In this document: one piece after another, positions 1 through 64,000 of the stretch
Position numbering within the stretch: the stretch's first letter is position 1
Layout: the number at the start of each line of letters is the position of its first letter
DNA from: Prevotella sp. oral taxon 299 str. F0039
GTDB taxonomy: Bacteria > Bacteroidota > Bacteroidia > Bacteroidales > Bacteroidaceae
NCBI RefSeq assembly: GCF_000163055.2
Contig: NC_022111.1
Location: 186,001 to 250,000, forward strand
Direction: 5' to 3'
DNA length: 64,000 bases
Translations under genes and position numbers: made by a program
Notes under the pieces: generated by a model
The model's database searches: none
What the model saw: the letters and a program-made list of their open reading frames with translations, nothing else
What the model was told of the DNA's origin: nothing

Positions 1-749
1 TGGGCTTTTCCTCTCAAAAGGGAGGTGTTGGCAAAAGCACTTTGGCTGAGATTGTTAGCAGCATTCTTTACTACGAAAGAAATATCCATCTTTTTGTGGT
101 AGACTGTGACTTGTCTCAGGACTCATTCTATAAACTCCGTGAAAGGGAAAAGGCTTGCGTTGAAGGTGATCCACAGCTTTCCAAGCAGATGAAGCAACAT
201 TTCTCCTCTTTGAAGCGTACAGCCTATCGCATCCTCAAGGCAGACCCTAAGGAGGCAATAGAAAAAGCTAACGAGTATATCCGTAAACATCCGTCTGAGA
301 ATTTTGATTTGGTCATCTTCGACTTTCCTGGTCATGCTGGCACAAGTGACCTTTTGCAGCTATCGCTGGAAATGGACTATATTCTTTCACCTTTAGAGCC
401 TGACGTTCAGTCAATGGTTGCCTGTCTTACCTATATCAAGGCAGTAAATGACTTGGGGGTATCCATGTCAAGTGTCCGTATCAAGGAAGTTATTCTCCTA
501 TGGAATAAGGTTGACCGAAGAGTTAAGAACACGCTCATAGAATACTATAGTAGGTATATCAAGAACGAAGATTACACGCTACTTAATCAGCATGTCTATG
601 CCGCTCACCGCTTCAGCCATGAATTGGAGCAATACGGATTCCGTGGAGTATTCCGTTCCACTTACCTACCTCCCAATAAGGCTTTACGAATCGGGACCGG
701 CATTGAAGAGCTGACAGAGGAATTACTTACCCATATTCAACTTAAATAA
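1..749 (+). CDS. traA: TraA, ParA-family ATPase of the conjugative transposon (5' truncated by the window)
   Basis: The gene is already open at the left edge. The first in-frame codons (from base 3) encode a deviant Walker A of the ParA/MinD type, KGGVGKST, so only a short N-terminus is missing. Further on are a Walker A' aspartate in FVVDCD and a Walker B-like strand LVIFDFPGHAG. ParA-like TraA proteins open the tra operon of CTnDOT-class elements; their exact role is not settled, with positioning of the transfer machinery or of the element being likely. An apparent start at base 42 is a TTG that merely encodes the Leu after the Walker A, so it is not the real start. The next gene follows after 9 bp, consistent with an operon. 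Confidence 0.88.
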   Translation, partial: GFSSQKGGVGKSTLAEIVSSILYYERNIHLFVVDCDLSQDSFYKLREREKACVEGDPQLSKQMKQHFSSLKRTAYRILKADPKEAIEKANEYIRKHPSENFDLVIFDFPGHAGTSDLLQLSLEMDYILSPLEPDVQSMVACLTYIKAVNDLGVSMSSVRIKEVILLWNKVDRRVKNTLIEYYSRYIKNEDYTLLNQHVYAAHRFSHELEQYGFRGVFRSTYLPPNKALRIGTGIEELTEELLTHIQLK

Positions 750-758
750 GACAGCACT

Positions 759-1265
759 ATGGCAAAGATACAGGAACAACGGCAGAGATTGGAAGCTAAG
801 CTTAAGGAGATGGCAGAAGATGGGGTGATGAAGACACCACCCAAGGAAACTGTGTCTTTTGACCCACCTGATGAGGAAGAGGATATGAAAATAGAGGTCA
901 GTGTCAACCAAAAGGAAAACCAACATCTGGTAAAGGAGCTTATGCCTACCTCGGAGGATAAGCAGGACGAGACCTTGTGTAAAAGCCACGAGAGAGGATA
1001 TGAGAGACGTGTGGAAACACCTCGGACTTCTTTAGAGGACTACCGAACACGCTATTTACAATCCGTCCGCCTTCGAGAGCGAACCAATTTTACAATGAGT
1101 GCTGATACACTCCAAGTGCTAAGAAACATTTTACAGGATTTGGGTGAGCGAGTATCGATGGCTTGCTATATTGACAATATTCTTCGTGAACACCTCAAGG
1201 AGCATAAGGAACTACTCAATAATGCTACAGCAAAGCATCGCCGCAAGGTGGCAATAGATTTTTGA
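759..1265 (+). CDS. TraB-like conjugative transposon protein (DUF3408-like)
   Basis: This 168-residue protein has a charged, low-complexity first half. A more conserved second half, from about residue 85, begins SLEDYRTRYLQ and carries the pattern seen in DUF3408 proteins: a beta-strand-like NFTMSADTLQVLRNI followed by helices, ending in a basic tail. DUF3408 proteins sit directly after the ParA-like TraA in Bacteroides conjugative transposons, and a ribbon-helix-helix-like DNA-binding fold is plausible for the C-terminal part. The gene lies 9 bp after traA and 11 bp before the next gene. Family assignment is from recall of the pattern and its position; function is unknown. Confidence 0.65.
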   Translation: MAKIQEQRQRLEAKLKEMAEDGVMKTPPKETVSFDPPDEEEDMKIEVSVNQKENQHLVKELMPTSEDKQDETLCKSHERGYERRVETPRTSLEDYRTRYLQSVRLRERTNFTMSADTLQVLRNILQDLGERVSMACYIDNILREHLKEHKELLNNATAKHRRKVAIDF

Positions 1266-1276
1266 ACATAGAATAA

Positions 1277-2098
1277 ATGACAAACAACATCACTATTATG
1301 CAAACAATATTATTCAACATTCTCCTGCTTATGATAGTAGTATGGGTGTTCATTGGAATACTCTTCCTTTGGCAGCAGTTCCGCATAGCGTGCCGCAGAT
1401 TGGAGAAAGCGTGCGAGAAGAAAAATGAGCAGAAACAAAAGCAGAGTACTTCTTCTGTTATGCACGACCAAGTAGAGCAGGCACGGCAAATACTTGTCGG
1501 TAAAAGTAAGTCATATAGGGAACGCTATGACGAAATCTCAAAAGAGATTACGACAAATTCTCAAAAAATCCCTGATGTTCCCGATACTTCATCAAAAGAA
1601 AAATCAGCTGATAATCCAAATACCTTTGCAGGAAAAAACTCATCGGTGTCCGAAGAAACAAAAGAAGCGGAAGGTATAGAAGAGGACAATGAAATGCAGG
1701 TTGACTACACAATGGACGAACCTGACGAAGACACTATTATCCGTGAGGAACTGCAGATTGCAGACGATTCCTTACCCGAAGTCTCACCATCGGCAATTCT
1801 TACAAGGGACTTGTCCCGTATAAACGGATGGCAGAGGAATGACGATGCGCTTGATGAGGAAAGCGAAACCGAAGTGCAGGATACGCTGCAAAGCATACGG
1901 GGCACACAGCTCATGGACTATATCAAAGAGGCAACGCTTAAGCAGGAGAAAGACCATCAAAAGCTACTTGCTGCCATCCGTAAAGCAGAAGAAGCAGAAA
2001 TGACGAACGAAGAAACAATATCTCCCGAGTCTAATTCTGCACAAGAGAATAGCGATGCATCGGAAGATGACGAGCGTCCACTTTCATACTATCTGTAA
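1277..2098 (+). CDS. Conjugative transposon membrane-anchored protein (TraC/TraD position)
   Basis: The 273-residue protein has one N-terminal transmembrane helix (about residues 9-31, rich in Leu, Val and Ile). A long acidic, Ser/Glu/Asp-rich and probably disordered region follows, then a short helical C-terminal part (QLMDYIKEATLKQEKD, then KLLAAIRKAEEAEM). The position between the DUF3408 gene and traE matches the TraC/TraD slot of CTnDOT-like operons, and the architecture resembles DUF4122-type proteins, but I do not recognise it firmly. An alternative ATG at 1298 would remove seven residues. No catalytic motif is visible; a scaffold or regulatory role at the inner membrane is only an inference. 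Confidence 0.55.
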   Translation: MTNNITIMQTILFNILLLMIVVWVFIGILFLWQQFRIACRRLEKACEKKNEQKQKQSTSSVMHDQVEQARQILVGKSKSYRERYDEISKEITTNSQKIPDVPDTSSKEKSADNPNTFAGKNSSVSEETKEAEGIEEDNEMQVDYTMDEPDEDTIIREELQIADDSLPEVSPSAILTRDLSRINGWQRNDDALDEESETEVQDTLQSIRGTQLMDYIKEATLKQEKDHQKLLAAIRKAEEAEMTNEETISPESNSAQENSDASEDDERPLSYYL

Positions 2099-2132
2099 AA
2101 CTATTGTTTTTGTTCATATTGTACAGTGTTCG

Positions 2133-2196
2133 AGGGGTGGCTCAAAAGTAAAACAATCAAACTATATCTGTCATACAATAAAACCGAGCCACCCCT
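2133..2196 (+). repeat. Perfect 11-bp inverted repeat in the traD-traE gap
   Basis: AGGGGTGGCTC at 2133-2143 is repeated as its exact reverse complement at 2186-2196, with a 42-nt AT-rich loop. No T-run follows, so it is not a classical terminator. It lies in the longest gap of the transfer operon, upstream of the pilin-like traE, and may be an RNA processing or attenuation structure. Confidence 0.5.
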
Positions 2197-2252
2197 TACC
2201 ATCTCTCCCGAAAAGAAAATAATTCATTTAACAACTTAAAATAAAAAGAACA

Positions 2253-2552
2253 ATGAACAACAAAAAGAAAATCACAATGCTACTCCTGACGGCTACCACC
2301 ATAGGAGCATACGCACAAGGCAATGGTATTGCCGGTATCAATGAAGCTACAAAAATGGTAACCTCCTACTTCGATCCCGGCACGAAACTCATTTATGCCG
2401 TAGGGGCGGTAGTGGGGTTGATTGGAGGCATTAAAGTGTACAACAAGTTCTCAAGTGGTGACCCCGATACGAGCAAGACCGCAGCCTCTTGGTTCGGTGC
2501 GTGTATCTTCCTCATTGTGGCAGCCACTATCTTGAGAAGCTTCTTCTTGTAA
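2253..2552 (+). CDS. traE: TraE, DUF4134 small membrane protein
   Basis: This 99-residue protein has a cleavable-looking signal segment (KITMLLLTATTIGAYAQG), then a short soluble stretch and two transmembrane helices (about residues 45-62 and 80-97). The sequence around FDPGTKLIYAVGAVVGLIGGIKVYN is typical of DUF4134/TraE of Bacteroides conjugative transposons. Size, signal and two hydrophobic helices resemble VirB2-type pilins, so a pilin-like role in the mating apparatus is a reasonable inference. It is preceded by an A-rich ribosome-binding region and followed 4 bp later by traF. Confidence 0.85.
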   Translation: MNNKKKITMLLLTATTIGAYAQGNGIAGINEATKMVTSYFDPGTKLIYAVGAVVGLIGGIKVYNKFSSGDPDTSKTAASWFGACIFLIVAATILRSFFL

Positions 2553-2556
2553 GGCG

Positions 2557-2892
2557 ATGGCAGCATTTGAAATCAACAAGGGTGTAGGCCGGACGGTAGA
2601 GTTCAAGGGCTTGAAGGCGCAGTACCTCTTCCTCTTTGCAGGAGGCTTGCTGGCAGTCTTCATTCTCGTGGTCATTCTCTATCTCTGTGGAGTCAGCCAA
2701 ATTACCTGTCTTGTCATAGGTGTAGTGGGTGCCAGCCTTGTGGTATGGCAAACGTTCACCATGAATAGAAAGTACGGGCAATATGGGCTGATGAAAAAGG
2801 GAGCGGTGCATATGCACCCACGCTACCTTGTAAACCGCCGTACGGTCTTCCACCTTATCCGTAATCTTCAACCAAAGAAAGCAAAGAAATGA
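2557..2892 (+). CDS. traF: TraF, DUF4133 inner-membrane protein (VirB3-like)
   Basis: This 111-residue protein contains two adjacent transmembrane helices (about residues 25-44 and 48-66) flanked by basic residues. The N-terminal phrase NKGVGRTVEFKGLKAQYL is characteristic of DUF4133/TraF. Its length, topology and position directly before the VirB4-like ATPase match VirB3 of type IV secretion systems. The last four bases overlap the start of traG (ATGA), indicating translational coupling. Confidence 0.87.
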   Translation: MAAFEINKGVGRTVEFKGLKAQYLFLFAGGLLAVFILVVILYLCGVSQITCLVIGVVGASLVVWQTFTMNRKYGQYGLMKKGAVHMHPRYLVNRRTVFHLIRNLQPKKAKK

Positions 2893-5402
2893 GAAACAAA
2901 AGCAAGATAACGACCCTGGAGTCGAAGTTCCCGCTGCTCTCCGTCGAGCAGGGCTGCATGGTGAGCAAAGATGCTGACATCACGGTGGCTTTCCGTGTGG
3001 AACTGCCCGAACTCTTTACCGTCACCTCTACAGAATACGAAGCAATGCACTCTGCCTGGCATAAGGCAATCAAGGTGCTACCCAATTACAGCATCGTACA
3101 CAAGCAGGACTGGTTCATTAAGGAAGACTATCAAGGAAAGCTCTCCGATGGTGGATTGAGCTTCCTTGCCCGTTCCTCTGAGCGGCATTTCAACGAGCGT
3201 CCGTATCTCCACCACTCAGTCTATCTCTTCCTGACCAAGACCAACAAGCAGCGTATGGCGCAGCAGAGTAATTTTTCTTCGCTTTGCCGTGGACACCTGC
3301 TACCAAAAGAGATTACCAACAAGGATGAAGTGATGAAGTTCATGGAAGCCGTAGACCAGTTCGAGCGTATCATCAACGATACCGAGCAGATAAGGATTGT
3401 CCGCATGACAGAAGAAGAGTTAGTTGGCACAAATGAAAAAGGAGGACTACTCGACAGGTATTTCTCTTTATCTGAAGAAGGGCATGCGTCTTTGGAGGAC
3501 ATCCGTCTGGGCGCAGACCTTGTGCGTGTGGGAGATAATATGCTTTGTCTGCATACACTCTCCGACACGGATGACCTGCCTACAACGGTCAGCACGGACA
3601 GCCGATATGAACGGTTATCCACTGACAGGAACGACTGCCGCCTGTCCTTTGCCTCGCCTGTGGGCTTGATGCTGCCGTGCAACCATATCTATAACCAGTA
3701 TCTCTTCATCGAAGACAGCGATGCCAACTTGGAACGCTTCGAGAAGCAGGCAAGGAATATGCACTCGCTGGCACGCTACAGCCGTAGCAACCAAATCAAC
3801 GAGGAGTGGATACAGGAGTATCTCAATATTGCTCACTCACAGGGGCTGACATCTATCCGTGCCCACTTCAACGTGCTGGCATGGAGTAGCGATAAGGAAG
3901 AACTTCGCCAGATTAAGAATGACGTGGGCTCTGCACTTGCTCTTATGGAATGCCACCCACGCCACAACACCATTGATGCGGCAACGCTCTACTGGGCAGG
4001 CATTCCCGGCAATGCCGCAGACTTTCCCGCAGAAGAGTCATTCTATACTTTCATCGAGCCTGCCCTCTGCTTCTTTACGGCAGAGACGAACTATAAGGAC
4101 TCGCTATCACCCTTCGGTATCAAGATGGCAGACCGCCTGTCGGGAAAACCTGTTCATCTGGATATATCGGATTTGCCGATGAAAAAGGGAGTCATTACCA
4201 ATCGTAACAAGTTTATTTTGGGTCCTTCGGGCAGTGGTAAGTCTTTCTTTACCAACCACATGGTACGTCAGTATTACGAACAGGGGGCGCACGTCCTCTT
4301 GGTCGATACAGGTAACTCATATCAAGGCTTGTGTGAACTTATCCACCGCAAGACCAAAGGTGAGGACGGCGTATATTTCACCTATACCAATGAAAGTCCT
4401 ATATCTTTCAACCCTTTTTATACGGATGATTACTTCTTCGATGTAGAGAAAAGGGAGAGTATCTGCACGCTGCTGCTCACACTTTGGAAGAGTGCAGATG
4501 AGCATATCACTAAGACCGAGGCTGGCGAACTTGGTTCAGCCGTAAACTCCTATATCGAGCTGATATGTGCTGACCACAGCGTTACACCCTGTTTTAATAC
4601 CTTCTATGAGTATCTGCGAGACGTGTACCGCAAGGATATGGAAAAGCGAGACATCAAAGTGACGCTCTCGGACTTCAATATCAACAACCTTCTGACGACA
4701 CTCAAGCAATATTATCGTGGCGGTCGTTACGACTTTCTTTTGAACTCGAATAAAAATATCGACCTGCTGAGTAAACGCTTCATCGTCTTTGAAATCGACC
4801 AAGTGAAGGACAATAAGGACCTCTTTCCCGTGGTAACGATTATCATCATGGAAGCCTTCATCAACAAGATGCGCCGATTAAAGGGTATCCGCAAGATGAT
4901 ACTCATTGAGGAAGCGTGGAAAGCCATTGCTTCGGCAAACATGGCGGACTATATCAAGTATCTCTATAAGACGGTGAGAAAATATTTTGGGGAAGCTATT
5001 GTCGTAACGCAGGAGGTAGACGATATCATCCAGTCGCCCATTGTCAAAGAAAGTATCATCAACAACTCCGACTGCAAGATACTGCTCGACCAGCGCAAGT
5101 ACATGACCAAGTTCGACGGCATACAGGCGATGCTCGGTCTTTCGGAAAAGGAAAAGAGCCAGATACTCTCCATCAACCAGAACAACGACCCGAATCGACT
5201 CTACAAGGAGGTGTGGATAGGCTTGGGCGGTATGCAGAGTGCCGTCTATGCTACGGAAGTGAGCATGGAGGAATACCTGACCTATACCACGGAGGAAACC
5301 GAGAAGGTGGAGGTGATGAACAGGGCGGCACAACTCAGTGGTGATATCGAAACGGCTATCCGTCAGCTTGCCATAGAGAAAAGAAACAATAAAAAGAAAT
5401 AA
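2889..5402 (+). CDS. traG: TraG, VirB4-family conjugation ATPase
   Basis: This 837-residue protein powers assembly of the mating apparatus at the inner membrane. The Walker A motif GPSGSGKS lies near residues 445-452 and the Walker B MILIEEAWK near residues 669-677. Downstream helices include ATQEVDDI and the conserved run KILLDQRKYMTKF. The N-terminal 400 residues form the usual VirB4 substrate or partner domain. Length is normal for Bacteroides TraG. The start overlaps the end of traF by 4 bp, and traI follows after 27 bp. Despite the name, CTnDOT TraG is a VirB4 homologue and not a VirD4 coupling protein. Confidence 0.93.
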   Translation: MRNKSKITTLESKFPLLSVEQGCMVSKDADITVAFRVELPELFTVTSTEYEAMHSAWHKAIKVLPNYSIVHKQDWFIKEDYQGKLSDGGLSFLARSSERHFNERPYLHHSVYLFLTKTNKQRMAQQSNFSSLCRGHLLPKEITNKDEVMKFMEAVDQFERIINDTEQIRIVRMTEEELVGTNEKGGLLDRYFSLSEEGHASLEDIRLGADLVRVGDNMLCLHTLSDTDDLPTTVSTDSRYERLSTDRNDCRLSFASPVGLMLPCNHIYNQYLFIEDSDANLERFEKQARNMHSLARYSRSNQINEEWIQEYLNIAHSQGLTSIRAHFNVLAWSSDKEELRQIKNDVGSALALMECHPRHNTIDAATLYWAGIPGNAADFPAEESFYTFIEPALCFFTAETNYKDSLSPFGIKMADRLSGKPVHLDISDLPMKKGVITNRNKFILGPSGSGKSFFTNHMVRQYYEQGAHVLLVDTGNSYQGLCELIHRKTKGEDGVYFTYTNESPISFNPFYTDDYFFDVEKRESICTLLLTLWKSADEHITKTEAGELGSAVNSYIELICADHSVTPCFNTFYEYLRDVYRKDMEKRDIKVTLSDFNINNLLTTLKQYYRGGRYDFLLNSNKNIDLLSKRFIVFEIDQVKDNKDLFPVVTIIIMEAFINKMRRLKGIRKMILIEEAWKAIASANMADYIKYLYKTVRKYFGEAIVVTQEVDDIIQSPIVKESIINNSDCKILLDQRKYMTKFDGIQAMLGLSEKEKSQILSINQNNDPNRLYKEVWIGLGGMQSAVYATEVSMEEYLTYTTEETEKVEVMNRAAQLSGDIETAIRQLAIEKRNNKKK

Positions 5403-5429
5403 GTACAAACCATCAAAACTATAGCAACA

Positions 5430-6059
5430 ATGAAAAAGTACATTTTCATGGCTCTCTTAGGATTGAGCCTTTCTGTTCCCAAAGCCCACGCACAGTGGGT
5501 AGTAACCGACCCTGGCAATTTTGCCGGCAACATCGTCAATTCGGTCAAGGAGATAGCCACCGCCTCGAAGACAGTGAAGAATACCCTTGACGGTTTTAAG
5601 GAAGTGGAAAAACTCTACAACGACACCAAGAAGTATTATGATGCCCTAAAGAAGGTGAATAACCTTATAGGAGATGCCTACAAGGTCAAGGAGTGCATTC
5701 TGATGGTGGGCGACATCTCTGAGATTTACGTCACCTCCTATAAGAAGATGCTTTCGGACAAGAACTTCCGCCCTTCGGAACTCGCTGCGATGGCTTCGGG
5801 CTATGCCAAACTCTTGGAGCAGAGTGGTGAGAGTCTCAAAGAACTAAAGTCCATCGTCAAGAGTAATGTCTTCTCGATGAACGACCACGAACGAATGCAG
5901 GCAATCGACCGTATTTATACCACACTGAGGGAAAATCGCTCGCTCGTATCCTACTACACAAGGAAAAACATCTCTGTAAGCTATGTGCGTGCAAGGGAAA
6001 AGAACAACCTTGCCTCTGTTAAGGCACTCTATGGTAATACGGCAAGCAGGTATTGGTAA
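5430..6059 (+). CDS. traI: TraI, DUF4141 periplasmic conjugation protein
   Basis: The 209-residue protein has an N-terminal signal peptide (KKYIFMALLGLSLSVPKAHA, cleavage expected after AHA) and a mostly helical mature part with coiled-coil propensity (residues 30-80). It matches DUF4141/TraI of Bacteroides elements in length, signal peptide and place between the VirB4-like ATPase and the polytopic TraJ; this layout recalls VirB5. CTnDOT has a small traH-like gene between traG and traI, but the 27-bp gap here has no room for one. Confidence 0.85.
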   Translation: MKKYIFMALLGLSLSVPKAHAQWVVTDPGNFAGNIVNSVKEIATASKTVKNTLDGFKEVEKLYNDTKKYYDALKKVNNLIGDAYKVKECILMVGDISEIYVTSYKKMLSDKNFRPSELAAMASGYAKLLEQSGESLKELKSIVKSNVFSMNDHERMQAIDRIYTTLRENRSLVSYYTRKNISVSYVRAREKNNLASVKALYGNTASRYW

Positions 6060-6110
6060 ATCCACAGACAAAAAAGAACTTGAAAGAACTTTCATAAAAA
6101 ACTTTTGCTT

Positions 6111-7148
6111 ATGGATTTTGCCAGTTTACATGAGCTACTACGCTCAACCTATGACGAGATGATGCCGCTCTGTGCCCAGATGACGGGTATTGCCAAAGGC
6201 ATTGCAGGCTTGGGTGCGCTCTTTTATATTGCTCTTCGGGTATGGGCTTCCATTGCCCGTGCCGAGGCGATAGACGTCTTTCCGCTTCTCCGACCTTTTG
6301 TCTTAGGCTTTTGTATAATGTTCTTTCCGACAGTCGTACTGGGTACGATGAATGCCGTTCTCTCGCCCGTAGTGCAGGGAACGGAGATGATGGTACACCA
6401 GCAAGAGGGGAACCTTGCAGAACTTACTGCCAAGCGAGACAAGTTGCAAGAGGAAGCCTACCTTAGGAATCCTGAAACAGCCTACCTTGTCTCCAACGAG
6501 AAGTTCGATGAGAAGATTGAGGACATGGGTATCATCGGACCTGAAGATGCTGTGACGATAGCGGGTATGTATGCCGAGCGTGCAGCCTATCAGACCAAGC
6601 AGTGGATCATGAAGATGGTACACGACCTTTTGGAACTTCTGTTCCATGCTGCAGGGCTTATCATCGACACGCTACGCACCTTCATACTCATCGTTCTTGC
6701 CATTCTCGGTCCGATAGTCTTCGGCATAGCCGTATGGGATGGTCTTGCTGGTTCACTTACGGCATGGTTCTCACGCTATATCTCTGTCTACCTGTGGCTG
6801 CCTGTTAGCTCTATTCTAACGGCACTGCTTACGAAAATACAGGTGCTGATGGTACAGAAGGATATCGAAGCGCTCAGTGATCCTAACTACCTGCCTGATT
6901 CGGGGACGTGGTACTACATCGTCTTCTTCCTTATCGGTATTGTGGGCTACTTCTGTGTACCTACCGTGGCAGGCTGGATTATCGAAGCAGGAGGTGGTAT
7001 CGGCTCATACGGTCGTAATGTCAACCAGACAGCACAGCATGGTGCGCAAGGCGCATATACCGGTGGCAAGGCTGCCATGGCTGGCGCAGGTGCTGCTGTG
7101 GGAAATGTCGGTGGACGTATCAAGGGTGCACTGCTCAAAGGAAAATAA
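6111..7148 (+). CDS. traJ: TraJ, polytopic VirB6-like conjugation protein
   Basis: I place the start at ATG 6111; a longer frame would need a TTG at 6105. The 345-residue protein has several transmembrane helices (around residues 25-45, 60-85, 180-220, 225-245 and 265-300) and a Gly/Ala-rich C-terminus. This is the layout of VirB6/TrbL-like channel components. It follows traI and precedes traK, the standard CTnDOT order. Central residues 100-160 form a soluble, charged, helical periplasmic or cytoplasmic loop. Confidence 0.88.
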   Translation: MDFASLHELLRSTYDEMMPLCAQMTGIAKGIAGLGALFYIALRVWASIARAEAIDVFPLLRPFVLGFCIMFFPTVVLGTMNAVLSPVVQGTEMMVHQQEGNLAELTAKRDKLQEEAYLRNPETAYLVSNEKFDEKIEDMGIIGPEDAVTIAGMYAERAAYQTKQWIMKMVHDLLELLFHAAGLIIDTLRTFILIVLAILGPIVFGIAVWDGLAGSLTAWFSRYISVYLWLPVSSILTALLTKIQVLMVQKDIEALSDPNYLPDSGTWYYIVFFLIGIVGYFCVPTVAGWIIEAGGGIGSYGRNVNQTAQHGAQGAYTGGKAAMAGAGAAVGNVGGRIKGALLKGK

Positions 7149-7169
7149 TCAATCAAAAAAAAGAAAAAA

Positions 7170-7793
7170 ATGGAATTCAAATCACTTGGTAATATCGAGA
7201 CCTCATTCAGACACATAAGACTCTATGCCTTTGTCTTTGCCATCGTCTGCGTGGCAGTAAGCGGTTATGCCGTCTATGCCTCATACAGCTTCGCAAAGGA
7301 GCAGAGGGAGAAAATCTATGTGCTTGATCAGGGAAAGTCGCTCATGCTGGCTCTCAGTCAGGATGCAAGTCGTAATCGTCCCGTAGAGGCAAGAGAGCAT
7401 GTGCGTCGTTTTCATGAACTGTTCTTCACCATTGCACCCGACAAGGATGCCATTGAGAAGAATATGGAGCGTGCCTTCGTGCTGTGTGACAAGTCGGCTT
7501 TCAACTATTACAAAGACTTGGCAGAGAAGGGCTATTATAACCGTGCCATATCGGGCAATGTCAATCAGCGCATAGAGGTGGACTCTATCCACTGCAACTT
7601 TAATACTTACCCTTATGCGGTAACAACCTATGCACGGGAGTTTATCGTCCGTCAGAGTAACGTTACAGAGCGCAGTCTTGTTACGACCTGCACGCTGCAG
7701 AACTCTGTCCGTTCGGACAATAACCCGCAAGGCTTCCTGATGGAGAACTTCCTCGTCAAGGAGAACAGGGATATACAGACCTATAAAAGATAA
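7170..7793 (+). CDS. traK: TraK, VirB8-like bitopic conjugation protein
   Basis: This 207-residue protein has a short cytoplasmic N-terminus, one transmembrane helix (about residues 14-36) and a periplasmic domain. The size and topology match VirB8-like proteins and the TraK family of Bacteroides conjugative transposons. An A-rich stretch just before ATG 7170 probably serves as the ribosome-binding region. traL follows 4 bp later. Confidence 0.88.
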   Translation: MEFKSLGNIETSFRHIRLYAFVFAIVCVAVSGYAVYASYSFAKEQREKIYVLDQGKSLMLALSQDASRNRPVEAREHVRRFHELFFTIAPDKDAIEKNMERAFVLCDKSAFNYYKDLAEKGYYNRAISGNVNQRIEVDSIHCNFNTYPYAVTTYAREFIVRQSNVTERSLVTTCTLQNSVRSDNNPQGFLMENFLVKENRDIQTYKR

Positions 7794-7797
7794 GGCT

Positions 7798-8100
7798 ATG
7801 GCAAGGAAAAGAAACTTTTTACTCTCACGTCACTATCTGCGCTTTCACCTATGGCTCCGCCATCGTTGTGAACGGCTCACGATAAGGCAGAGAAAGGAAA
7901 TCGTCTATGGGCTGAGCTTCATCTATCTGCTCTGCTCACTCTGGATGATAGCGCAGTTTTTCCTTCCTCCAAAGAAAGAAAAACTACCCATCCCCATGGG
8001 AAAGCTGACGGACAGTCCGATACGGACGGACAGTACTTTACAAGAGTTACACGGCAATTTTTACCTACAACATCATCAAACAATCAAGGAAAATGGATAA
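7798..8100 (+). CDS. traL: TraL, DUF3989 small membrane protein
   Basis: This 100-residue protein has a strongly basic N-terminus, one transmembrane helix (about residues 42-60, ending in FFLPPKKEK) and a short polar tail. This fits TraL/DUF3989, always found between traK and traM in Bacteroides elements. It overlaps traM by 8 bp, indicating coupled translation. Function beyond membership of the transfer apparatus is unknown. Confidence 0.8.
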   Translation: MARKRNFLLSRHYLRFHLWLRHRCERLTIRQRKEIVYGLSFIYLLCSLWMIAQFFLPPKKEKLPIPMGKLTDSPIRTDSTLQELHGNFYLQHHQTIKENG

Positions 8101-9361
8101 TAAACAGAAAGAACAAATGAAGAAAGGCTTGGTCTTCGGAGGATTAGGACTGCTGTTTGCCCTTTCAATGTGGTTTATCTTCGCACCTTCGAGCAAGGAT
8201 AAGACTGCAGCGGAGCAGGGACTCAATGACAGCATCCCGCAGGCAACGACAGAAAAGCTCACCGAGAACAAGCTCAAAGCCTATGAATTAGGCGACAAGG
8301 CACACGAGGAAGAACAGACCCGTGAGGAGATGGGCAGACTATCGGACTATTTCGCACAGAACACTGCTCCATCAGAGGAGCAGCGTGCAGAGACAGCTGC
8401 TTCTATGGCAAAGATAGAAAACTCCATGCATCGCTATGAGGAGAATAACCGTCTGCTGAACTCCTTTTACGCTCCCGACCCACACGAGCAGGAGCGTGAA
8501 GCCTTGCGTTCGGAGATAGATAACCTTAAAAAGGAACTCTCTGCCAAAGACAGTAGGGAGGACAATGAAGAGAAACGGCAGCTTGCCTTGATGGAAAAGA
8601 GCTATCAGATGGCAGCGAAGTATCTCCCCAAAGCATCAACTCCACCTACCTTCAATAATGGTCTGACGGTAGGAAAGGAGAAGACGGAAGACACTGTAGG
8701 TGGCTCTGAAGCCGCTAAGGGCAAGACCATGCAGAATGAAAAGCCTGCAATGGAAGTTCTGCCGGAGCGTAGGCAGATAGTATCTTCACTTGACCAGCCT
8801 ATGAGCGATGTGTACTTTATGGAGGAATACGGCAAGAAGGCTCGTAATATGGGCTTTCATTCGCTTGCAAGCACGGCTGTACCTACGATGCGCAATACGC
8901 TGAAAGTAGTAGTGGACAGAACTACTGTTCTTAAGGAGGGTGACAATGTTGTGCTCCGTCTGCTTGAAAGTGCTAAGGTACAGGGACTGCACATTCCACG
9001 TCAAAGCCGGCTCATAGCCGTCGCTAAGATAGAAGGTAACCGTATGCACCTACTTATCAAAAGCATTGAGGTAGACGGGCATATCATAGCCGTCAAGCTC
9101 TCGGCATACGATACAGACGGACAGGAGGGCGTGTATATACCAGGTTCGGAGGATATCAATGCGCTTAAGGAAGTCGGAGCGAACATCGGTGGTTCAATGG
9201 GAACCTCCTTTACCTTCGCTTCCTCTGCCAAGGACCAGATTATCTCCGAGGCTGCCCGTGGGGTGATGCAGAGTGCAAGTCAGCTGCTTCAGAAGAAGCT
9301 GCGCACTATCAAGGTTACGCTCAAGGGTGGTTACCGCCTTTTCTTGGTTCAGTCCAAATAA
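8093..9361 (+). CDS. traM: TraM, VirB10-like conjugation protein
   Basis: This 422-residue protein has a short cytoplasmic head, a transmembrane helix (about residues 12-29), a long charged, helical and coiled-coil periplasmic region, and a C-terminal beta-rich domain (from about residue 265) containing VVLRLLESAKVQGLHIP and RLIAVAKIEGNRM. This is the architecture of TraM/VirB10-like transporters that span the envelope and contact the outer-membrane complex. It overlaps traL and is followed by traN after 48 bp. Confidence 0.9.
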   Translation: MDNKQKEQMKKGLVFGGLGLLFALSMWFIFAPSSKDKTAAEQGLNDSIPQATTEKLTENKLKAYELGDKAHEEEQTREEMGRLSDYFAQNTAPSEEQRAETAASMAKIENSMHRYEENNRLLNSFYAPDPHEQEREALRSEIDNLKKELSAKDSREDNEEKRQLALMEKSYQMAAKYLPKASTPPTFNNGLTVGKEKTEDTVGGSEAAKGKTMQNEKPAMEVLPERRQIVSSLDQPMSDVYFMEEYGKKARNMGFHSLASTAVPTMRNTLKVVVDRTTVLKEGDNVVLRLLESAKVQGLHIPRQSRLIAVAKIEGNRMHLLIKSIEVDGHIIAVKLSAYDTDGQEGVYIPGSEDINALKEVGANIGGSMGTSFTFASSAKDQIISEAARGVMQSASQLLQKKLRTIKVTLKGGYRLFLVQSK

Positions 9362-9409
9362 AACAATCAAAAATGATAAGTAAAAAATAACATCAAAACA
9401 AAAAGAACA

Positions 9410-10360
9410 ATGAAGAAAATTATTTTATCAATGGCTATGCTTGCCATGGTGGGAGCAACAGCCACAGCACAGGAAAATAATGATGGTCTGACACCAAGCC
9501 GTCCGCTTACTTCTGGAGAGCTCTTTCAAGGTATGAGCCGTGCCATACCAACGGGGCGTGTCGTACTGCCGTATGGTCTTGACATTACCTTTGACAAGAC
9601 CGTGCATCTTATCTTCCCTTCTGCCATTCGCTATGTAGACTTAGGTTCACAGAATATCATTGCAGGGAAGGCGGAGGATGCAGAGAACGTACTACGTGTA
9701 AAGGCTTCGGTGAAGGACTTTGAAACGGAAACCAATATGAGTGTCATCTGTGAGGATGGCTCATTTTACGCTTTTAATGTAAAATATGCCGATGAGCCGG
9801 AGAAGCTCAGCATAGAGATGAAGGACTTCTTGTCACCAACGAACGGACGCCTGCCAAGCAACCGCTCTGACATTTACTTTAAGGAACTTGGTAATGAGTC
9901 GCCCGTATTAGTAAAGCTGATGATGCAGACTATCTATCAGAATGACAGACGCTGCATCAAGCACATTGGTGCACAGCAGTTCGGTATGAAGTTCCTGCTT
10001 CGTGGCTTGTACGCCCATAATGGCTTGCTGTATTTCCACACTCGTATGGAAAACAGCACGAACATGCCATACTCTGTGGATTTTATCACATTCAAGGTGA
10101 TCGATAAGAAGATGGCAAAGCGCACCGCCATACAAGAGCAAATATTGCAGCCACTTCGTGCCTATCATCAGGTGATGCAGGTGCGTGGCATGGGTAGTGA
10201 ACACACTGTGTTTGCGCTCGAGCAGTTTTCTCTTGCAGAAGACAAGCAGCTTGAAGTGACGCTCTATGAAAGAAATGGCGGTCGTACACTGACTTTTTAT
10301 GTAACGGCAGAAGACCTGCAGCTGGCAAAGAAGATTGATAACCTCAAACTGAAATGGTAG
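9410..10360 (+). CDS. traN: TraN, DUF4138 (VirB9-like) conjugation protein
   Basis: The 316-residue protein starts with a signal peptide (KKIILSMAMLAMVGATATAQ) and continues with beta-rich sequence. The phrase DITFDKTVHLIFPSAIRYVD is typical of TraN/DUF4138, the VirB9-like periplasmic/outer-membrane component of Bacteroides transfer systems. Position after traM agrees with a VirB10-VirB9 pair. Its 3' end overlaps a possible upstream start of traO. Confidence 0.9.
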   Translation: MKKIILSMAMLAMVGATATAQENNDGLTPSRPLTSGELFQGMSRAIPTGRVVLPYGLDITFDKTVHLIFPSAIRYVDLGSQNIIAGKAEDAENVLRVKASVKDFETETNMSVICEDGSFYAFNVKYADEPEKLSIEMKDFLSPTNGRLPSNRSDIYFKELGNESPVLVKLMMQTIYQNDRRCIKHIGAQQFGMKFLLRGLYAHNGLLYFHTRMENSTNMPYSVDFITFKVIDKKMAKRTAIQEQILQPLRAYHQVMQVRGMGSEHTVFALEQFSLAEDKQLEVTLYERNGGRTLTFYVTAEDLQLAKKIDNLKLKW

Positions 10361-10365
10361 ACATT

Positions 10366-10947
10366 ATGAAGAAGAAAATCATTTTATCGGTTTGTGCAGC
10401 GGTGGCAATGGCTTTTAGCTTGCCATCTCAGGCACAGAGACTGATACCCAAGCAAAGGGGAATAGAGGTCGTAGGGAGTGTTCCACTTATCAAGGGTGAG
10501 AAACTCTTTACAGGTAATAATTTCGGTGTAGGCATATCGCTTACCCGTTATCTCAAAAAGGAGAACTACACCTTTGTTATGGCAGAGTATGAACAGCAGA
10601 ATATGCCGTACAGAAGTTATAACGTAAAACTCAAGGATGCACTATTGCAGGTGGGCTATATGCACCCTGTTCTTTCCGATAGAGGTAAGAACGTGTTTCT
10701 TTATGGTGGCATATCCGCTTTGGGTGGCTATGAGCAACTGAACGAGGACAAAAGGCTACTGCCCGATGGGGCGACGCTGCTCGACCGCTCCCGCTTTGTC
10801 TATGGCGGTGCCGTGCATGGCTCGGTGGAAGTGTTCCTTACTGACAGGGTTCTTTTTCTTGTAAAGGCACAGGGGCGGTTGCTCTTCGGCTCTGACGTAC
10901 ATCGTTTTCGTCTGGCTGTTTCTGCAGGACTAAGGTTTAACTTTTAA
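10366..10947 (+). CDS. traO: TraO conjugation protein (outer-membrane associated)
   Basis: I use ATG 10366 as the start because it places a good signal peptide (KKKIILSVCAAVAMAFSLPS, cleavage near SQA) at the N-terminus; ATG 10354 in frame lies inside the end of traN. The 193-residue mature region is rich in alternating beta-strands with Tyr/Gly, ending in AGLRFNF, a typical outer-membrane barrel C-terminus with terminal Phe. It matches TraO of CTnDOT-class elements by order and character. Confidence 0.85.
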   Translation: MKKKIILSVCAAVAMAFSLPSQAQRLIPKQRGIEVVGSVPLIKGEKLFTGNNFGVGISLTRYLKKENYTFVMAEYEQQNMPYRSYNVKLKDALLQVGYMHPVLSDRGKNVFLYGGISALGGYEQLNEDKRLLPDGATLLDRSRFVYGGAVHGSVEVFLTDRVLFLVKAQGRLLFGSDVHRFRLAVSAGLRFNF

Positions 10948-10959
10948 GTAGAAGAAAAG

Positions 10960-11418
10960 ATGAAGAAGATATTGAATACTATTTGGGTAATGGGCGTGCT
11001 GTCCCTTGCCGTGTTTTGCCTATCTGCTTGTGATAGGGATTTGGATGTTCAGCAGTCTTATCCGTTTACGGTGGAGACGATGCCGGTTCAGAAGGACATC
11101 ATAAGGGGGCAGACAGCTGAGATACGCTGCACGCTCAAGCGAGGCGGTGAGTTTGCCGACACTCGCTATACGATACGTTATTTCCAGTCTGACGGCAAGG
11201 GCTTACTAAGAAATGATAACGGCACTGTCTTTAAGCCGAATGACCGCTATCCGCTCACAAAGAATGTGTTCCGCCTGTATTACACTTCGCTCTCATCTGA
11301 CCGCCAAACAATTGATGTATATGTGGAGGATAGTTTCGGTAAGGTTCAGCAGCTGACCTTTAGTTTTAACAACGAGCGAGAAGAGGGCAAGGATAAGCCT
11401 GCATCTTCTCGCCACTAA
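10960..11418 (+). CDS. traQ: TraQ-like lipoprotein (DUF3872)
   Basis: This 152-residue protein has a lipoprotein signal with lipobox LSAC (Cys about residue 24), followed by an Asp-rich +2 region (DRDLD) and an Ig-like beta-strand domain. Its place after traO and length fit the DUF3872/TraQ family. CTnDOT-like elements often have a primase-type traP between traO and traQ; it is absent here, the gap to traO being 12 bp. Confidence 0.8.
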   Translation: MKKILNTIWVMGVLSLAVFCLSACDRDLDVQQSYPFTVETMPVQKDIIRGQTAEIRCTLKRGGEFADTRYTIRYFQSDGKGLLRNDNGTVFKPNDRYPLTKNVFRLYYTSLSSDRQTIDVYVEDSFGKVQQLTFSFNNEREEGKDKPASSRH

Positions 11419-11429
11419 AAGCGTAATTG

Positions 11430-11936
11430 ATGCGAACGATAAATTCTTTCATTTTACTTTGTGTATTCTGCCTGTTCTGTCAGCCGACCCTTGCCCAGCG
11501 CAGGGTGCGGCTGGCAGACTTGCCACCTTTTGAGCGTGCAGTAGTTGTTGTGAAATATTTTGAGGGACTGCACGGCTGGAAGAATTATCCGTATGTTGGG
11601 TATGGGCATCAGCTGCAACGGGGAGAGTACTTTACGGCAGATATGACGGAACGGCAGGCAGATTCCCTGCTCCGTGCCGACCTTTGGAAATGCTTTGAAC
11701 ACTTTAAAGGATACGGAAAAGATGCCCTATTGCTTGCCCTCTTATCCTACAATGTTGGAGTGGGTAGGTTACTGGGATACGGCAAACATCCCAAGAGTAG
11801 ATTGCTACGAAAGATAGAGTCGGGCGACAGGAATTTCTACCGTGACTTTGTCTCTTTCTGCCGATATAAGGGAAAAGTCTTGAATGGGTTAGTCAAACGT
11901 AGACAGGTGGAGTTTGCTCTGTTTTATAAATCATGA
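11430..11936 (+). CDS. Conjugation-associated lysozyme (GH24-like peptidoglycan hydrolase)
   Basis: This 168-residue protein starts at ATG 11430 (a TTG at 11427 is in frame). It has a signal peptide (about residues 1-22) and a phage-lysozyme-like core. The likely catalytic Glu is in VVKYFEGLHGW; GYGHQL follows, then the helical LLALLSYNVGVGRLLG segment typical of the fold. Lysozymes close many Bacteroides tra operons and are thought to open peptidoglycan locally for the mating channel. A strong terminator follows 9 bp after the stop, so this is the last gene of the operon. Confidence 0.85.
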   Translation: MRTINSFILLCVFCLFCQPTLAQRRVRLADLPPFERAVVVVKYFEGLHGWKNYPYVGYGHQLQRGEYFTADMTERQADSLLRADLWKCFEHFKGYGKDALLLALLSYNVGVGRLLGYGKHPKSRLLRKIESGDRNFYRDFVSFCRYKGKVLNGLVKRRQVEFALFYKS

Positions 11937-11945
11937 TTGTCAAAG

Positions 11946-11986
11946 ACGCCTCTTGCGACATTTTATGCTTCGCAAGAGGCGTTTTC
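11946..11986 (+). terminator. Rho-independent terminator of the tra operon
   Basis: A perfect 12-bp stem (ACGCCTCTTGCG at 11946-11957 with its complement at 11971-11982) and 13-nt loop are followed by T residues. It separates the transfer operon from the cargo operon. Confidence 0.9.
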
Positions 11987-12021
11987 CTGTCGTTTTCTTT
12001 ACATTTCTCACTATGAATGAG

Positions 12022-12029
12022 TAACTTTG
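12022..12029 (+). promoter_or_regulatory. -7 box of the HEPN-caspase operon
   Basis: TAACTTTG fits the Bacteroidetes -7 consensus TAnnTTTG, 21 bp before ATG 12051, with an A-rich ribosome-binding stretch (AAGAAAAGATA) between. No good TTTG -33 box is seen at the right spacing. Confidence 0.6.
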
Positions 12030-12050
12030 CAATCTTAATAAGAAAAGATA

Positions 12051-12923
12051 ATGATTATATCGCAGAAAACTATTGAAAAATTGAGAGAGTTAATAAATGA
12101 AGAAACAGAATATCGTTCTGGTTCTAAGCTTGTTGCTTTTTTCAATCAATATGGATTTAGAGATGTGTATGGAAATGGCTTTCCCTCAAGATGGATATAC
12201 ACAGAGGAGAAAATACGTGCATTGAATGGAAAGCCCGAATTAGATAGATGTATTAAGGATGTTTTTGCGCCAGTAAATTTTATCGGAAGATTCTCTGAAT
12301 TAGATTCTTTTATAGCAGACTTCAATCAATACCTCTGTTTTGATGGGTGGAATGTTATACGTAAAGGTCGAGAAATAACTTTTTCAAAAGCTACAGGGGT
12401 AGATATTGAAAAGGAAAAAGAACGCATCGTAAATAATACGGAAGCAGAATTCCTAAATGCGGAATTTGCAGATATTTCAATTGAAAGTCTCCCTATAGAC
12501 AATTATGTGCTACCCTATATAGCTGCACGTATCAGCGAAATCAAAACTTGTTTATCTGCAAAAGCTGCTTTATCTGTAATATTCCTTTCTGGAAGTACAT
12601 TAGAGGGAGTTTTGTTGGGATTAGCTCAAAATAATCCAGCAATGTATAATAAAGCTAAATCTGCTCCAAAAGATAACAAAACGGGAAAGATTCGACCGTT
12701 TCATGAATGGACACTTAGTAATCTTATTGACGTATCTTGTGAGGTAGGTTTCCTAAGAGAGGATGTCAAGAAATTCAGTCACTCATTGCGAGATTTTAGA
12801 AATTATATTCATCCATTTCAGCAGATGTCAGAGCATTTTTCCCCAGATGAAAATACCGCAAAAATTTGCTTTCAAGTACTGAAGGCCGCATTATTTCAAA
12901 TAACTCAAAACAAGAAAAGATGA
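12051..12923 (+). CDS. AbiJ-NTD-like/HEPN-domain protein, putative defence RNase
   Basis: This 290-residue protein has two parts. Residues 1 to about 125 contain the run YRSGSKLVAFFNQYGFRDVY followed by PSRWIYTEEKIRALNG, a pattern I associate with the N-terminal modules of AbiJ-like abortive-infection proteins. Residues about 150-285 are helical and carry R247-x6-H254 within SLRDFRNYIHP, the R-x4-6-H signature of HEPN ribonucleases. It is expected to be a soluble RNase or sensor. The stop overlaps the caspase-like gene's start by 4 bp (ATGA), so the pair is translationally coupled. Base composition is clearly more AT-rich than the tra genes, a sign of cargo acquired separately. The HEPN motif and operon are seen directly; the defence role is inferred. 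Confidence 0.72.
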   Translation: MIISQKTIEKLRELINEETEYRSGSKLVAFFNQYGFRDVYGNGFPSRWIYTEEKIRALNGKPELDRCIKDVFAPVNFIGRFSELDSFIADFNQYLCFDGWNVIRKGREITFSKATGVDIEKEKERIVNNTEAEFLNAEFADISIESLPIDNYVLPYIAARISEIKTCLSAKAALSVIFLSGSTLEGVLLGLAQNNPAMYNKAKSAPKDNKTGKIRPFHEWTLSNLIDVSCEVGFLREDVKKFSHSLRDFRNYIHPFQQMSEHFSPDENTAKICFQVLKAALFQITQNKKR

Positions 12924-14362
12924 AAACAATTGCTTTTGTTATTGGGAACAATGATTATTTTGAAGGTGCTCAGCTAAAGTGTGCTGTAAATGATGCCTCG
13001 GAGATAGCAAATATCTTTCGTCGTCTTGGGTATGATGTTCGTAAGAAACTAAATATCAAGTCAGAAGATTGCTCAGGTATACTAAGAGAATTTGAAGATC
13101 AGATAAAGGATTATGATGCTTCTATCTTTTACTTTGCAGGACATGGCTTTGAACTTGGAGGTGAAAACTATTTAGTGCCAACAAACTGCCAGATGCCTCT
13201 TAACGACACATATGAAGCAGATAGAACTTGCCTTAGATTATCAGAGATATTAAGTATACTCAAAAAGGTTTCAGGGAAGGTCAATATAGTGATAATAGAT
13301 GCCTGTAGAAAATCTTTTGATAGAGGAACTTCAAGCTCTTCTGCGCAGGTAAAGGCTCCTAAAGGAACTCTCATTGCTTTTTCTACCTCTCCAAACGAAG
13401 GTGCGAAAGATGGGAATGGGCAAAATGGTCATAGTGTATATACAAGTGCCTTATTGCAATATCTAGGAAGGGAAACATTATCTGTTGAGAGTCTTTTTAA
13501 GAAAGTCAGAAGAACGGTCTATAACCTAACTAATGGAACTCAAACGCCATGGGAACATACGTCTTTAATTGGGGATTTCTTTTTCAATACTGGGCAATTG
13601 GTTTATTCGGTAGAAATCCCTTATGATGAAGTTGTCGTTAAAGACTCCATGTTTGATGGAGGCGATGTTTTTGGCAATTTAATTTTGGAACTCCGTTCTT
13701 GTAATTGGGATAGACAAAACCCTGCAATGGAAAAGATTCGCAAAATACCTGCTTCTGACCTCAACAAAAATCAACAGTTTATTTTGGGACGCAATTTGTA
13801 CCAAGCTAATGGTTATGCGTGGGAAGTGCAAAGATTTTTTGAAAACCTTGGAAATAACTTATCAAAATACAATAAAGACGAAGAAAATCATGTTCTCAAT
13901 GGTATTCTGTTCGAGATATACTTTGATAGTAAAGGAAATTTTCGGAATGAACTAAAAAGATATGATTTTGATAGAGTGTTTTCTCTTCGGAAAAATCCAA
14001 GATTTGTAAAATCTTTTGGCTTTATAGAGGAGGTTCTCCAACCATATAAAGAACAACTCTATTATATTCCCACTATTCATGATGAGCCAATTGATATTGA
14101 CATCAGTGCAGAAGAAAAAAACAACTCAACAGTATTTGAAGAAGAAACTATTCAAATTATACACAAAGTTAATGTGGAGAATAAAGATATAACAAAAGCA
14201 TTCTCTCGCAGTTGTACTTATGGCATAAATGAGTTAGGAGTAAAATCTTGTTTGTCTAATTTTCTTACAGCTCCGCAAGATTTGATTCAAATACATAGCA
14301 ATGTTTTGTTACAGAAGATAGCTTTTGCAAAAGAACTGTTTGACGAAGATTTGCCTTGGTAA
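12920..14362 (+). CDS. Caspase-like (peptidase C14) protein with unknown C-terminal region
   Basis: I choose ATG 12920, overlapping the previous stop (a TTG-like upstream extension to 12866 is unlikely), giving 480 residues. Residues 1 to about 240 form a caspase/metacaspase fold: FVIGNNDYF strand, catalytic His75 in FYFAGHGF, and catalytic Cys129 in VIIDACRK, with ISFST-like strand LIAFSTSPNEG. Residues about 245-480 are helical and acidic, with no domain I recognise. Prokaryotic caspase-like proteases act as effectors in several immune systems by cleaving host proteins or partner toxins. Coupling to a HEPN protein suggests that one regulates or activates the other; which is sensor and which is effector cannot be read from the sequence. 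A hairpin at 14372 may end the operon. Confidence 0.85.
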   Translation: MKTIAFVIGNNDYFEGAQLKCAVNDASEIANIFRRLGYDVRKKLNIKSEDCSGILREFEDQIKDYDASIFYFAGHGFELGGENYLVPTNCQMPLNDTYEADRTCLRLSEILSILKKVSGKVNIVIIDACRKSFDRGTSSSSAQVKAPKGTLIAFSTSPNEGAKDGNGQNGHSVYTSALLQYLGRETLSVESLFKKVRRTVYNLTNGTQTPWEHTSLIGDFFFNTGQLVYSVEIPYDEVVVKDSMFDGGDVFGNLILELRSCNWDRQNPAMEKIRKIPASDLNKNQQFILGRNLYQANGYAWEVQRFFENLGNNLSKYNKDEENHVLNGILFEIYFDSKGNFRNELKRYDFDRVFSLRKNPRFVKSFGFIEEVLQPYKEQLYYIPTIHDEPIDIDISAEEKNNSTVFEEETIQIIHKVNVENKDITKAFSRSCTYGINELGVKSCLSNFLTAPQDLIQIHSNVLLQKIAFAKELFDEDLPW

Positions 14363-14371
14363 TGGCTTTTT

Positions 14372-14410
14372 GTTACTTTTGAGCCGTATCAACTCACTGT
14401 CAAAAGTAAC
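14372..14410 (+). terminator. Hairpin after the caspase-like gene
   Basis: GTTACTTTTGA at 14372-14382 pairs perfectly with 14400-14410 (loop 17 nt); a T-run (GTGTTTTTC) begins a few bases later. A terminator is likely but not classical. Confidence 0.5.
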
Positions 14411-14470
14411 GAGGTGTTTTTCATCGGGGTTTCTTTGCCCCTTTCTTTGTCCGCTTAGGCTCACGAAAGA

Positions 14471-14508
14471 AAGTAATGTGGTCGGCAAATCTGCCGACCG
14501 CATTACTT
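14471..14508 (-). terminator. Terminator of the minus-strand accessory operon
   Basis: A 17-bp stem with one G-U pair (14471-14487 with 14492-14508) and 4-nt loop. Read on the minus strand it ends with a pyrimidine-rich run (CTTTCTTTC). The stem contains the stop codon of the adjacent minus-strand gene. Confidence 0.7.
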
Positions 14509-14733
14509 AGTCTCTTCTTCTTGAATAGTTATCTGTCCCGTCCTTACTTCGGGGTGAGTGGAGAAAGCCCAATTTATTTCATCATCGGGTAAAGTGCTGT
14601 GAATACTTCCACCCATCACCAACCCACAATTTTGCAAGACTTTCTGCCGTGCGTCTTCCTTACTCTCTGCAACCACATCAAACACTCCTTCGAAGATGTA
14701 TTGCGTCCGAACTCTATAAACCTTCTTTTTCAT
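14503..14733 (-). CDS. Small PcfM/DpnD-like accessory protein
   Basis: This 76-residue protein starts at ATG 14733; a TTG extension to 14748 exists. It has a beta-strand-helix-beta pattern (KKVYRVRTQYIFEGVFDVVA, then helix ESKEDARQKVLQNCG). This resembles the small DpnD/PcfM-type proteins that accompany PcfJ and PcfK in Firmicute and Bacteroidetes conjugative elements. No catalytic residues are evident. It is the last gene of the minus-strand run and its stop lies inside a terminator stem. Confidence 0.5.
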   Translation of the reverse strand: MKKKVYRVRTQYIFEGVFDVVAESKEDARQKVLQNCGLVMGGSIHSTLPDDEINWAFSTHPEVRTGQITIQEEETK

Positions 14734-14737
14734 AATC

Positions 14738-14992
14738 TTAAAATTCAACTTTTAATAATCTGTATTCTTTTGGCTCTCCATTGGATAATTTGCGGTGTTT
14801 AAGCCAAAAGTGATGTGCGCCATAGCCGTATGCAAAGAACTTATCAAGCTCTGTTTCTTCAGCTATTTTGTTGATAGCTGACCTTAACTCCTCTTTGCTG
14901 TCGGATAGGGTTATTGCGTTGATAACCCTAATGAGAATATGCGGTATCTCATCCGTCCAATTGTAGATGATGTTTTCAATCTCTGTTTTCAT
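14738..14992 (-). CDS. Hypothetical conjugative-element protein
   Basis: This 84-residue, mostly helical protein (KTEIENIIYNWTDEIPHILI at the start, then an acidic helix and aromatic GYGAHHFWLKHRK) has no recognised family. It lies 4 bp before the PcfM-like gene and 27 bp after the pcfJ-like gene on the same strand, so it belongs to the accessory operon. ATG start at 14992. Confidence 0.55.
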   Translation of the reverse strand: MKTEIENIIYNWTDEIPHILIRVINAITLSDSKEELRSAINKIAEETELDKFFAYGYGAHHFWLKHRKLSNGEPKEYRLLKVEF

Positions 14993-15019
14993 ATCTCTGA
15001 TAATTTAATGGTTCATACT

Positions 15020-16294
15020 TTATGCTGTTGCTTTCATTCTTCGGCTTATAAGACCTCGATTGGCATTCACAAGGTTTACTATCTGCTCGTGGTATTCCGT
15101 ATTCTTGTTGCACACCCCACGACTTTGCACCACCTCCAAAGTTTGTAATGATACTTCAATAGTTTCTATTCGCTTGCCTTCAATGGTAGCCGAAAGGATA
15201 AGGGAGTCCTCCTTGAGGTGATATGCATTAGAAAATACGCAATGGTGCATTGATACACCTTCTTCTAAATGCTCCTGCACGCTCTCCAATACGTGGACTT
15301 GGATTGTGCCGTCCGTAAAACAGATACCGAAAAACTTGGATTTGAGTTCCTTGAAACGCTTTTCATCTTCCATAGCCTTCTTTTGCTTCTGTTCTATCTC
15401 TTCCCTTTCACGCACTCTGAGAAGTTCCTCGTGTCTGCGGTCGTGTTCGCCTTTAAGGTCTGTGGGGCATAAATATTTTGGATTATGAATATCCTTACCT
15501 AATCTTTTAAGTGTATCTACATAATCACTCCAAAGGGAAATATCTGTAATCTCATAACCGTTACGAACTGCAATCTTGTAGGACTGCCATAGTTCCTCAA
15601 AAGTCCTCCAGTTGCCAAGAAAGTAACGTAAGTGGTCTGTACGACCTGCCTTTAGCAATGTTTCCACACGGCTATCTGTAAGCAATGCAGGAATAAACTT
15701 AGTAGGCACGATGCCATAGAAATTATCCTTAAAACCATTTCTGCGAAATATGTCTGTAACCTTGAACTTCGGATATATCGGTGAGTAGGCAATATGCTGA
15801 TAGGCTTCATTATCGTTGCGTATCGCCATAGGACTATAATAGGAAAAGGTATCAACATAGTGTCCCAATACCCTCTGTATGGCAACCATAGCTTTTCGTC
15901 CCTGCATATTCCACCAATATTGCCCAATCTCAATTATAGAAGTTTGTGCTTTGTAACCTTTCTCCATACCCACAATAAGTAGGAACATACGCAATACTTG
16001 AAACTTTCCACAAGTGGTAAGTATGGTGAAATACTGCTTCTGCTGCAACTTGCGCTCATAGGTTTCCTTGACCTGCAACTTTGCCCTACAATGAGGGCAA
16101 GTGCAAGTTTCTCTATGTTTGTTCATTACCCAACTATGCCCACAATCCATACAAGTGGTACGACCTTTTGGCAAGCGGTAGGCGAAGTGGTCAATACACT
16201 CACGGAATGCCCACTTACTTTGTTGCTTGGTTATCGGGCGAAGATGCTTGCTTTGTTCCAAAACTGCCTTCTCAAATTTGTTTCTCGGTTTCAT
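15020..16294 (-). CDS. PcfJ domain-containing protein
   Basis: This 424-residue protein has a zinc-ribbon-like cluster near residues 48-80 (CMDCGH, then CTCPHC) and long helical central segments. The conserved C-terminal PcfJ block is present (FGICFTDGTIQVHVLESVQE, then EEGVSMHHCVFSNAYH). PcfJ was named from enterococcal plasmid pCF10 and is widespread with PcfK in Bacteroidetes conjugative elements; its biochemical role is unknown. The gene sits 4 bp after pcfK-like 16299-16718. The zinc ribbon suggests nucleic-acid contact. Confidence 0.82.
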   Translation of the reverse strand: MKPRNKFEKAVLEQSKHLRPITKQQSKWAFRECIDHFAYRLPKGRTTCMDCGHSWVMNKHRETCTCPHCRAKLQVKETYERKLQQKQYFTILTTCGKFQVLRMFLLIVGMEKGYKAQTSIIEIGQYWWNMQGRKAMVAIQRVLGHYVDTFSYYSPMAIRNDNEAYQHIAYSPIYPKFKVTDIFRRNGFKDNFYGIVPTKFIPALLTDSRVETLLKAGRTDHLRYFLGNWRTFEELWQSYKIAVRNGYEITDISLWSDYVDTLKRLGKDIHNPKYLCPTDLKGEHDRRHEELLRVREREEIEQKQKKAMEDEKRFKELKSKFFGICFTDGTIQVHVLESVQEHLEEGVSMHHCVFSNAYHLKEDSLILSATIEGKRIETIEVSLQTLEVVQSRGVCNKNTEYHEQIVNLVNANRGLISRRMKATA

Positions 16295-16298
16295 AGGC

Positions 16299-16718
16299 TT
16301 AAAAATCGAATAGTGATGGTTGTACTTGGGTTGTCGCGTTCTCAGTCTTTTTCACTCGTGCGTTACGGCTCTGTAACTTGGCAAGTTCCTCACGCTGATA
16401 TTGCTTAATGGCTCCCTGCCTTGCTTCGGCTTTTTCCTCCTCCGTTAGTTCCACAATGTGATTAACGGCAACTTGGCAAGAAATAGCCTTACCTACTTCT
16501 ATATCGTCTTCATCGTAGTAGTGAACAGCCATAGAGAAGATTTCATCATCATCAAAGCCGTTGCAACCGCTTTTCTGTACTTCATTAAGAATGTAGGTGA
16601 TGCACTCCTCGATATTCTTGTTCGGTTTCATCAAGTTAGGGGCAAATAAGGGGTCTGTCATAGCACGCTGATTAAGATACTCGGCTATTGTCCGTGTGAA
16701 ATGTTCTGTTCCTTTCAT
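16299..16718 (-). CDS. PcfK-like family protein
   Basis: I place the start at ATG 16718 (MKGTEHFTRTIAEYL), giving 139 residues; the open frame extends to 16766 without a better start. The helical N-terminal half, the acidic motif GFDDDEIFSMAVHYYDEDDI and the C-terminal PSLFDF tail match PcfK-like proteins. The tail resembles the QxxLF-type clamp-binding peptides found in DNA-replication-associated proteins. It is directly upstream of the pcfJ-like gene, with which it normally pairs. Confidence 0.8.
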   Translation of the reverse strand: MKGTEHFTRTIAEYLNQRAMTDPLFAPNLMKPNKNIEECITYILNEVQKSGCNGFDDDEIFSMAVHYYDEDDIEVGKAISCQVAVNHIVELTEEEKAEARQGAIKQYQREELAKLQSRNARVKKTENATTQVQPSLFDF

Positions 16719-16740
16719 TGTCGTATATGTTTTGATGTTG

Positions 16741-17202
16741 TTAATACTTGGGAATTTGGCTTTCACTTCGTCCGCCGATTTTCAATTCTACTATTTGATT
16801 GATACGTCCATACAGGTAGGTTCTTAGGCTTGTTCTATCGGGTGCGTAATACTCTGTCCATTGTCCGTACTGATTGACAAGGTATTTCTTCAGTACGTCA
16901 AAGAAGTCAAAGCGATAGCCTTGTAGGGGAACGGCTGTACGGAAATAGGTGTTTGAGTTCACCGCCTCACATAGCCAATTCTTTTCCTCACGGCTCATAC
17001 ACTCGCCACGATTGAGTTTTGCACGCAGGATATATACTTTGCTGTTACAAAGGCTCTCCAAAGGAGGAACGCCCCATTGTACAAACTTAATTGCCAACAC
17101 TTGCTCACTCTTTTCAGCCGTAGGGTTAATGCGGTAATGAGAGGAGGAGCTATATCCTTTTTCTTTCATCGAAGATGTTGTATTTACTTTTTGCTTATCC
17201 AT
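16741..17202 (-). CDS. Hypothetical conjugative-element protein
   Basis: The likely start is ATG 17202 (MDKQKVNTTSSMKEK), giving 153 residues; the open frame runs further upstream into the structured intergenic region but without a convincing start. The body contains EQVLAIKFVQWGVPPLESLC and EEKNWLCEAVNSNTYF, giving an alpha-beta mix with no recognised catalytic motif. The gene is 22 bp upstream of the pcfK-like gene and probably the first gene of that operon. Confidence 0.6.
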   Translation of the reverse strand: MDKQKVNTTSSMKEKGYSSSSHYRINPTAEKSEQVLAIKFVQWGVPPLESLCNSKVYILRAKLNRGECMSREEKNWLCEAVNSNTYFRTAVPLQGYRFDFFDVLKKYLVNQYGQWTEYYAPDRTSLRTYLYGRINQIVELKIGGRSESQIPKY

Positions 17203-17556
17203 AGCGACATTTTTTTTATGCGTCCAAAGATCGGAGTATGCTGATTCCTTTTTGTAGCAAAATAGAGGTAGCGGGGCGGGCTTGCACAAGGTTTTGGCGG
17301 AAAATACAACCCGTAGGTGTGGAGATTTTCCAGACAAACCAAGCGGCTTAGGACCTTGGGAAAGCCACAAGCCCCGTACTACCTTTGCGGATAAAAAGGG
17401 AACAGCATCCGTATCCTTGTTATCGCATATTGTGGAGCATTGGAAAAGAAGCGAAAGTGCAACGCTCGTAGTGGAAAATAGAAAAGGTGGCTATCTCAAT
17501 ATGCGAGATAACCACCTGATGAAATCAAATGGAAAGTTTTTACAGAGCTATGCTTC
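17203..17556. other. 354-bp gap with mutually exclusive inverted repeats, candidate structured RNA
   Basis: No convincing gene. Visible structure: (i) GGAAAAT 17299-17305 pairs with 17325-17331; (ii) a 13-bp stem 17485-17497 with 17505-17517, loop AATATGC; (iii) TCGCATATTG 17423-17432 is the exact complement of CAATATGCGA 17497-17506, which covers the loop of (ii), so (ii) and (iii) cannot form together. The region is more GC-rich than its surroundings. It could be a regulatory RNA or leader of the minus-strand operon or an sRNA; direction is unknown. A plus-strand 92-codon frame over it lacks recognisable protein features. Confidence 0.45.
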
Positions 17557-17904
17557 TTAAAGCACACAAAGTAGGATGGCACAGAGAATTGCCAGCCAGA
17601 AGAGAATGCTCAGCAGCGTAAATGTTACTTTTAGAATTACCCTGACTATAAAACGTAGTATCAGAAAGCCTGCAATGACTGACACGGCGGTAACGACTTG
17701 CGGCGTTACCACCTTCGAGATAAGCCAAATGACACCGATAACGATGGAAAGCAGGATAGCGAGTTCGATGAAGCGTGTCCAAGAGAAGCGACGGACTTGC
17801 TTGGGAGAAGTCGGCTGCTGCTTGATATTATCGGTTTTGTTCGATGCGTCTGCCTTGATGAAGGCAGGTGTGTGGACATCTTGATTCATGATGATTGTAT
17901 TCAT
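17557..17904 (-). CDS. Small two-helix membrane protein
   Basis: This 115-residue protein (110 if ATG 17889 is used) has a polar, probably disordered N-terminus (residues 1-43). Three closely spaced hydrophobic segments follow (about residues 47-65, 69-90 and 92-115), the last reaching the C-terminus. Unrecognised family; small membrane proteins of this type are frequent in Bacteroides conjugative transposons near the regulatory and excision genes. Confidence 0.55.
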   Translation of the reverse strand: MNTIIMNQDVHTPAFIKADASNKTDNIKQQPTSPKQVRRFSWTRFIELAILLSIVIGVIWLISKVVTPQVVTAVSVIAGFLILRFIVRVILKVTFTLLSILFWLAILCAILLCVL

Positions 17905-18042
17905 ATCGGAGCTTATAATAGTTCAAGAGCAATAACAAGATATTCTGCCTCACAAAGCCAAGTGTTTACTCAAACTCTTGGTGTGTGGGGAAGAATAGTT
18001 ATTTTGGCTCTTGACACTACAAAAGCTCCCGATGGTGTTACA

Positions 18043-18510
18043 TCAAGTCATGTTCTCACTATCGACGGTTGGCAGACCATTAACCTCGATAATCAGAACG
18101 ATTGTCCCTGTCAGTTCGGTGTAGAGTTTCTCATACTCTGGACTTGTACCAAAGTCGTCCGTCAACTCATACTTGTCGAAAACACTTTGCACAGCCTTAT
18201 TCTTCAAAAGTATTGGTGTTAGTCTTTCTGGAAGAGGAGAAGGGAGTTCTTTCTCGAACTCATTCTCTAAGATAGAGACAAGGGTGTCGTACTTGGAGAA
18301 ATGCAGTCCTTGATACAGAACTTCGTTTGCTATTATCTCTGCCTCTGGGTGAGAAAAACCTTGTGCCACTGCATCGCAGTAGGAGGTAAGTGCTTCGTCG
18401 GCTCTTGCCGTTATGTATGGTTTATCACTCATCATTTCTGGGAAATGCTCACTGAGGTAGTTCTCTAACTTCAAACGGAAGTAAGAAAGTTCTTTCTTTG
18501 TTGTTGTCAT
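18043..18510 (-). CDS. DUF1896 family protein
   Basis: This 155-residue protein has the DUF1896 pattern: an N-terminal helix (FRLKLENYLSEHFPEM), then DKPYITARADEALTSYCDAV and HPEAEIIANEVLYQGLHFSK, and a C-terminal acidic part. The family is common on Bacteroidetes conjugative transposons, often beside the integrase; its function is unknown. It is 25 bp downstream of the integrase on the same strand and may be co-transcribed with it. An overlapping plus-strand frame (17698-18222) is a shadow. Confidence 0.8.
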   Translation of the reverse strand: MTTTKKELSYFRLKLENYLSEHFPEMMSDKPYITARADEALTSYCDAVAQGFSHPEAEIIANEVLYQGLHFSKYDTLVSILENEFEKELPSPLPERLTPILLKNKAVQSVFDKYELTDDFGTSPEYEKLYTELTGTIVLIIEVNGLPTVDSENMT

Positions 18511-18535
18511 AATCTTCTTGGTTTAGGGTTGTACA

Positions 18536-19768
18536 TTATTTTGAGTTGATGCCCATAGCAACATTGAACTTGTCTAACTTGCCCGCCAACTGTTCCATAT
18601 CGTGTTCTATTTTCTTATTGGTAATACGGGCATAGATTTGTGTGGTTTTAATGTTGGTATGTCCCAACATCTTCGACACACTTTCCATAGGAACGCCCTT
18701 GCTGAGCGACATGGTCGCAAATGTATGCCGGGCAAGATGGAAGGTCAGATTCTTCTTGACACCGCAAAGGTCGGCAATTTCTTTTAAATATGCGTTGGTT
18801 TTCTGATTCGTTAGGATGGGAAATAGTTTGCCGTCCCGATAGGTCTTATGACTGTACTTGGCAATGATACTCTTGGGAATGTCAAGCAATAAAACATTTG
18901 TCTCCACACTTGTTTTCTGCCTCTTGGTCATAATCCACTGCTTATCATCAAGTGTTACGATATTGTCCGGTGTGAGATTGGAAACATCAATATATGCTAG
19001 ACCTGTGAAACATGAAAAGATGAAAACATCCCTTACTAACTCCAAGCGTTGAATAGCAAGATCCTTGTTGACTATCTTCATAATTTCCTCATCCGTGAGA
19101 AAACCACGATTAACGGGCTCCAAGTGAAAACGATGATTGAGGAAGGGGTCGTGAAGAAGATAACCACGTTTTTGCGCATAGATGGTTACGGTCTTGAGTG
19201 CCTTCATTTTTTTGACCGATGTATTGTAAGCGCAGCCTGCCACTGTACTCAGATATAACTCAAAATCTTGTACCACGGATGGTGTAAACTCTGTAAGTCC
19301 AATATCCTTTCTTCCATATTTATGGATAAGGAACTCTGAGAAATGTCTTCTCAAAACACTGTACTTTTGCAAACTATCTTTGCTGATGGTGTGTCCGACA
19401 CGCTGTCTGATATCTTCGTTGAACTTGTCGAATATAGGGAGAAAGGTCGTGTACTCCCTGTCTTTCCCGACAAAGAATGAGCGGATTTTATCCAATGACA
19501 AGGATTCATCATCCTCGAATTTGTGGTAAATGTTATTCAGCATTGTGGAAATGGAGTCCAATGCGGCATTAGCGGATAAGGCTTCTGCCGTCCGACCTTT
19601 GAGCCTGCTGGTAGTGTTATTCCACAGCGACTTGTCCACAAATATTTTCGTAGATCCGAAATTGGCCATCTCTCCGTTAAGGAATACTCGGAGCATTACA
19701 GGCGACTTTCCTTCTTTGTTCTCATAGTTTGAGCGTAGGTAGAAGGATACCTTGAAATTTGTTCTCAT
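18536..19768 (-). CDS. int: Tyrosine recombinase (IntDOT-like integrase)
   Basis: This 410-residue integrase catalyses insertion and, with an excision factor, excision. It has an N-terminal arm-binding domain (residues 1 to about 100), a core-binding SAM-like domain (about 105-205) and a catalytic domain (about 220-400). Catalytic residues seen are Lys in KRQKTSVE (about 283-285), H344-x2-R347, H370 in MLGHTN and nucleophile Tyr379 in QIYARI. The first catalytic Arg is replaced by Ala258 in TGLAYID, while Arg246 lies 12 residues upstream, as reported for IntDOT where a displaced Arg compensates. It reads toward the element's interior from beside tRNA-Ser, and a promoter lies at 19801. Confidence 0.93.
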   Translation of the reverse strand: MRTNFKVSFYLRSNYENKEGKSPVMLRVFLNGEMANFGSTKIFVDKSLWNNTTSRLKGRTAEALSANAALDSISTMLNNIYHKFEDDESLSLDKIRSFFVGKDREYTTFLPIFDKFNEDIRQRVGHTISKDSLQKYSVLRRHFSEFLIHKYGRKDIGLTEFTPSVVQDFELYLSTVAGCAYNTSVKKMKALKTVTIYAQKRGYLLHDPFLNHRFHLEPVNRGFLTDEEIMKIVNKDLAIQRLELVRDVFIFSCFTGLAYIDVSNLTPDNIVTLDDKQWIMTKRQKTSVETNVLLLDIPKSIIAKYSHKTYRDGKLFPILTNQKTNAYLKEIADLCGVKKNLTFHLARHTFATMSLSKGVPMESVSKMLGHTNIKTTQIYARITNKKIEHDMEQLAGKLDKFNVAMGINSK

Positions 19769-19785
19769 AATGCATCATTCTTTTG

Positions 19786-19919
19786 TGTAGCACTCGGCTG
19801 CAAAGTTAATATATAACATACTGAAACAGAAAGAATTGATGCCTTCAATTTGGTATTCAAAATCCCGTCATTGCTACATTTTTTATTGCTACAATTTTTG
19901 TGTAGCAGTTTATGTAGCA
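19786..19919. repeat. Five TGTAGCA heptamers, candidate integrase arm-type sites
   Basis: TGTAGCA occurs at 19786-19792, 19901-19907 and 19913-19919, and inverted (TGCTACA) at 19872-19878 and 19887-19893. Two copies extend to the identical 12-mer TTTTGTGTAGCA (19781 and 19896). All lie between int and tRNA-Ser, where arm-type sites of a tyrosine recombinase are expected. Confidence 0.55.
19801..19808 (-). promoter_or_regulatory. Integrase -7 promoter box
   Basis: On the minus strand the box reads TAACTTTG, matching TAnnTTTG, 32 bp upstream of the integrase ATG (19768). It lies among TGTAGCA repeats, so integrase binding could also repress its own transcription. Confidence 0.65.
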
Positions 19920-19990
19920 GAAATTGACCGAATGATGATTGTCAAAACAAAGGGTAATGCCGTCAGGCGATAGAGGTATATACAAAGAAA

Positions 19991-20022
19991 AATCGTTGTA
20001 AAACCTTGATTTTACAACGATT
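19991..20022 (-). terminator. 13-bp hairpin downstream of tRNA-Ser
   Basis: AATCGTTGTAAAA (19991-20003) and its exact complement (20010-20022) enclose a 6-nt loop. On the minus strand the stem is followed by TTTTTCTTT, so it can terminate transcription coming from tRNA-Ser. Confidence 0.65.
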
Positions 20023-20080
20023 ATCTAATTTTTGAAGGCTAAAATGACAACCTTTGTGAAGTCCTTTTGAAGCCTATTTG

Positions 20081-20105
20081 CGGAGAGAGAGGGATTCGAA
20101 CCCCC
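20081..20105 (-). other. Probable attachment site at the tRNA-Ser 3' end
   Basis: The 3' end and T-arm of tRNA-Ser lie about 310 bp from the integrase start, with candidate arm sites between. Integration into tRNA 3' ends is common for tyrosine recombinases. The partner copy at the left end is outside the window, so the exact crossover cannot be set. Confidence 0.5.
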
Positions 20106-20165
20106 GGCACCTCTCAGTGCGACGGTTTTCAAGACCGTTGTAATCGACCACTCTACCATCTCTCC
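20081..20165 (-). tRNA. tRNA-Ser (UGA anticodon)
   Basis: On the minus strand the acceptor GGAGAGA pairs with TCTCTCC, the anticodon stem ACGGT/ACCGT encloses CTTGAAA (anticodon TGA), a long variable arm follows, and the T-loop is GTTCGAATC. The discriminator base is G, as in serine tRNAs; CCA is not encoded. The long variable arm confirms a class II tRNA. Its 3' end faces the integrase. Confidence 0.95.
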
Positions 20166-20288
20166 TTGGTTTAGAAAGAATGCTGTGTTCTAATTCTAAA
20201 GCGAGTGCAAAGGTAAAGAAAATTATTTATACTCCAAAATTTTTTGGTACTTTTTTCATCTTTATTTTGTAATTAAGTGAACTTACAC

Positions 20289-20296
20289 TACTTTTG
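20289..20296 (+). promoter_or_regulatory. -7 box of mutS2
   Basis: TACTTTTG matches TAnnTTTG and lies only 4 bp before ATG 20301, so the mRNA would be nearly leaderless. This also rejects the upstream GTG-type start at 20277. Confidence 0.7.
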
Positions 20297-20300
20297 TATT

Positions 20301-22835
20301 ATGATTTATCCCAAAGATTTTGAACAGAAAATTGGATTTAAAGAGATTCGTGATATCTTGAAAACTCATTGTTTATCACAGCTTGGAAAGGAACAGGTTG
20401 ACTTAATTTCTTTTTCAACAGATCACAATTTCATTCTTTTACGATTAGATGAAATAAAAGAATTTAAGTGGATTGAAGAGCAAGAAGATGAGTTTCCACT
20501 TCAATATTTCTATGATATGCGTCCTTTGTTAGCTCGTTTGCGAATCGAAAAGACATATCCAGAGGAGCACGAATTAAGGCATCTTCAGCGGTCGCTCAAA
20601 GCCATTATTGATATAGTTGCATTCTTGTCACGTACCGAAAGCAACGACACCACCTCAGAAAAAGCCTCTTTCCTGTATCCAACTCTACACCAACTCACGC
20701 TCAATATAAATATCTTCCCTCATGTTTTAAAACGAATAGGGGAGATGCTCGATAAATTTGGGAAGATAAGAGATAACGCCTCGCCCACATTATATAATAT
20801 AAGAACCGAGCTTAGTAAGATCGAAGGATCAGTATCTCGCATACTTAATGGTATTCTTCGCAGCATTCAGCAAGAAGGACTCATAGAGAAAGACGTCACC
20901 CCAACGCTTAGAGATGGTCGATTGGTTATTCCTACACCTCCAGGAGTGAAACGAAAGATACGTGGAATTGTACACGATGAGTCGGCAACAGGAAAGACCG
21001 TTTTCATAGAACCCGCTGAGGTCGTAGAGGCAAACAATAGAATTCGTGAGTTAGAAAACGAAGAGCGACGTGAGATTATACGTTTGCTTACTGAATTTGC
21101 CAATACCATTCGTCCCGAATTAAACGAGATGAAAGATTCTTATTTAATTCTTGCTCAGGTTGATGCAATAAGGGCAAAGAGCAGACTGGCAAAGCAGTTC
21201 CATGCCATTGAACCTATTGTAAAGTCGCAAGCACATGTCGATTGGGTACAAGCAGTGCATCCTTTGCTACAACGTTCATTGTCAAAACAAGGAAAAAAGG
21301 TTGTTCCGCTCGACCTTATGCTTTCTTCTGATCAGCATCTCCTTATCATTTCAGGACCCAATGCAGGTGGAAAGAGTGTATGTTTAAAAACTGCAGGATT
21401 ATTGCAGTACATGCTTCAATGTGGACTTTCTGTGCCAATGGCAGAAAATTCTACAATGGGAATTTTTGAAAGTATCATGATTGATATCGGTGATGAGCAG
21501 AGTATCGAGAACGATCTCAGTACCTATTCGAGTCACTTGCTCAATATGAAGATGATGATGCGCCATTGTAATCCTAAAACCCTGTTGTTGATAGATGAGT
21601 TTGGAAGTGGAACCGAGCCTCAAATAGGCGGAGCCATGGCGCAAGCAGTGTTACATCAATTCTATAATAAGAAAGCTTTTGGGGTCATCACCACACACTA
21701 TCAAAATCTAAAGCATTTTGCCGATAGTCACAAAGGTGTGGTGAATGGAGCCATGTTGTATGATAGAAAAGAGATGCAAGCCCTCTTCCAATTGTCGATA
21801 GGACAGCCAGGAAGCTCTTTTGCTATTGAGATTGCTCGGAAAACAGGTATTCCAGAAAGTGTTATTCAAGAGGCATCGGAACTCGTTGGCTCGGATTATA
21901 TACAAAGTGATAAATATCTTCAGGATATAGTTCGTGACAAACGCTATTGGGAAAATAAGCGACAAACAGTACATAAGCGTGAGAAAGATATCGAACAGGT
22001 TATTCAAAAGTATGAGAAAGAGATCGCCGAACTCAATCAAAGTCGTAAGGAAATTCTTCGAAAAGCCAAAGAACAAGCCGAAGAACTCTTGAAAGAGAGT
22101 AATAAGAAGATTGAGAATACCATTCGAGAAATTAAGCTAAAACAAGCCGAAAAAGAAGCCACACGTCAGCTTAGAAGCGAATTGAACATCTTTAAAGAGC
22201 AGGTTCAAGATATTGATAAACAAGCTGAAGATGAGAAAATTGCTCGAAAGATAGAACAGATAAAGCAGCGCAAAGAACGTCACGAGAAGTATAAGAAAGA
22301 GAAAGGAGAGCGTGAGAATAAGGCGGCAGCTGCTCTTAGAGCTATTCAAAAGCCTGTTGCTACCGAAAAGAAACAACTTGTTATGGGCGACACCGTTCGT
22401 ATAAAAGGACTTTCTTCAGTTGGTACCATCGAACAAATTATGGGCAATAATGCTACAGTTGTGGTGGGCGATGTGCGCACAAAGATCAACCTCAATAAGT
22501 TAGAAGCAGCAAAAGAGGTGGCAAAAACAACCAAAACCGTATATAATATCAGTAAAGAAACCCGCCAAGCCATCGAGAGTAGAAAGCAGAACTTCCGCCA
22601 AGACCTTGATGTTCGTGGACTTCGAGGCGATGAGGCACTAACAAAAGTAATGTATTTTATTGATGATGCCACTTTGGTAGGTATGCCTCGAGTGCGTATT
22701 TTGCATGGAACGGGAAACGGAATCTTGCGCACACTCATTCGACAATATCTCAATACCATTCCTGCCATCTCATCTTTTAAAGACGAACATGTGCAGTTTG
22801 GTGGAGCAGGAATCACCGTTGTAGATTTCGATTAA
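20301..22835 (+). CDS. mutS2: MutS2 family ATPase/endonuclease with Smr domain
   Basis: The 844-residue protein starts at ATG 20301; the open frame begins at 20277, but a -7 promoter box lies between. It has the N-terminal clamp/lever region and the MutS ATPase core (Walker A SGPNAGGKSV near residue 352, Walker B LLLIDEFGSGTEP near 428). A long charged coiled coil follows (about 530-680), then a C-terminal Smr nuclease domain (LDVRGLRGDEAL near 770 and LHGTGNGILR near 800). MutS2 suppresses recombination and, as shown in Bacillus, rescues collided ribosomes; it is not a mismatch-repair protein. Length is normal and no operon partner is apparent. Confidence 0.95.
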   Translation: MIYPKDFEQKIGFKEIRDILKTHCLSQLGKEQVDLISFSTDHNFILLRLDEIKEFKWIEEQEDEFPLQYFYDMRPLLARLRIEKTYPEEHELRHLQRSLKAIIDIVAFLSRTESNDTTSEKASFLYPTLHQLTLNINIFPHVLKRIGEMLDKFGKIRDNASPTLYNIRTELSKIEGSVSRILNGILRSIQQEGLIEKDVTPTLRDGRLVIPTPPGVKRKIRGIVHDESATGKTVFIEPAEVVEANNRIRELENEERREIIRLLTEFANTIRPELNEMKDSYLILAQVDAIRAKSRLAKQFHAIEPIVKSQAHVDWVQAVHPLLQRSLSKQGKKVVPLDLMLSSDQHLLIISGPNAGGKSVCLKTAGLLQYMLQCGLSVPMAENSTMGIFESIMIDIGDEQSIENDLSTYSSHLLNMKMMMRHCNPKTLLLIDEFGSGTEPQIGGAMAQAVLHQFYNKKAFGVITTHYQNLKHFADSHKGVVNGAMLYDRKEMQALFQLSIGQPGSSFAIEIARKTGIPESVIQEASELVGSDYIQSDKYLQDIVRDKRYWENKRQTVHKREKDIEQVIQKYEKEIAELNQSRKEILRKAKEQAEELLKESNKKIENTIREIKLKQAEKEATRQLRSELNIFKEQVQDIDKQAEDEKIARKIEQIKQRKERHEKYKKEKGERENKAAAALRAIQKPVATEKKQLVMGDTVRIKGLSSVGTIEQIMGNNATVVVGDVRTKINLNKLEAAKEVAKTTKTVYNISKETRQAIESRKQNFRQDLDVRGLRGDEALTKVMYFIDDATLVGMPRVRILHGTGNGILRTLIRQYLNTIPAISSFKDEHVQFGGAGITVVDFD

Positions 22836-22957
22836 AGGCTTATAGCAATATAAGTGGTATCTATAAAACAAGCAGCAAGGCATTTAAAAGAACGTTTCTG
22901 CTTGTTCTTTTATATAATCTTTGATGATGATTTGTTTTTAAGTAAAAGTCGTAAAAC

Positions 22958-23177
22958 AATGGCTAGGGTGAAATTTTATAATGAGAGAAGATTTCATGAA
23001 TCGTTAGATAATCTTACACCTATAGACGTATATTTAGGGCAAGAGGAGAAATCAAAAAGATAAGAGAAATAATAAAGCAAAATTCTATCAATAAAAGAAT
23101 TCTTGATAATAGAACAATGAACTATCAGAGTAAATAACTATATTTGCAGTTGTGCACTTTTGTTTGACAACGTACAA
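22958..23177 (+). mobile_element. IS3-like remnant A (3' end of an insertion sequence)
   Basis: The segment encodes the transposase C-terminus (NERRFHESLDNLTPIDVYLG, stop near 23063), then the IS end with terminal sequence CACTTTTGTTTGACAACGTA. It is clearly homologous, in inverse orientation, to 26041-26262; the last 35 bp or so are identical. The rest of the IS is missing: sequence to its left is unrelated. Confidence 0.75.
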
Positions 23178-23554
23178 ATAGAATCTATTTCCATATTTAC
23201 ATCTATACAGTGTAGACCTATATGTTCTATAACGGAGTTCCATTGGGATTTCTTTGCATTTTCAGACGTCCACCTTAAAACACTTACAGGTTGAAGGATG
23301 TCTAGAATGTATGCCAATACGACACTACTTTCATCGTTAATTTCAACTAGAATTGAATTAGGAGATTCTACTTCATTCGTAGTTTCAAACCGGCAAAGGA
23401 TTACTATTCCTCTATTTAGCCGTTCTATAATAGGAATATACATACGATACTCTTCTACATTATCGGCATAACATACAGGCAATCTTTTAAAACGGGTCAA
23501 TACAATCTCCCAAATTTTATTGTTTACGATTGTGGTAGCAGTAGTTTGATTCAT
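23138..23554 (-). CDS. Hypothetical protein, C-terminus read into an IS end
   Basis: The 138-residue protein is of unrecognised family. It is of mixed alpha-beta composition (KIWEIVLTRFKRLPVCYADN at the start, then NRGIVILCRF and SSVVLAYILDILQPV). The last ten or so residues, SNKSAQLQI and stop, are encoded by the terminal inverted repeat of IS remnant A, so the native C-terminus was probably replaced when the IS arrived. It sits 8 bp downstream of the outer-membrane barrel gene on the same strand and is likely co-transcribed, perhaps a soluble partner of that receptor. Confidence 0.55.
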   Translation of the reverse strand: MNQTTATTIVNNKIWEIVLTRFKRLPVCYADNVEEYRMYIPIIERLNRGIVILCRFETTNEVESPNSILVEINDESSVVLAYILDILQPVSVLRWTSENAKKSQWNSVIEHIGLHCIDVNMEIDSICTLSNKSAQLQI

Positions 23555-23562
23555 AAATCGAT

Positions 23563-25875
23563 TTATTTGAGAATACCAGCATTTGTATCCTTATTATCTA
23601 GCTCTACATCTTGAGCCTTTGATTTCAGACCATGATCCCACCTCCACGAGAAAGTAAGGAGAATATGGTTACCCGCCTCAGGGTTGCGTTGATATAACAT
23701 CTTTCGCACAACATTATTCGTTGTTATGACACTACTATTCGTTCCAGTAGATTGCAAAGGTTGCTCCCATACCAATCCTAATTGATAGTTCTTCCACTTG
23801 TACATCGCGCTAAGAGAGCTAGCGTATTCATTGTACCAAATACTCTCAGCGTGTAGGGCATTGTAGCGACTACGTATGTTAGCCGAGAGATAAAGCTTAC
23901 CTAAATAACTCTCAACTCCCAAATTGCCAAAGAAAAAACCACGGCGATTATTGTAAAGTTCGCTATCAGCGTGGTAGTGAATGTAACTTCCCGTGCCACT
24001 CAATACCAGTTTATTTTGAAATAATGTATAGCGCAAATATGCCGTCAAAACCAATTGTTTGAAGTTACGTTGATTTCCGACACCATTGTCAAAAAAGACG
24101 TGTTCATTCTCTTCTTCCGTACGAGTTAGGGTTGGCATAATTGCATTTTTGTTGTACGCATATACCCCTTGTAACATAGCATAGCACTTTTGATTGTAAT
24201 AAGCTAACGTTAGCGAATGCTCAATGTGATTAAATGGCTTCAAACCAGAATTTCCCATGCGACGCTCCCATTGGTCAATCTGATACGCAGTATTATTCAT
24301 AGAACTCAGGGCTGGAAGACGAGATGCAAGATTGAAATCATACCCCAAACTCAAACGTTGATTGATGTCATAGTTGAGTTTACCGCTTGGGCTAAACATC
24401 TGCTTGTGGTAACGATCACTTTGTTGTTTGTAATACTGATCTTCTATGGCCAAATTTGCACTGCCTGAAAATTTTCCCCATCGACCATCTAGCTGAACGT
24501 AGGCCTTAGAGCTAATGTTTATCATCTTTCCTTCGTTAGATGCGCTACTCGTATAGTGGTTTTTTGTGTGCTCATAGAAGGAATGTATACCAGAAGTCAA
24601 ACTACCCCATTCGAAATCCTTGCTGTATCTCGCTTCTCCAATAACAGATGATTTCTTTCCTTCCACACCATAGCTAGTTTGAAAACCATTGTCCTCTTGG
24701 TTATAACGATAATCGTAGTCTGAGTTGATAGACGTACCCACCGCATTAAACATAAGTACCTGCTTGTTAGGTAGATATTTCTTGAAATACAAGTTGAGCG
24801 CATTTGAATTATATTCGTCTCGATTATGGGTGTGATAAATGTAGTCGCTCTTTCCGGTTTCGCGAACGAGGAACGACTTTTTCAGCTTAGGAGTACGATG
24901 CGATGTGATATAGCCTTGTACCTGAAACACGAAATTGTTTGGCTGTGTAAAATTGTATTTAAGCGTTGTACCGTGCGTAGCCGATAGAGTACGCGTCAAT
25001 AGACTTTGTTGTTCAATCTTATGCCAAGAATTATTTGGTAAGAGATATTGTCGTAATTCTTCTGATTCTTGGCGTGAATAGTTTTGGTAGTCTTCATTTT
25101 GATTAATGGAGAACTGGGATTTATCACGAATGTAAGTGGCAAATATATTGTTGTTTCCTCTCTTGAAAAGGATAGAATTGGTGGTGTTCATTCCCAATGA
25201 TATTCCATTTCTAGCTTGTTTGAGTACGATATTAATTGCCATTGCGAGTTGATCACCATACCTCATACCTGGTTTACGTACGACTTCCACGTATCGTATC
25301 TGTTTAGGGTCTAACACTGCCACTTCATTGGCATCGGCAGGGATGTCATTAATTAATATCGCCACCCCGCCCGAAGGATCAAGAGAGCCTATGGTGCGAT
25401 TAAAAGGATTAATATCCAATAGTGGAATGGGGAGTTTTTGTAATAAATCCAGTCCTCCTCCCGAGGTCTCTGTTTGTTGCTTTGAGGGATAGATAGCTTG
25501 CTTGTCGGCTGTAAAAACATTGCGACGGATGCTAACAGTGACTCCTTTCAGCTGCACACTTTGAGGAGACATTATTAGTGTGCCTAAAGATAAAGATGCT
25601 TCCTTGTTTACCTGTACTTCTGCAATGTAGTCTGCATACCCTATATGTGTGCATACAAGAGTGTAATTGCCCGGATTGACACCCTTCAGAATGAATGTTC
25701 CATCAGAAAGAGATTGTGTTCCTTCCATTACTTGTGTTCCTTCCAGTGTGCGCATAGTTATGTTTACGCCAACAATAGGGGTGTTAGATGAGTCTGTTAC
25801 AACTCCTTGTATATCGGCTGCTTGTAGGCAGATAGAATACAGGTTAGATAAGAGAAAGATAGAAACTATTTTCAT
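23563..25875 (-). CDS. Outer-membrane beta-barrel protein with carboxypeptidase-regulatory-like domain (TonB-receptor superfamily)
   Basis: This 770-residue protein has a signal peptide (about residues 1-18) and an N-terminal CarboxypepD_reg-like domain (GVVTDSSNTPIVGVNITMRT, then LVCTHIGYADY). A plug-like region follows (GGLDLLQKLPIPLLDINP), then a long beta-barrel with alternating aromatic strands. This is the OMP_b-brl_3 style of TonB-dependent receptor, which lacks a partner SusD. The substrate is unknown. The gene and its small downstream neighbour are bracketed by inverted IS remnants, so the pair may have moved as a unit. Confidence 0.85.
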   Translation of the reverse strand: MKIVSIFLLSNLYSICLQAADIQGVVTDSSNTPIVGVNITMRTLEGTQVMEGTQSLSDGTFILKGVNPGNYTLVCTHIGYADYIAEVQVNKEASLSLGTLIMSPQSVQLKGVTVSIRRNVFTADKQAIYPSKQQTETSGGGLDLLQKLPIPLLDINPFNRTIGSLDPSGGVAILINDIPADANEVAVLDPKQIRYVEVVRKPGMRYGDQLAMAINIVLKQARNGISLGMNTTNSILFKRGNNNIFATYIRDKSQFSINQNEDYQNYSRQESEELRQYLLPNNSWHKIEQQSLLTRTLSATHGTTLKYNFTQPNNFVFQVQGYITSHRTPKLKKSFLVRETGKSDYIYHTHNRDEYNSNALNLYFKKYLPNKQVLMFNAVGTSINSDYDYRYNQEDNGFQTSYGVEGKKSSVIGEARYSKDFEWGSLTSGIHSFYEHTKNHYTSSASNEGKMINISSKAYVQLDGRWGKFSGSANLAIEDQYYKQQSDRYHKQMFSPSGKLNYDINQRLSLGYDFNLASRLPALSSMNNTAYQIDQWERRMGNSGLKPFNHIEHSLTLAYYNQKCYAMLQGVYAYNKNAIMPTLTRTEEENEHVFFDNGVGNQRNFKQLVLTAYLRYTLFQNKLVLSGTGSYIHYHADSELYNNRRGFFFGNLGVESYLGKLYLSANIRSRYNALHAESIWYNEYASSLSAMYKWKNYQLGLVWEQPLQSTGTNSSVITTNNVVRKMLYQRNPEAGNHILLTFSWRWDHGLKSKAQDVELDNKDTNAGILK

Positions 25876-26040
25876 TATAGTAATGCTTTAAGTCTTTTGG
25901 TTATTGCGTTATATCTTTCGAACTTTTGATTCAGGTTCTCGAATAATTGTGTTATATTCCCAGCGCGAGAATTGCACTCCGTAACGTCGGAGTACCCAAA
26001 CTCACTCTGTACAGAAATAAACGGCCATATGACAAGTTTA

Positions 26041-26667
26041 TTGTACGTTGTCAAACAAAAGTGCACAACTGCAAATGTAGTTATTTACTTTGATATCTCA
26101 TTGTTGTATTATTAAAAAATCTTTTATTGATTGAATTTTGCTTTATTATTTCTCGTATTTTTTTTGATTTTTTTCCTTGTCATAAATATACGTCTTTGGG
26201 TGTAAGATTATCCAACTATTCATGAAACCTTCTCTCATTATAATATTTCACCCACCCATCGATAGCCTTTTCCAGTTCAGAGGGGTAGAAATAATGATTT
26301 AGCTTAATTATATTTTTCATTGATCTGTGATATCGTTCTACCTTTCCTTGTGCCTGCAGATGTATGGGATTGCCATAGTTGTGCTTGATATTATATTTCT
26401 TACAGGGATACTTACGACAGAGCTCGGCAATACTATGCACGTAATGGATTCCTTCCATTACAATTAAAACCTTTTGTTCTGAAGTGAAAAATCGTTTAGT
26501 GTTACGACGAATATCCCTTAATAAGGATTCTGAAGAACTTTGATTAGGATTTACTGAATAATTCTTTTTTTGTCATTGTGCAAAATACTTTTTTATTAAT
26601 AATTCTAACTTAAAACCCCAAACTAAATTAGGGGTCAAGTTGTGAACTTTTCTTTGATAATGTACAA
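26041..26667 (-). mobile_element. IS3-like remnant B, internally deleted insertion sequence
   Basis: The ends form imperfect terminal inverted repeats: TTGTACGTTGTCAAACAAAA at 26041 and the related CTTTGATAATGTACAA ending at 26667 (about 26 of 32 positions match). The interior holds a decayed transposase of only about 410 bp. Its left 220 bp is homologous to remnant A in inverted orientation. Confidence 0.75.
26165..26576 (-). pseudogene. Decayed IS3-family transposase (helix-turn-helix joined to integrase C-terminus)
   Basis: Reading from ATG 26576 on the minus strand, the first codons are out of frame with the rest (frameshift). Then comes a helix-turn-helix-like start (RRNTKRFFTSEQKVLIVMEG), directly followed by the rve integrase C-terminal part (NPIHLQAQGKVERYHRSMKN, then YYNERRFHE). 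The catalytic middle is largely deleted. Two in-frame stops (TAG at 26216 and TGA further on) replace the Ser and Gly codons still present in remnant A. It cannot encode an active enzyme. Confidence 0.75.
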
Positions 26668-26740
26668 TGATGAGTTGGTCTTAATTTTTCGTTATAAATG
26701 TTGGCAAGAGAGTTCTAAAACGATGATGGGAAACAAAATA

Positions 26741-26774
26741 AAAGGCAGAGTTTCTATATAGAAATCCTGCCTTT
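26741..26774 (-). terminator. Terminator of the susC-susD operon
   Basis: AAAGGCAG...CTGCCTTT stem (with two internal mismatches) 24 bp after the susD stop; on the minus strand it is followed by TTTTATTTTG. Confidence 0.75.
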
Positions 26775-26797
26775 GCTGTATGAATATTAATTAACTA

Positions 26798-28468
26798 CTA
26801 TTGAGGATAGCCTGGATTTTGAGTTAATTTCTTATTAAGATCTCTTTCTTTTTGTGGGATTGGATAGAGAATATTGTGATCTTCGTAATGACCTGTACGT
26901 ACAACTACTTGCTTAGCGTCAGCATCTTGAGAGTAAAGAATACAAATCTTACCATCATCTCCTGCAACTGCAGAGGGCGAATCAACAAGTTTATAGCGCA
27001 AGCCAAGAATAGGGGCGTTAAGCACTTGTTTAGCAATTCCCCAACGACGAATGTGCCATTGACGTTGACCACCTTCTAAAGCAAATTCCACACGCCATTC
27101 GTTTTGAATACGTTCACGTAGATCTTTTTGTGTTGCGCAATAGGTTGGACTTGCCGAATTGGTGTTTTGTAGCTCTGGCATACCCACTCTTTTGCGAACA
27201 AGATTAACCGCATCGAAGGCAGATTGACTAAGACCATTTAGCTCGTTTTCTGCTTCTGCATAAGTAAGAAGAACCTCTGCATAGCGCAAAATCTTATAAT
27301 CAGAATCCATATGCCAACCATCTGTCCGTGGATCTATTGTAGGATCGAGCCACTTTTGTTGGTTATATCCAGTTGCAGTAGCGTCTCCGTGTGTGCCAAT
27401 ACCTGTTGGGTGACAAGATTTCAAAGGTGCAGTTCTAAGAGTTTTGCCATACATAGTTTCCCCATCGTGTAGCACAGTTACTTCCAAACGTGGGTCTCTT
27501 TTAGCAAATGGATTTGTTGGATCGTAGATAGTAGACTTGCTGATAGGTGCTCCGTTGATATCTTCAAAAGCGTCAACAAGGCTTTGTGTAGGGTTGATAC
27601 CACCCCATCCCTGAGTTGGAAATGCTTCCCAACCAATGAGATACCAGTCTGATTTGTTGGCTAGGAATTGACGTTTAAGAATGGTTTCTTTACAATTTGC
27701 ATCGGTTGCACTCCAGAATAACTCCTTATAACGACCAGTGTTGCCAGAATCCCACAATTCATATACGCCTAAATCCATCACTGCTTTAGCGGCATCTCTT
27801 GCCACTTTCCAGTCGTTTTGACTAAGAGCTGCACGAGCTTTCATTGCCAATGCACCTCCTTTAGTGATGCGAGCATCATCTGCACCGCTCCATTCTTTAG
27901 GAAGATTAGCCGCAGCAAAGTCGAAATCTTCAAGAATATGCTTGTACACTTCAGCTTTAGGTGTGCGTGTAATGTTCTCTTGGTCGCTTAGTTTTAGTGG
28001 CGAATCGGTATAGGGAACATCACCAAACTGTCTGATAAGTTGAAAGTATTGATAAGCTCTAAAGAATCTTGCTTGTGCCAAGATAGTATTCTTTTGGGCA
28101 TCAGTCATACTGGTTATATTAGGTGTGTTAAGAATAATAATGTTCGCATTGCGTATCGTTTCATAATTACTCTTCCAGCTAAAGTCTTGTGGGTCATACA
28201 CACCTTTTGCCAAATTACCTTCAGCCCATTTAATACCATGTACGGCATCATCAGAGTTTATAGCTTCATCAGTAAGACCAACTATACCCTCACTATCCCA
28301 TTCTGGGGCGCAAGTATATAGTTTGTTCACTGCTTTAGTGGCATCGTCGTTGTTCTGCCAACCATTTTTTGAAGCAATTTCGTCAATTGGAAATCTGTCT
28401 AAATCAGCGCAAGAAAATAAACTTGTGCCAATAAATGCAGCTATAATATATAAAGATGTCTTTTTCAT
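26798..28468 (-). CDS. RagB/SusD family nutrient-uptake lipoprotein
   Basis: The 556-residue protein has a lipoprotein signal with Cys in SLFSCADLDR (about residue 20), the SusD start PIDEIASKNGW, a helical TPR-rich core and the typical ending (YPIPQKERDLNKKLTQNPGY). It is exposed on the cell surface and caps the SusC channel, binding glycan or peptide ligands. It follows the SusC gene after 13 bp on the same strand. No neighbouring glycoside hydrolase or sensor is present, so the ligand cannot be predicted. Confidence 0.95.
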   Translation of the reverse strand: MKKTSLYIIAAFIGTSLFSCADLDRFPIDEIASKNGWQNNDDATKAVNKLYTCAPEWDSEGIVGLTDEAINSDDAVHGIKWAEGNLAKGVYDPQDFSWKSNYETIRNANIIILNTPNITSMTDAQKNTILAQARFFRAYQYFQLIRQFGDVPYTDSPLKLSDQENITRTPKAEVYKHILEDFDFAAANLPKEWSGADDARITKGGALAMKARAALSQNDWKVARDAAKAVMDLGVYELWDSGNTGRYKELFWSATDANCKETILKRQFLANKSDWYLIGWEAFPTQGWGGINPTQSLVDAFEDINGAPISKSTIYDPTNPFAKRDPRLEVTVLHDGETMYGKTLRTAPLKSCHPTGIGTHGDATATGYNQQKWLDPTIDPRTDGWHMDSDYKILRYAEVLLTYAEAENELNGLSQSAFDAVNLVRKRVGMPELQNTNSASPTYCATQKDLRERIQNEWRVEFALEGGQRQWHIRRWGIAKQVLNAPILGLRYKLVDSPSAVAGDDGKICILYSQDADAKQVVVRTGHYEDHNILYPIPQKERDLNKKLTQNPGYPQ

Positions 28469-28481
28469 AACGTTGAGAATG

Positions 28482-31400
28482 TTAGAATGTTACTTTTAAT
28501 CCTAATGTCACTTTCTTGATGTTTGAGTAGAAGTTACCACGTGTATCAGATGGAGATTCTGGGTCGATACCATCTAAATGGTCGAAAGTAAGTAGGTTTT
28601 CTCCTGATAGATACACTTTAACTCTTTCAATACCGAGCTTCTTTGTTACGGCTTGAGGTATGTTATAGCCTAATGTAATGTTCTTTAAACGAACGTAAGA
28701 AGCATCTTGAAGCCAGAAAGAAGATGTAGCAAAGTTTGTTTGAGAGTTACGAGTTACACGTGGATAGGTGGCATTGTGGTGAGTAGGAGTCCATCTGTCG
28801 AGGTGGCGTTTCAACACTTTTCCACTGTTAAAGAACGAATAAGCAGATTCCATTATGTAGTAAGCATCAACGTCGAAGGCTCCTTGCCATAGCATAGACA
28901 TATCAAAATCTTTATAGAAGAGCGAGATATTAAGACCTGTAGTCCAGCTTGGGAAGTTCTTTCCGATAACTTGTCGGTCTGCAGCTGTTATATTATTGTC
29001 TCCTTCAGTCAAGTTTTTATATCTGATATCTCCAAGCTGTTCGCCGCCAGTTCGTTTAGGTCCGGCTGCAAGTTCTTCTTTAGTATTGAAGAAACCATCA
29101 GCAACATAGCCATAGAAAGAACCAATAGCATAACCTTCTTTGAACCAATATTTGTCATTATCTGGGTCGGGTCCGTCTGTACCTTTCAAGTTTGTGATCT
29201 TATTTTTCACATAAGAAAGATTCAAATTAACCGAATAACGGAAGTCTTTTCCAATCTTATTATTGTGATAAACATTAAGGTCAAAACCAGTGTTTTCAAC
29301 GCTACCTGCATTTTGATAAGGTGCCTCTACACCGAGAACTCCTTGAATTGGAAGACGAAGAAGCATGTCGTTCGTACGTTTCTTGTATAGGTCTAGCTCA
29401 AAACCAACCTTGTTTTGCAAGAAACCAGCTTCGATACCAAGTTCGTAGTTGGTTACAGTTGCCCAAGTAAGATTATCGTTTACATAGCGAGATTCAAACA
29501 TACTTGTTGTTAGTGTATTACCAATTACAGATGTTCCGTATGCGAAAGTGCTTACAGTTGGATAAACATCGTCTTCTTTAAGCTCAACATTACCAGTCTT
29601 ACCCCAACCAAGTCTGAGCTTAAGATTACTAATCCAGTCTACTTTATCTTTAATAAAAGACTCCTCAGAAGCTCTCCATGCTAATGAAACTGCAGGGAAA
29701 TAACCCCATCTGTGTTCTTTCTTAAATACAGAAGAACCATCTGAACGCAAGTTAAACTCGAAGAGGTACTTATCGTCATAGTCGTATTGTAGACGACCGA
29801 AGTATGAACATTGAATCTTATCCAATCCATTATCTTCGTTCTTTTGACTCTTAGAATCAAGCGCATCTAATGCCTCTTGCAAATCATTAGAGCCACCACC
29901 TTTGCGACTTGTCTTTGTATATCGATAGGTATAATCCACCTTTTCATATCCAAGAAGGGCATTCACGGTGTGGTGTCTTGCAAAAGTTTTGAGATAGTTG
30001 GCAAGGAATTGAGTTGTATACCAGTTCCAATTATAATAGTTGTGTTGTCCTTCTCTATCACCAGTGTTGGCAATATTGTTTCCACTTCCATATTCATAGT
30101 GAGCCTTAAAGCGTCTATAATCCTGCGCATCATGGCGTATGTTGTAGAGAGCCTTTAAGCTTAAACCTGAAATAGGACGTATTTCTGCATAAGCAGAGCC
30201 AAAGAACTGACTATTATAAATAGTGGTCTTACCTGTTGCATAACCTTGAACTGCAACGGGGTTGTTCATACTATTATAATTAAAAGTACCATCTTCGTTG
30301 TATATTTTGTAGGTTGGAGGGATACGATTCACATAATGCATCAATGAAGCAGAGCCTTCGTAGTTGTCGTTTGTGATGTCTCTGTAAGCCGAAGCGTTAA
30401 GACCTATCGACAACCATTTGCTTACTTTTGAATCGATATTCATTCTTCCATTGAAACGTTTGTAGTTTCTTGCTCGGGTTAAACCATCTTGATAGACGTA
30501 ACCAACAGATCCCATGTAAGATGTATTCTGTGAACCTCCAGACAAAGAGACGTTGTGTTGAGTTTCTATTGCCGACTTCTTAAATACCTCTTTATACCAA
30601 TCTGTATTCGGATGTCCTATTGGATCACTTCCATCTCTATACTTTTGAATGTCTTCATCGCTAAAAGGTTGAGCTGCATTAGGGTTCTCATTCTTTGTAG
30701 CTTCGTTGAAAAGCATAGCATAATCGGCTGCTCCTAAGAAATTAAGGTGAGCTGTTGGACTTGTTGAAGAAACCATACCAGAATAGTCAATACGTGCTTT
30801 TTGATTGTTTTGACCTTTCTTTGTGGTGATAACAATAACACCATTCGCAGCCTGAACACCATAGATTGCAGCCGAAGCAGCATCTTTTAAGACAGAGATA
30901 GACTCGATGTCTTGTGGGTCGATGTTATTCATTGAACCAGGAACTCCGTCGACAATGGTTAGAGGAGCAGCTGCATTGATAGAGTTTTTACCACGAATTG
31001 TGAGGCTACCTGTTTGCGAACCAGGTTCTCCAGAACGTTGAATTGCAGTTACACCAGCCATAGTTCCAGCCAAAGCAGCAGAGACACTTGATACAGGGCG
31101 ACTTTCTAATTTCTCTGAATTGATTGATGCAACAGAACCTGTTAGGTTGGCTTTCTTTTGCACACCATAACCAATTACAACCACTTCGTTGAGCGATTGT
31201 TGGTCTTCTCGTAAGATAATGTCGTAAGTTGTTTGATTTCCTTTAACTTTAAAGGCTTGAGGAGAGTATCCGATGTACACCACTTTGATAGTTGTACCCG
31301 GTGCTACTGAAATAGAGAAACGGCCGTTTACGTCGGTAATCGCACCAGTTTTATCTCCATTTAGTTCACTGATCGAAGCACCAATAATAGGCATTCCGTT

Positions 31401-31574
31401 CTCATCTTTAACCGTTCCCGAAATGGTTTGGGTTTGTTTCTGCTCATTGCTAACACTATTTTTGTTAAGCGATGCAAATGAGTTGATGGGCGCAAAGGCT
31501 AATAACCCTGCAGTTAAGGCTATTAAGCGTGCACTGCTTTGATGCGGGATAGTCCGCTTTTGTCTAGGTTCCAT
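28482..31574 (-). CDS. SusC/RagA family TonB-linked outer-membrane transporter
   Basis: The 1,030-residue protein has a signal peptide (about residues 1-34) and a CarboxypepD_reg-like domain (ISGTVKDENGMPIIGASISE). The TonB box/plug region is LNEVVVIGYGVQKK, followed by SINAAAPLTIVDGVPGS and VLKDAASAAIYG, with a 22-strand barrel ending in KKVTLGLKVTF. It imports large ligands with its SusD partner, using TonB energy. The first gene of the pair; no ECF sigma/anti-sigma or hybrid two-component regulator is adjacent. Confidence 0.95.
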   Translation of the reverse strand: MEPRQKRTIPHQSSARLIALTAGLLAFAPINSFASLNKNSVSNEQKQTQTISGTVKDENGMPIIGASISELNGDKTGAITDVNGRFSISVAPGTTIKVVYIGYSPQAFKVKGNQTTYDIILREDQQSLNEVVVIGYGVQKKANLTGSVASINSEKLESRPVSSVSAALAGTMAGVTAIQRSGEPGSQTGSLTIRGKNSINAAAPLTIVDGVPGSMNNIDPQDIESISVLKDAASAAIYGVQAANGVIVITTKKGQNNQKARIDYSGMVSSTSPTAHLNFLGAADYAMLFNEATKNENPNAAQPFSDEDIQKYRDGSDPIGHPNTDWYKEVFKKSAIETQHNVSLSGGSQNTSYMGSVGYVYQDGLTRARNYKRFNGRMNIDSKVSKWLSIGLNASAYRDITNDNYEGSASLMHYVNRIPPTYKIYNEDGTFNYNSMNNPVAVQGYATGKTTIYNSQFFGSAYAEIRPISGLSLKALYNIRHDAQDYRRFKAHYEYGSGNNIANTGDREGQHNYYNWNWYTTQFLANYLKTFARHHTVNALLGYEKVDYTYRYTKTSRKGGGSNDLQEALDALDSKSQKNEDNGLDKIQCSYFGRLQYDYDDKYLFEFNLRSDGSSVFKKEHRWGYFPAVSLAWRASEESFIKDKVDWISNLKLRLGWGKTGNVELKEDDVYPTVSTFAYGTSVIGNTLTTSMFESRYVNDNLTWATVTNYELGIEAGFLQNKVGFELDLYKKRTNDMLLRLPIQGVLGVEAPYQNAGSVENTGFDLNVYHNNKIGKDFRYSVNLNLSYVKNKITNLKGTDGPDPDNDKYWFKEGYAIGSFYGYVADGFFNTKEELAAGPKRTGGEQLGDIRYKNLTEGDNNITAADRQVIGKNFPSWTTGLNISLFYKDFDMSMLWQGAFDVDAYYIMESAYSFFNSGKVLKRHLDRWTPTHHNATYPRVTRNSQTNFATSSFWLQDASYVRLKNITLGYNIPQAVTKKLGIERVKVYLSGENLLTFDHLDGIDPESPSDTRGNFYSNIKKVTLGLKVTF

Positions 31575-32009
31575 AATTCAATGAGTTTGTATAGATTGTA
31601 AAAAATATTAGCAAAAGGTTTTTAATGTTTATTTTTTTATTTGTAATCTTAGGCTGTGAAGATAGTGAAAGAATTGAATTTGTAAATAAATTTCGTCTGT
31701 TTTTCTTCCGTTTTAACAATAATAATATTTTAATTTGTCTTTTTTACATTGTGTGCGTAGCGCAATTCTTGGATAAGGTGTAAACTTATAAAAAGTAAAA
31801 GAATTATTTTTGTCTATTAATAACATTGATATTGCACTGCAATTGCAGTGCTTTTAGGGTATAATATCAATGCTTTTGTATGGAAAACGGAAACGAGTTC
31901 TCAACTCATTGCAAATCAATGGGGTAGAGAACTCGTTGAAATAAATGTTTATCTTCATCGAAGCGACGAAGCATCAACATTAATAATATGGTTGATAAAC
32001 GTTTTGATT
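31575..32009. other. Intergenic region upstream of susC with nested inverted repeats
   Basis: The part nearest susC is very AT-rich. At 31824-31872 a 10-bp inverted repeat (CATTGATATT and complement 31863-31872) encloses the perfect 18-bp palindrome GCACTGCAATTGCAGTGC (31834-31851). At 31892-31902 and 31927-31937 there is another perfect 11-bp inverted repeat (AACGAGTTCTC). Minus-orientation 22-bp repeat units sit at 31846 and 31868. No convincing gene; a -7 box for susC could not be placed. Confidence 0.6.
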
Positions 32010-32897
32010 TTAGTCGATAAAACGCTTAGTGATGTTGTGATATTCGTCTATTCGACGGTCACGAAGGAAGGGCCACCAGCGTCTAACCTGCTCACTTCTT
32101 TGTAAATCGACTTCAACAATGGTGCATTCTTCTTCTGTTTCAGATGCACGATAAATAAATTCGCCTTGCGATCCCGCAACAAATGAGCTTCCCCAGAAGG
32201 TAATTCCTTGTGTTTGTTGTGATGGATCGGGTTCGAATCCTACACGATTTACTGCGATAACAGGCAATCCATTAGCCACAGCATGACCTCTTTGAACTGT
32301 TGTCCATGCCTCTCTCTGGCGTTGTTTCTCTTCTTCTGCATCGCTACTTTCATAACCAATAGCAGTGGGGTAGATTAATAATTCGGCTCCATTCAATGCC
32401 ATTAAGCGTGCAGCTTCAGGGTACCATTGATCCCAACACACTAAAATTCCGAGCTTACCCAATGATGTTTGGATTGGAGCAAAGCCCAAATCGCCAGGTG
32501 TAAAGTAGAACTTTTCATAGTAAGCAGGGTCGTCTGGAATATGCATCTTGCGGTATTTGCCAGCAATACTACCATCTTTTTCAATCACAACAGCAGTGTT
32601 ATGATATAGTCCTGCCGCTCTTTTCTCGAATAATGAGGTTACAATCACGACATTATTTGCTGCTGCAATCTCGCTAAAAAAAGCGGTAGAAGGACCAGGA
32701 ATGGGTTCTGCTAAATCGAAGTTGTCTACAGTTTCAAGCTGACAAAAATAAAGACTATTATGCAATTCTTGTAGAACAATGAGCTGAGCACCTTGCTTTG
32801 CAAGTTGTTCGATGCCCTTTTTCAAGCGTTGCATGTTGTCGTTTATATCGTTAGTGTTGTGTTGTTGAATGAAACCAACCTTTATTTTATTTTGCAT
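32010..32897 (-). CDS. aguB: N-carbamoylputrescine amidase
   Basis: I use ATG 32897 (MQNKIKVGFIQQH), 295 residues; the longer open frame overlaps aguA. It belongs to the nitrilase superfamily, with catalytic triad Glu in VLQELHNSLYF, Lys in GKYRKMHIPDD and Cys in ILVCWDQWYPE. It hydrolyses N-carbamoylputrescine to putrescine, CO2 and ammonia, the last step from agmatine. It lies 26 bp downstream of agmatine deiminase on the same strand, confirming the pathway. Confidence 0.95.
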   Translation of the reverse strand: MQNKIKVGFIQQHNTNDINDNMQRLKKGIEQLAKQGAQLIVLQELHNSLYFCQLETVDNFDLAEPIPGPSTAFFSEIAAANNVVIVTSLFEKRAAGLYHNTAVVIEKDGSIAGKYRKMHIPDDPAYYEKFYFTPGDLGFAPIQTSLGKLGILVCWDQWYPEAARLMALNGAELLIYPTAIGYESSDAEEEKQRQREAWTTVQRGHAVANGLPVIAVNRVGFEPDPSQQTQGITFWGSSFVAGSQGEFIYRASETEEECTIVEVDLQRSEQVRRWWPFLRDRRIDEYHNITKRFID

Positions 32898-32923
32898 TAT
32901 CGTTGTTTTTAGGATGTTATTGA

Positions 32924-33997
32924 TTAGAGAATACCTTCTGCTTCTTGTGGAATCTGCATCGTTAGGCAATGCAATGAGCCATGTTGCTCGATGACAATTT
33001 GAGCGTCTATACTAATAATTTCTCTGTCAGGAAACGCCTCTTGCAACACTTCTGCAGCCTTTTTGTCGTTCTCTGGCTGATTATATGTAGGCAAAATAAC
33101 GGCATTGTTGATGATGAGGAAATTGGCATAGGTAGCAGGAAGACGTTGGTTTTCGTCGTTGTAGATAGCCTTTGTCATTGGTAACTCAAGCAAACGATAA
33201 GGTTTATTGTCGAGTGTTTTAAGTGCAAAAAGTTGTTCTTTAAGAGCCTTAAAGTCGTTGTATTGCTCATCGTTTGTATCTTCACAACCCACGTAAACAA
33301 TGGTGTTGTTAGGCGCAATGCGCACAATTGTGTCGATATGTCCATCGGTGTCGTCGCCAATTAGTTCGCCATGGTCTAACCAAACCACACGTTTTGCATT
33401 GAAAAAGTGAATGAGTTGTTCTTCAATCTCTTGCTTAGTAAGAGGCTGATTGCGGTTAGGTGCCAACAAACAAGTGCTTGTTGTAAAGATAGTTCCTTCG
33501 CCATCGCTTTCAATAGAACCGCCTTCTAAAACAAAATGATTGCAGTCTTGCCACTTACCTTTTATAATATTGCTGTCGCAAAGATATTGATTGATAGCGT
33601 TATCATATTGCGATTCGAACTTCTTTCCCCAGCCATTGAACTGAAAATCCATGTAAACAGGTTGGACAGAACCATCGTTTTGCTCTTCAAGAAGGGTGAT
33701 AAAGCCATGATCTCGTGCCCAAGTGTCGTTTGTTTTACATTCAACTACCGTTACGTTCTGCATCAATTGTGGGCCTAACTCATCGTTAAGCATTTGCAAA
33801 ACCTCTTCTTTCTGCTGAGCAACAACCAGCACTTTCTCGTATTTTGCAATGGCTTTAGCCAACGAAAGCAATGTTTTGTTAATCTCATTGAGGTATGGAC
33901 GCCAGTCGGTTTCAGCGTGTGCCCATGTCAACATCACACCTTTTTGAGGATACCATTCAGCAGGTAACACTCTATTTTGTTGTTCGTTCTGTATCAT
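32924..33997 (-). CDS. aguA: Agmatine deiminase
   Basis: This 357-residue protein starts at ATG 33997; a TTG three codons earlier falls inside the promoter box and is rejected. It belongs to the guanidino-group-modifying superfamily: DTWARDHGF, VLEGGSIESDGEGT, DTDGHIDT with the catalytic His, and the nucleophilic Cys near the C-terminus in HGSLHCLTMQ. It converts agmatine to N-carbamoylputrescine. It forms an operon with aguB for polyamine synthesis. Confidence 0.95.
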   Translation of the reverse strand: MIQNEQQNRVLPAEWYPQKGVMLTWAHAETDWRPYLNEINKTLLSLAKAIAKYEKVLVVAQQKEEVLQMLNDELGPQLMQNVTVVECKTNDTWARDHGFITLLEEQNDGSVQPVYMDFQFNGWGKKFESQYDNAINQYLCDSNIIKGKWQDCNHFVLEGGSIESDGEGTIFTTSTCLLAPNRNQPLTKQEIEEQLIHFFNAKRVVWLDHGELIGDDTDGHIDTIVRIAPNNTIVYVGCEDTNDEQYNDFKALKEQLFALKTLDNKPYRLLELPMTKAIYNDENQRLPATYANFLIINNAVILPTYNQPENDKKAAEVLQEAFPDREIISIDAQIVIEQHGSLHCLTMQIPQEAEGIL

Positions 33998-34003
33998 TTG
34001 GTG

Positions 34004-34011
34004 CAAAGTTA
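34004..34011 (-). promoter_or_regulatory. -7 box of the aguA-aguB operon
   Basis: TAACTTTG on the minus strand, only 6 bp before ATG 33997: a nearly leaderless transcript. Confidence 0.65.
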
Positions 34012-34085
34012 TACATAATAATGATAGGAAATAGAAAAATAAAGAATAAATTTATTCATTTAATAAATAGGTGAAAAAAAACTAC

Positions 34086-34093
34086 TAACTTTG
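34086..34093 (+). promoter_or_regulatory. -7 box of the FetAB-like operon
   Basis: TAACTTTG matching TAnnTTTG, 26 bp before ATG 34120 and back to back with the aguA promoter. Confidence 0.6.
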
Positions 34094-34119
34094 TAACTCT
34101 AGAGTAAAAGAATATCAGA

Positions 34120-34740
34120 ATGAAGCTAGAATTAAAAGATATACCTTTCGAAACCATAGACTCTACGTCCTCGTTTAGCTTGTCTTTCACCGTAGAAGAA
34201 CAAGAATTGGTGAGCATCTACACCACCAATGCCAGTGAAATGGGGTGCTTGTTTGATTATATTTTGGGCTTTAAGCCTTATAAATCGGGGTATATCAGTA
34301 TAGATGGAGCCGTTGTTGATAGCCAGTCTGCAGCCTATTTTCGGCAGAACTTAGCTTTTATTCCAACCCATTTTTGCGAGTATAAAGAGAGTGTTATAGA
34401 CCTTTTTCAATTGCATTTAAAAGCAAACGACAACAAAGAAGCTCATTGTAAAGAGCAATTGAAATATCTTTTGAAAGAAATAGGCATAGATAAAGAAATC
34501 CTAAAACAAAAATATTGCAGTTTAACTCCATTCGAACAGCAAGTAATACTCTTATGCTTTTCGATTATTTCGCCCAAAGATTTAGTGCTAATAGATCATC
34601 TCTGGTGTGACGAGGAGGGTGAAGAACAAACCATTCTTCAATATCTTTTAAATAAAATAAGAGAGCAGGGAAGTGGCATTTTAGCTGTAACAAGCAACGA
34701 AACGATTGCCAACAACGGAACAAAACGAATCAATTTATAA
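34120..34740 (+). CDS. Degenerate ABC transporter ATPase-like protein (FetA-like)
   Basis: This 206-residue protein aligns by pattern with ABC ATPases: strand-loop at residues 28-45, SGYISIDGAVVDS, then LTPFEQQVILLCFSIISPKDLVLIDH. The catalytic motifs are lost: the Walker A site reads TTNASEMGCL without the GK(S/T), the signature LSGGQ is LTPFEQQ, Walker B lacks the catalytic Glu (LVLIDHLW) and the switch His appears as Asn (AVTSNE). It is therefore probably a pseudo-ATPase or a regulatory partner. It stands 100 bp upstream of a FetB-like permease. Confidence 0.65.
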   Translation: MKLELKDIPFETIDSTSSFSLSFTVEEQELVSIYTTNASEMGCLFDYILGFKPYKSGYISIDGAVVDSQSAAYFRQNLAFIPTHFCEYKESVIDLFQLHLKANDNKEAHCKEQLKYLLKEIGIDKEILKQKYCSLTPFEQQVILLCFSIISPKDLVLIDHLWCDEEGEEQTILQYLLNKIREQGSGILAVTSNETIANNGTKRINL

Positions 34741-34840
34741 ATAATTGAGCATTGAAGTAGATTGAAAAGAACGATATAACAGAATTAAAACGATAGGCTC
34801 TTAGGGCATATCTAAAGTAAAATAAGAACATAATAAATAT

Positions 34841-35605
34841 ATGACACTATCTTTTTTTAGTTGCTTTTTTATCATAATATTGTTGTTCCTTCCTATTTAT
34901 ATATTATATAATATAGGTTCAACAAAGCAAAATAGAGTGTTTATTGCATTGCTAAAGATGGGTGTTGGTGCAGTTTTTATAGGCTTAGTGATATACTATG
35001 CTATGAAAATAAACAACACCTTTATCAACGTCCTTTTATCTCTTGTGGCTCCATTGTTAGCCACTTATGCTGCAACATTAAAGAAACAGCCTCACAGAAA
35101 GCATTTTTTTACCCCCTTGCTCATTGCCAATTGTGTTGTGTTGCTATTGCTTGTGTTGCCCGCTCATTATGCTTTATCGGGCGCAGACAACTTTTTTTCG
35201 GCACAATACCTCCTTCCTTTGTTACCAATAACCTATTGTTCGGTAGCGGTTACTACAGCAAAAGGAATAAACGCTTATGCTAATGGACTGCTAAATGATG
35301 GTAAGTTATACTATTATTTACAAGCAAATGGAGCCTCTCACAATACTTCTATACGCTATTTGTTGCGTCGTGCTATCGAAAAGGCTACAATAATGAACCT
35401 TAAACCCTTATGCCTTGTGGTTTCGGGAACCGCTCCTTGGGTGTTGTGCATTATGATAATGTGTGGTATAGGCATTGGAGAAGCCCTCGTTGCACAGGTG
35501 GTTTGTATTCTTCTTGCATTCGCTTCGTCTATCGTGTCGTTGTTTATTTGCTTAACCCTATCGCAAAAATATACTTTCGATCCATATCAACAGTTTAAGC
35601 AATAG
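34841..35605 (+). CDS. FetB/UPF0014-like ABC permease
   Basis: The 254-residue integral membrane protein has about seven transmembrane helices. The C-terminal half shows the UPF0014/FetB pattern, PITYCSVAVTTAKGINAY, then LQANGASHNTSIRYLLRRAI (EAA-like loop), then MIMCGIGIGEALVAQVV. E. coli FetB, with ATPase FetA, exports iron and protects against oxidative stress. Here the partner ATPase is degenerate, so activity or substrate may differ. The nuclease gene follows after 3 bp. Confidence 0.7.
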   Translation: MTLSFFSCFFIIILLFLPIYILYNIGSTKQNRVFIALLKMGVGAVFIGLVIYYAMKINNTFINVLLSLVAPLLATYAATLKKQPHRKHFFTPLLIANCVVLLLLVLPAHYALSGADNFFSAQYLLPLLPITYCSVAVTTAKGINAYANGLLNDGKLYYYLQANGASHNTSIRYLLRRAIEKATIMNLKPLCLVVSGTAPWVLCIMIMCGIGIGEALVAQVVCILLAFASSIVSLFICLTLSQKYTFDPYQQFKQ

Positions 35606-35608
35606 ACG

Positions 35609-36502
35609 ATGAATAAAAAGCACCTCCTATATTTTCTTTGTTTTATTTTTTTCTTTTCATATAGCGATATGAAAGGTTCTCAACAAGTTTGGCAAAATAA
35701 ACAAACACGTAAATTAGTAAAGATTCTTTTCAAACAGATTGACAAAGAGCTGAACAAAGAAAGTAATTCGAAGAGAATAGAGGTAGAACGTGGTACGGGT
35801 TCTATATCTAAAAGAGTGCTTCTGCCTGCGAAAATTACTCAAAAACCAGAACAATTGATGTATAAAACGGCCTATGTGGTTTCGTATAACAGCGATACCA
35901 AAACACCAAACTATGTGGCTTGGTTGTTGACATCGTCTCATACGAATGGAAAATATAAGCGAAATGGAAACGCTTTTCAACCCGATTTGGAGGTAAAAGG
36001 AACTCAAGTAACCACTTTTGACTATGTTCGTTCTGGCTATGATCGTGGACACATGTGCCCTTCTGCAGATAATAAGTGGAGTGAAAAAGCGCAACAAGAA
36101 TCGTTTTTGATGACCAATATTTGTCCACAAGCACCTAAATTGAACTCTGGAGACTGGAGCGAATTAGAGCAAATGTGTCGTAGTTGGGCACGCAAGTGGG
36201 GCGAAATACACATTGTTTGCGGTCCTATCAATCCGCAAGAAAAAGGTCGTCGCATTGGTTCTAACAAGGTGTTGGTTCCCAAAGGCTTCTTTAAGGTGGT
36301 GCTCTATAATGGCTCTTCGCCTAAAGCAATAGGCTTTATCTATCCCAATGACGACACGGACAAACCATTAAAAGCCTATGCAACATCTGTAGATGAAGTG
36401 GAACGCATTACAGGAATCAACTTCTTTGCTTCGCTAAATGATCAGATAGAGAACGAAATAGAGAAGACATACAATTTCTACGACTGGGATATTTCTAACT
36501 AA
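35609..36502 (+). CDS. Secreted DNA/RNA non-specific endonuclease (NUC1 family)
   Basis: This 297-residue protein has an N-terminal signal segment (LLYFLCFIFFFSYS). The beta-beta-alpha metal nuclease core contains the DRGH motif (GYDRGHMCPSADNKW, His the general base), followed by SFLMTNICPQ with the metal-ligand Asn and the C-terminal FFASLNDQIEN. It is expected to act in the periplasm or outside the cell, degrading DNA and RNA for nutrients or extracellular-trap escape. Starts 3 bp after the permease gene; operon membership looks positional only. Confidence 0.92.
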   Translation: MNKKHLLYFLCFIFFFSYSDMKGSQQVWQNKQTRKLVKILFKQIDKELNKESNSKRIEVERGTGSISKRVLLPAKITQKPEQLMYKTAYVVSYNSDTKTPNYVAWLLTSSHTNGKYKRNGNAFQPDLEVKGTQVTTFDYVRSGYDRGHMCPSADNKWSEKAQQESFLMTNICPQAPKLNSGDWSELEQMCRSWARKWGEIHIVCGPINPQEKGRRIGSNKVLVPKGFFKVVLYNGSSPKAIGFIYPNDDTDKPLKAYATSVDEVERITGINFFASLNDQIENEIEKTYNFYDWDISN

Positions 36503-36588
36503 AATCTTTCTCTTTACAGAATAAAGGCAATCGCTTGATTTTTAAGGAGCATTGTCTATTTAAAGTAAACTCAATGTTTTTGTTGTAT

Positions 36589-36654
36589 AAAAGCATTGAG
36601 TTTATTGGTTAAAAGCATTGCAATTATAAAGTAAAAGCATTGACTTTAGGAAAC
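36589..36654 (+). repeat. 22-bp tandem repeat array, 3 units (AAAAGCATTG core)
   Basis: The 10-mer AAAAGCATTG is exact at 36589, 36611 and 36633, spacing 22 and 22. The remaining 12 bp are loosely conserved (often a TT or TTA a few bases on, and GT or TT before the next unit). Confidence 0.85.
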
Positions 36655-36925
36655 TATTAAAATGACTTAGATTTACAACTTAAAACTATTTATTTTATAA
36701 AAATAATGCTCTTAAAATGAAAGATTAAAAGTTAAGTGCTCAGATGATGATGTTGATAAAAAGTAAGATAAAGTCAATTAAATAAAGAAAATGACTTCTT
36801 TTGTAAAGTTAAAGTGTTATAAAAGCATTAAAATGTAACTTTTAAGTGTACAACTTAATGCAAATCAATAGTAAGCTTTAGTAAAAATAAGTACTTAGAG
36901 CGTTGCAAGTGTCAATAGAAAGCAG

Positions 36926-36933
36926 TACTTTTG
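36926..36933 (+). promoter_or_regulatory. tkt promoter -7 box
   Basis: TACTTTTG matches TAnnTTTG, with TTG at 36903-36905 at a 20-bp spacing as a -33 box. ATG follows 30 bp later. Confidence 0.7.
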
Positions 36934-36962
36934 CAACGTAAGTTTAAACTTTATAACAAGAT

Positions 36963-38981
36963 ATGAACCAAAAGACATTAATGAATAGAGCAGCAGATAA
37001 TATACGAATTCTAACTGCTGCGATGGTAGAAAAAGCAAAATCGGGTCATCCAGGCGGTGCTATGGGTGGCGCAGACTTTATCAATGTGCTCTTTTCAGAA
37101 TTCTTAATATACGACCCAAGTAATCCTTTCTGGGAAGGAAGAGACCGTTTTTATCTTGATCCTGGTCACATGTCACCCATGCTTTATTCTGTTCTTGCAA
37201 TGCAAGGCAAATTCACTTTGGAAGATCTTCAACAGTTCCGCCAATGGGGTTCGGTAACTCCTGGACACCCAGAACGTGATATTGCACACGGAATAGAGAA
37301 CACTTCAGGTCCTTTAGGACAAGGACATACATTTGCAGCAGGTGCTGCTGTGGCAGAAAAATACCTAGAAGCGCATCTAGGACACGAAGTAATGCAACAT
37401 AAGATCTATGCATTTATATCTGATGGAGGCATTCAAGAAGAGATATCTCAAGGCACTGGACGCTTAGCTGGAGTGCTTGGATTAAATAATCTTATAATGT
37501 TCTACGACTCAAACGATGTTCAACTCTCTACAAACTGCGATATTGTGATGAGAGAAGACACCGAGATGAAATATAAATCATGGGGCTGGAACGTTATAAC
37601 TATAAATGGTAATGATGTTGATGAGATAAGAAAAGCATTGACATTAGCTAATCAAGAAACAGAACGTCCAACGCTTATTATTGGTAAAACCATTATGGCT
37701 AAGGGTGCAGTTCAAGCAGATGGAACCAGTTATGAGGGCGATTTTAGAACTCATGGTGCACCATTAGGGGGCGATGCCTATATCAATACCATTAAAAATC
37801 TTGGTGGTGATGTTCAAAACCCATTTGTTATATATGATGATGTTGCTGAACTCTATGCAAAGAGAAATGCAGAACTAAAAGAGATTGTAGCAAAACGTCA
37901 AGCAATTGAAAAGCAATGGGCAGCTGAAAATCCAGAAAAAGCAGCTAAAATGGCTGAATGGTTCTCTGGAAAGGCACCTAATATCGATTGGAGTAACCTC
38001 GTTCAAAAGCCTAATTCACCAACAAGAGTAGCTTCGGCAGCATGTCTTGGTGTGCTAAGTGAGCAGGTTAAGAATATGATTGTGTCGTCTGCTGACTTGT
38101 GTAATTCAGACAGAACAGATGGATTCCTTAAGGATACACATAACATAATACGTGGAGATTTCTCTGGAGCATTCTTCCAAGCAGGTGTAAGTGAATTGAC
38201 TATGGCATGTATGTGCATTGGTATGTATTTGCATGGTGGTATCATTCCTGCTTGTGGAACATTCTTTGTGTTCTCTGATTACATGAAGCCTGCAATTAGA
38301 ATGGCAGCTTTAATGCGTGTTCCTATTAAGTTTATTTGGTCGCATGACGCCTTTAGAGTGGGAGAAGATGGTCCTACTCACGAGCCAGTTGAGCAAGAAG
38401 CACAAATAAGACTAATGGAAAAGCTTCGTAATCATAAAGGAGAAGACTCTGTAAGAGTATTCCGTCCTGCTGATGTTAACGAGACAACAGTGTGCTGGCA
38501 GATGGCTATGGAGAACATGAATACACCTACTGCGTTGATATTCTCACGTCAAAACGTAGATAACTTGCCTGAAGGTACTAACTATGATATGGCTCGTAAG
38601 GGTGCATATGTAGTGGCTGGATCAGACGAACAATATGATGTTATCTTGTTAGCATCGGGTTCTGAGGTGGCAACTCTTGTGGCGGGAGCAAGTCTTTTGC
38701 GTGCAGATGGTGTGAAAGTACGTATTGTTAGCGTTCCTTCAGAAGGTCTGTTCCGTCGTCAAACAAAAGAATATCAAGAAGAAGTGCTACCAACTGGTAG
38801 TAAGATATTCGGCTTAACTGCAGGTTTACCTGTAACTCTCGAAGGCTTGGTAGGTAGCAATGGCGAAGTGTTCGGCTTGAACTCATTTGGCTATTCTGCT
38901 CCTTTTACAGTGCTAAACGAGAAGTTAGGTTTTACTGCAGAGAACGTTTACAACTGCGTTAAAACAATGTTGAACAAATAA
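36963..38981 (+). CDS. tkt: Transketolase
   Basis: This 672-residue enzyme moves two-carbon units between sugar phosphates in the non-oxidative pentose phosphate pathway, using thiamine diphosphate. It has the N-terminal SGHPGGAMGGADF and DPGHMSPMLYS motifs, and GPLGQG with AFISDGGIQEE for Mg/ThDP binding. The catalytic Glu and aromatic pocket lie in the middle domain (IWSHDAFRVGEDGPTHEPVE), followed by the C-terminal domain. Length is normal. rpiB follows in the same direction after a hairpin, uniting two steps of the same pathway. Confidence 0.97.
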   Translation: MNQKTLMNRAADNIRILTAAMVEKAKSGHPGGAMGGADFINVLFSEFLIYDPSNPFWEGRDRFYLDPGHMSPMLYSVLAMQGKFTLEDLQQFRQWGSVTPGHPERDIAHGIENTSGPLGQGHTFAAGAAVAEKYLEAHLGHEVMQHKIYAFISDGGIQEEISQGTGRLAGVLGLNNLIMFYDSNDVQLSTNCDIVMREDTEMKYKSWGWNVITINGNDVDEIRKALTLANQETERPTLIIGKTIMAKGAVQADGTSYEGDFRTHGAPLGGDAYINTIKNLGGDVQNPFVIYDDVAELYAKRNAELKEIVAKRQAIEKQWAAENPEKAAKMAEWFSGKAPNIDWSNLVQKPNSPTRVASAACLGVLSEQVKNMIVSSADLCNSDRTDGFLKDTHNIIRGDFSGAFFQAGVSELTMACMCIGMYLHGGIIPACGTFFVFSDYMKPAIRMAALMRVPIKFIWSHDAFRVGEDGPTHEPVEQEAQIRLMEKLRNHKGEDSVRVFRPADVNETTVCWQMAMENMNTPTALIFSRQNVDNLPEGTNYDMARKGAYVVAGSDEQYDVILLASGSEVATLVAGASLLRADGVKVRIVSVPSEGLFRRQTKEYQEEVLPTGSKIFGLTAGLPVTLEGLVGSNGEVFGLNSFGYSAPFTVLNEKLGFTAENVYNCVKTMLNK

Positions 38982-38994
38982 AAATAACAATATT

Positions 38995-39058
38995 AATAGT
39001 GAATGATTGACATGTTATCTTGCAAGGACAAGGAAATGGCAGAAAATCATTCACTATT
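38995..39058 (+). terminator. Hairpin terminator between tkt and rpiB
   Basis: AATAGTGAATGATT (38995-39008) pairs perfectly with 39045-39058; 36-nt loop; TTTTT follows. Confidence 0.7.
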
Positions 39059-39091
39059 CTTTTTATCAATACGAACATATTGAAATAGAAT

Positions 39092-39535
39092 ATGAAAGCA
39101 AAAGTAATTGGATTGGCAAGCGACCATGCAGGATTTGCATTGAAAGAGTTTGCAAAGACATATCTACAAGAAAAAGGATATGAAGTGAAAGACTTTGGAA
39201 CAAATAGCGAAGCTTCGGTTGATTATCCTGATTTTGGTCACGCTTTAGCTAACGCTGTTGAGGCAGGAGAAGTGTATCCAGGTCTTGCTGTGTGTGGAAG
39301 TGGAGAAGGAATAAGCATGACTCTCAATAAACATCAGCAGATTAGAGCTGCTCTTTGCTGGTCTTCTGAGATTGCACACATGACTCGTTTGCACAATGAT
39401 GCAAATGTTTTGGTGATGCCAGGACGATATATTAGCAACGAAGAGGCTGCTAAAATTATTGATGAATTTATGCAAACCGACTTCGAGGGCGGACGTCATC
39501 AAGCACGAATAGATAAAATTGCAGTAGAGAAATAA
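39092..39535 (+). CDS. rpiB: Ribose-5-phosphate isomerase B
   Basis: This 147-residue protein interconverts ribose 5-phosphate and ribulose 5-phosphate. The RpiB/LacAB family motifs are present: SDHAGFALKEF at the N-terminus, the active-site Cys in AVCGSGEGISM, and NDANVLVMPGRYI. Length is normal. It is adjacent to transketolase and may be partly co-transcribed through the hairpin at 38995. Confidence 0.96.
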   Translation: MKAKVIGLASDHAGFALKEFAKTYLQEKGYEVKDFGTNSEASVDYPDFGHALANAVEAGEVYPGLAVCGSGEGISMTLNKHQQIRAALCWSSEIAHMTRLHNDANVLVMPGRYISNEEAAKIIDEFMQTDFEGGRHQARIDKIAVEK

Positions 39536-39568
39536 TTTTTTTCTCTTTAAAGTATGGTATAAAAATAG

Positions 39569-39604
39569 GCTTTTATTCTCCTTTTTGAGACAGAGAATAA
39601 AAGC
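39569..39604 (+). terminator. Terminator after rpiB
   Basis: A perfect 12-bp stem (GCTTTTATTCTC and complement 39593-39604), 12-nt loop, followed by six T residues. Confidence 0.9.
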
Positions 39605-39677
39605 TTTTTTAGTTTGAACACAAATCTTATAGCGTCTATATATAATATAGGTGTAAAATAAAAAGGCGATATTGGAT

Positions 39678-40823
39678 ATGAATAAAGAAACAACTGAACA
39701 ACAAACGAATGTAGCTTCTGCCGTATATGGTGTCTCAAAGTCTCATTATCTTATTTTGGATGGATTGCGAGGAGTGGCTGCTTTAATTGTGATATGCTAT
39801 CATTTGTTTGAGGCTTACGCTATTAATCCCGTAGAACAAAGCGTTAATCACGGCTATCTTGCTGTGGATTTCTTTTTTATGTTGTCGGGTTTTGTCATTG
39901 GATATTCGTATGATAATAGACGTGAAACAGTGTCTTCGTCGAACTTTTTATTGCGAAGACTAATTCGTTTGCAACCTATGGTGGTGGTAGGAGTAATATT
40001 GGGAGCTGCAATGTTCTACTTTCAAGGTTGTGAAATGTGGAATGTTGCCTCAGTTAGCCTTAGCTCTTTATCTAGAACAACATTGTTGAACTTCTTTTTA
40101 ATACCCTCAACAATGTCTATGGATATACGTGGTTGGGGTGAGATGTTCCCTCTTAATGGACCTTGTTGGTCACTTTTCTTCGAGTATATTGCCTATGTTT
40201 TGTATGCTTTTATATTTAGAAAGGTCTCAACTCGTGTGCTCTGGTGGATTGTTCCTTTGTTTGCAGTGGGATTAACATACGCTGCTTTTCAAGGAGACTA
40301 TTGTAATTTAGGCTGGGGATGGGCACTAACAATAGAGAATTTCATTGGTGGAATGTTTAGATTGTTGTTCTCTTTCACTGCGGGATTGCTCATTTCACGC
40401 ACTTATCACCCTGGAATGATCAAGCATCCGTTTATTATCGGAAGTGTTGTTTTGGTGGTATTGACCTTTATGCCCAATGTTGGTGGACACGCATATAATT
40501 GGTTGAACGGCATTTATGATGTATTTTGTATTACATGTGCCTTTCCTTTTGTGATGTGTATTGGGGCTTCTGCAACAGCAATGAGCGATAGAACAAAGCG
40601 CATTGCCACTTGGTTAGGTAACTTGTCTTATCCTGTTTATATCGTACATTATCCTCTTGTTTATACTTATTATGCATGGGTTAAAAACAATGACTTGCCT
40701 TTTAGTCATGCTTATCCTGCTGCAATTGCAGTGGTTTGTGCATCTATTGTATTGGCACAACTATTCTTCCACTACTATGATGCACCACTAAGAAAATATT
40801 TAAGTAATCGATTTGTAAAGTAA
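39678..40823 (+). CDS. Acyltransferase 3 family membrane protein
   Basis: Start ATG 39678 (a TTG at 39672 is in frame); 381 residues. The acyltransferase 3 pattern is clear: DGLRGVAALIVICYHLFEAY with the conserved Arg and His near the N-terminus, AVDFFFMLSGFVIGYSY, and LLRRLIRLQPM, then about ten transmembrane helices ending in a YDAPLRKYL motif typical of the family. These enzymes acetylate or acylate surface polysaccharides, peptidoglycan or antibiotics. No cell-wall cluster is adjacent, so the target is unknown. Confidence 0.92.
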   Translation: MNKETTEQQTNVASAVYGVSKSHYLILDGLRGVAALIVICYHLFEAYAINPVEQSVNHGYLAVDFFFMLSGFVIGYSYDNRRETVSSSNFLLRRLIRLQPMVVVGVILGAAMFYFQGCEMWNVASVSLSSLSRTTLLNFFLIPSTMSMDIRGWGEMFPLNGPCWSLFFEYIAYVLYAFIFRKVSTRVLWWIVPLFAVGLTYAAFQGDYCNLGWGWALTIENFIGGMFRLLFSFTAGLLISRTYHPGMIKHPFIIGSVVLVVLTFMPNVGGHAYNWLNGIYDVFCITCAFPFVMCIGASATAMSDRTKRIATWLGNLSYPVYIVHYPLVYTYYAWVKNNDLPFSHAYPAAIAVVCASIVLAQLFFHYYDAPLRKYLSNRFVK

Positions 40824-40865
40824 AAGCATTGACTTTACATCTAAAAAGCATAGTTATTACAATGC
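40822..40865 (+). repeat. 22-bp tandem repeat array, 2 units
   Basis: AAAAGCATTG at 40822-40831 and AAAAGCATAG at 40844-40853, spacing 22. A third position 22 bp on (40866) begins AAAAGGAGGC and is also the terminator stem. The first unit overlaps the stop codon of the acyltransferase gene. Confidence 0.8.
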
Positions 40866-40902
40866 AAAAGGAGGCTTATTAACATGTAATAAGCCTCCTT
40901 TT
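40866..40902. terminator. Bidirectional terminator
   Basis: A perfect 16-bp stem (40866-40881 with 40887-40902), 5-nt loop, A-run before and T-run after. It serves the converging acyltransferase and Zn-ribbon genes. Confidence 0.92.
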
Positions 40903-40914
40903 ATATAGAGTTAA

Positions 40915-41745
40915 TTATTCTCCTTCTTCCTCTTTAGCCTTCTTTCTTATAGCTCTTTTGCGCTTTGGCTTGTCTTCAAGTGTAGCATCTACGGTCTTAA
41001 CTCCAGCTAAATCTGGGTCAATCATAATTCTACCGCAATATTCGCACACGATAACTTTCTTGTGCATCTTTATGTCTAACTGTCTCTGAGGTGGTATTTT
41101 GTTGAAGCAACCACCACAAGCATCACGTTGAACGTAAACAATTCCTAAGCCATTACGAGCGTTCTTGCGAATGCGTTTGAAGCTAGATAGAAGACGAGGT
41201 TCGATCTTTGTCTCTAGTTCTGCAATTCTTTCTCTTAGCTTTTCCTCTTCTTCACGAGTCTCTTGAACGATCTCATTCAACTCACTTCTCTTGTGTTTGA
41301 GGTCTTCTTGACGTTCTTTAATGTTCTCTCTACCTTCTTCTAAGGCGTGAGTTTTCTCTTCTATCTTGATAAGAGCTTCCTTAATTTTCTTTTCGCACAA
41401 CTCTATTTCAAGACTTTGGTATTCGATTTCCTTTGTAAGAGTATCGTATTCACGATTGTTCTTCACTTCATCTAACTGCTTTTGGTAGCGTTCTATGCTC
41501 TTTTGAGCTTGATCCATCTCCACACGTTTCTGTGTTACTGCAGTTTGAAACTCACGAATTTCTTGTTGAATCTTATCGATACGCAATGTTAAACCCGCAA
41601 TCTCGTCTTCTAAGTCTTGTACTTCTAGAGGTAATTCACCACGAAGTGCTCTCTTTTCATCTATTTCTGACAAGCTTGTTTGTAGTTGATAAAGCGTTTT
41701 TAGCTTCTCTTCAACCGACAATTCAATAGGATCTTTTTTTGCCAT
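40915..41745 (-). CDS. Coiled-coil C4 zinc-ribbon protein
   Basis: The 276-residue protein has a long antiparallel coiled coil (residues 10 to about 190) and a zinc ribbon (CGGCFNKIPPQ, then VCEYCGRIMIDPDL, about residues 210-245), then a basic C-terminus. This family, conserved in Bacteroidetes and many other bacteria, is thought to bind nucleic acid, but its function is not established. It lies 1 bp downstream of the Nif3-like gene, a pairing that is widely conserved. Confidence 0.9.
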   Translation of the reverse strand: MAKKDPIELSVEEKLKTLYQLQTSLSEIDEKRALRGELPLEVQDLEDEIAGLTLRIDKIQQEIREFQTAVTQKRVEMDQAQKSIERYQKQLDEVKNNREYDTLTKEIEYQSLEIELCEKKIKEALIKIEEKTHALEEGRENIKERQEDLKHKRSELNEIVQETREEEEKLRERIAELETKIEPRLLSSFKRIRKNARNGLGIVYVQRDACGGCFNKIPPQRQLDIKMHKKVIVCEYCGRIMIDPDLAGVKTVDATLEDKPKRKRAIRKKAKEEEGE

Positions 41746-41746
41746 A

Positions 41747-42535
41747 TTATATATATATTATTGGATTTGTATTGACTTTAGTGATAAAACAGGGTAGTCC
41801 TGGACAATTATTCTCGATGATTGATTTAAAAATCTCAGTGGTATACTGTTCGCTTTGATAGTGACCTAAGACTGCAATTTGTATCTTTTGCTCTGTATCA
41901 AAGTAGTCGTGATAATGCATTTCGCCCGTAATGAAAGCGTCTGCGCCTGCTTTTATAGCATCATTCAATAGGAATGAGCCTGCACCTCCACACAAAGCCA
42001 CCTTTGAAATGGGGCGTTTTAAAAGTTCGTTGCATTGAACGCAAGCCACATCGAAAGTGCTTTTTAAAAGCGAAATAAATTCATTTGCAGTTAAAGGTTG
42101 TGCAAGTTGACCTATAACACCGCTTCCGCCAGCTACTCCGTCAACATCTTTTGTGCCTCCAAAGAATTGCAAGTTGTGCATATTTAGCTTCTCTGCAATC
42201 TTAAAGTTCACTCCATTCACTGCGCTATCAATATTGGTGTGCATTGCAACAATAGTGATATTGTTTTGCAAAGCCTTTATAACACAGCGTTGAACGAGTG
42301 TCGTGTCGGTGATACAAGATAGTTTTTTAAATATCAATGGATGATGCGCCACAATGATATTACAGCCTAATTCAAAGGCTTCCTCAATCACTTCTTCGGT
42401 TACATCCAAACACAATAATGCCCCTGAGCTTTCCGTCTCTGTCAATCCAACTTGCAAACCAGCATTATCATAGCTCTCTTGTAAGGGCAGAGGCGCGAAC
42501 TTTTCAAGGGCATGAATCACGTCTTTAATTTTCAC
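41747..42535 (-). CDS. Nif3-like dinuclear metal-centre protein
   Basis: This 262-residue protein has the Nif3/YbgI/DUF34 metal-binding motifs: ESYDNAGLQVG, IIVAHHPLIFK with the paired histidines, and the C-terminal VLGHYQSEQYT. Such proteins form hexameric toroids with two metal ions per subunit. A role in GTP cyclohydrolase-related metabolism or metal insertion has been proposed. It is the promoter-proximal gene of a pair with the Zn-ribbon gene. Confidence 0.93.
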   Translation of the reverse strand: MKIKDVIHALEKFAPLPLQESYDNAGLQVGLTETESSGALLCLDVTEEVIEEAFELGCNIIVAHHPLIFKKLSCITDTTLVQRCVIKALQNNITIVAMHTNIDSAVNGVNFKIAEKLNMHNLQFFGGTKDVDGVAGGSGVIGQLAQPLTANEFISLLKSTFDVACVQCNELLKRPISKVALCGGAGSFLLNDAIKAGADAFITGEMHYHDYFDTEQKIQIAVLGHYQSEQYTTEIFKSIIENNCPGLPCFITKVNTNPIIYI

Positions 42536-42557
42536 GCATGTATATTTTAATGAACTA

Positions 42558-42565
42558 CAAAGTTA
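42558..42565 (-). promoter_or_regulatory. -7 box of the Nif3-Zn-ribbon operon
   Basis: TAACTTTG on the minus strand, 22 bp before ATG 42535. Confidence 0.65.
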
Positions 42566-42710
42566 CAATTTTATTTTGATAGATGATTTTTAGAATCCTG
42601 TCTGTTAAGTTTTTTTAAATTATAAGTAATGTAATCACTTTTTTTTTATAGAGTCGAAATTTAATCTTTTGAGAGTGAAAATATCATTGCAAAAGAGCTG
42701 TTTTAGATAA

Positions 42711-42754
42711 AAAAGCATTGTAATTGTATTTTAATTAGCATGAGTTTGTTACTT
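42711..42754 (+). repeat. 22-bp repeat, 1 clear and 1 weak unit
   Basis: AAAAGCATTG at 42711 and the weaker AATTAGCATG at 42733, spacing 22. The second unit overlaps the -33 region of nhaA. Confidence 0.55.
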
Positions 42755-42776
42755 AAAATAAATAATATTACTTTTG
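42745..42776 (+). promoter_or_regulatory. nhaA promoter (-33 and -7 boxes)
   Basis: TTTG 42745-42748 and TACTTTTG 42769-42776 with a 20-bp spacer, a near-ideal Bacteroidetes promoter; ATG is 33 bp downstream. Confidence 0.75.
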
Positions 42777-42809
42777 TAATTCAAAAAGAAAAGCAATGAA
42801 TTAAGGTTT

Positions 42810-44144
42810 ATGAGACAGCGAGTAGAAAAGAAATTGAACCATCATTTGATGTTACCTATAAAGTTATTTATGGGTAGAGAGAAGTCGGGTGGAATCGTTT
42901 TGCTTCTTAGTGTCGTGTTAGCTATGGTCTTAGCTAATACCGATTTAGCTGCAAGTTACTTTCATTTCTTTGAGCAAGAAGTTGGAATGATTGTCAACGG
43001 ACAAACCTATTTGAACTATTCTTTGCATCATTGGATTAACGATGGCTTAATGGCAGTGTTTTTCTTTGTGGTTGGTTTAGAACTAAAGAGAGAATTTATA
43101 GGAGGCGAACTGGCTGATGTTAGAAACACCATACTACCCATTGGAGCTGCAATAGGTGGAATGCTTGTTCCCGCTTTGATTTATACAGCTCTCAATATAG
43201 GCACATCTCACATCATGGGTTGGGGTATTCCGATGGCAACCGACATAGCCTTCGCCTTAGGAGTGGTGTATCTTTTAGGCAATAAAGTGCCCCTTTCGGC
43301 AAAAGTGTTCTTAACAACCCTCGCCATAGTAGACGATCTTGGAGCAGTACTTGTTATTGCTTTCTTCTACACTTCCGAGCTTTCAGTGGTGAGTTTGCTC
43401 TTTGGTTTAGGTTTCCTTGGAGTGATGTTCGTAGGCAATAGATTAGGAATTAAGAATCTATTGTTTTACGCAATACTTGGAATAGGAGGTGTGTGGGTTA
43501 CCTTTTTACTATCAGGTATCCACGCAACAATTGCTGCAGTACTTGCAGCTTTCATGATTCCTGCCGATGCAAGGATAAACGAAGCAGTGTATATCAAGCG
43601 TTTAAAGAAGCAATTGAAACGTTTTGAACACGAAGAAGCCAATGAAGTTCGAACCTTAGAAGAAGGACAAGTGGGCGTGTTAGCAAACATTAAACGAGAC
43701 ACATCTATTGCTATTCCTTTGTTACAACAGCTCGAACACACATTGTCACCAGTGGTAACATTCCTCATAATGCCTATTTTTGCCATTGCCAATGCAGGTA
43801 TTAGCTTTACGAATTTAAGTGTATCAGATATCTTTTCCACCCATGTTGCGCTCGGAGTAGCCTTCGGTTTGCTTATAGGAAAGCCTCTTGGCGTGGTAGG
43901 TGCAACCTTCTTAATGGTAAAAATGCGCTGGGCAACCTTGCCAAGTGCCATCACCAAGCGCACAATGGCAGGTTTAGGGATGCTAGCTTCCATAGGTTTC
44001 ACCATGTCGATGTTCATCTCTACACTTGCATTTAACAACGAATTATGGCTGACACAAGCAAAAGTGGGAATCTTTTTGGCTTCCATTTTGGGCGGAATAG
44101 GAGGTTATATCCTTCTCAATCAGCCCCCAAACAAAAATAAATAA
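42810..44144 (+). CDS. nhaA: Na+/H+ antiporter NhaA
   Basis: The 444-residue integral membrane protein exchanges cytoplasmic Na+ for external H+ and controls pH and sodium. It has about twelve helices, and the adjacent aspartates of the active site in AIVDDLGAVLVIA, preceded by GIPMATDIAFALGVVYLLG. A cytoplasmic loop (about residues 265-310) is longer and more charged than in E. coli NhaA. Monocistronic, with its own good promoter. Confidence 0.96.
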   Translation: MRQRVEKKLNHHLMLPIKLFMGREKSGGIVLLLSVVLAMVLANTDLAASYFHFFEQEVGMIVNGQTYLNYSLHHWINDGLMAVFFFVVGLELKREFIGGELADVRNTILPIGAAIGGMLVPALIYTALNIGTSHIMGWGIPMATDIAFALGVVYLLGNKVPLSAKVFLTTLAIVDDLGAVLVIAFFYTSELSVVSLLFGLGFLGVMFVGNRLGIKNLLFYAILGIGGVWVTFLLSGIHATIAAVLAAFMIPADARINEAVYIKRLKKQLKRFEHEEANEVRTLEEGQVGVLANIKRDTSIAIPLLQQLEHTLSPVVTFLIMPIFAIANAGISFTNLSVSDIFSTHVALGVAFGLLIGKPLGVVGATFLMVKMRWATLPSAITKRTMAGLGMLASIGFTMSMFISTLAFNNELWLTQAKVGIFLASILGGIGGYILLNQPPNKNK

Positions 44145-44231
44145 TATCTTATTTTTTATTGAAATTGACGTTTTCAACGATTAATTAGCGTAACATTAAA
44201 AAGAACAAACCAAAAAAACTTAATAATAATA

Positions 44232-46679
44232 ATGAACAAACAAATGAAAAGAACATTCGTTATCGCATTAACAATGTTATCAAGTGTTGTGTTTTCGAAT
44301 GCAAATCCTATTACAAAAGGACAGGCATTGAACATTGCTTCTAAATATATTAGCAACCCAACGCTGTCGAACAATACACCTAAAACACGCTCATTAAAAG
44401 CAAATGAGCAACCAGCTTATTATATTTTCACCAGCTCTAACGATGATAAGTTCGTTATTGTATCAGGAGAAAGCAAGCTAAACGAAGTGGTAGCTTATGG
44501 AGATAAGATGTCGAAAGACGAAAGTAAGCAATCACCCTACTTCAAACAGTTCTTAAAAGACTATGAAAGAGTGGTGAAAGCAGTACGTAGCAATACCATA
44601 CAAGCTTCAACCACACCAAGCCAACTCAAACGAAAAGTAGAACCATTGCTAACTTGTAAGTGGAGTCAATACTTTCCATTTAATAAGTATACACTTGTAA
44701 TCGATGGTAAAACAACCCCTACTGGCTGTGTAGCCACTGCCACTGCACAAGTGATGTATCATCATAAATGGCCAAAAAATCGCCCTACTGATTACATTAG
44801 TACAACGAAAAGTGAGGCTTGGAAGAGTAGTACTTACTTTTGGGAAGATATGAAAGACACAGAATCTCAAATGTTTTCAAGTCGTTCTCAAGATGCAGTT
44901 GGAGTATTGATGCGTGACATTGGTAGTGCAGTTAGAATGAGATATTATCATAAAGGAAGTGATTCTAACTTGGAAAACGCATGCAATGCCCTTCGCCATA
45001 CATTTGATTATACCGTGCGATATCTTGTTAAAGACGTTCTACCTGCAAATGAATTTCTAAAAGAAGTGATGCAAGAGTTATCTGATGGGTATCCTGTTTT
45101 AGTTGTAGGAGGGCCTCATGCCTTTGTTTATGACGGCTATGATGAGCAAGGATTTATACACACTAACTGGGGTTGGGGTGGTCAAGAAGACGGCTATTTC
45201 GATATAAATACCGTTTATTTAAATGTTTCTGGATTTGCACTTAGTGGTACTTTCTGGGACGATATTTCTGTTGTATTTGCACATCCAAACAATGGAATAG
45301 CAACTCCTTTCAAGGATATAGAACGTGCTTTATATGCTCGTTTAACCACAACATTTACTATTAATAAAACACAAGGAGCACGAAACGAGAGCTTTTCTGC
45401 AGAAGTTAAAAGGGTAGGAGCATATAGTTCTGCGAAAGAAGGCTTAGGAGTATTCACTGGAAAGGTTGGTATTGCGCTCTATAATGATCAAAATAAGCGA
45501 GTAAAAATATTCAATTTAAATAGTAATAATATTCCATGGGCCACTATTTTCACCACATTTAATTTTGAAATAAACGACATTAATTTTGAAGGATTGCCCA
45601 ATGGTAACTATCGTTTAGTGCCTGTTTACTCAGAAATGCTTGATCCTGTAACAAAAGAAAATGGTGAATGGAAACCCATTAACTATGCTAATGAGATACA
45701 AGTGGAGCTTACATCAACTGAAGTTCGTATGAATGAGAACAATCCTAAAAATGATGTAACAATGGAAAAGGCACCAAGCGTGCTTGTTCCTTTCTATGAA
45801 GATTCAGGTTTGGCTGCTTTTAGCTTTACAATGTACAACCCAGGCCGTGAAGAAGTGCGTGGTGACTTGGTGATGACACTGAAAAACAAGGCAACCAACG
45901 AAGAGTTTAACGGATATTTGCAAACTCCTAATGTGGTAGCTCAACGTCTTGGACATACCTCTTTCACTATAAGAATGTTGGCACAGTATTATCAATCAGG
46001 TAGAATTGGTAGTTTATCGCCAGGTAAATACGATGTAACCTTTTCTATAAAGGCTAAAAGAAAGGGTTCAAAAGAGGTGGTTGTTCCTATCAAAATGCAA
46101 AAGCCTTTTGAAGTAGAAGTATTTCCAAAAGTGAGCCAAGGAGCAATTGAATTTAATTATGTAGACTTCCTTGTAGATGGTAAAGAAGCTAATTATAGCA
46201 CCTTCGAACTAAGTAAAATAAATCAAATGGGTTTGCAGGTACATTCAAAATTAACAGGTTGGCTTATTAGTAAAGGTTATCAAGGGCCACTATATTATCG
46301 TTTGTACGACCTAACTGCAGATAAATGGATAGAGGTAGGCTCATTAAATAACGTGCATTTGCCTTATGGATATCTAAAGAATGTTGCGTCAACACGCATC
46401 ACTTTTCCTGCTTCAAAATTAGAAGCTAATCACTCTTACGAAGTACATATTGAGATAGAACGAAACGGAAGGCGTGAAGATGTTTGGAATGTCAATACAT
46501 TCCGTAATACATTCCACGTTGTAGATGAATTGAAAGCCACAGGTATTGGCTCGCTCGAAAGCGAAAGCAAAGCTCAAAAGCAAATTTATAACGTTCAAGG
46601 AGTGCGCCAAACACAAGATTGGGACGCCCTTCCTGCAGGCATCTATATTGTAGATGGTAAAAAAGTGATGAAGAAATAA
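44232..46679 (+). CDS. Secreted C10 family cysteine protease (interpain/streptopain-like)
   Basis: This 815-residue secreted protease has a signal peptide (about residues 1-25), a propeptide of SpeB type (to about residue 150), and a C10 catalytic domain with Cys166 in PTGCVATATAQVMYH and His296 in GGPHAFVYDGYD, followed by HTNWGWGGQEDGYF. Three or so beta-sandwich domains follow. A C-terminal sorting-like tail (IYNVQGVRQTQ, then LPAGIYIVDGKKVMKK) resembles type IX secretion signals. Prevotella interpain A of this class degrades complement and haem proteins. The substrate here is unknown. Confidence 0.92.
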   Translation: MNKQMKRTFVIALTMLSSVVFSNANPITKGQALNIASKYISNPTLSNNTPKTRSLKANEQPAYYIFTSSNDDKFVIVSGESKLNEVVAYGDKMSKDESKQSPYFKQFLKDYERVVKAVRSNTIQASTTPSQLKRKVEPLLTCKWSQYFPFNKYTLVIDGKTTPTGCVATATAQVMYHHKWPKNRPTDYISTTKSEAWKSSTYFWEDMKDTESQMFSSRSQDAVGVLMRDIGSAVRMRYYHKGSDSNLENACNALRHTFDYTVRYLVKDVLPANEFLKEVMQELSDGYPVLVVGGPHAFVYDGYDEQGFIHTNWGWGGQEDGYFDINTVYLNVSGFALSGTFWDDISVVFAHPNNGIATPFKDIERALYARLTTTFTINKTQGARNESFSAEVKRVGAYSSAKEGLGVFTGKVGIALYNDQNKRVKIFNLNSNNIPWATIFTTFNFEINDINFEGLPNGNYRLVPVYSEMLDPVTKENGEWKPINYANEIQVELTSTEVRMNENNPKNDVTMEKAPSVLVPFYEDSGLAAFSFTMYNPGREEVRGDLVMTLKNKATNEEFNGYLQTPNVVAQRLGHTSFTIRMLAQYYQSGRIGSLSPGKYDVTFSIKAKRKGSKEVVVPIKMQKPFEVEVFPKVSQGAIEFNYVDFLVDGKEANYSTFELSKINQMGLQVHSKLTGWLISKGYQGPLYYRLYDLTADKWIEVGSLNNVHLPYGYLKNVASTRITFPASKLEANHSYEVHIEIERNGRREDVWNVNTFRNTFHVVDELKATGIGSLESESKAQKQIYNVQGVRQTQDWDALPAGIYIVDGKKVMKK

Positions 46680-46721
46680 ATCAAAATAGATTTACTCTTC
46701 AATTAAGTAATAAAAGGTTTA

Positions 46722-46755
46722 AAAGGTTGTCTTTATGTAAATAGAGACAACCTTT
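46722..46755 (+). terminator. Terminator after the C10 protease
   Basis: Perfect 11-bp stem (AAAGGTTGTCT and complement 46745-46755), 12-nt loop, T-run after. Confidence 0.9.
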
Positions 46756-46793
46756 TTTTGATGTTGCCACCCAAAGTGAAATAGAAGCAAGCC

Positions 46794-46881
46794 AAAAGCT
46801 ATGCTATTGCATAGTAAAAGCATTGCTCTTAGACTCTAATAGCAGTGACTTTGCAACGCAAACGCATTGAGTTTTGAAAGC
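46794..46881 (+). repeat. 22-bp tandem repeat array, 4 units
   Basis: Units begin AAAAGCTATG 46794, AAAAGCATTG 46816, AATAGCAGTG 46838 and AAACGCATTG 46860; all three spacings are exactly 22 although the units have diverged. Confidence 0.8.
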
Positions 46882-47009
46882 GATGAAAAGGACTTGAAAA
46901 TGTAACTACATCTTTCTTCTTTTCCTGCTATCGTCTTTCTCTTATCGTAAATTGATGCTGTTGGGGCTATAAAAACTCTTATCTCAACTCTTTACCAAAA
47001 AAATATTTA

Positions 47010-47017
47010 TACTTTTG
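47010..47017 (+). promoter_or_regulatory. -7 box upstream of a small membrane protein gene
   Basis: TACTTTTG matching TAnnTTTG, 29 bp before ATG 47047. Confidence 0.65.
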
Positions 47018-47046
47018 TATTTGAAATCATTCCCCAAAATAACGCA

Positions 47047-47301
47047 ATGCCCTCTTTTTTCAGTAAAATAAAAAACAAACTTCAACAACTTTCATTCCGA
47101 ACAGGTGTCATCGTAACACTTTGTTGCATTCCTTTTTACATCTTATCGTTTGCGCAAATGGCTCTCGATATCGACGTAAAAACAAAAGGAATTCTTTGGG
47201 TTGTGCTCTTTGGACTTGCCAAAACATTTCAATATACTGGCTTAACTATTTTAGGAGTAGAAGGTTATAAGCGATTGAAGCAATATTTTAAGAAAAAATA
47301 G
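47047..47301 (+). CDS. Small membrane protein of unknown function
   Basis: This 84-residue basic protein has an amphipathic N-terminus (FFSKIKNKLQQL) and two transmembrane helices (about residues 19-38 and 46-68), ending in a Lys-rich tail (RLKQYFKKK). It has its own -7 box. Similar short proteins occur in Bacteroidales, but I know no function. Confidence 0.65.
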   Translation: MPSFFSKIKNKLQQLSFRTGVIVTLCCIPFYILSFAQMALDIDVKTKGILWVVLFGLAKTFQYTGLTILGVEGYKRLKQYFKKK

Positions 47302-47416
47302 AGAGAGCAATTGCAGGGCTAAGGCAGGTGAAAGGCAGTGCTAAACGAAAAGTAAAAACTTTGCTTTTGTGTAATAAAAAAATCAAAAGCATAGAGGTGT
47401 TTTCCAAATAAAATAC

Positions 47417-47424
47417 TATATTTG
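47417..47424 (+). promoter_or_regulatory. -7 box of ilvA
   Basis: TATATTTG matches TAnnTTTG; it overlaps the GTG at 47424 and stands 2 bp before ATG 47427, which argues that the true start is ATG 47448. Confidence 0.6.
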
Positions 47425-47447
47425 TGATGATAAAAGCCAATAAATCT

Positions 47448-48647
47448 ATGCTCACTATTGATAAATTCTATAATGCACGTATAGTACTCGATAATATCTT
47501 ACGCAAAACCGATTTAGTGCATACTAAAAAGGTGAATACTACATGCGAAGTGTATCTTAAACCCGAGTGTTTACAACGCACAGGATCGTTTAAAATAAGG
47601 GGAGCTTACTATAAAATGTCGCAGCTTTCGAACGAAGAAAAGGCGAAAGGTGTGGTTGCTTGCTCGGCAGGAAACCACGCTCAGGGAGTGGCTTTGGGTG
47701 CAACTTCGATGGGAATAAAATCCTTAATATGCCTACCAGAAGCGGCTCCGATGAGTAAAGTAGAAGCAACAAGACAACTAGGAGCAGAGATTTGTTTAGT
47801 GCCAGGAGTGTATGATGATGCCTATAATCGTGCTCTTGCTATGAGAGACGAGTTTGGTTATACCTTTATTCATCCTTTTAACGACGAGAATGTTATTGCA
47901 GGTCAGGGTACTATTGCATTGGAAATTCTCGAAGAGTTACCCGATGTAGATATGATTGTGGTGCCTATAGGAGGCGGAGGGCTTATTTCTGGAGTGGCTT
48001 ATGCAGCTAAAACGTTGAATCCTAACATTAAAATATATGGCGTTCAGGCAGAAAATGCAGCCAGTATGGTTAGAAGTTTAGAAGCTAAAAAGCCAGTTCT
48101 TTTAAACTCTGTGAGTACTCTTGCAGACGGAATCGCCGTTAAGCAGCCAGGAGATATAACCTTTGACATTTGCTCGAACTATGTTGATGGGGTAGTAACT
48201 GTTAGTGAAGAAGAGATTTGTGCTGCCATATTGCGATTGATTGAGAAAAAGAAAATGGTGGCAGAGGGTGCTGGTGCTGTTGCTGTTGCAGCGGTGATGT
48301 TTGACAAAATACCTGTTAAAGGCAAAAAAGTAGTGTGTCTTGTTAGTGGAGGTAACATTGATGTAACAACACTCGGTCGTGTGATTAGCAGCGGATTGAT
48401 AGCCAGTGGTCGCCTATGCTCAATACATGTTGAAGTGAATGACCAACCTGGTACTCTTGCACAAACATGTGCTATCGTGTCAAAATTAGGCGCAAACATC
48501 ATAAGTGTGCATCACGACAGAACAATGAGCAAAGGAAATGTAAGGGCATGTGTGGTGAAACTTACCGCAGAAACACGCAATGAGGAGCATCTTCTCGAAA
48601 TAAAATCAACCTTAAAGAAAATGGGGTTCAATGTAGTGAATGATTAA
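47448..48647 (+). CDS. ilvA: Threonine ammonia-lyase (threonine deaminase)
   Basis: Start ATG 47448 is chosen because of the promoter box at 47417; ATG 47427 is the alternative. The 399-residue PLP enzyme converts threonine to 2-oxobutanoate and ammonia. PLP Lys49 lies in RTGSFKIRGAYY, the phosphate-binding loop is GGGGLIS, and the C-terminal ACT-like domain begins near residue 325 (CSIHVEVNDQPGTLAQTCAI). The ACT domain and length fit the allosteric short IlvA/TdcB-ACT type. The next gene, ridA, encodes the enzyme that disposes of its reactive enamine product. Confidence 0.93.
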   Translation: MLTIDKFYNARIVLDNILRKTDLVHTKKVNTTCEVYLKPECLQRTGSFKIRGAYYKMSQLSNEEKAKGVVACSAGNHAQGVALGATSMGIKSLICLPEAAPMSKVEATRQLGAEICLVPGVYDDAYNRALAMRDEFGYTFIHPFNDENVIAGQGTIALEILEELPDVDMIVVPIGGGGLISGVAYAAKTLNPNIKIYGVQAENAASMVRSLEAKKPVLLNSVSTLADGIAVKQPGDITFDICSNYVDGVVTVSEEEICAAILRLIEKKKMVAEGAGAVAVAAVMFDKIPVKGKKVVCLVSGGNIDVTTLGRVISSGLIASGRLCSIHVEVNDQPGTLAQTCAIVSKLGANIISVHHDRTMSKGNVRACVVKLTAETRNEEHLLEIKSTLKKMGFNVVND

Positions 48648-48741
48648 TCGTGCTGTGACAAGATCATCATTTTTAGGTATTACATCGCAGTTTAGAATAT
48701 CTTAGATAAACAATATAATCAATAAAGATAAAAAATCAATT

Positions 48742-49119
48742 ATGAAAACAATTCAAACAACTAAGGCTCCAGCCGCAATTGGACCTTATAGTCAAGCCGT
48801 AGAAGCTAATGGTTTTGTGTTTGCTTCAGGACAATTAGGTATTAATCCTGCTACAGGAGAATTCGTAGAGGGAGATGTTCAAGCTCAAACTCGCCAAGCA
48901 TTGACCAATGCTCGTGCTATAATGAATGAGGCAGGACTCGATCTAAACAACGTAATTAAAACAACAGTATTCTTAAGTGATATGGCAAACTTTGTTGCAA
49001 TGAACGAAATCTATTCAGAGTTCTTTAGCGAACCATATCCTGCTCGTTCTGCTGTGGCTGTGAAAACACTTCCAAAGAACGCTCTTGTAGAAGTTGAATG
49101 TATAGCTGTTCGCCCCTAA
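48742..49119 (+). CDS. ridA: RidA family reactive enamine/imine deaminase
   Basis: The 125-residue RidA (YjgF/YER057c) protein hydrolyses 2-aminoacrylate and related imines released by PLP enzymes such as threonine deaminase. It has the N-terminal GPYSQAVEANGFVFASGQLG, the active-site Arg in PARSAVAVKTLPK and EVECIAV at the end. It forms trimers. Genetic neighbourhood with ilvA matches the biochemistry, since RidA clears the enamine that IlvA makes. Confidence 0.95.
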   Translation: MKTIQTTKAPAAIGPYSQAVEANGFVFASGQLGINPATGEFVEGDVQAQTRQALTNARAIMNEAGLDLNNVIKTTVFLSDMANFVAMNEIYSEFFSEPYPARSAVAVKTLPKNALVEVECIAVRP

Positions 49120-49143
49120 TTATCTATATATAAAATAGGTGTT

Positions 49144-49190
49144 TGCCATCAATTCTTTTGTGAAAAATCAGCATAAAAGGGTTGATGGCA
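49144..49190 (+). terminator. Hairpin terminator after ridA
   Basis: TGCCATCAA (49144-49152) pairs with 49182-49190; TTTTATTTT follows. Confidence 0.75.
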
Positions 49191-49226
49191 TTTTATTTTG
49201 CATTTAATATATTTTTAACATTCTTC

Positions 49227-49331
49227 TTGCAAATGGTTATTTTTATTGCATTTTGGGCTATTTTGCAATGTGGAGTTTGCAAAATCATAACTTGTAGGTA
49301 TTGTGTATATGTATAATTATATATACTTTTG
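49227..49331 (+). promoter_or_regulatory. pflB promoter with upstream TTGCAA repeats
   Basis: -33 TTG 49301-49303 and -7 TACTTTTG 49324-49331 with a 20-bp spacer; ATG is 97 bp downstream. Three TTGCAA palindromes (49227, 49263, 49277) lie upstream; a regulator-binding role is a guess. Confidence 0.65.
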
Positions 49332-49428
49332 CACTGCAATTTGATGATAAAATCAACAATTGTAACGAAAAATAAAACAGAAAGTACTTTCGAGTACGCA
49401 TTTAATAACAAAATAAATACAACTCAAA

Positions 49429-51678
49429 ATGAAGAACGAATGGAGAGGATTTAAAGGCAATCACTGGACAGAAGATGTTGATGTTCGTGCCTTTATCCAA
49501 GATAACTACACCGCTTATGATGGTAATGCTGATTTCTTAGCAGGTCCAACAGAAGCAACAGATAAGCTTTGGACACTACTCCAAGGCCTTCAAAAAGAAG
49601 AAAGAGCAAAAGGTGGAGTTCTTGATATGGAAACAAAAGTCGTGTCAAGTATGACTGCTTATCCTGCAGCTTATATGGGCGAAGGAACCAAAGAACTTGA
49701 GAAGATTGTTGGATTGCAAACAGATAAGCCTCTAAAACGTGCATTTATGCCTTATGGAGGTATTAAGATGGCAGAGCAAGCTTGTACTACTTATGGTTAC
49801 GAACCAGCTCCTGAACTTCATAAAATATTTACAGAATACCACAAAACTCACAACGAAGGGGTATTTGATGCATACACAGACGAAATGAAATTGGTGCGTC
49901 ATAACCACATATTAACAGGTCTTCCCGACACTTATGGACGTGGACGTATCGTTGGAGACTATCGTCGTGTAGCTTTATATGGTGTTGATTTCTTAATCGA
50001 TAAAAAGAAAGCAGACCTTAGAAACACAGGATGTGGCGTGATGACTGATGAGATTATCCGTCTAAGAGAAGAAATATCTATGCAAATAAAGGCCTTGAAG
50101 GAAATGAAAGAAATGGCTCTTATTTACGGATATGATATCTCTCGTCCTGCAATGAATGCACATGAGGCTGTGCAATGGCTATACTTTGGCTATTTGTCTG
50201 CTATTAAAACACAGAACGGAGCAGCGATGTCGGTTGGTCGTATCTCTACTTTCTTGGACATATATATCCAACGTGACATGGAAGAAGGTACTCTAACAGA
50301 AAGCGAAGCACAAGAACTTATCGACCACTTGGTAATGAAATTCCGTATGGTTAAGTTCGCTCGTATCCCTTCTTACAATCAACTTTTCTCTGGAGATCCT
50401 ATCTGGGCGACCCTAGAAATGGCGGGAATGGGTATGGATGGACGTTCAATGGTTACAAAGAACGATTTCCGTTTCCTTCATACTCTTGAGAATATGGGTC
50501 CTTCTCCTGAACCAAACTTAACCGTATTGTATTGCTCTCGTCTTCCAGAAGGATTCAAACAATATGCGTCTAAAATCTCAGTTACAACCAGTTCAATACA
50601 ATATGAGAACGATGATGTAATGCGTCCGATATGGGGAGACGATTATTCTATCTGCTGTTGTGTATCTGCAACACAGACAGGAAAGGAGATGCAGTTCTTT
50701 GGAGCACGTGCAAATCTAGCTAAATGTTTGTTATATGCAGTGTCAGGAGGCGTTGATGAGAAGACAAAAGAACAATGCGGACCTGCTTATAGACCAATTT
50801 CTGGAGATGTATTGAACTATGATGAGTTCCTACCTAGATTCATTGATATGATGGAATGGTTAGCTGGTATTTATGTAAATACCCTTAACTTGATTCATTA
50901 TATGCACGACAAGTACTTCTATGAGGCTGCAGAATTAGCGTTAATCGATACTAATGTGCGCAGAACTTTTGCGACAGGAATCGCTGGTTTCAGTCATGTC
51001 GTAGACAGTTTGTGTGCTATTAAATATGCAAAAGTAAGCATTATCAGAGATGAGAACGGCTTACCTGTAGACTTTAAGACTGAAGGTGAGTTCCCAAAAT
51101 ATGGTAATGATGATGACAGAGCTGATGACATTGCAGTATGGTTGTTGAAGACTTTCATGACAATGATACGTCGTCACCACACATATCGTGATTCAGAAGC
51201 AACAACAAGTATTCTAACTATCACCTCAAATGTGGTATATGGTAAGGCAACAGGTAACACTCCTGATGGAAGAAGAGCTGGAGCTCCATTCGCTCCAGGT
51301 GCAAATCCATCTTATGGAGCAGAGAAAAACGGTCTACTTGCATCGTTAAACTCAACTGCTAAGCTTCCTTATGAATACGCACTTGATGGTATTTCAAATA
51401 CACAAACAATCAGTCCTACTACTTTAGGACACACAGAAGAGGAACAAGTAGAAACGCTTGTGAACGTAATGGATGGTTACTTCGATCGTGGCGCACACCA
51501 TTTGAACGTGAATGTCTTTGGTGTTGAAAAGCTAATCGATTGTATGGAGCACCCAGAAAAAGAAGAATATGCAAACTTTACTATTCGTGTCAGCGGATAT
51601 GCAGTGAAGTTTATCGACCTAACTCGTGAGCAACAATTAGACGTTATCGCACGTCAAGCTCATGGACGTATGGCATAA
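49429..51678 (+). CDS. pflB: Pyruvate formate-lyase (formate C-acetyltransferase)
   Basis: This 749-residue glycyl-radical enzyme splits pyruvate to acetyl-CoA and formate in anaerobic fermentation. The active-site cysteine pair is in [12 protein letters not shown] (three consecutive Cys), and the glycyl radical site is in [12 protein letters not shown] near the C-terminus. Length and motifs are normal. The activase gene follows in the same direction, separated by a terminator-like hairpin. The 5' leader is about 95 nt, long for this genome. Confidence 0.97.
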
Positions 51679-51703
51679 TAGCCTTTGGTTGTATAACAAT
51701 ATT

Positions 51704-51739
51704 AAAGTGCAAAGGCTTGAAATACAGTCTTTGCACTTT
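51704..51739 (+). terminator. Terminator/attenuator between pflB and pflA
   Basis: A perfect 11-bp stem (AAAGTGCAAAG and complement 51729-51739), 14-nt loop, then TCTTTT. Likely reduces pflA expression relative to pflB. Confidence 0.8.
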
Positions 51740-51835
51740 TCTTTTTATGTCGGATACTTGCTCCTGTGGCAGGTTATTCAAGGCAAAGAATCATATTATA
51801 ACACAAAAACAACACTTTATTTAGTATCTTTCATT

Positions 51836-52564
51836 ATGACAAAAGCTGCAGTACATTCAGTTGAAACCTTTGGGTCTGTTGATGGACCAGGTATTCGTTT
51901 TATCATATTTCTTAAGGGTTGCAAGCTTCGTTGCAGATATTGTCACAACCCAGATACATGGAATCCCGATTCAAAAGATATGCGTTCGGCAGATGAATTG
52001 CTCGAACAGGCTTTGAAATATCGTACTTATTGGGGAAAGAAAGGCGGTATTACGGTTAGTGGAGGAGAGGCTTTATTGCAAATGGACTTTATGATTGAGC
52101 TTTTTAAGAAGGCAAAAAAACTTGGAATTCACACCTGCATAGACACCGCTGCACAACCATTTACAAGAGAAGAACCCTTCTTTAGTAAGTTTAATGAGTT
52201 GATGGAATACACCGACTTATTGTTGTTAGATTTGAAACATATCGATAGTAGCGAACATAAGAAATTGACAGGACGAGAGAATGACAATATTCTCGACTGC
52301 GCTCTGTACCTCTCTGACCTACAAAAACCAGTGTGGATACGGCATGTACTCGTTCCTACTATAACCGATAATGATGAGTATTTGCATCGTTTACGTGCCT
52401 TTATAGATCGATTGAACAATGTAGAACGAGTGGAAGTATTGCCTTATCATGCCTTAGGAGTGTATAAATGGGAACAGATGGGTATTCCTTATACATTGAA
52501 TGAGATTGACTCTCCAGAGCAAGAAAGAGTGGATAATGCTCGCAAGATACTAGGAGCTGTGTAG
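51836..52564 (+). CDS. pflA: Pyruvate formate-lyase activating enzyme (radical SAM)
   Basis: Start ATG 51836 (MTKAAVHSVETFG), 242 residues; an open frame extends upstream to 51662 through the pflB end but lacks family similarity. The radical-SAM cluster motif CKLRCRYC (CxxxCxxC) is in FLKGCKLRCRYCHNPDTW, and TVSGGEALLQ is also present. It installs the glycyl radical on PflB. A near-consensus -7 box (TATCTTTC) lies just before the ATG, suggesting separate weak expression. Confidence 0.95.
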   Translation: MTKAAVHSVETFGSVDGPGIRFIIFLKGCKLRCRYCHNPDTWNPDSKDMRSADELLEQALKYRTYWGKKGGITVSGGEALLQMDFMIELFKKAKKLGIHTCIDTAAQPFTREEPFFSKFNELMEYTDLLLLDLKHIDSSEHKKLTGRENDNILDCALYLSDLQKPVWIRHVLVPTITDNDEYLHRLRAFIDRLNNVERVEVLPYHALGVYKWEQMGIPYTLNEIDSPEQERVDNARKILGAV

Positions 52565-52600
52565 GCACTGCAAAGGAATTGGAAAATAAAAGACATAGAA

Positions 52601-52696
52601 AAAGCTCGAAAGAGATTTCTCATCGGTTACCAAGATATAATAATGTGGGAACCAAAGATAAGGCAAATTGCCTTTAGAGAACCTCTTTCGAGCTTT
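52601..52696. terminator. Long hairpin between pflA and the mannosidase operon
   Basis: AAAGCTCGAAAGAG (52601-52614) pairs exactly with 52683-52696 across a 68-nt loop that contains a smaller hairpin (AAGGCAAATTGCCTT). It lies between converging genes, so probably a bidirectional terminator. Confidence 0.6.
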
Positions 52697-52704
52697 AATT
52701 ATTG

Positions 52705-54999
52705 CTACTTTTTCAATTCATCAGTAAACGAATAAGGCGCATCTTTCTCGCTTATTCCCCTTTGTTTATTGGGTTCTTTACTCATGTTATAAACGATATT
52801 GCAGCCTTTAAGTAGGTCTGAATGCTCAAAGAATGTTTTAGAGTAAGGAGCGTTATTTATCGAAATACTATTGATATAACGATTTTCTTTACTGTTTTCT
52901 GGTGCATTTAAGGTGATAGTGTTACCATTTTCGAGATGCAATAGCATTTTCTTAAAATAAGGAGAGCCTATCACATATTGTGTAGTACCAGGACAAACAG
53001 GATAGAAACCCATTGCACTAAAGACATACCAAGCCGATGTTTGACCATTATCTTCATCTCCACAATAGCCATCAGGAGCACTTGTGTAAAGGCGATTCAT
53101 TGCTTCTCTAATCCAATATTGGGCTTTCCATGGCTCACCAGAATAGTTATATAGGTATATTGCGTGCTGAATAGGTTGGTTACCATGTGCATAGTTACCC
53201 ATATTCATAATTTGCATTTCACGTATTTCGTGAATCACTCCGCCATAATAGCTATCGTCGAACACGGGAGGAAGATTGAAAACAGAGTCGAGCATAGCGT
53301 TAAAATGTTGCTTTCCTCCCATTAATTGAATTAAACCCTTCACGTCATGGAACACAGACCAAGTGTAGTGCCAAGCATTTCCTTCAGTAAATGCATCTCC
53401 CCACTTCAAAGGATTGAATGGAGTTTGGAACTTTCCGTTAGCAAGTTTACCACGCATCAAATTCGATTCGCTATCAAACACATTGCGATAGTTTAGAGCA
53501 TGTTGCTTAAAAGGAGCTAATTCCTTTGCAGACTTGCCCAATTTCTTACCTAATTGATAGATACACCAATCGTCATAAGCATATTCAAGGGTACGGGCCA
53601 CATTCTCATTAATTTTTACATCGTATGGAACATATCCCAATTTGTTATAATATTCAACACCCTTTCTGCCTGTAGAACCAACTTTTGGATGTACATAATT
53701 CGCACCATGTTTCACTGCTTGCCAAAGCGTTTCAATGTCGTAGTTACCTAAACCCTTAATACATGCATCAGAAACAATCGATGCAGAGTTGTTACCCACC
53801 ATGCAATTACGATGTCCAGGACTTGCCCATTCGGGTAAGAAACCACTCTCTTTATAGGCATTAACTAAACCTTCTTGCATCATTTCGTTCATCTTTGGAT
53901 ACATAAGGTTGAGGAATGGGAACAAACAACGAAAGGTATCCCAGAATCCTGTGTCTGTAAACATGTAGCCAGGAAGCACATTTCCGTTATAAGGACTATA
54001 GTGCATGATATTGCCTTGTGCATCTTTTTCGTAGAAACTACGTGGGAATAGCACCGAACGATATAAGCAAGAGTAGAATGTGCGCATGTTATCTACATTG
54101 TCATCTTCTACCTCTATACGACCAAGAATATCGTTCCAGCGTTGCTTGCCTTGTTCTTTTATTGCGTCAAACGAGTTATCTTTTAATTCTTTTAAGTTGA
54201 TTTCTGCTTGTTCGACACTGATAAACGAAGATGCAACACGTGCTTCAATCTTCTCACCTCGTTGAGTTTCAAAGCTAACAATGGCACCTGCGTGGTTGCA
54301 CGATACGCTTTCTACATCCTCTCTTAGCGTTCCGTTCTTAACCGTTGCAACACTCTTAAAAGGCTTATTAAATACAATAACAAAATAATTCTTGAAATTT
54401 TCGGGAACACCACCGCTGTTTTTGGTTGTATAGCCAATAATTTTGCGTTCAGAAGGGATAATTGTTATTTCAGAACCCTCATCAAAAGCATCTACAACTA
54501 CATTTGAAGCGTTGCTTTGGGGGAATGTAAATCGAAATATGGCAGCACGTTCTGTTGGCGCAATTTCAGAGGTAACGTCGTAATCTGCGAGGTAAACTTT
54601 ATAATAATAAGGTGTAGCCTGCTCTGCTTTATGCGAGAACCAAGAAGCTCTTTCATCTTCATTAAAGATGCGTTTACCCGTTGTTGGCATAATAGAAAAC
54701 TGTCCATAATCGTTAATCCATGGGCTTGGTTGGTGCGTTTGCTTAAATCCTCTAATCTTATCTGCTGTGTAAGTATAAGCCCAACCGTCGCCCATTTTAC
54801 CCGTTTGAGGCATCCAAAAGTTCATACCCCATGGCAAAGCGATGGCAGGATAGGTGTTTCCAGTAGATAAATCACGAGTTGATTGAGTTCCAACCAATGT
54901 ACTAACATAGTCTACAACGCTTGTTTTTGCTTGTGCAACGCTACTCGAAAGTAACATTGAAAGCGAAAAAAAAGCTGATAATATCATTGTTTTATTCAT
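52705..54999 (-). CDS. GH92 family alpha-mannosidase
   Basis: The 764-residue secreted protein has a signal peptide (about residues 1-24). The GH92 pattern is present: VDYVSTLVGTQSTRDLSTGNTYP at the start, then GFKQTHQPSPW, FWDTFRCLFPFLNLM and NEDNGQTSAWYVFSAMGFYPV with acidic catalytic residues (the last written as DEDNGQTSAW in the sequence). GH92 enzymes are calcium-dependent exo-mannosidases acting mostly on alpha-1,2 and 1,3 links in yeast mannan and host N-glycans. It is 26 bp downstream of the GH125 gene; the two probably act sequentially. Confidence 0.94.
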   Translation of the reverse strand: MNKTMILSAFFSLSMLLSSSVAQAKTSVVDYVSTLVGTQSTRDLSTGNTYPAIALPWGMNFWMPQTGKMGDGWAYTYTADKIRGFKQTHQPSPWINDYGQFSIMPTTGKRIFNEDERASWFSHKAEQATPYYYKVYLADYDVTSEIAPTERAAIFRFTFPQSNASNVVVDAFDEGSEITIIPSERKIIGYTTKNSGGVPENFKNYFVIVFNKPFKSVATVKNGTLREDVESVSCNHAGAIVSFETQRGEKIEARVASSFISVEQAEINLKELKDNSFDAIKEQGKQRWNDILGRIEVEDDNVDNMRTFYSCLYRSVLFPRSFYEKDAQGNIMHYSPYNGNVLPGYMFTDTGFWDTFRCLFPFLNLMYPKMNEMMQEGLVNAYKESGFLPEWASPGHRNCMVGNNSASIVSDACIKGLGNYDIETLWQAVKHGANYVHPKVGSTGRKGVEYYNKLGYVPYDVKINENVARTLEYAYDDWCIYQLGKKLGKSAKELAPFKQHALNYRNVFDSESNLMRGKLANGKFQTPFNPLKWGDAFTEGNAWHYTWSVFHDVKGLIQLMGGKQHFNAMLDSVFNLPPVFDDSYYGGVIHEIREMQIMNMGNYAHGNQPIQHAIYLYNYSGEPWKAQYWIREAMNRLYTSAPDGYCGDEDNGQTSAWYVFSAMGFYPVCPGTTQYVIGSPYFKKMLLHLENGNTITLNAPENSKENRYINSISINNAPYSKTFFEHSDLLKGCNIVYNMSKEPNKQRGISEKDAPYSFTDELKK

Positions 55000-55025
55000 T
55001 TTGTCTAATAGTTTTTGTTACACAG

Positions 55026-56507
55026 TTATTGAATCGGTGCTGTGCTACTGCGTTGAGCTGCAAGTAGAACGTTGAGCTTACCATCGTCTATTAGCTTAAT
55101 AATTAACTCGCCAAAGAGCGTGTTTTGCCATGCAAACCAATCTCTTGTGTATTTAGATGGATTGTTTTTGTTAAACGATTCATGAATGAATCCTTTTCCA
55201 GCATCTGTATTCATTAACTGTTCAATGCACCATTTAATTTCAGCATCATCATTAGAAGTAAATGCCTTCATCATAATTGTCATAGGCCAAATCATATCAT
55301 AGCCTGTATGAGGACTACCAATACCCTCGCTTGCGGTGCCTTTAAAGAAATAAGGATTGTCTTTACTCCACACAAACTTACGGGTATTTTGATATATTGG
55401 GTCGTTACTTGGAACGTCACCTAAATAGCTTAGACCTAAAAGAGAAGGCACATTGGCATCATCCATCAATAGTTGATTGCCAAAACCATCTACCTCAAAA
55501 GCATAAATCTTACCATATTTAGGGTGATTAACCACAGCATATTTTTGTAGAGCATCGTGTACCTCATTTGCAAGACTGGTGCAATTGCTAGCCAATTCGC
55601 TATTTTTATTAACAGTGTTCAAAATTTCTGCAGCCTTATTTAATGAAGATACAGCCATAAAGTTAGAGGGAACAAGGAATAAGAAAGTTGTAGCATCATC
55701 GCTTGGACGGAACACTGAGGCGATAAGCCCAACAGGATTAACAGGTGAACCGAATCCTGCATTGCAAACAGTGTCTAGTTGTCGTGCCGTATCTCGCATG
55801 AAACTATAAGGTCCGTTGCCATCTTTTCTTTGTTGTTCATGGAAGGTTTTGAGGATATTTTGAACTGCTTTTTGCCATTCTTCGCCAAAGATAGAAGTGT
55901 CTCCAGTTATCTTCCAATATTCGTAAGCAAGGCGAATAGGGTAGCAAAGCGAGTCGATTTCGTATTTACGCTCGTGCAATTCAAGTTTCATTTCAGTCCA
56001 GTCTTTTTGCCATTCGCCTCCAGTTGGACCCATATTAAATGCATTTGCGTAGGGATCTATATTGATACACTTCAATTGTCGTAAGATAACGCCACGCAAC
56101 ATCTTACGAAGATTTTCGTCTTTGTTTGCAAATTGCAAGTAGGGCCACACCTGTGCGCTTGAGTCTCTCAACCACATTGCGGGAATATCTCCAGTGTAAA
56201 CAAAGGTGTCATCTTTACCATCGAAGTGTACAGTGGTATCAATGGTGTTGGGATAACAATTTTGGAACATCCAAGCAAGGTATGGATTCTTTCTCAAAAG
56301 TTTAGTAACTTCTTTAATTTTCTTTTCAATCACATCTGATTTGAATAAGCGTTCACTCTCTATAGGGCGATTGCTTTTAATAACAGTATTGTCGTTTACT
56401 GCTATCATAGCTGTGGGGTTGTTTTGTAGATTACCAGCATTTGCCGTGCTGAATGATAGAGTTAGCGTTAGAGCTGTTGTAAAAATAATACTTCTTTTTT
56501 GTTTCAT
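55026..56507 (-). CDS. GH125 family exo-alpha-1,6-mannosidase
   Basis: The 493-residue protein has a signal peptide (about residues 1-24) and the GH125 hallmarks: GDIPAMWLRDSSAQVWPYL, DPYANAFNMGPTGGEW and HTGYDMIWPM. GH125 enzymes remove alpha-1,6-linked mannose from N-glycans and mannan. It is the first gene of a mannoside-degradation pair with GH92. No SusCD genes flank it, so free oligomannosides may enter by another route. Confidence 0.93.
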   Translation of the reverse strand: MKQKRSIIFTTALTLTLSFSTANAGNLQNNPTAMIAVNDNTVIKSNRPIESERLFKSDVIEKKIKEVTKLLRKNPYLAWMFQNCYPNTIDTTVHFDGKDDTFVYTGDIPAMWLRDSSAQVWPYLQFANKDENLRKMLRGVILRQLKCINIDPYANAFNMGPTGGEWQKDWTEMKLELHERKYEIDSLCYPIRLAYEYWKITGDTSIFGEEWQKAVQNILKTFHEQQRKDGNGPYSFMRDTARQLDTVCNAGFGSPVNPVGLIASVFRPSDDATTFLFLVPSNFMAVSSLNKAAEILNTVNKNSELASNCTSLANEVHDALQKYAVVNHPKYGKIYAFEVDGFGNQLLMDDANVPSLLGLSYLGDVPSNDPIYQNTRKFVWSKDNPYFFKGTASEGIGSPHTGYDMIWPMTIMMKAFTSNDDAEIKWCIEQLMNTDAGKGFIHESFNKNNPSKYTRDWFAWQNTLFGELIIKLIDDGKLNVLLAAQRSSTAPIQ

Positions 56508-56617
56508 AGTAATTTATATAGTACTTTTCTGTTTGATTTTTTGATTGTTTATTTTAGTTGTCAAGCACTCGATAATACATTCAAATGTGTCTTGTTCGTA
56601 GGTAAAAAGCTTTTCTG

Positions 56618-56625
56618 CAAAGTTA
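56618..56625 (-). promoter_or_regulatory. -7 box of the GH125-GH92 operon
   Basis: TAACTTTG on the minus strand, giving a leader of about 105 nt. Confidence 0.65.
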
Positions 56626-56733
56626 GTTATTAAAAATGAGAAAATAATATTTATTTCTTATGAAAATTGAGATAAATCAAATATTGTTCTAAACAGAAAG
56701 TTTTGGAATCGATAGAAAATGGAAGTGTATTGT

Positions 56734-56821
56734 AAAAGGATTGTTATTATAGTTAAAAAGCATTGATATTAGAGTGTAATAGCATAGCTTTTACAGAGTA
56801 AAAACATAGCTTTTATTTCAG
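56734..56821 (+). repeat. 22-bp tandem repeat array, 4 units
   Basis: Units begin AAAAGGATTG 56734, AAAAGCATTG 56756, AATAGCATAG 56778 and AAAAACATAG 56800; every spacing is exactly 22. The 12-bp remainders share TTA and a final GT or TA. Confidence 0.9.
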
Positions 56822-56955
56822 CAGAACATAGAGATAGGAGGATAGGCGAATGATGATTGCCAATCATTCGTTATCCATAAGGTGAAAAAAGAAAATGATT
56901 TAGGGTGGATAAAGGATGAAAAGAACTATTATTATATAATGTGTAAAAACGATAA

Positions 56956-57759
56956 TTATGTGTTTTTACATAGTTCCCAAAATGCAATAGCTGATGCCGC
57001 AGCCACATTTAGCGAGTCGACAGCGTTATACATTGGTATTTTAACAACGTAGTCGGTATCTAAAATCGTTGACTCTGCTAAGCCATCTCCCTCAGTTCCT
57101 AAAATAATAGCCAATTTCTTTTCTGCTTTTAAACGTGCATCGTTGATGTCGATAGAATTGTGTCGCAAAGCCATCGCAACTGTTTTAAATCCATATTGTG
57201 ACACTTCTGAAATGTTATTGTCAAGCCATGTCCATGGAATAAGAAAGATAGAGCCCATCGAAACACCCACCGCTCGTCGGTTAAAAGGGTCGCACGAACT
57301 CTTAGTTAATAGGATTCCGTCAATGCCAAGTGCTGCAGCTGAACGGAATATAGCACCGATATTGGTCGTGTCTACAACGCCATCGACAATGGCAATGCGT
57401 GAAGCAGTTTTGCAAATACTTTCGACAGAGGGAAGGGTGGGGCGTTTCATGGCACACAATACACCACGACTCAGGGTGTAACCCGTTATCGAAGCCAGCA
57501 TATCTCTTGTGCCAGTGTATATCGGTATAGAAGGATTTTGAGCGATGATGTTGGCGGCATCGCCTTTGATGTGACGTTCTTCGCATAGAAGAGCTGTTGG
57601 AATAAAACCTTTTTTAAGGGCAACTTCTATCACTTTTGGACTCTCGGCAATAAACAATCCTTTGTCGGAATGTTGTTTATTGCGCAATTGAGCCTCAGTG
57701 AGTGCATAGAAAATGTCTACTCCAGGGTGATCTAATGAATCGATATAGATGATGGGCAT
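56956..57759 (-). CDS. TrmH/SpoU family RNA 2'-O-methyltransferase
   Basis: This 267-residue protein has an N-terminal substrate-binding region and a SPOUT methyltransferase domain: VDGVVDTTNIGAIFRSAAALG, then LAIILGTEGDGLAES, and the trefoil-knot motif VDSLNVAAASAIAFWEL. It methylates ribose 2'-OH in tRNA or 23S rRNA with S-adenosylmethionine; the target is unknown. It follows the CCA-adding enzyme gene after 20 bp on the same strand and both act on RNA. Confidence 0.93.
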   Translation of the reverse strand: MPIIYIDSLDHPGVDIFYALTEAQLRNKQHSDKGLFIAESPKVIEVALKKGFIPTALLCEERHIKGDAANIIAQNPSIPIYTGTRDMLASITGYTLSRGVLCAMKRPTLPSVESICKTASRIAIVDGVVDTTNIGAIFRSAAALGIDGILLTKSSCDPFNRRAVGVSMGSIFLIPWTWLDNNISEVSQYGFKTVAMALRHNSIDINDARLKAEKKLAIILGTEGDGLAESTILDTDYVVKIPMYNAVDSLNVAAASAIAFWELCKNT

Positions 57760-57779
57760 TGTACAAAAGAACGTTACTT

Positions 57780-59207
57780 TTAAGATATAAGTCCCATTTG
57801 TTTTGCCTTGTTGGTGAGCAATTCCATCAAAGCCTCACGTTCATTGGGAACCACATTGTCGAGAACTGCATTTTTAAGTGTTTGCTTTAATGTGCCAACA
57901 GCAGGACCTTGAGGAAGATTGAACATCTCCATTATCTCATTTCCGTCTATCACTGGCTGCAAAGCACGCTTGTAGTCACGTTCTTTTAAGTCTTCAATTT
58001 TCTCACGAACAATGCGGAAATTATCCAAGAAACGTTGTTTTCTCATCGAGTTCTTCGTTGTGATGTCCGCCTCGCAAAGCGTCATTAAGTCGTCAATATT
58101 ATCACCAGCATCATTAATTAAACGTCGAACAGCACTATCAGTAACTACATCATCAGCAATAACAATAGGGCGCATGTGTAGGTCTACCATTGATTGTACA
58201 TACTTCATCTTAGCATCTAATGGTAGTTTTAGGCGTCGAAACATTTGCGGAACCATTTTAGCTCCAATGAAATTGTGGTTGTGGAAGGTCCAACCTGCAA
58301 TGTTTTCCCATCGTTTACTTTTGGGTTTCCCAATATCATGAAGCAGTGCTCCCCATCTCAACCATAAGTTATCGGTGTGTTTAGCGATGTTGTCTAATAC
58401 CTCAAGAGTGTGATAAAAGTTGTTTTTATGTGCTCTTCCGTTACGTGTTTCCACGATGTCGAGAGCGCAAAGTTCGGGTAGTATGATTTGAAGCAAACCG
58501 CATCTGTAAAGATCTATGAATCCTTTACTTGGCGTTTTGCATAGCATAATTTTATTGAGTTCGTCGCTAATACGTTCTCCACTGATAATTTTTATTCTTT
58601 CAGCATTCTCTATTAGTGCATCAAAAGTTTCGTCTTCAATAAAGAAATTCAATTGAGTGGCGAAACGAATACAGCGCAACATGCGCAAAGGATCATCAGA
58701 AAAGGTGATATTTGGTTCGAGGGGTGTGCGTATAATTCCATCTTCTAAATCCTCAATTCCATAGAAAGGGTCTACCAATTCTCCAAATCTTGCACTATTT
58801 AAGCACACTGCAAGAGCGTTGATTGTGAAATCTCTACGGTTCTGATCGTCTTCAAGTGTGCCGTCTTCAACTATTGGCTTTCTCGAATTTCGTTGATAAC
58901 TCTCTCGTCTTGCACCAACAAATTCAACCTCTATACCTTTATATTTAACCTGAGCAGTACCAAAATTGCGAAAAACAGACAAGTGTGCACCACGCCCAAG
59001 CGTAGCTTTTAGCTTTTCGGCAACGGCAATTCCGCTTCCAACAACAACAACATCAATATCTTTCGAGGGGCGTTCTAAAAATAAATCTCTTACGTATCCG
59101 CCTACAACATAACATTCCAATGATAGTGCATCGGCAGCTTTAGAAATTAAGTGAAATATGTCTTGATTTAGAATCTTAGCTAAATCAGAGTTTGAAAGAT
59201 TTCTCAT
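57780..59207 (-). CDS. cca: CCA tRNA nucleotidyltransferase / poly(A) polymerase family with HD domain
   Basis: Start ATG 59207 (MRNLSNSDLAKIL) is chosen; the open frame runs upstream to 59363, beyond the -7 box at 59237. The 475-residue protein has the nucleotidyltransferase head (VGGYVRDLFLERPSKDIDVVVVG, with the GS-type catalytic acids), RRDFTINALA, the RNA-binding neck, and a C-terminal HD domain (WGALLHDIGKPK). It adds or repairs the tRNA CCA end; Bacteroidetes enzymes of this length combine CCA addition with HD hydrolase. Confidence 0.93.
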   Translation of the reverse strand: MRNLSNSDLAKILNQDIFHLISKAADALSLECYVVGGYVRDLFLERPSKDIDVVVVGSGIAVAEKLKATLGRGAHLSVFRNFGTAQVKYKGIEVEFVGARRESYQRNSRKPIVEDGTLEDDQNRRDFTINALAVCLNSARFGELVDPFYGIEDLEDGIIRTPLEPNITFSDDPLRMLRCIRFATQLNFFIEDETFDALIENAERIKIISGERISDELNKIMLCKTPSKGFIDLYRCGLLQIILPELCALDIVETRNGRAHKNNFYHTLEVLDNIAKHTDNLWLRWGALLHDIGKPKSKRWENIAGWTFHNHNFIGAKMVPQMFRRLKLPLDAKMKYVQSMVDLHMRPIVIADDVVTDSAVRRLINDAGDNIDDLMTLCEADITTKNSMRKQRFLDNFRIVREKIEDLKERDYKRALQPVIDGNEIMEMFNLPQGPAVGTLKQTLKNAVLDNVVPNEREALMELLTNKAKQMGLIS

Positions 59208-59236
59208 CCTAATGTAAATTCTTCTTAATATGCCTA

Positions 59237-59244
59237 CAAAGATA
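59237..59244 (-). promoter_or_regulatory. -7 box of the cca-RNA methyltransferase operon
   Basis: TATCTTTG on the minus strand, 29 bp before ATG 59207. Confidence 0.65.
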
Positions 59245-59300
59245 GTAAAAATACCCCTTTTAAAGTACTCACTATGATTATTTTTCGTATTTTTGTAAAT

Positions 59301-59720
59301 ATGAAGAAATATGTTTTTATAATACAAATTCTTTTTATTGCAGTGGCTTGTGAACAAAATCAAGGCAGCAAAGCTACTCAGATGCTTGAGAATATAGAAA
59401 CTTATTATAATAAAGGTGACTATAAACGAGCATTAGATTCTATCTCTGTGTTACGTGTAAAGTATCCTTCTGCAATAGAAGAACGTAAAAAAGCTCTTGT
59501 GATTTGGCAAAAAGCATCTTTAAAACAAGCCGAACAAGAAATTGTAAAAACAGATTCTGCATTGCAAAACATTCCCAGCCGTATTGCAAGTGCCAAAACA
59601 TTATTACAAAAGAATTTATTAGGTGTTAAACGAGACTCATTAAAAGCTCGATATGATGCAATGTGTAGTGTTGTGAGAATGATAAGAATTAGAATGAAAG
59701 AAGAGATTTGTAAAGAGTGA
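59301..59720 (+). CDS. Small lipoprotein with coiled coil
   Basis: The likely start is ATG 59301 (MKKYVFIIQILFIAVACEQNQ), 139 residues, with lipobox VAC and a lipidated Cys at about residue 17. An ATG at 59274 upstream would bury the signal peptide. The mature part is helical and Ala/Lys/Glu-rich (residues 30-110) with TPR-like spacing (YYNKGDYKRALDSI). Unrecognised family. A TATTTTG box sits a few bases before the ATG, and the gene diverges from cca. Confidence 0.65.
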   Translation: MKKYVFIIQILFIAVACEQNQGSKATQMLENIETYYNKGDYKRALDSISVLRVKYPSAIEERKKALVIWQKASLKQAEQEIVKTDSALQNIPSRIASAKTLLQKNLLGVKRDSLKARYDAMCSVVRMIRIRMKEEICKE

Positions 59721-59741
59721 AAAGGTCGTGCCCTTTTTTAT

Positions 59742-59772
59742 TTTGCCATTTCATCTGAAATGCGTAAATTTG
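59742..59772 (+). promoter_or_regulatory. Promoter of the DUF1599-tpiA-folE group (-33 and -7 boxes)
   Basis: TTTG 59742-59745 and TAAATTTG 59765-59772, 19-bp spacer, with ATG 59783 only 10 bp further: a very short leader. Confidence 0.7.
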
Positions 59773-59782
59773 CACTTACGTT

Positions 59783-60325
59783 ATGGAAAAAGGAAATACA
59801 GAAGAACAATTTCAGGCAGCATTATTGACATGTCGTAATGTTTTTGCCTCAAAATTACACGATTATGGACCTTCATGGCGCATTCTTCGTCCCTCATCTC
59901 TTACAGATCAACTCTTTACTAAAGCCAAACGAGTTCGTTCTTTGGAAATAAAAGGAGAGTCATGGGTGAACGAAGGCATTCTACCAGAATTCATTGCAAT
60001 GGTGAATTATGGCTTAATTGGTCTGATTCAGCTAGAATATGGCTTTTCAGATACAATAGATATAACTGCTGAAGCCGCAATTGAATTGTACGACAAGTAT
60101 GCAAATATTGTTGAACAATTGATGATAAAGAAGAATCATGACTATGATGAAGCATGGCGAGATATGCGTGTTAGTAGTTATACTGACTTTATTTTAACCA
60201 AGATTCAACGCATAAAAGAAATAGAAAACCTTGGCGGTAAAACACTTGTTTCTGAAGGAATTGATTCGAACTATATGGACATTGTAAACTATTCAGTGTT
60301 CGGCATTATCAAACTTTGTGAGTAG
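59783..60325 (+). CDS. DUF1599 domain protein with two internal repeats
   Basis: The 180-residue protein consists of two homologous halves: [20 protein letters not shown] / [23 protein letters not shown] and [20 protein letters not shown] / [22 protein letters not shown]. The HDY and W residues and acidic positions repeat, as expected for a MazG/dUTPase-like all-alpha NTP pyrophosphatase duplication. The family is conserved in Bacteroidetes immediately before the DoxX-tpiA-SPOR-folE genes. A nucleotide-hydrolase role is inferred from the fold resemblance. Confidence 0.85.
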
Positions 60326-62390
60326 TATTAAGAATATCATAGTGAACTTGTGTCGCTTTTTTTTAGCGATTACATTCATTTTTTCGGGATATGTTAAGGC
60401 TGTAGACCCGCTTGGGACACAATATAAACTGCAAGAATATCTCGAAAGTGTATCTTTATACTCTTTTATACCAAGCTGGTTGCTTTTGGTTATTGCCGTT
60501 CTTATTGCGGCAATAGAATTTTCTTTAGGTATATTCGCATTGTTTGCTGTTCGCAGAAGGTCTACTTCTAAGTGGTTATTGGTGATTATGTCGATAATGA
60601 CAATCATCACTTTAGTCGTTTATTTCTTTAATCCTATAACAGATTGTGGTTGTTTTGGTGATGCAATAAAATTGACAAACGGACAAACCTTACTAAAAAA
60701 TATCATCTTATTGGGCTGTTCTGCGCTCTTATGTTATTGTCCTTTGCGAATGATTCGATTCATTTCGAAAAATAATCAATGGATTCTTATCAATTATACC
60801 ATTCTCTTTATCTTGGTTACAAGCATTTATAGTTTATATAAACTGCCTATATTTGATTTTCGACCATATCATATTGGAGCAGATATAAAAAAGGGAATGG
60901 AGATTCCAAATGGTGCTGAAGCACCTCAATACGAAACCACCTTTATATTAAAGAAAGGTGATGTGCAGAAAGAATTCACATTAAATGATTATCCAGATAA
61001 CTCTTGGACTTTTGTAGATTCAAAGACAAAGCTTGTTAAAGAAGGCTATGTACCGCCAATAAAAGACTTCTCGATTTCTACAAAAGGTGGTAAAGACATA
61101 ACAAATGCTATTCTAAATAATAAAGGATATACCTTCTTATTGATTGCGCCTTGGTTGGAAAAAGCAGATGATACCAATTTTGGTGAGATTGATAGAGTAT
61201 ACGAATATGCCCTAGATAAAGGCTATCCCTTTTATTGTTTAACTGCAAGTAGTGAGAAGGGAATTCACTCTTGGATTGAACTTACAGGTGCAGAATATCC
61301 TTTTTGTTATACAGATGGAACGACATTAAAAACAATAATAAGAAGTAATCCAGGCTTAGTGTTATTGAAAGACGGAAAAGTTGTGAATAAATGGAGTCAC
61401 AATGATTTTCCTAAAGACGATCAGTTAGAGGGTAACTTAGAGGTTCTTGATATTTCAAAACCCTATATTGCAAGTACAATAACCAAAATATCAAAAATCT
61501 TTTTGTGGTATTTATTACCCTTAATCCTACTCTCTATTGCTGATAGAATATGGGCTTGGAGTCGCTGGATCAAAGATAAAGAACAATCAAATAAATTATA
61601 TAACAAACTCTTTAAAAAGAAAATAAATATGAGAAAGAAAATTGTAGCAGGTAATTGGAAGATGAATATGAACCTGCAAGAAGGCTTAGCGTTAGCTAAA
61701 GAACTAAACGACACACTAACAGTAAATAAACCTAACTGCGATGTTGTTATTTGTACACCATTTATTCACTTAGCAATGGCAGCACAAACTCTTAACTCTG
61801 AAGTTGTAGGACTTGGTGCAGAGAACTGTGCAGACAAAGAAAAAGGAGCTTACACAGGTGAAGTTTCTGCTGAAATGGTAAAGAGTACAGGTGCTCAATA
61901 CGTTATTCTTGGTCACTCAGAACGTCGTCAATATTATGGAGAAACACCAGAAATATTAAAAGAAAAAGTTCTTTTAGCTCTTAAAAATAATCTTAAAGTG
62001 ATCTTCTGTATTGGTGAATCACTTGAAGAAAGAGAAGCTAACAAACAAAACGAAGTTGTTAAAGCTGAACTAGAAGGTTCTGTTTTCAACCTAACAGCAG
62101 AAGAATTCAAAAACGTAATCATTGCTTATGAGCCAATTTGGGCTATTGGTACTGGTAAAACTGCTACTTCTGAGCAAGCAGAAGAAATACATTCATACAT
62201 TCGTTCAGTAGTTGCTGAGAAGTATGGAGATGCAGTTGCACAAGAAACTAGCATCCTTTATGGTGGAAGCTGTAATGCAAAGAATGCAGCAGAGCTATTC
62301 TCTAAGGTTGATATCGATGGGGGCTTGATTGGTGGTGCATCATTAAAAGCTGCAGATTTCTTAGGCGTTATCGACGGTTGGAAGAAATAA
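60318..62390 (+). CDS. tpiA: DoxX/MauE-like membrane protein fused in frame to triosephosphate isomerase
   Basis: A single 690-residue open frame (GTG 60318, overlapping the previous gene by 8 bp). Residues 1 to about 150 are four DoxX/MauE-like transmembrane helices ([15 protein letters not shown], and CGCFGD); about 195-400 form a thioredoxin-like periplasmic domain; one more helix (about 400-420) is followed by a basic linker. From residue 438 a complete TIM begins: GNWKMN, catalytic His in [13 protein letters not shown], Glu in [13 protein letters not shown]. No stop codon separates the parts. An internal ATG at 61629 with an A-rich leader could also start free TIM. Confidence 0.88.
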
Positions 62391-62398
62391 ATATACTC

Positions 62399-62442
62399 AA
62401 TATTGGGATAGTTGGCATGTAAGTGTCAACCATCTCAATATT
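62399..62442 (+). terminator. Hairpin terminator after tpiA
   Basis: 19-nt arms (62399-62417 and 62424-62442) with G-U pairs, 6-nt loop, and T-run. SPOR and folE may be read through or separately initiated. Confidence 0.85.
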
Positions 62443-62484
62443 TTTTTTATCCAAAAATAAATATATAAATAAGGTATTAGGATT

Positions 62485-63186
62485 ATGAAACGTTTAGTTG
62501 CATTGTTTATTCTTGTGCTTATCGGAGTTAAAATGTTATGTGCACAGACCTACACCGAGCATATACAGCAACGCAAACCAAACCAAGGAACAGTTGTAAT
62601 AAACCAAAGTAAAGAGATTTCTGAATTGGTTAATGGGGCTAAAACGGGTTCCGTTACACCCGTTGCGCCTGCTTCTCAAAAAGAAAAAACTACTATTTCA
62701 CAGGATAATAAGACTGCGGATAAAACACAAACAGCCACTCTCCCTAATGCTTCAATTAAGCAATCTCCCACTAATAGTACCACAGTAACAAAGCAAGATG
62801 GTGATTCTAAAAAGGATTATACAAAACACGAACAAGATAAGAAGAAAGTAGAAACCCCTCAAGACGATAAAGAATTAGAAATACCAGTTATCGATACCCG
62901 AAAGAAAGTGATGCTTGGTAGTTATAAAGTAGATGGTTATCGTGTGCAAGTTTATGCAGGAGGAAACTCTAGAAAAGATCGTCAAACAGCTGAAGATATA
63001 GGTACTAAGCTTAAAATAAGTTTTCCTACCGAACCTGTTTATGTGCATTTTTATTCACCAAGATGGATTTGTCGTATAGGTAACTATCGTTCTTATGATG
63101 AAGCTGTGCGTATGCTTAAAGAAGTAAAGGCAATGGGTTTTAAACAAGCAGCATTGGTAAGAGGTAAGATTACGGTTCAAAACTAA
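62485..63186 (+). CDS. SPOR domain-containing secreted protein
   Basis: This 233-residue protein has a signal peptide (about residues 1-20), a long polar, Thr/Ser/Lys-rich disordered middle (about 35-145), and a C-terminal SPOR domain (about 155-230: [21 protein letters not shown], then [13 protein letters not shown]). SPOR domains bind denuded septal peptidoglycan and target proteins to division sites. The neighbourhood with tpiA and folE is a conserved Bacteroidetes arrangement with no clear functional link. Confidence 0.92.
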
Positions 63187-63191
63187 TTAAA

Positions 63192-63773
63192 ATGAGAAAC
63201 GAAAGGGATTCTAAACAGCCAATTGTGGCTCTCGAAGAGCACTATAAACAGATTCTTGAATTACTAGGAGAAGATAGTAATAGAATAGGACTTGAGCGAA
63301 CTCCACAACGTGTTGCTCAGGCAATGTGTGAGCTGACAAGAGGTTATGACGAAGATCCTTCGGCAGAACTCATTAACTCTTCTTTCAAAGAAGAATATCA
63401 ACGAATGGTGATAGTTAAAGACATTCGTTTTTTTTCGATGTGTGAACATCATCTACTTCCATTCTATGGAAAGGTGCATGTGGCATATATTCCCAATCAA
63501 CTAGTAACAGGATTAAGCAAGATTGCACGTGTCGTAGATATCTTTAGTCATCGACTTCAGGTGCAAGAGCGTTTCACTCGTGAGATAAAAGAATGCATAG
63601 AGGAAGCTCTTCAGCCACAAGGTGTCATCGTTTACGTTGAGGCTGAGCACATGTGCGTGCAGATGCGAGGTGAAGAAAAACAGCATGCTGCCATTACCAC
63701 AATTGATTATTGTGGCGTGTTTGATGATATAGAACAGCGCAAAGAATTTATATCAATGATTCAGAAACATTGA
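63192..63773 (+). CDS. folE: GTP cyclohydrolase I
   Basis: The 193-residue enzyme converts GTP to 7,8-dihydroneopterin triphosphate, the first step of folate synthesis. It has the zinc-binding [14 protein letters not shown] (Cys and His), [16 protein letters not shown], and the C-terminal [11 protein letters not shown] with the second zinc Cys. It starts 5 bp after the SPOR gene, so it is co-transcribed. Length is normal for the type IA enzyme. Confidence 0.96.
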
Positions 63774-64000
63774 TGTTGAAATCTAAAATAATTTTATTGT
63801 TTTTGAAGAGCAATGCTATTTTCTCAAAGTAGATTTTATTATAATCCCATCTATTTGCTTTTAGAAGAGAAAGCAATCTTCTTTCTATAATATACTAAGG
63901 TGTAAACAAATACTTTGCGATGTTATTGAAAGATAGAAACTAACGAATAAAACAGAAACTCCATATATTAACCCCATAAAGAATAAGTAAAATGAAATTT
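63774..64000. other. Intergenic region at the right edge
   Basis: AT-rich, with no gene or strong hairpin. The window ends in ATGAAATTT (63992-64000), possibly the first three codons of the next plus-strand gene. Confidence 0.4.

Follow-up and report, generated by a model that had tools for sequence, protein, structure and literature searches.

Organization of the locus

The window, i.e. the whole stretch of 64,000 nucleotides that was analyzed, contains two adjacent genes of the same orientation, gene 1 and gene 2, which potentially encode an RNase and a protease (Table 1; other loci are designated by L numbers). The two open reading frames, their coordinates and their ATGA overlap are as described in an earlier note on this DNA, and no further open reading frame of at least 70 aa was found within 12031-14500. 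The putative promoter box upstream of gene 1 was assigned on the basis of TAnnTTTG, the Bacteroides -7 consensus. From this layout, both genes would be carried on one transcript.

Table 1. Features of the two-gene locus (positions in the window, or residues of the encoded proteins)
Feature	Position	Strand	Remarks
Left terminator-like hairpin	11965..11982	+	similar stretch in L002, L003 and L156
Promoter -7 box, TAACTTTG	12022..12029	+	putative; 21 bp before gene 1
Cargo slot	12031..14550		absent from a pair of related P. nigrescens elements with other genes at this site
Gene 1	12051..12923	+	290 aa, predicted HEPN RNase
Gene 1 N-terminus			AbiJ_NTD3-like, weak
Gene 1 linker	residues 118-138		low model confidence; pLDDT <50 at 118-129 and 131-138
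HEPN-like domain of gene 1	residues ~146-290		predicted model
HEPN core R250-N-Y-I-H254	12798..12812	+	kept in 125/126 aligned rows
ATGA overlap, gene 1 stop / gene 2 start	12920..12923	+	4 bp, from the sequence
Gene 2	12920..14362	+	480 aa, predicted MALT1-like caspase-fold protease
Caspase His75 codon	13142..13144	+	invariant in 24 aligned sequences
Caspase Cys129 codon	13304..13306	+	invariant in 24 aligned sequences
Gene 2 C-terminal half	residues 232-480		conserved
Hairpin with 13-bp stem	14370..14412	+	directly 3' of the caspase stop, from folding
Hairpin with 17-bp stem	14471..14508		possible terminator for both strands

The pair is bounded on both sides, as had been noted earlier, by a terminator-like hairpin on the left and strongly folding hairpins on the right, where the transcript of 14363-14520 folds at -63.1 kcal/mol compared with a shuffle mean of -33.7 kcal/mol (z -8.9). 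Six terminator-like sites were found in the region 11400-15000, versus 2.4 expected. It is also AT-richer than the flanking tra genes, as the same note had observed, with a GC content (calculated by windows) of 0.34-0.36 against 0.46-0.50 for the tra genes at 6-12 kb; the right side has 0.41-0.44. The left flank comprises TraN (DUF4138), TraO, TraQ and a lysozyme-like gene. PcfJ and PcfK lie to the right, preceded by two small genes that match nothing in Pfam; a tyrosine-type integrase is located farther away on this side.

Gene 1 encodes a predicted HEPN-type protein

According to its predicted model and the fold matches of this model, which include MNT-HEPN structures, gene 1 has a HEPN-like fold. 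Gene 1 itself has no Pfam match; a PDB sequence search with gene 1 also returned nothing relevant. Among 33 members of the gene 1 family, DUF4145 was matched by 22 (best E 0.0012) and AbiJ_NTD3, weakly, by four (best E 0.013). An assignment to the MNT-HEPN toxin-antitoxin systems was considered and rejected, as no MNT nucleotidyltransferase is adjacent, the neighbours being the caspase and the lysozyme-like gene.

The HEPN motif had been placed at R247-x6-H254. These residues are present in gene 1, but position 247 is R in 121 of 126 gene 1 sequences; four intact sequences have K, K, M or Q there, and the remaining row without R is frameshifted. Since R250-N251-Y-I-H254 is kept nearly throughout (Table 1) while R247 is replaced in these four, the conserved core is R-x3-H, and R247-x6-H254 therefore need not be the catalytic pair. 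The product of gene 1 is predicted to have ribonuclease activity. In 296 genomes of the phylum, gene 1 gave eight matches at E <= 1e-40, of which two, including that of the window's genome, are full-length. The other six begin at residue 84-127, so the HEPN part seems to occur with other N-termini.

Gene 2 encodes a predicted caspase-fold protease

The product of gene 2 matches Pfam PF00656 with an E value of 1.2e-37. Together with the invariance of both residues among the aligned sequences, this match supports the caspase dyad His75/Cys129 that had been read from the sequence earlier, and places gene 2 with the peptidase C14/paracaspase proteins. In the predicted model, residues 1-231 have a caspase fold that is closest to MALT1, a human immune protease. 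The C-terminal half, barely covered by the fold search, is modelled as mostly helical over residues 237-379, with few strands after. Protease activity of the product is predicted. Neither gene 1 nor gene 2 had a match among 50,697 records of annotated phages.

The pair occupies an exchangeable cargo slot

Two P. nigrescens records (L156 and L157) match the window element on both sides of the pair with 88-94% DNA identity. Homology with L156 ends shortly after the promoter box, at 12030, and comes back at 14551; with L157 it ends at 11923 and comes back at 14564. The promoter region is thus common to the window and L156, which have different cargo downstream of it. The -7 box reads TAACTTTG in L002, TAAATTTG before the different cargo of L156 and TAACTTTA in L003. 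The slot cargo of L156 (3206-3979, 257 aa) and of L157 (3151-3501, 116 aa) has no PADLOC match.

The earlier note had read the pair as conjugative-transposon cargo sitting in a slot; the tra genes on its left, PcfJ/PcfK on its right and the other genes found in related elements agree with this. Its position between the tra operon and the pcfJ/pcfK genes would also suit a role in the biology of the conjugative element, for example transfer control or exclusion of related elements, rather than phage defence. However, related elements keep the tra backbone with other genes in the slot, and most of the fetched relatives of gene 1 or the caspase lack the window's tra, pcfJ and pcfK genes in their stretch, which makes such a function the least probable of the explanations considered here.

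The same slot holds the pair in two other elements, L002 (Hallella seregens) and L003 (Prevotella oulorum), whose TraM, TraN and TraO are 34-56% identical to those of the window. ATGA is kept at the caspase start in all three copies. In L003, gene 1 (8001-8837) stops 14 codons earlier than in L002, with its HEPN core intact. Both genes are under purifying selection (dN/dS 0.10-0.29). Between L002 and the window, gene 1 is almost identical (dS 0.03), whereas the caspase, with a dS of 0.21, has diverged about as far as that of the third copy, with 0.24. The two genes thus appear to have partly separate histories, a contrast that points to exchange within the two-gene unit.

These separate dS values would also fit two independent stand-alone defence genes stacked behind the slot promoter, their adjacency reflecting cargo accumulation. 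So would the element L120, in which the same slot (3673-5859) holds a 72% identical gene 1 followed by AbiH (PF14253, E 1.6e-30) and not by a caspase. The 4-bp overlap, with its ATGA kept in three copies, argues against stacking.

Distribution and neighbours of the gene 1 family

Relatives of gene 1 comprise 5001 proteins at E <= 0.001 (the best 120 listed) and 288 loci in the named genome collection. The 80 best loci, spread over many phyla, were fetched. Two of these best 80 of 288, L002 and L003, carry the exact pair. In the other 78, no caspase of this kind lies within the stretch that was fetched; of the 80 stretches, six end within 1 kb downstream of gene 1. The homologues are adjacent elsewhere than in the window, but the conserved pair in varied defence islands that the earlier note had named as possible support was not found: among the fetched loci, the exact pair occurs only in one lineage, formed by the window, L002 and L003.

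Gene 1 homologues mostly adjoin other genes than caspases, many of them defence-related. A scan of one downstream gene in ten loci and one upstream gene in ten loci gave DNA methyltransferases, a reverse transcriptase, ApeA, AAA and GHKL-type ATPases, a DUF4011 helicase, a TatD gene and an amidohydrolase, some neighbours being without match. Tight same-strand linkage to the downstream gene was found for gene 1 in 39 of 90 loci, a count that includes viral contigs, six of them with the same neighbours, and this is little above the 324 of 954 for other genes of the same loci. Both the weak linkage and the restriction of the exact pair to one lineage, in a family that is common without caspase, weaken a functional coupling of the two proteins. 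Most gene 1 homologues have no caspase next to them and often adjoin other genes of defence type, which again fits the stacking of two solo genes.

The same counts bear on a toxin-restraint arrangement, in which the caspase would degrade or hold the HEPN RNase and its loss upon infection would free the toxin. HEPN toxin-antitoxin systems offer a precedent, with MNT-HEPN structures among the fold matches, and the overlap of the genes would suit it. On the other hand, as 78 of the 80 fetched relatives lack such a caspase, the RNase family needs no caspase antidote, and the known caspase-nuclease logic, in the accessible text of PMC12799240, is one of activation. We consider restraint improbable.

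Neighbours of the caspase relatives

A search with the caspase gave 1577 relatives. The species draws contained few strong homologues: four of 296 genomes have a match above 680 bits and 31 have any match. In species draws whose genomes are partly shared, the caspase was found at E <= 1e-60 in 3/393, 2/92, 1/397 and 2/375, and the draws of 92, 397 and 375 added no new caspase locus at this threshold. Among viral contigs, 26 stretches fitted a pattern and none was confirmed as a caspase.

Five loci outside the window were found through the caspase itself, with homologues at least 50% identical (L136, L112, L113, L114 and L138). A nuclease-type gene adjoins the caspase in three of the five, a proportion that has no matched control rate. 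In L136, a PD-(D/E)xK-type gene lies 27 bp upstream of the caspase, in a slot comparable to that of the window; its family has invariant E29, D53, E77-x-K79 and Q148, on which the assignment to the PD-(D/E)xK type is based. None of the libraries identified this gene as a nuclease, the one Pfam match being Sec7 (E 1e-4), and PADLOC and NCBIfam gave nothing. In L136 and in L163, which was found through the same nuclease-type gene, the nuclease-caspase pair follows three small genes after TraQ (DUF3872); the two loci are 99.9% identical over 17.5 kb despite a different genus label.

In L112, a Ymh-type HEPN gene lies 58 bp downstream of the caspase. A VapBC-like toxin-antitoxin pair, recognized by eye, is located at 10430-11064, 131 bp upstream of the same caspase, so the HEPN gene is uncertain as its true partner. 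In L113, the caspase is preceded by a HEPN-like gene (165 bp, upstream) with an RNTLTHP motif. Comparison of the gene 1 profile with the neighbours in L112, L113 and L114 by hhalign gave no signal, and the HEPN assignment in L113 therefore depends on this motif. Neither the nuclease-type gene of L136 nor the neighbour in L113 had a relevant match in PDB sequence searches. No nuclease was recognized among the caspase neighbours scanned or read in L114 and L138, which, like the motif-based case of L113, weakens the coupling of caspase and nuclease.

When the loci found through a partner (L002 and L003 through gene 1, L163 through the L136 nuclease-type gene) and the window are added, a nuclease lies beside the caspase in seven of nine loci, or four of six lineages, a count biased by these four loci, which were not found through the caspase. 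Looser relatives of the caspase, 33-39% identical, were examined in L137, L154, L139, L140, L141 and L153. A HEPN-type gene is present in one of the six, L154, where a convergent DUF4145 gene (HEPN-type by annotation) lies near the caspase and is not operonic with it; no adjoining nuclease was recognized in L139, L140, L141 and L153. In L137, only 15 bp separate the caspase homologue (39% identical) from an HsdS-type gene in a type I restriction locus. L154, L139, L140, L141, L153 and L138 were taken from 14 plasmid records with coverage of at least 80%; the eight remaining records, left out, are from Edwardsiella, like L153. As a weak control, L115-L119, which match the N-terminal domain of the caspase only, were judged by eye over two genes on each side and showed no adjoining nuclease. 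A RelE/ParE-like toxin-antitoxin pair was seen near the caspase of L118.

The caspases of L138 and L114, without recognized adjoining nuclease, fit the stacking of two solo genes, while the nuclease-type gene in three of five loci may speak against it. On balance, stacking is nearly as likely as a coupled caspase and nuclease. The proportion suggests that the caspase works with exchangeable nucleases, here an RNase, and the general pattern may be a caspase beside some nuclease rather than the exact pair.

Relationship to known systems

The gene pair would be a variation on a caspase-nuclease theme already known from Canu. As described in the accessible text of PMC12799240, Canu (KaeCanABC) combines a MALT1-like caspase with an MBL-fold pro-nuclease, the caspase activating the DNase. 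The window pair resembles it in encoding a MALT1-like caspase together with a predicted nuclease, and the location of Canu loci in defence islands, near transposases, is a further likeness (PMC12799240). It differs in that the Canu nuclease is of MBL fold and downstream, whereas that of the window is HEPN-type and upstream of the caspase; no MBL-fold gene was found among the neighbours of the pair (HEPN-like, lysozyme-like, two small genes, PcfJ). The third Canu gene, CanB, has no counterpart among the open reading frames of at least 70 aa in 12031-14500, and the Ig-like C-terminal fold of CanA (PMC12799240) is not evident in the gene 2 model, whose C-terminal half was barely covered by the fold search.

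In Canu, the nuclease is gated by an insertion (PMC12799240, accessible text). No HEPN insertion tied to the caspase was found: the linker spans 16-27 aa across the 126 rows, and the three copies next to a caspase, with 22-24 aa, lie within this range. A close copy of Canu gating is therefore disfavoured, and the lack of a caspase-linked insertion marking a gated pro-enzyme weakens the coupling, although a gate need not be an insertion.

As far as the accessible text of PMC3710099 goes, AbiJ/DUF4145-type HEPN proteins, which have relatives in restriction-modification operons, have a C-terminal HEPN, as does gene 1, and an N-terminal AbiJ-type domain, to which the N-terminus of gene 1 may correspond. 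Unlike them, gene 1 has no Pfam match of its own, an R-x3-H core and a co-encoded caspase; the word caspase does not appear in the main text of that paper. Hachiman and AVAST have nuclease-trypsin pairs shared between unrelated immune settings; these likewise join a nuclease to a protease, but the protease is trypsin-like and the nuclease of MBL fold (PMC12799240, in the part accessible). EACC1-associated caspases are, like gene 2, bacterial caspase-superfamily proteases of a two-gene conflict system (PMC7159879, in part). Gene 2 was rejected as one of them, since its score of 47.9 bits is below the model cut-off (140) and its partner is HEPN-like, not EACC1. In the accessible parts of the literature, mostly non-subscription (including PMC8195603, PMC10952713 and PMC13092281), no HEPN-caspase operon was recognized, in line with the earlier statement that no characterized system with exactly this two-gene composition is known.

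Proposed function of the pair

Taken together, these features make the caspase acting with a neighbouring nuclease, here an RNase, the best-supported reading. The pair would be a mobile two-gene cargo of the abortive-infection type, directed against phages, in which a HEPN effector is combined with a MALT1-like protease; we put this forward tentatively, as somewhat short of probable. It is supported by the predicted folds, the conserved catalytic residues, the compact overlap, purifying selection on both genes and the exchangeable slot. A related element, in which a relative of the caspase adjoins a different nuclease-type gene, is further support and suggests that the pairing may be modular and not accidental.

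Gene 1 would be the HEPN ribonuclease effector, and gene 2 would belong to a MALT1-like protease family working with a nuclease encoded alongside. The sensor of infection might lie in gene 1, in its N-terminal domain, or in gene 2, in its C-terminal half. On infection, the caspase would be switched on and would release or activate the RNase. It would probably do so by cleaving the loose linker of gene 1, at about residues 118-138, on the C-terminal side of a basic residue; alternatively, it may bind the HEPN protein without cleavage. RNA would be cut and growth would stop before phage production. The occurrence of the caspase beside some nuclease fits the protease-controlled RNase switch proposed in the earlier note, but does not set the direction of control between the two enzymes.

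In a broader form, one MALT1-like family would drive a HEPN RNase, a PD-(D/E)xK nuclease and a Ymh-type HEPN, as cargo behind the slot promoter of Bacteroidales-type conjugative transposons, with the window copy as a caspase-activated RNase. This extension is rather unlikely. If true, an RNase would occupy a caspase-activated role, with the nuclease swapped and the protease constant, and proteolytic arming of effectors would be more general. The pair is small, with intact open reading frames, and is easily tested experimentally.

Other genes associated with gene 1 homologues

In four Flavobacterium loci (L029, L041, L050 and L058), the gene 1 homologue is followed at 82-85 bp by a protein of 1547-1549 aa; this is a candidate conserved pair. 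The large protein of L029 combines DUF4011 with a helicase domain and an MTES_1575 nuclease domain. In four genomes (L015, L021, L022 and L023), related 112-aa proteins start 0-6 bp after the gene 1 homologue, and that of L015 has no Pfam match. In L052 and L056, the homologue comes after genes of 286/284, 440 and 241 aa, a set that looks like a Qat operon; in L052, the gene of 241 aa is of TatD type. A C-terminal remnant of a gene 1 homologue (residues 239-281, 72%) lies at 6001-6129 of L158, where no feature is annotated, and such a remnant is present in three B. fragilis plasmid records, one of which was opened.
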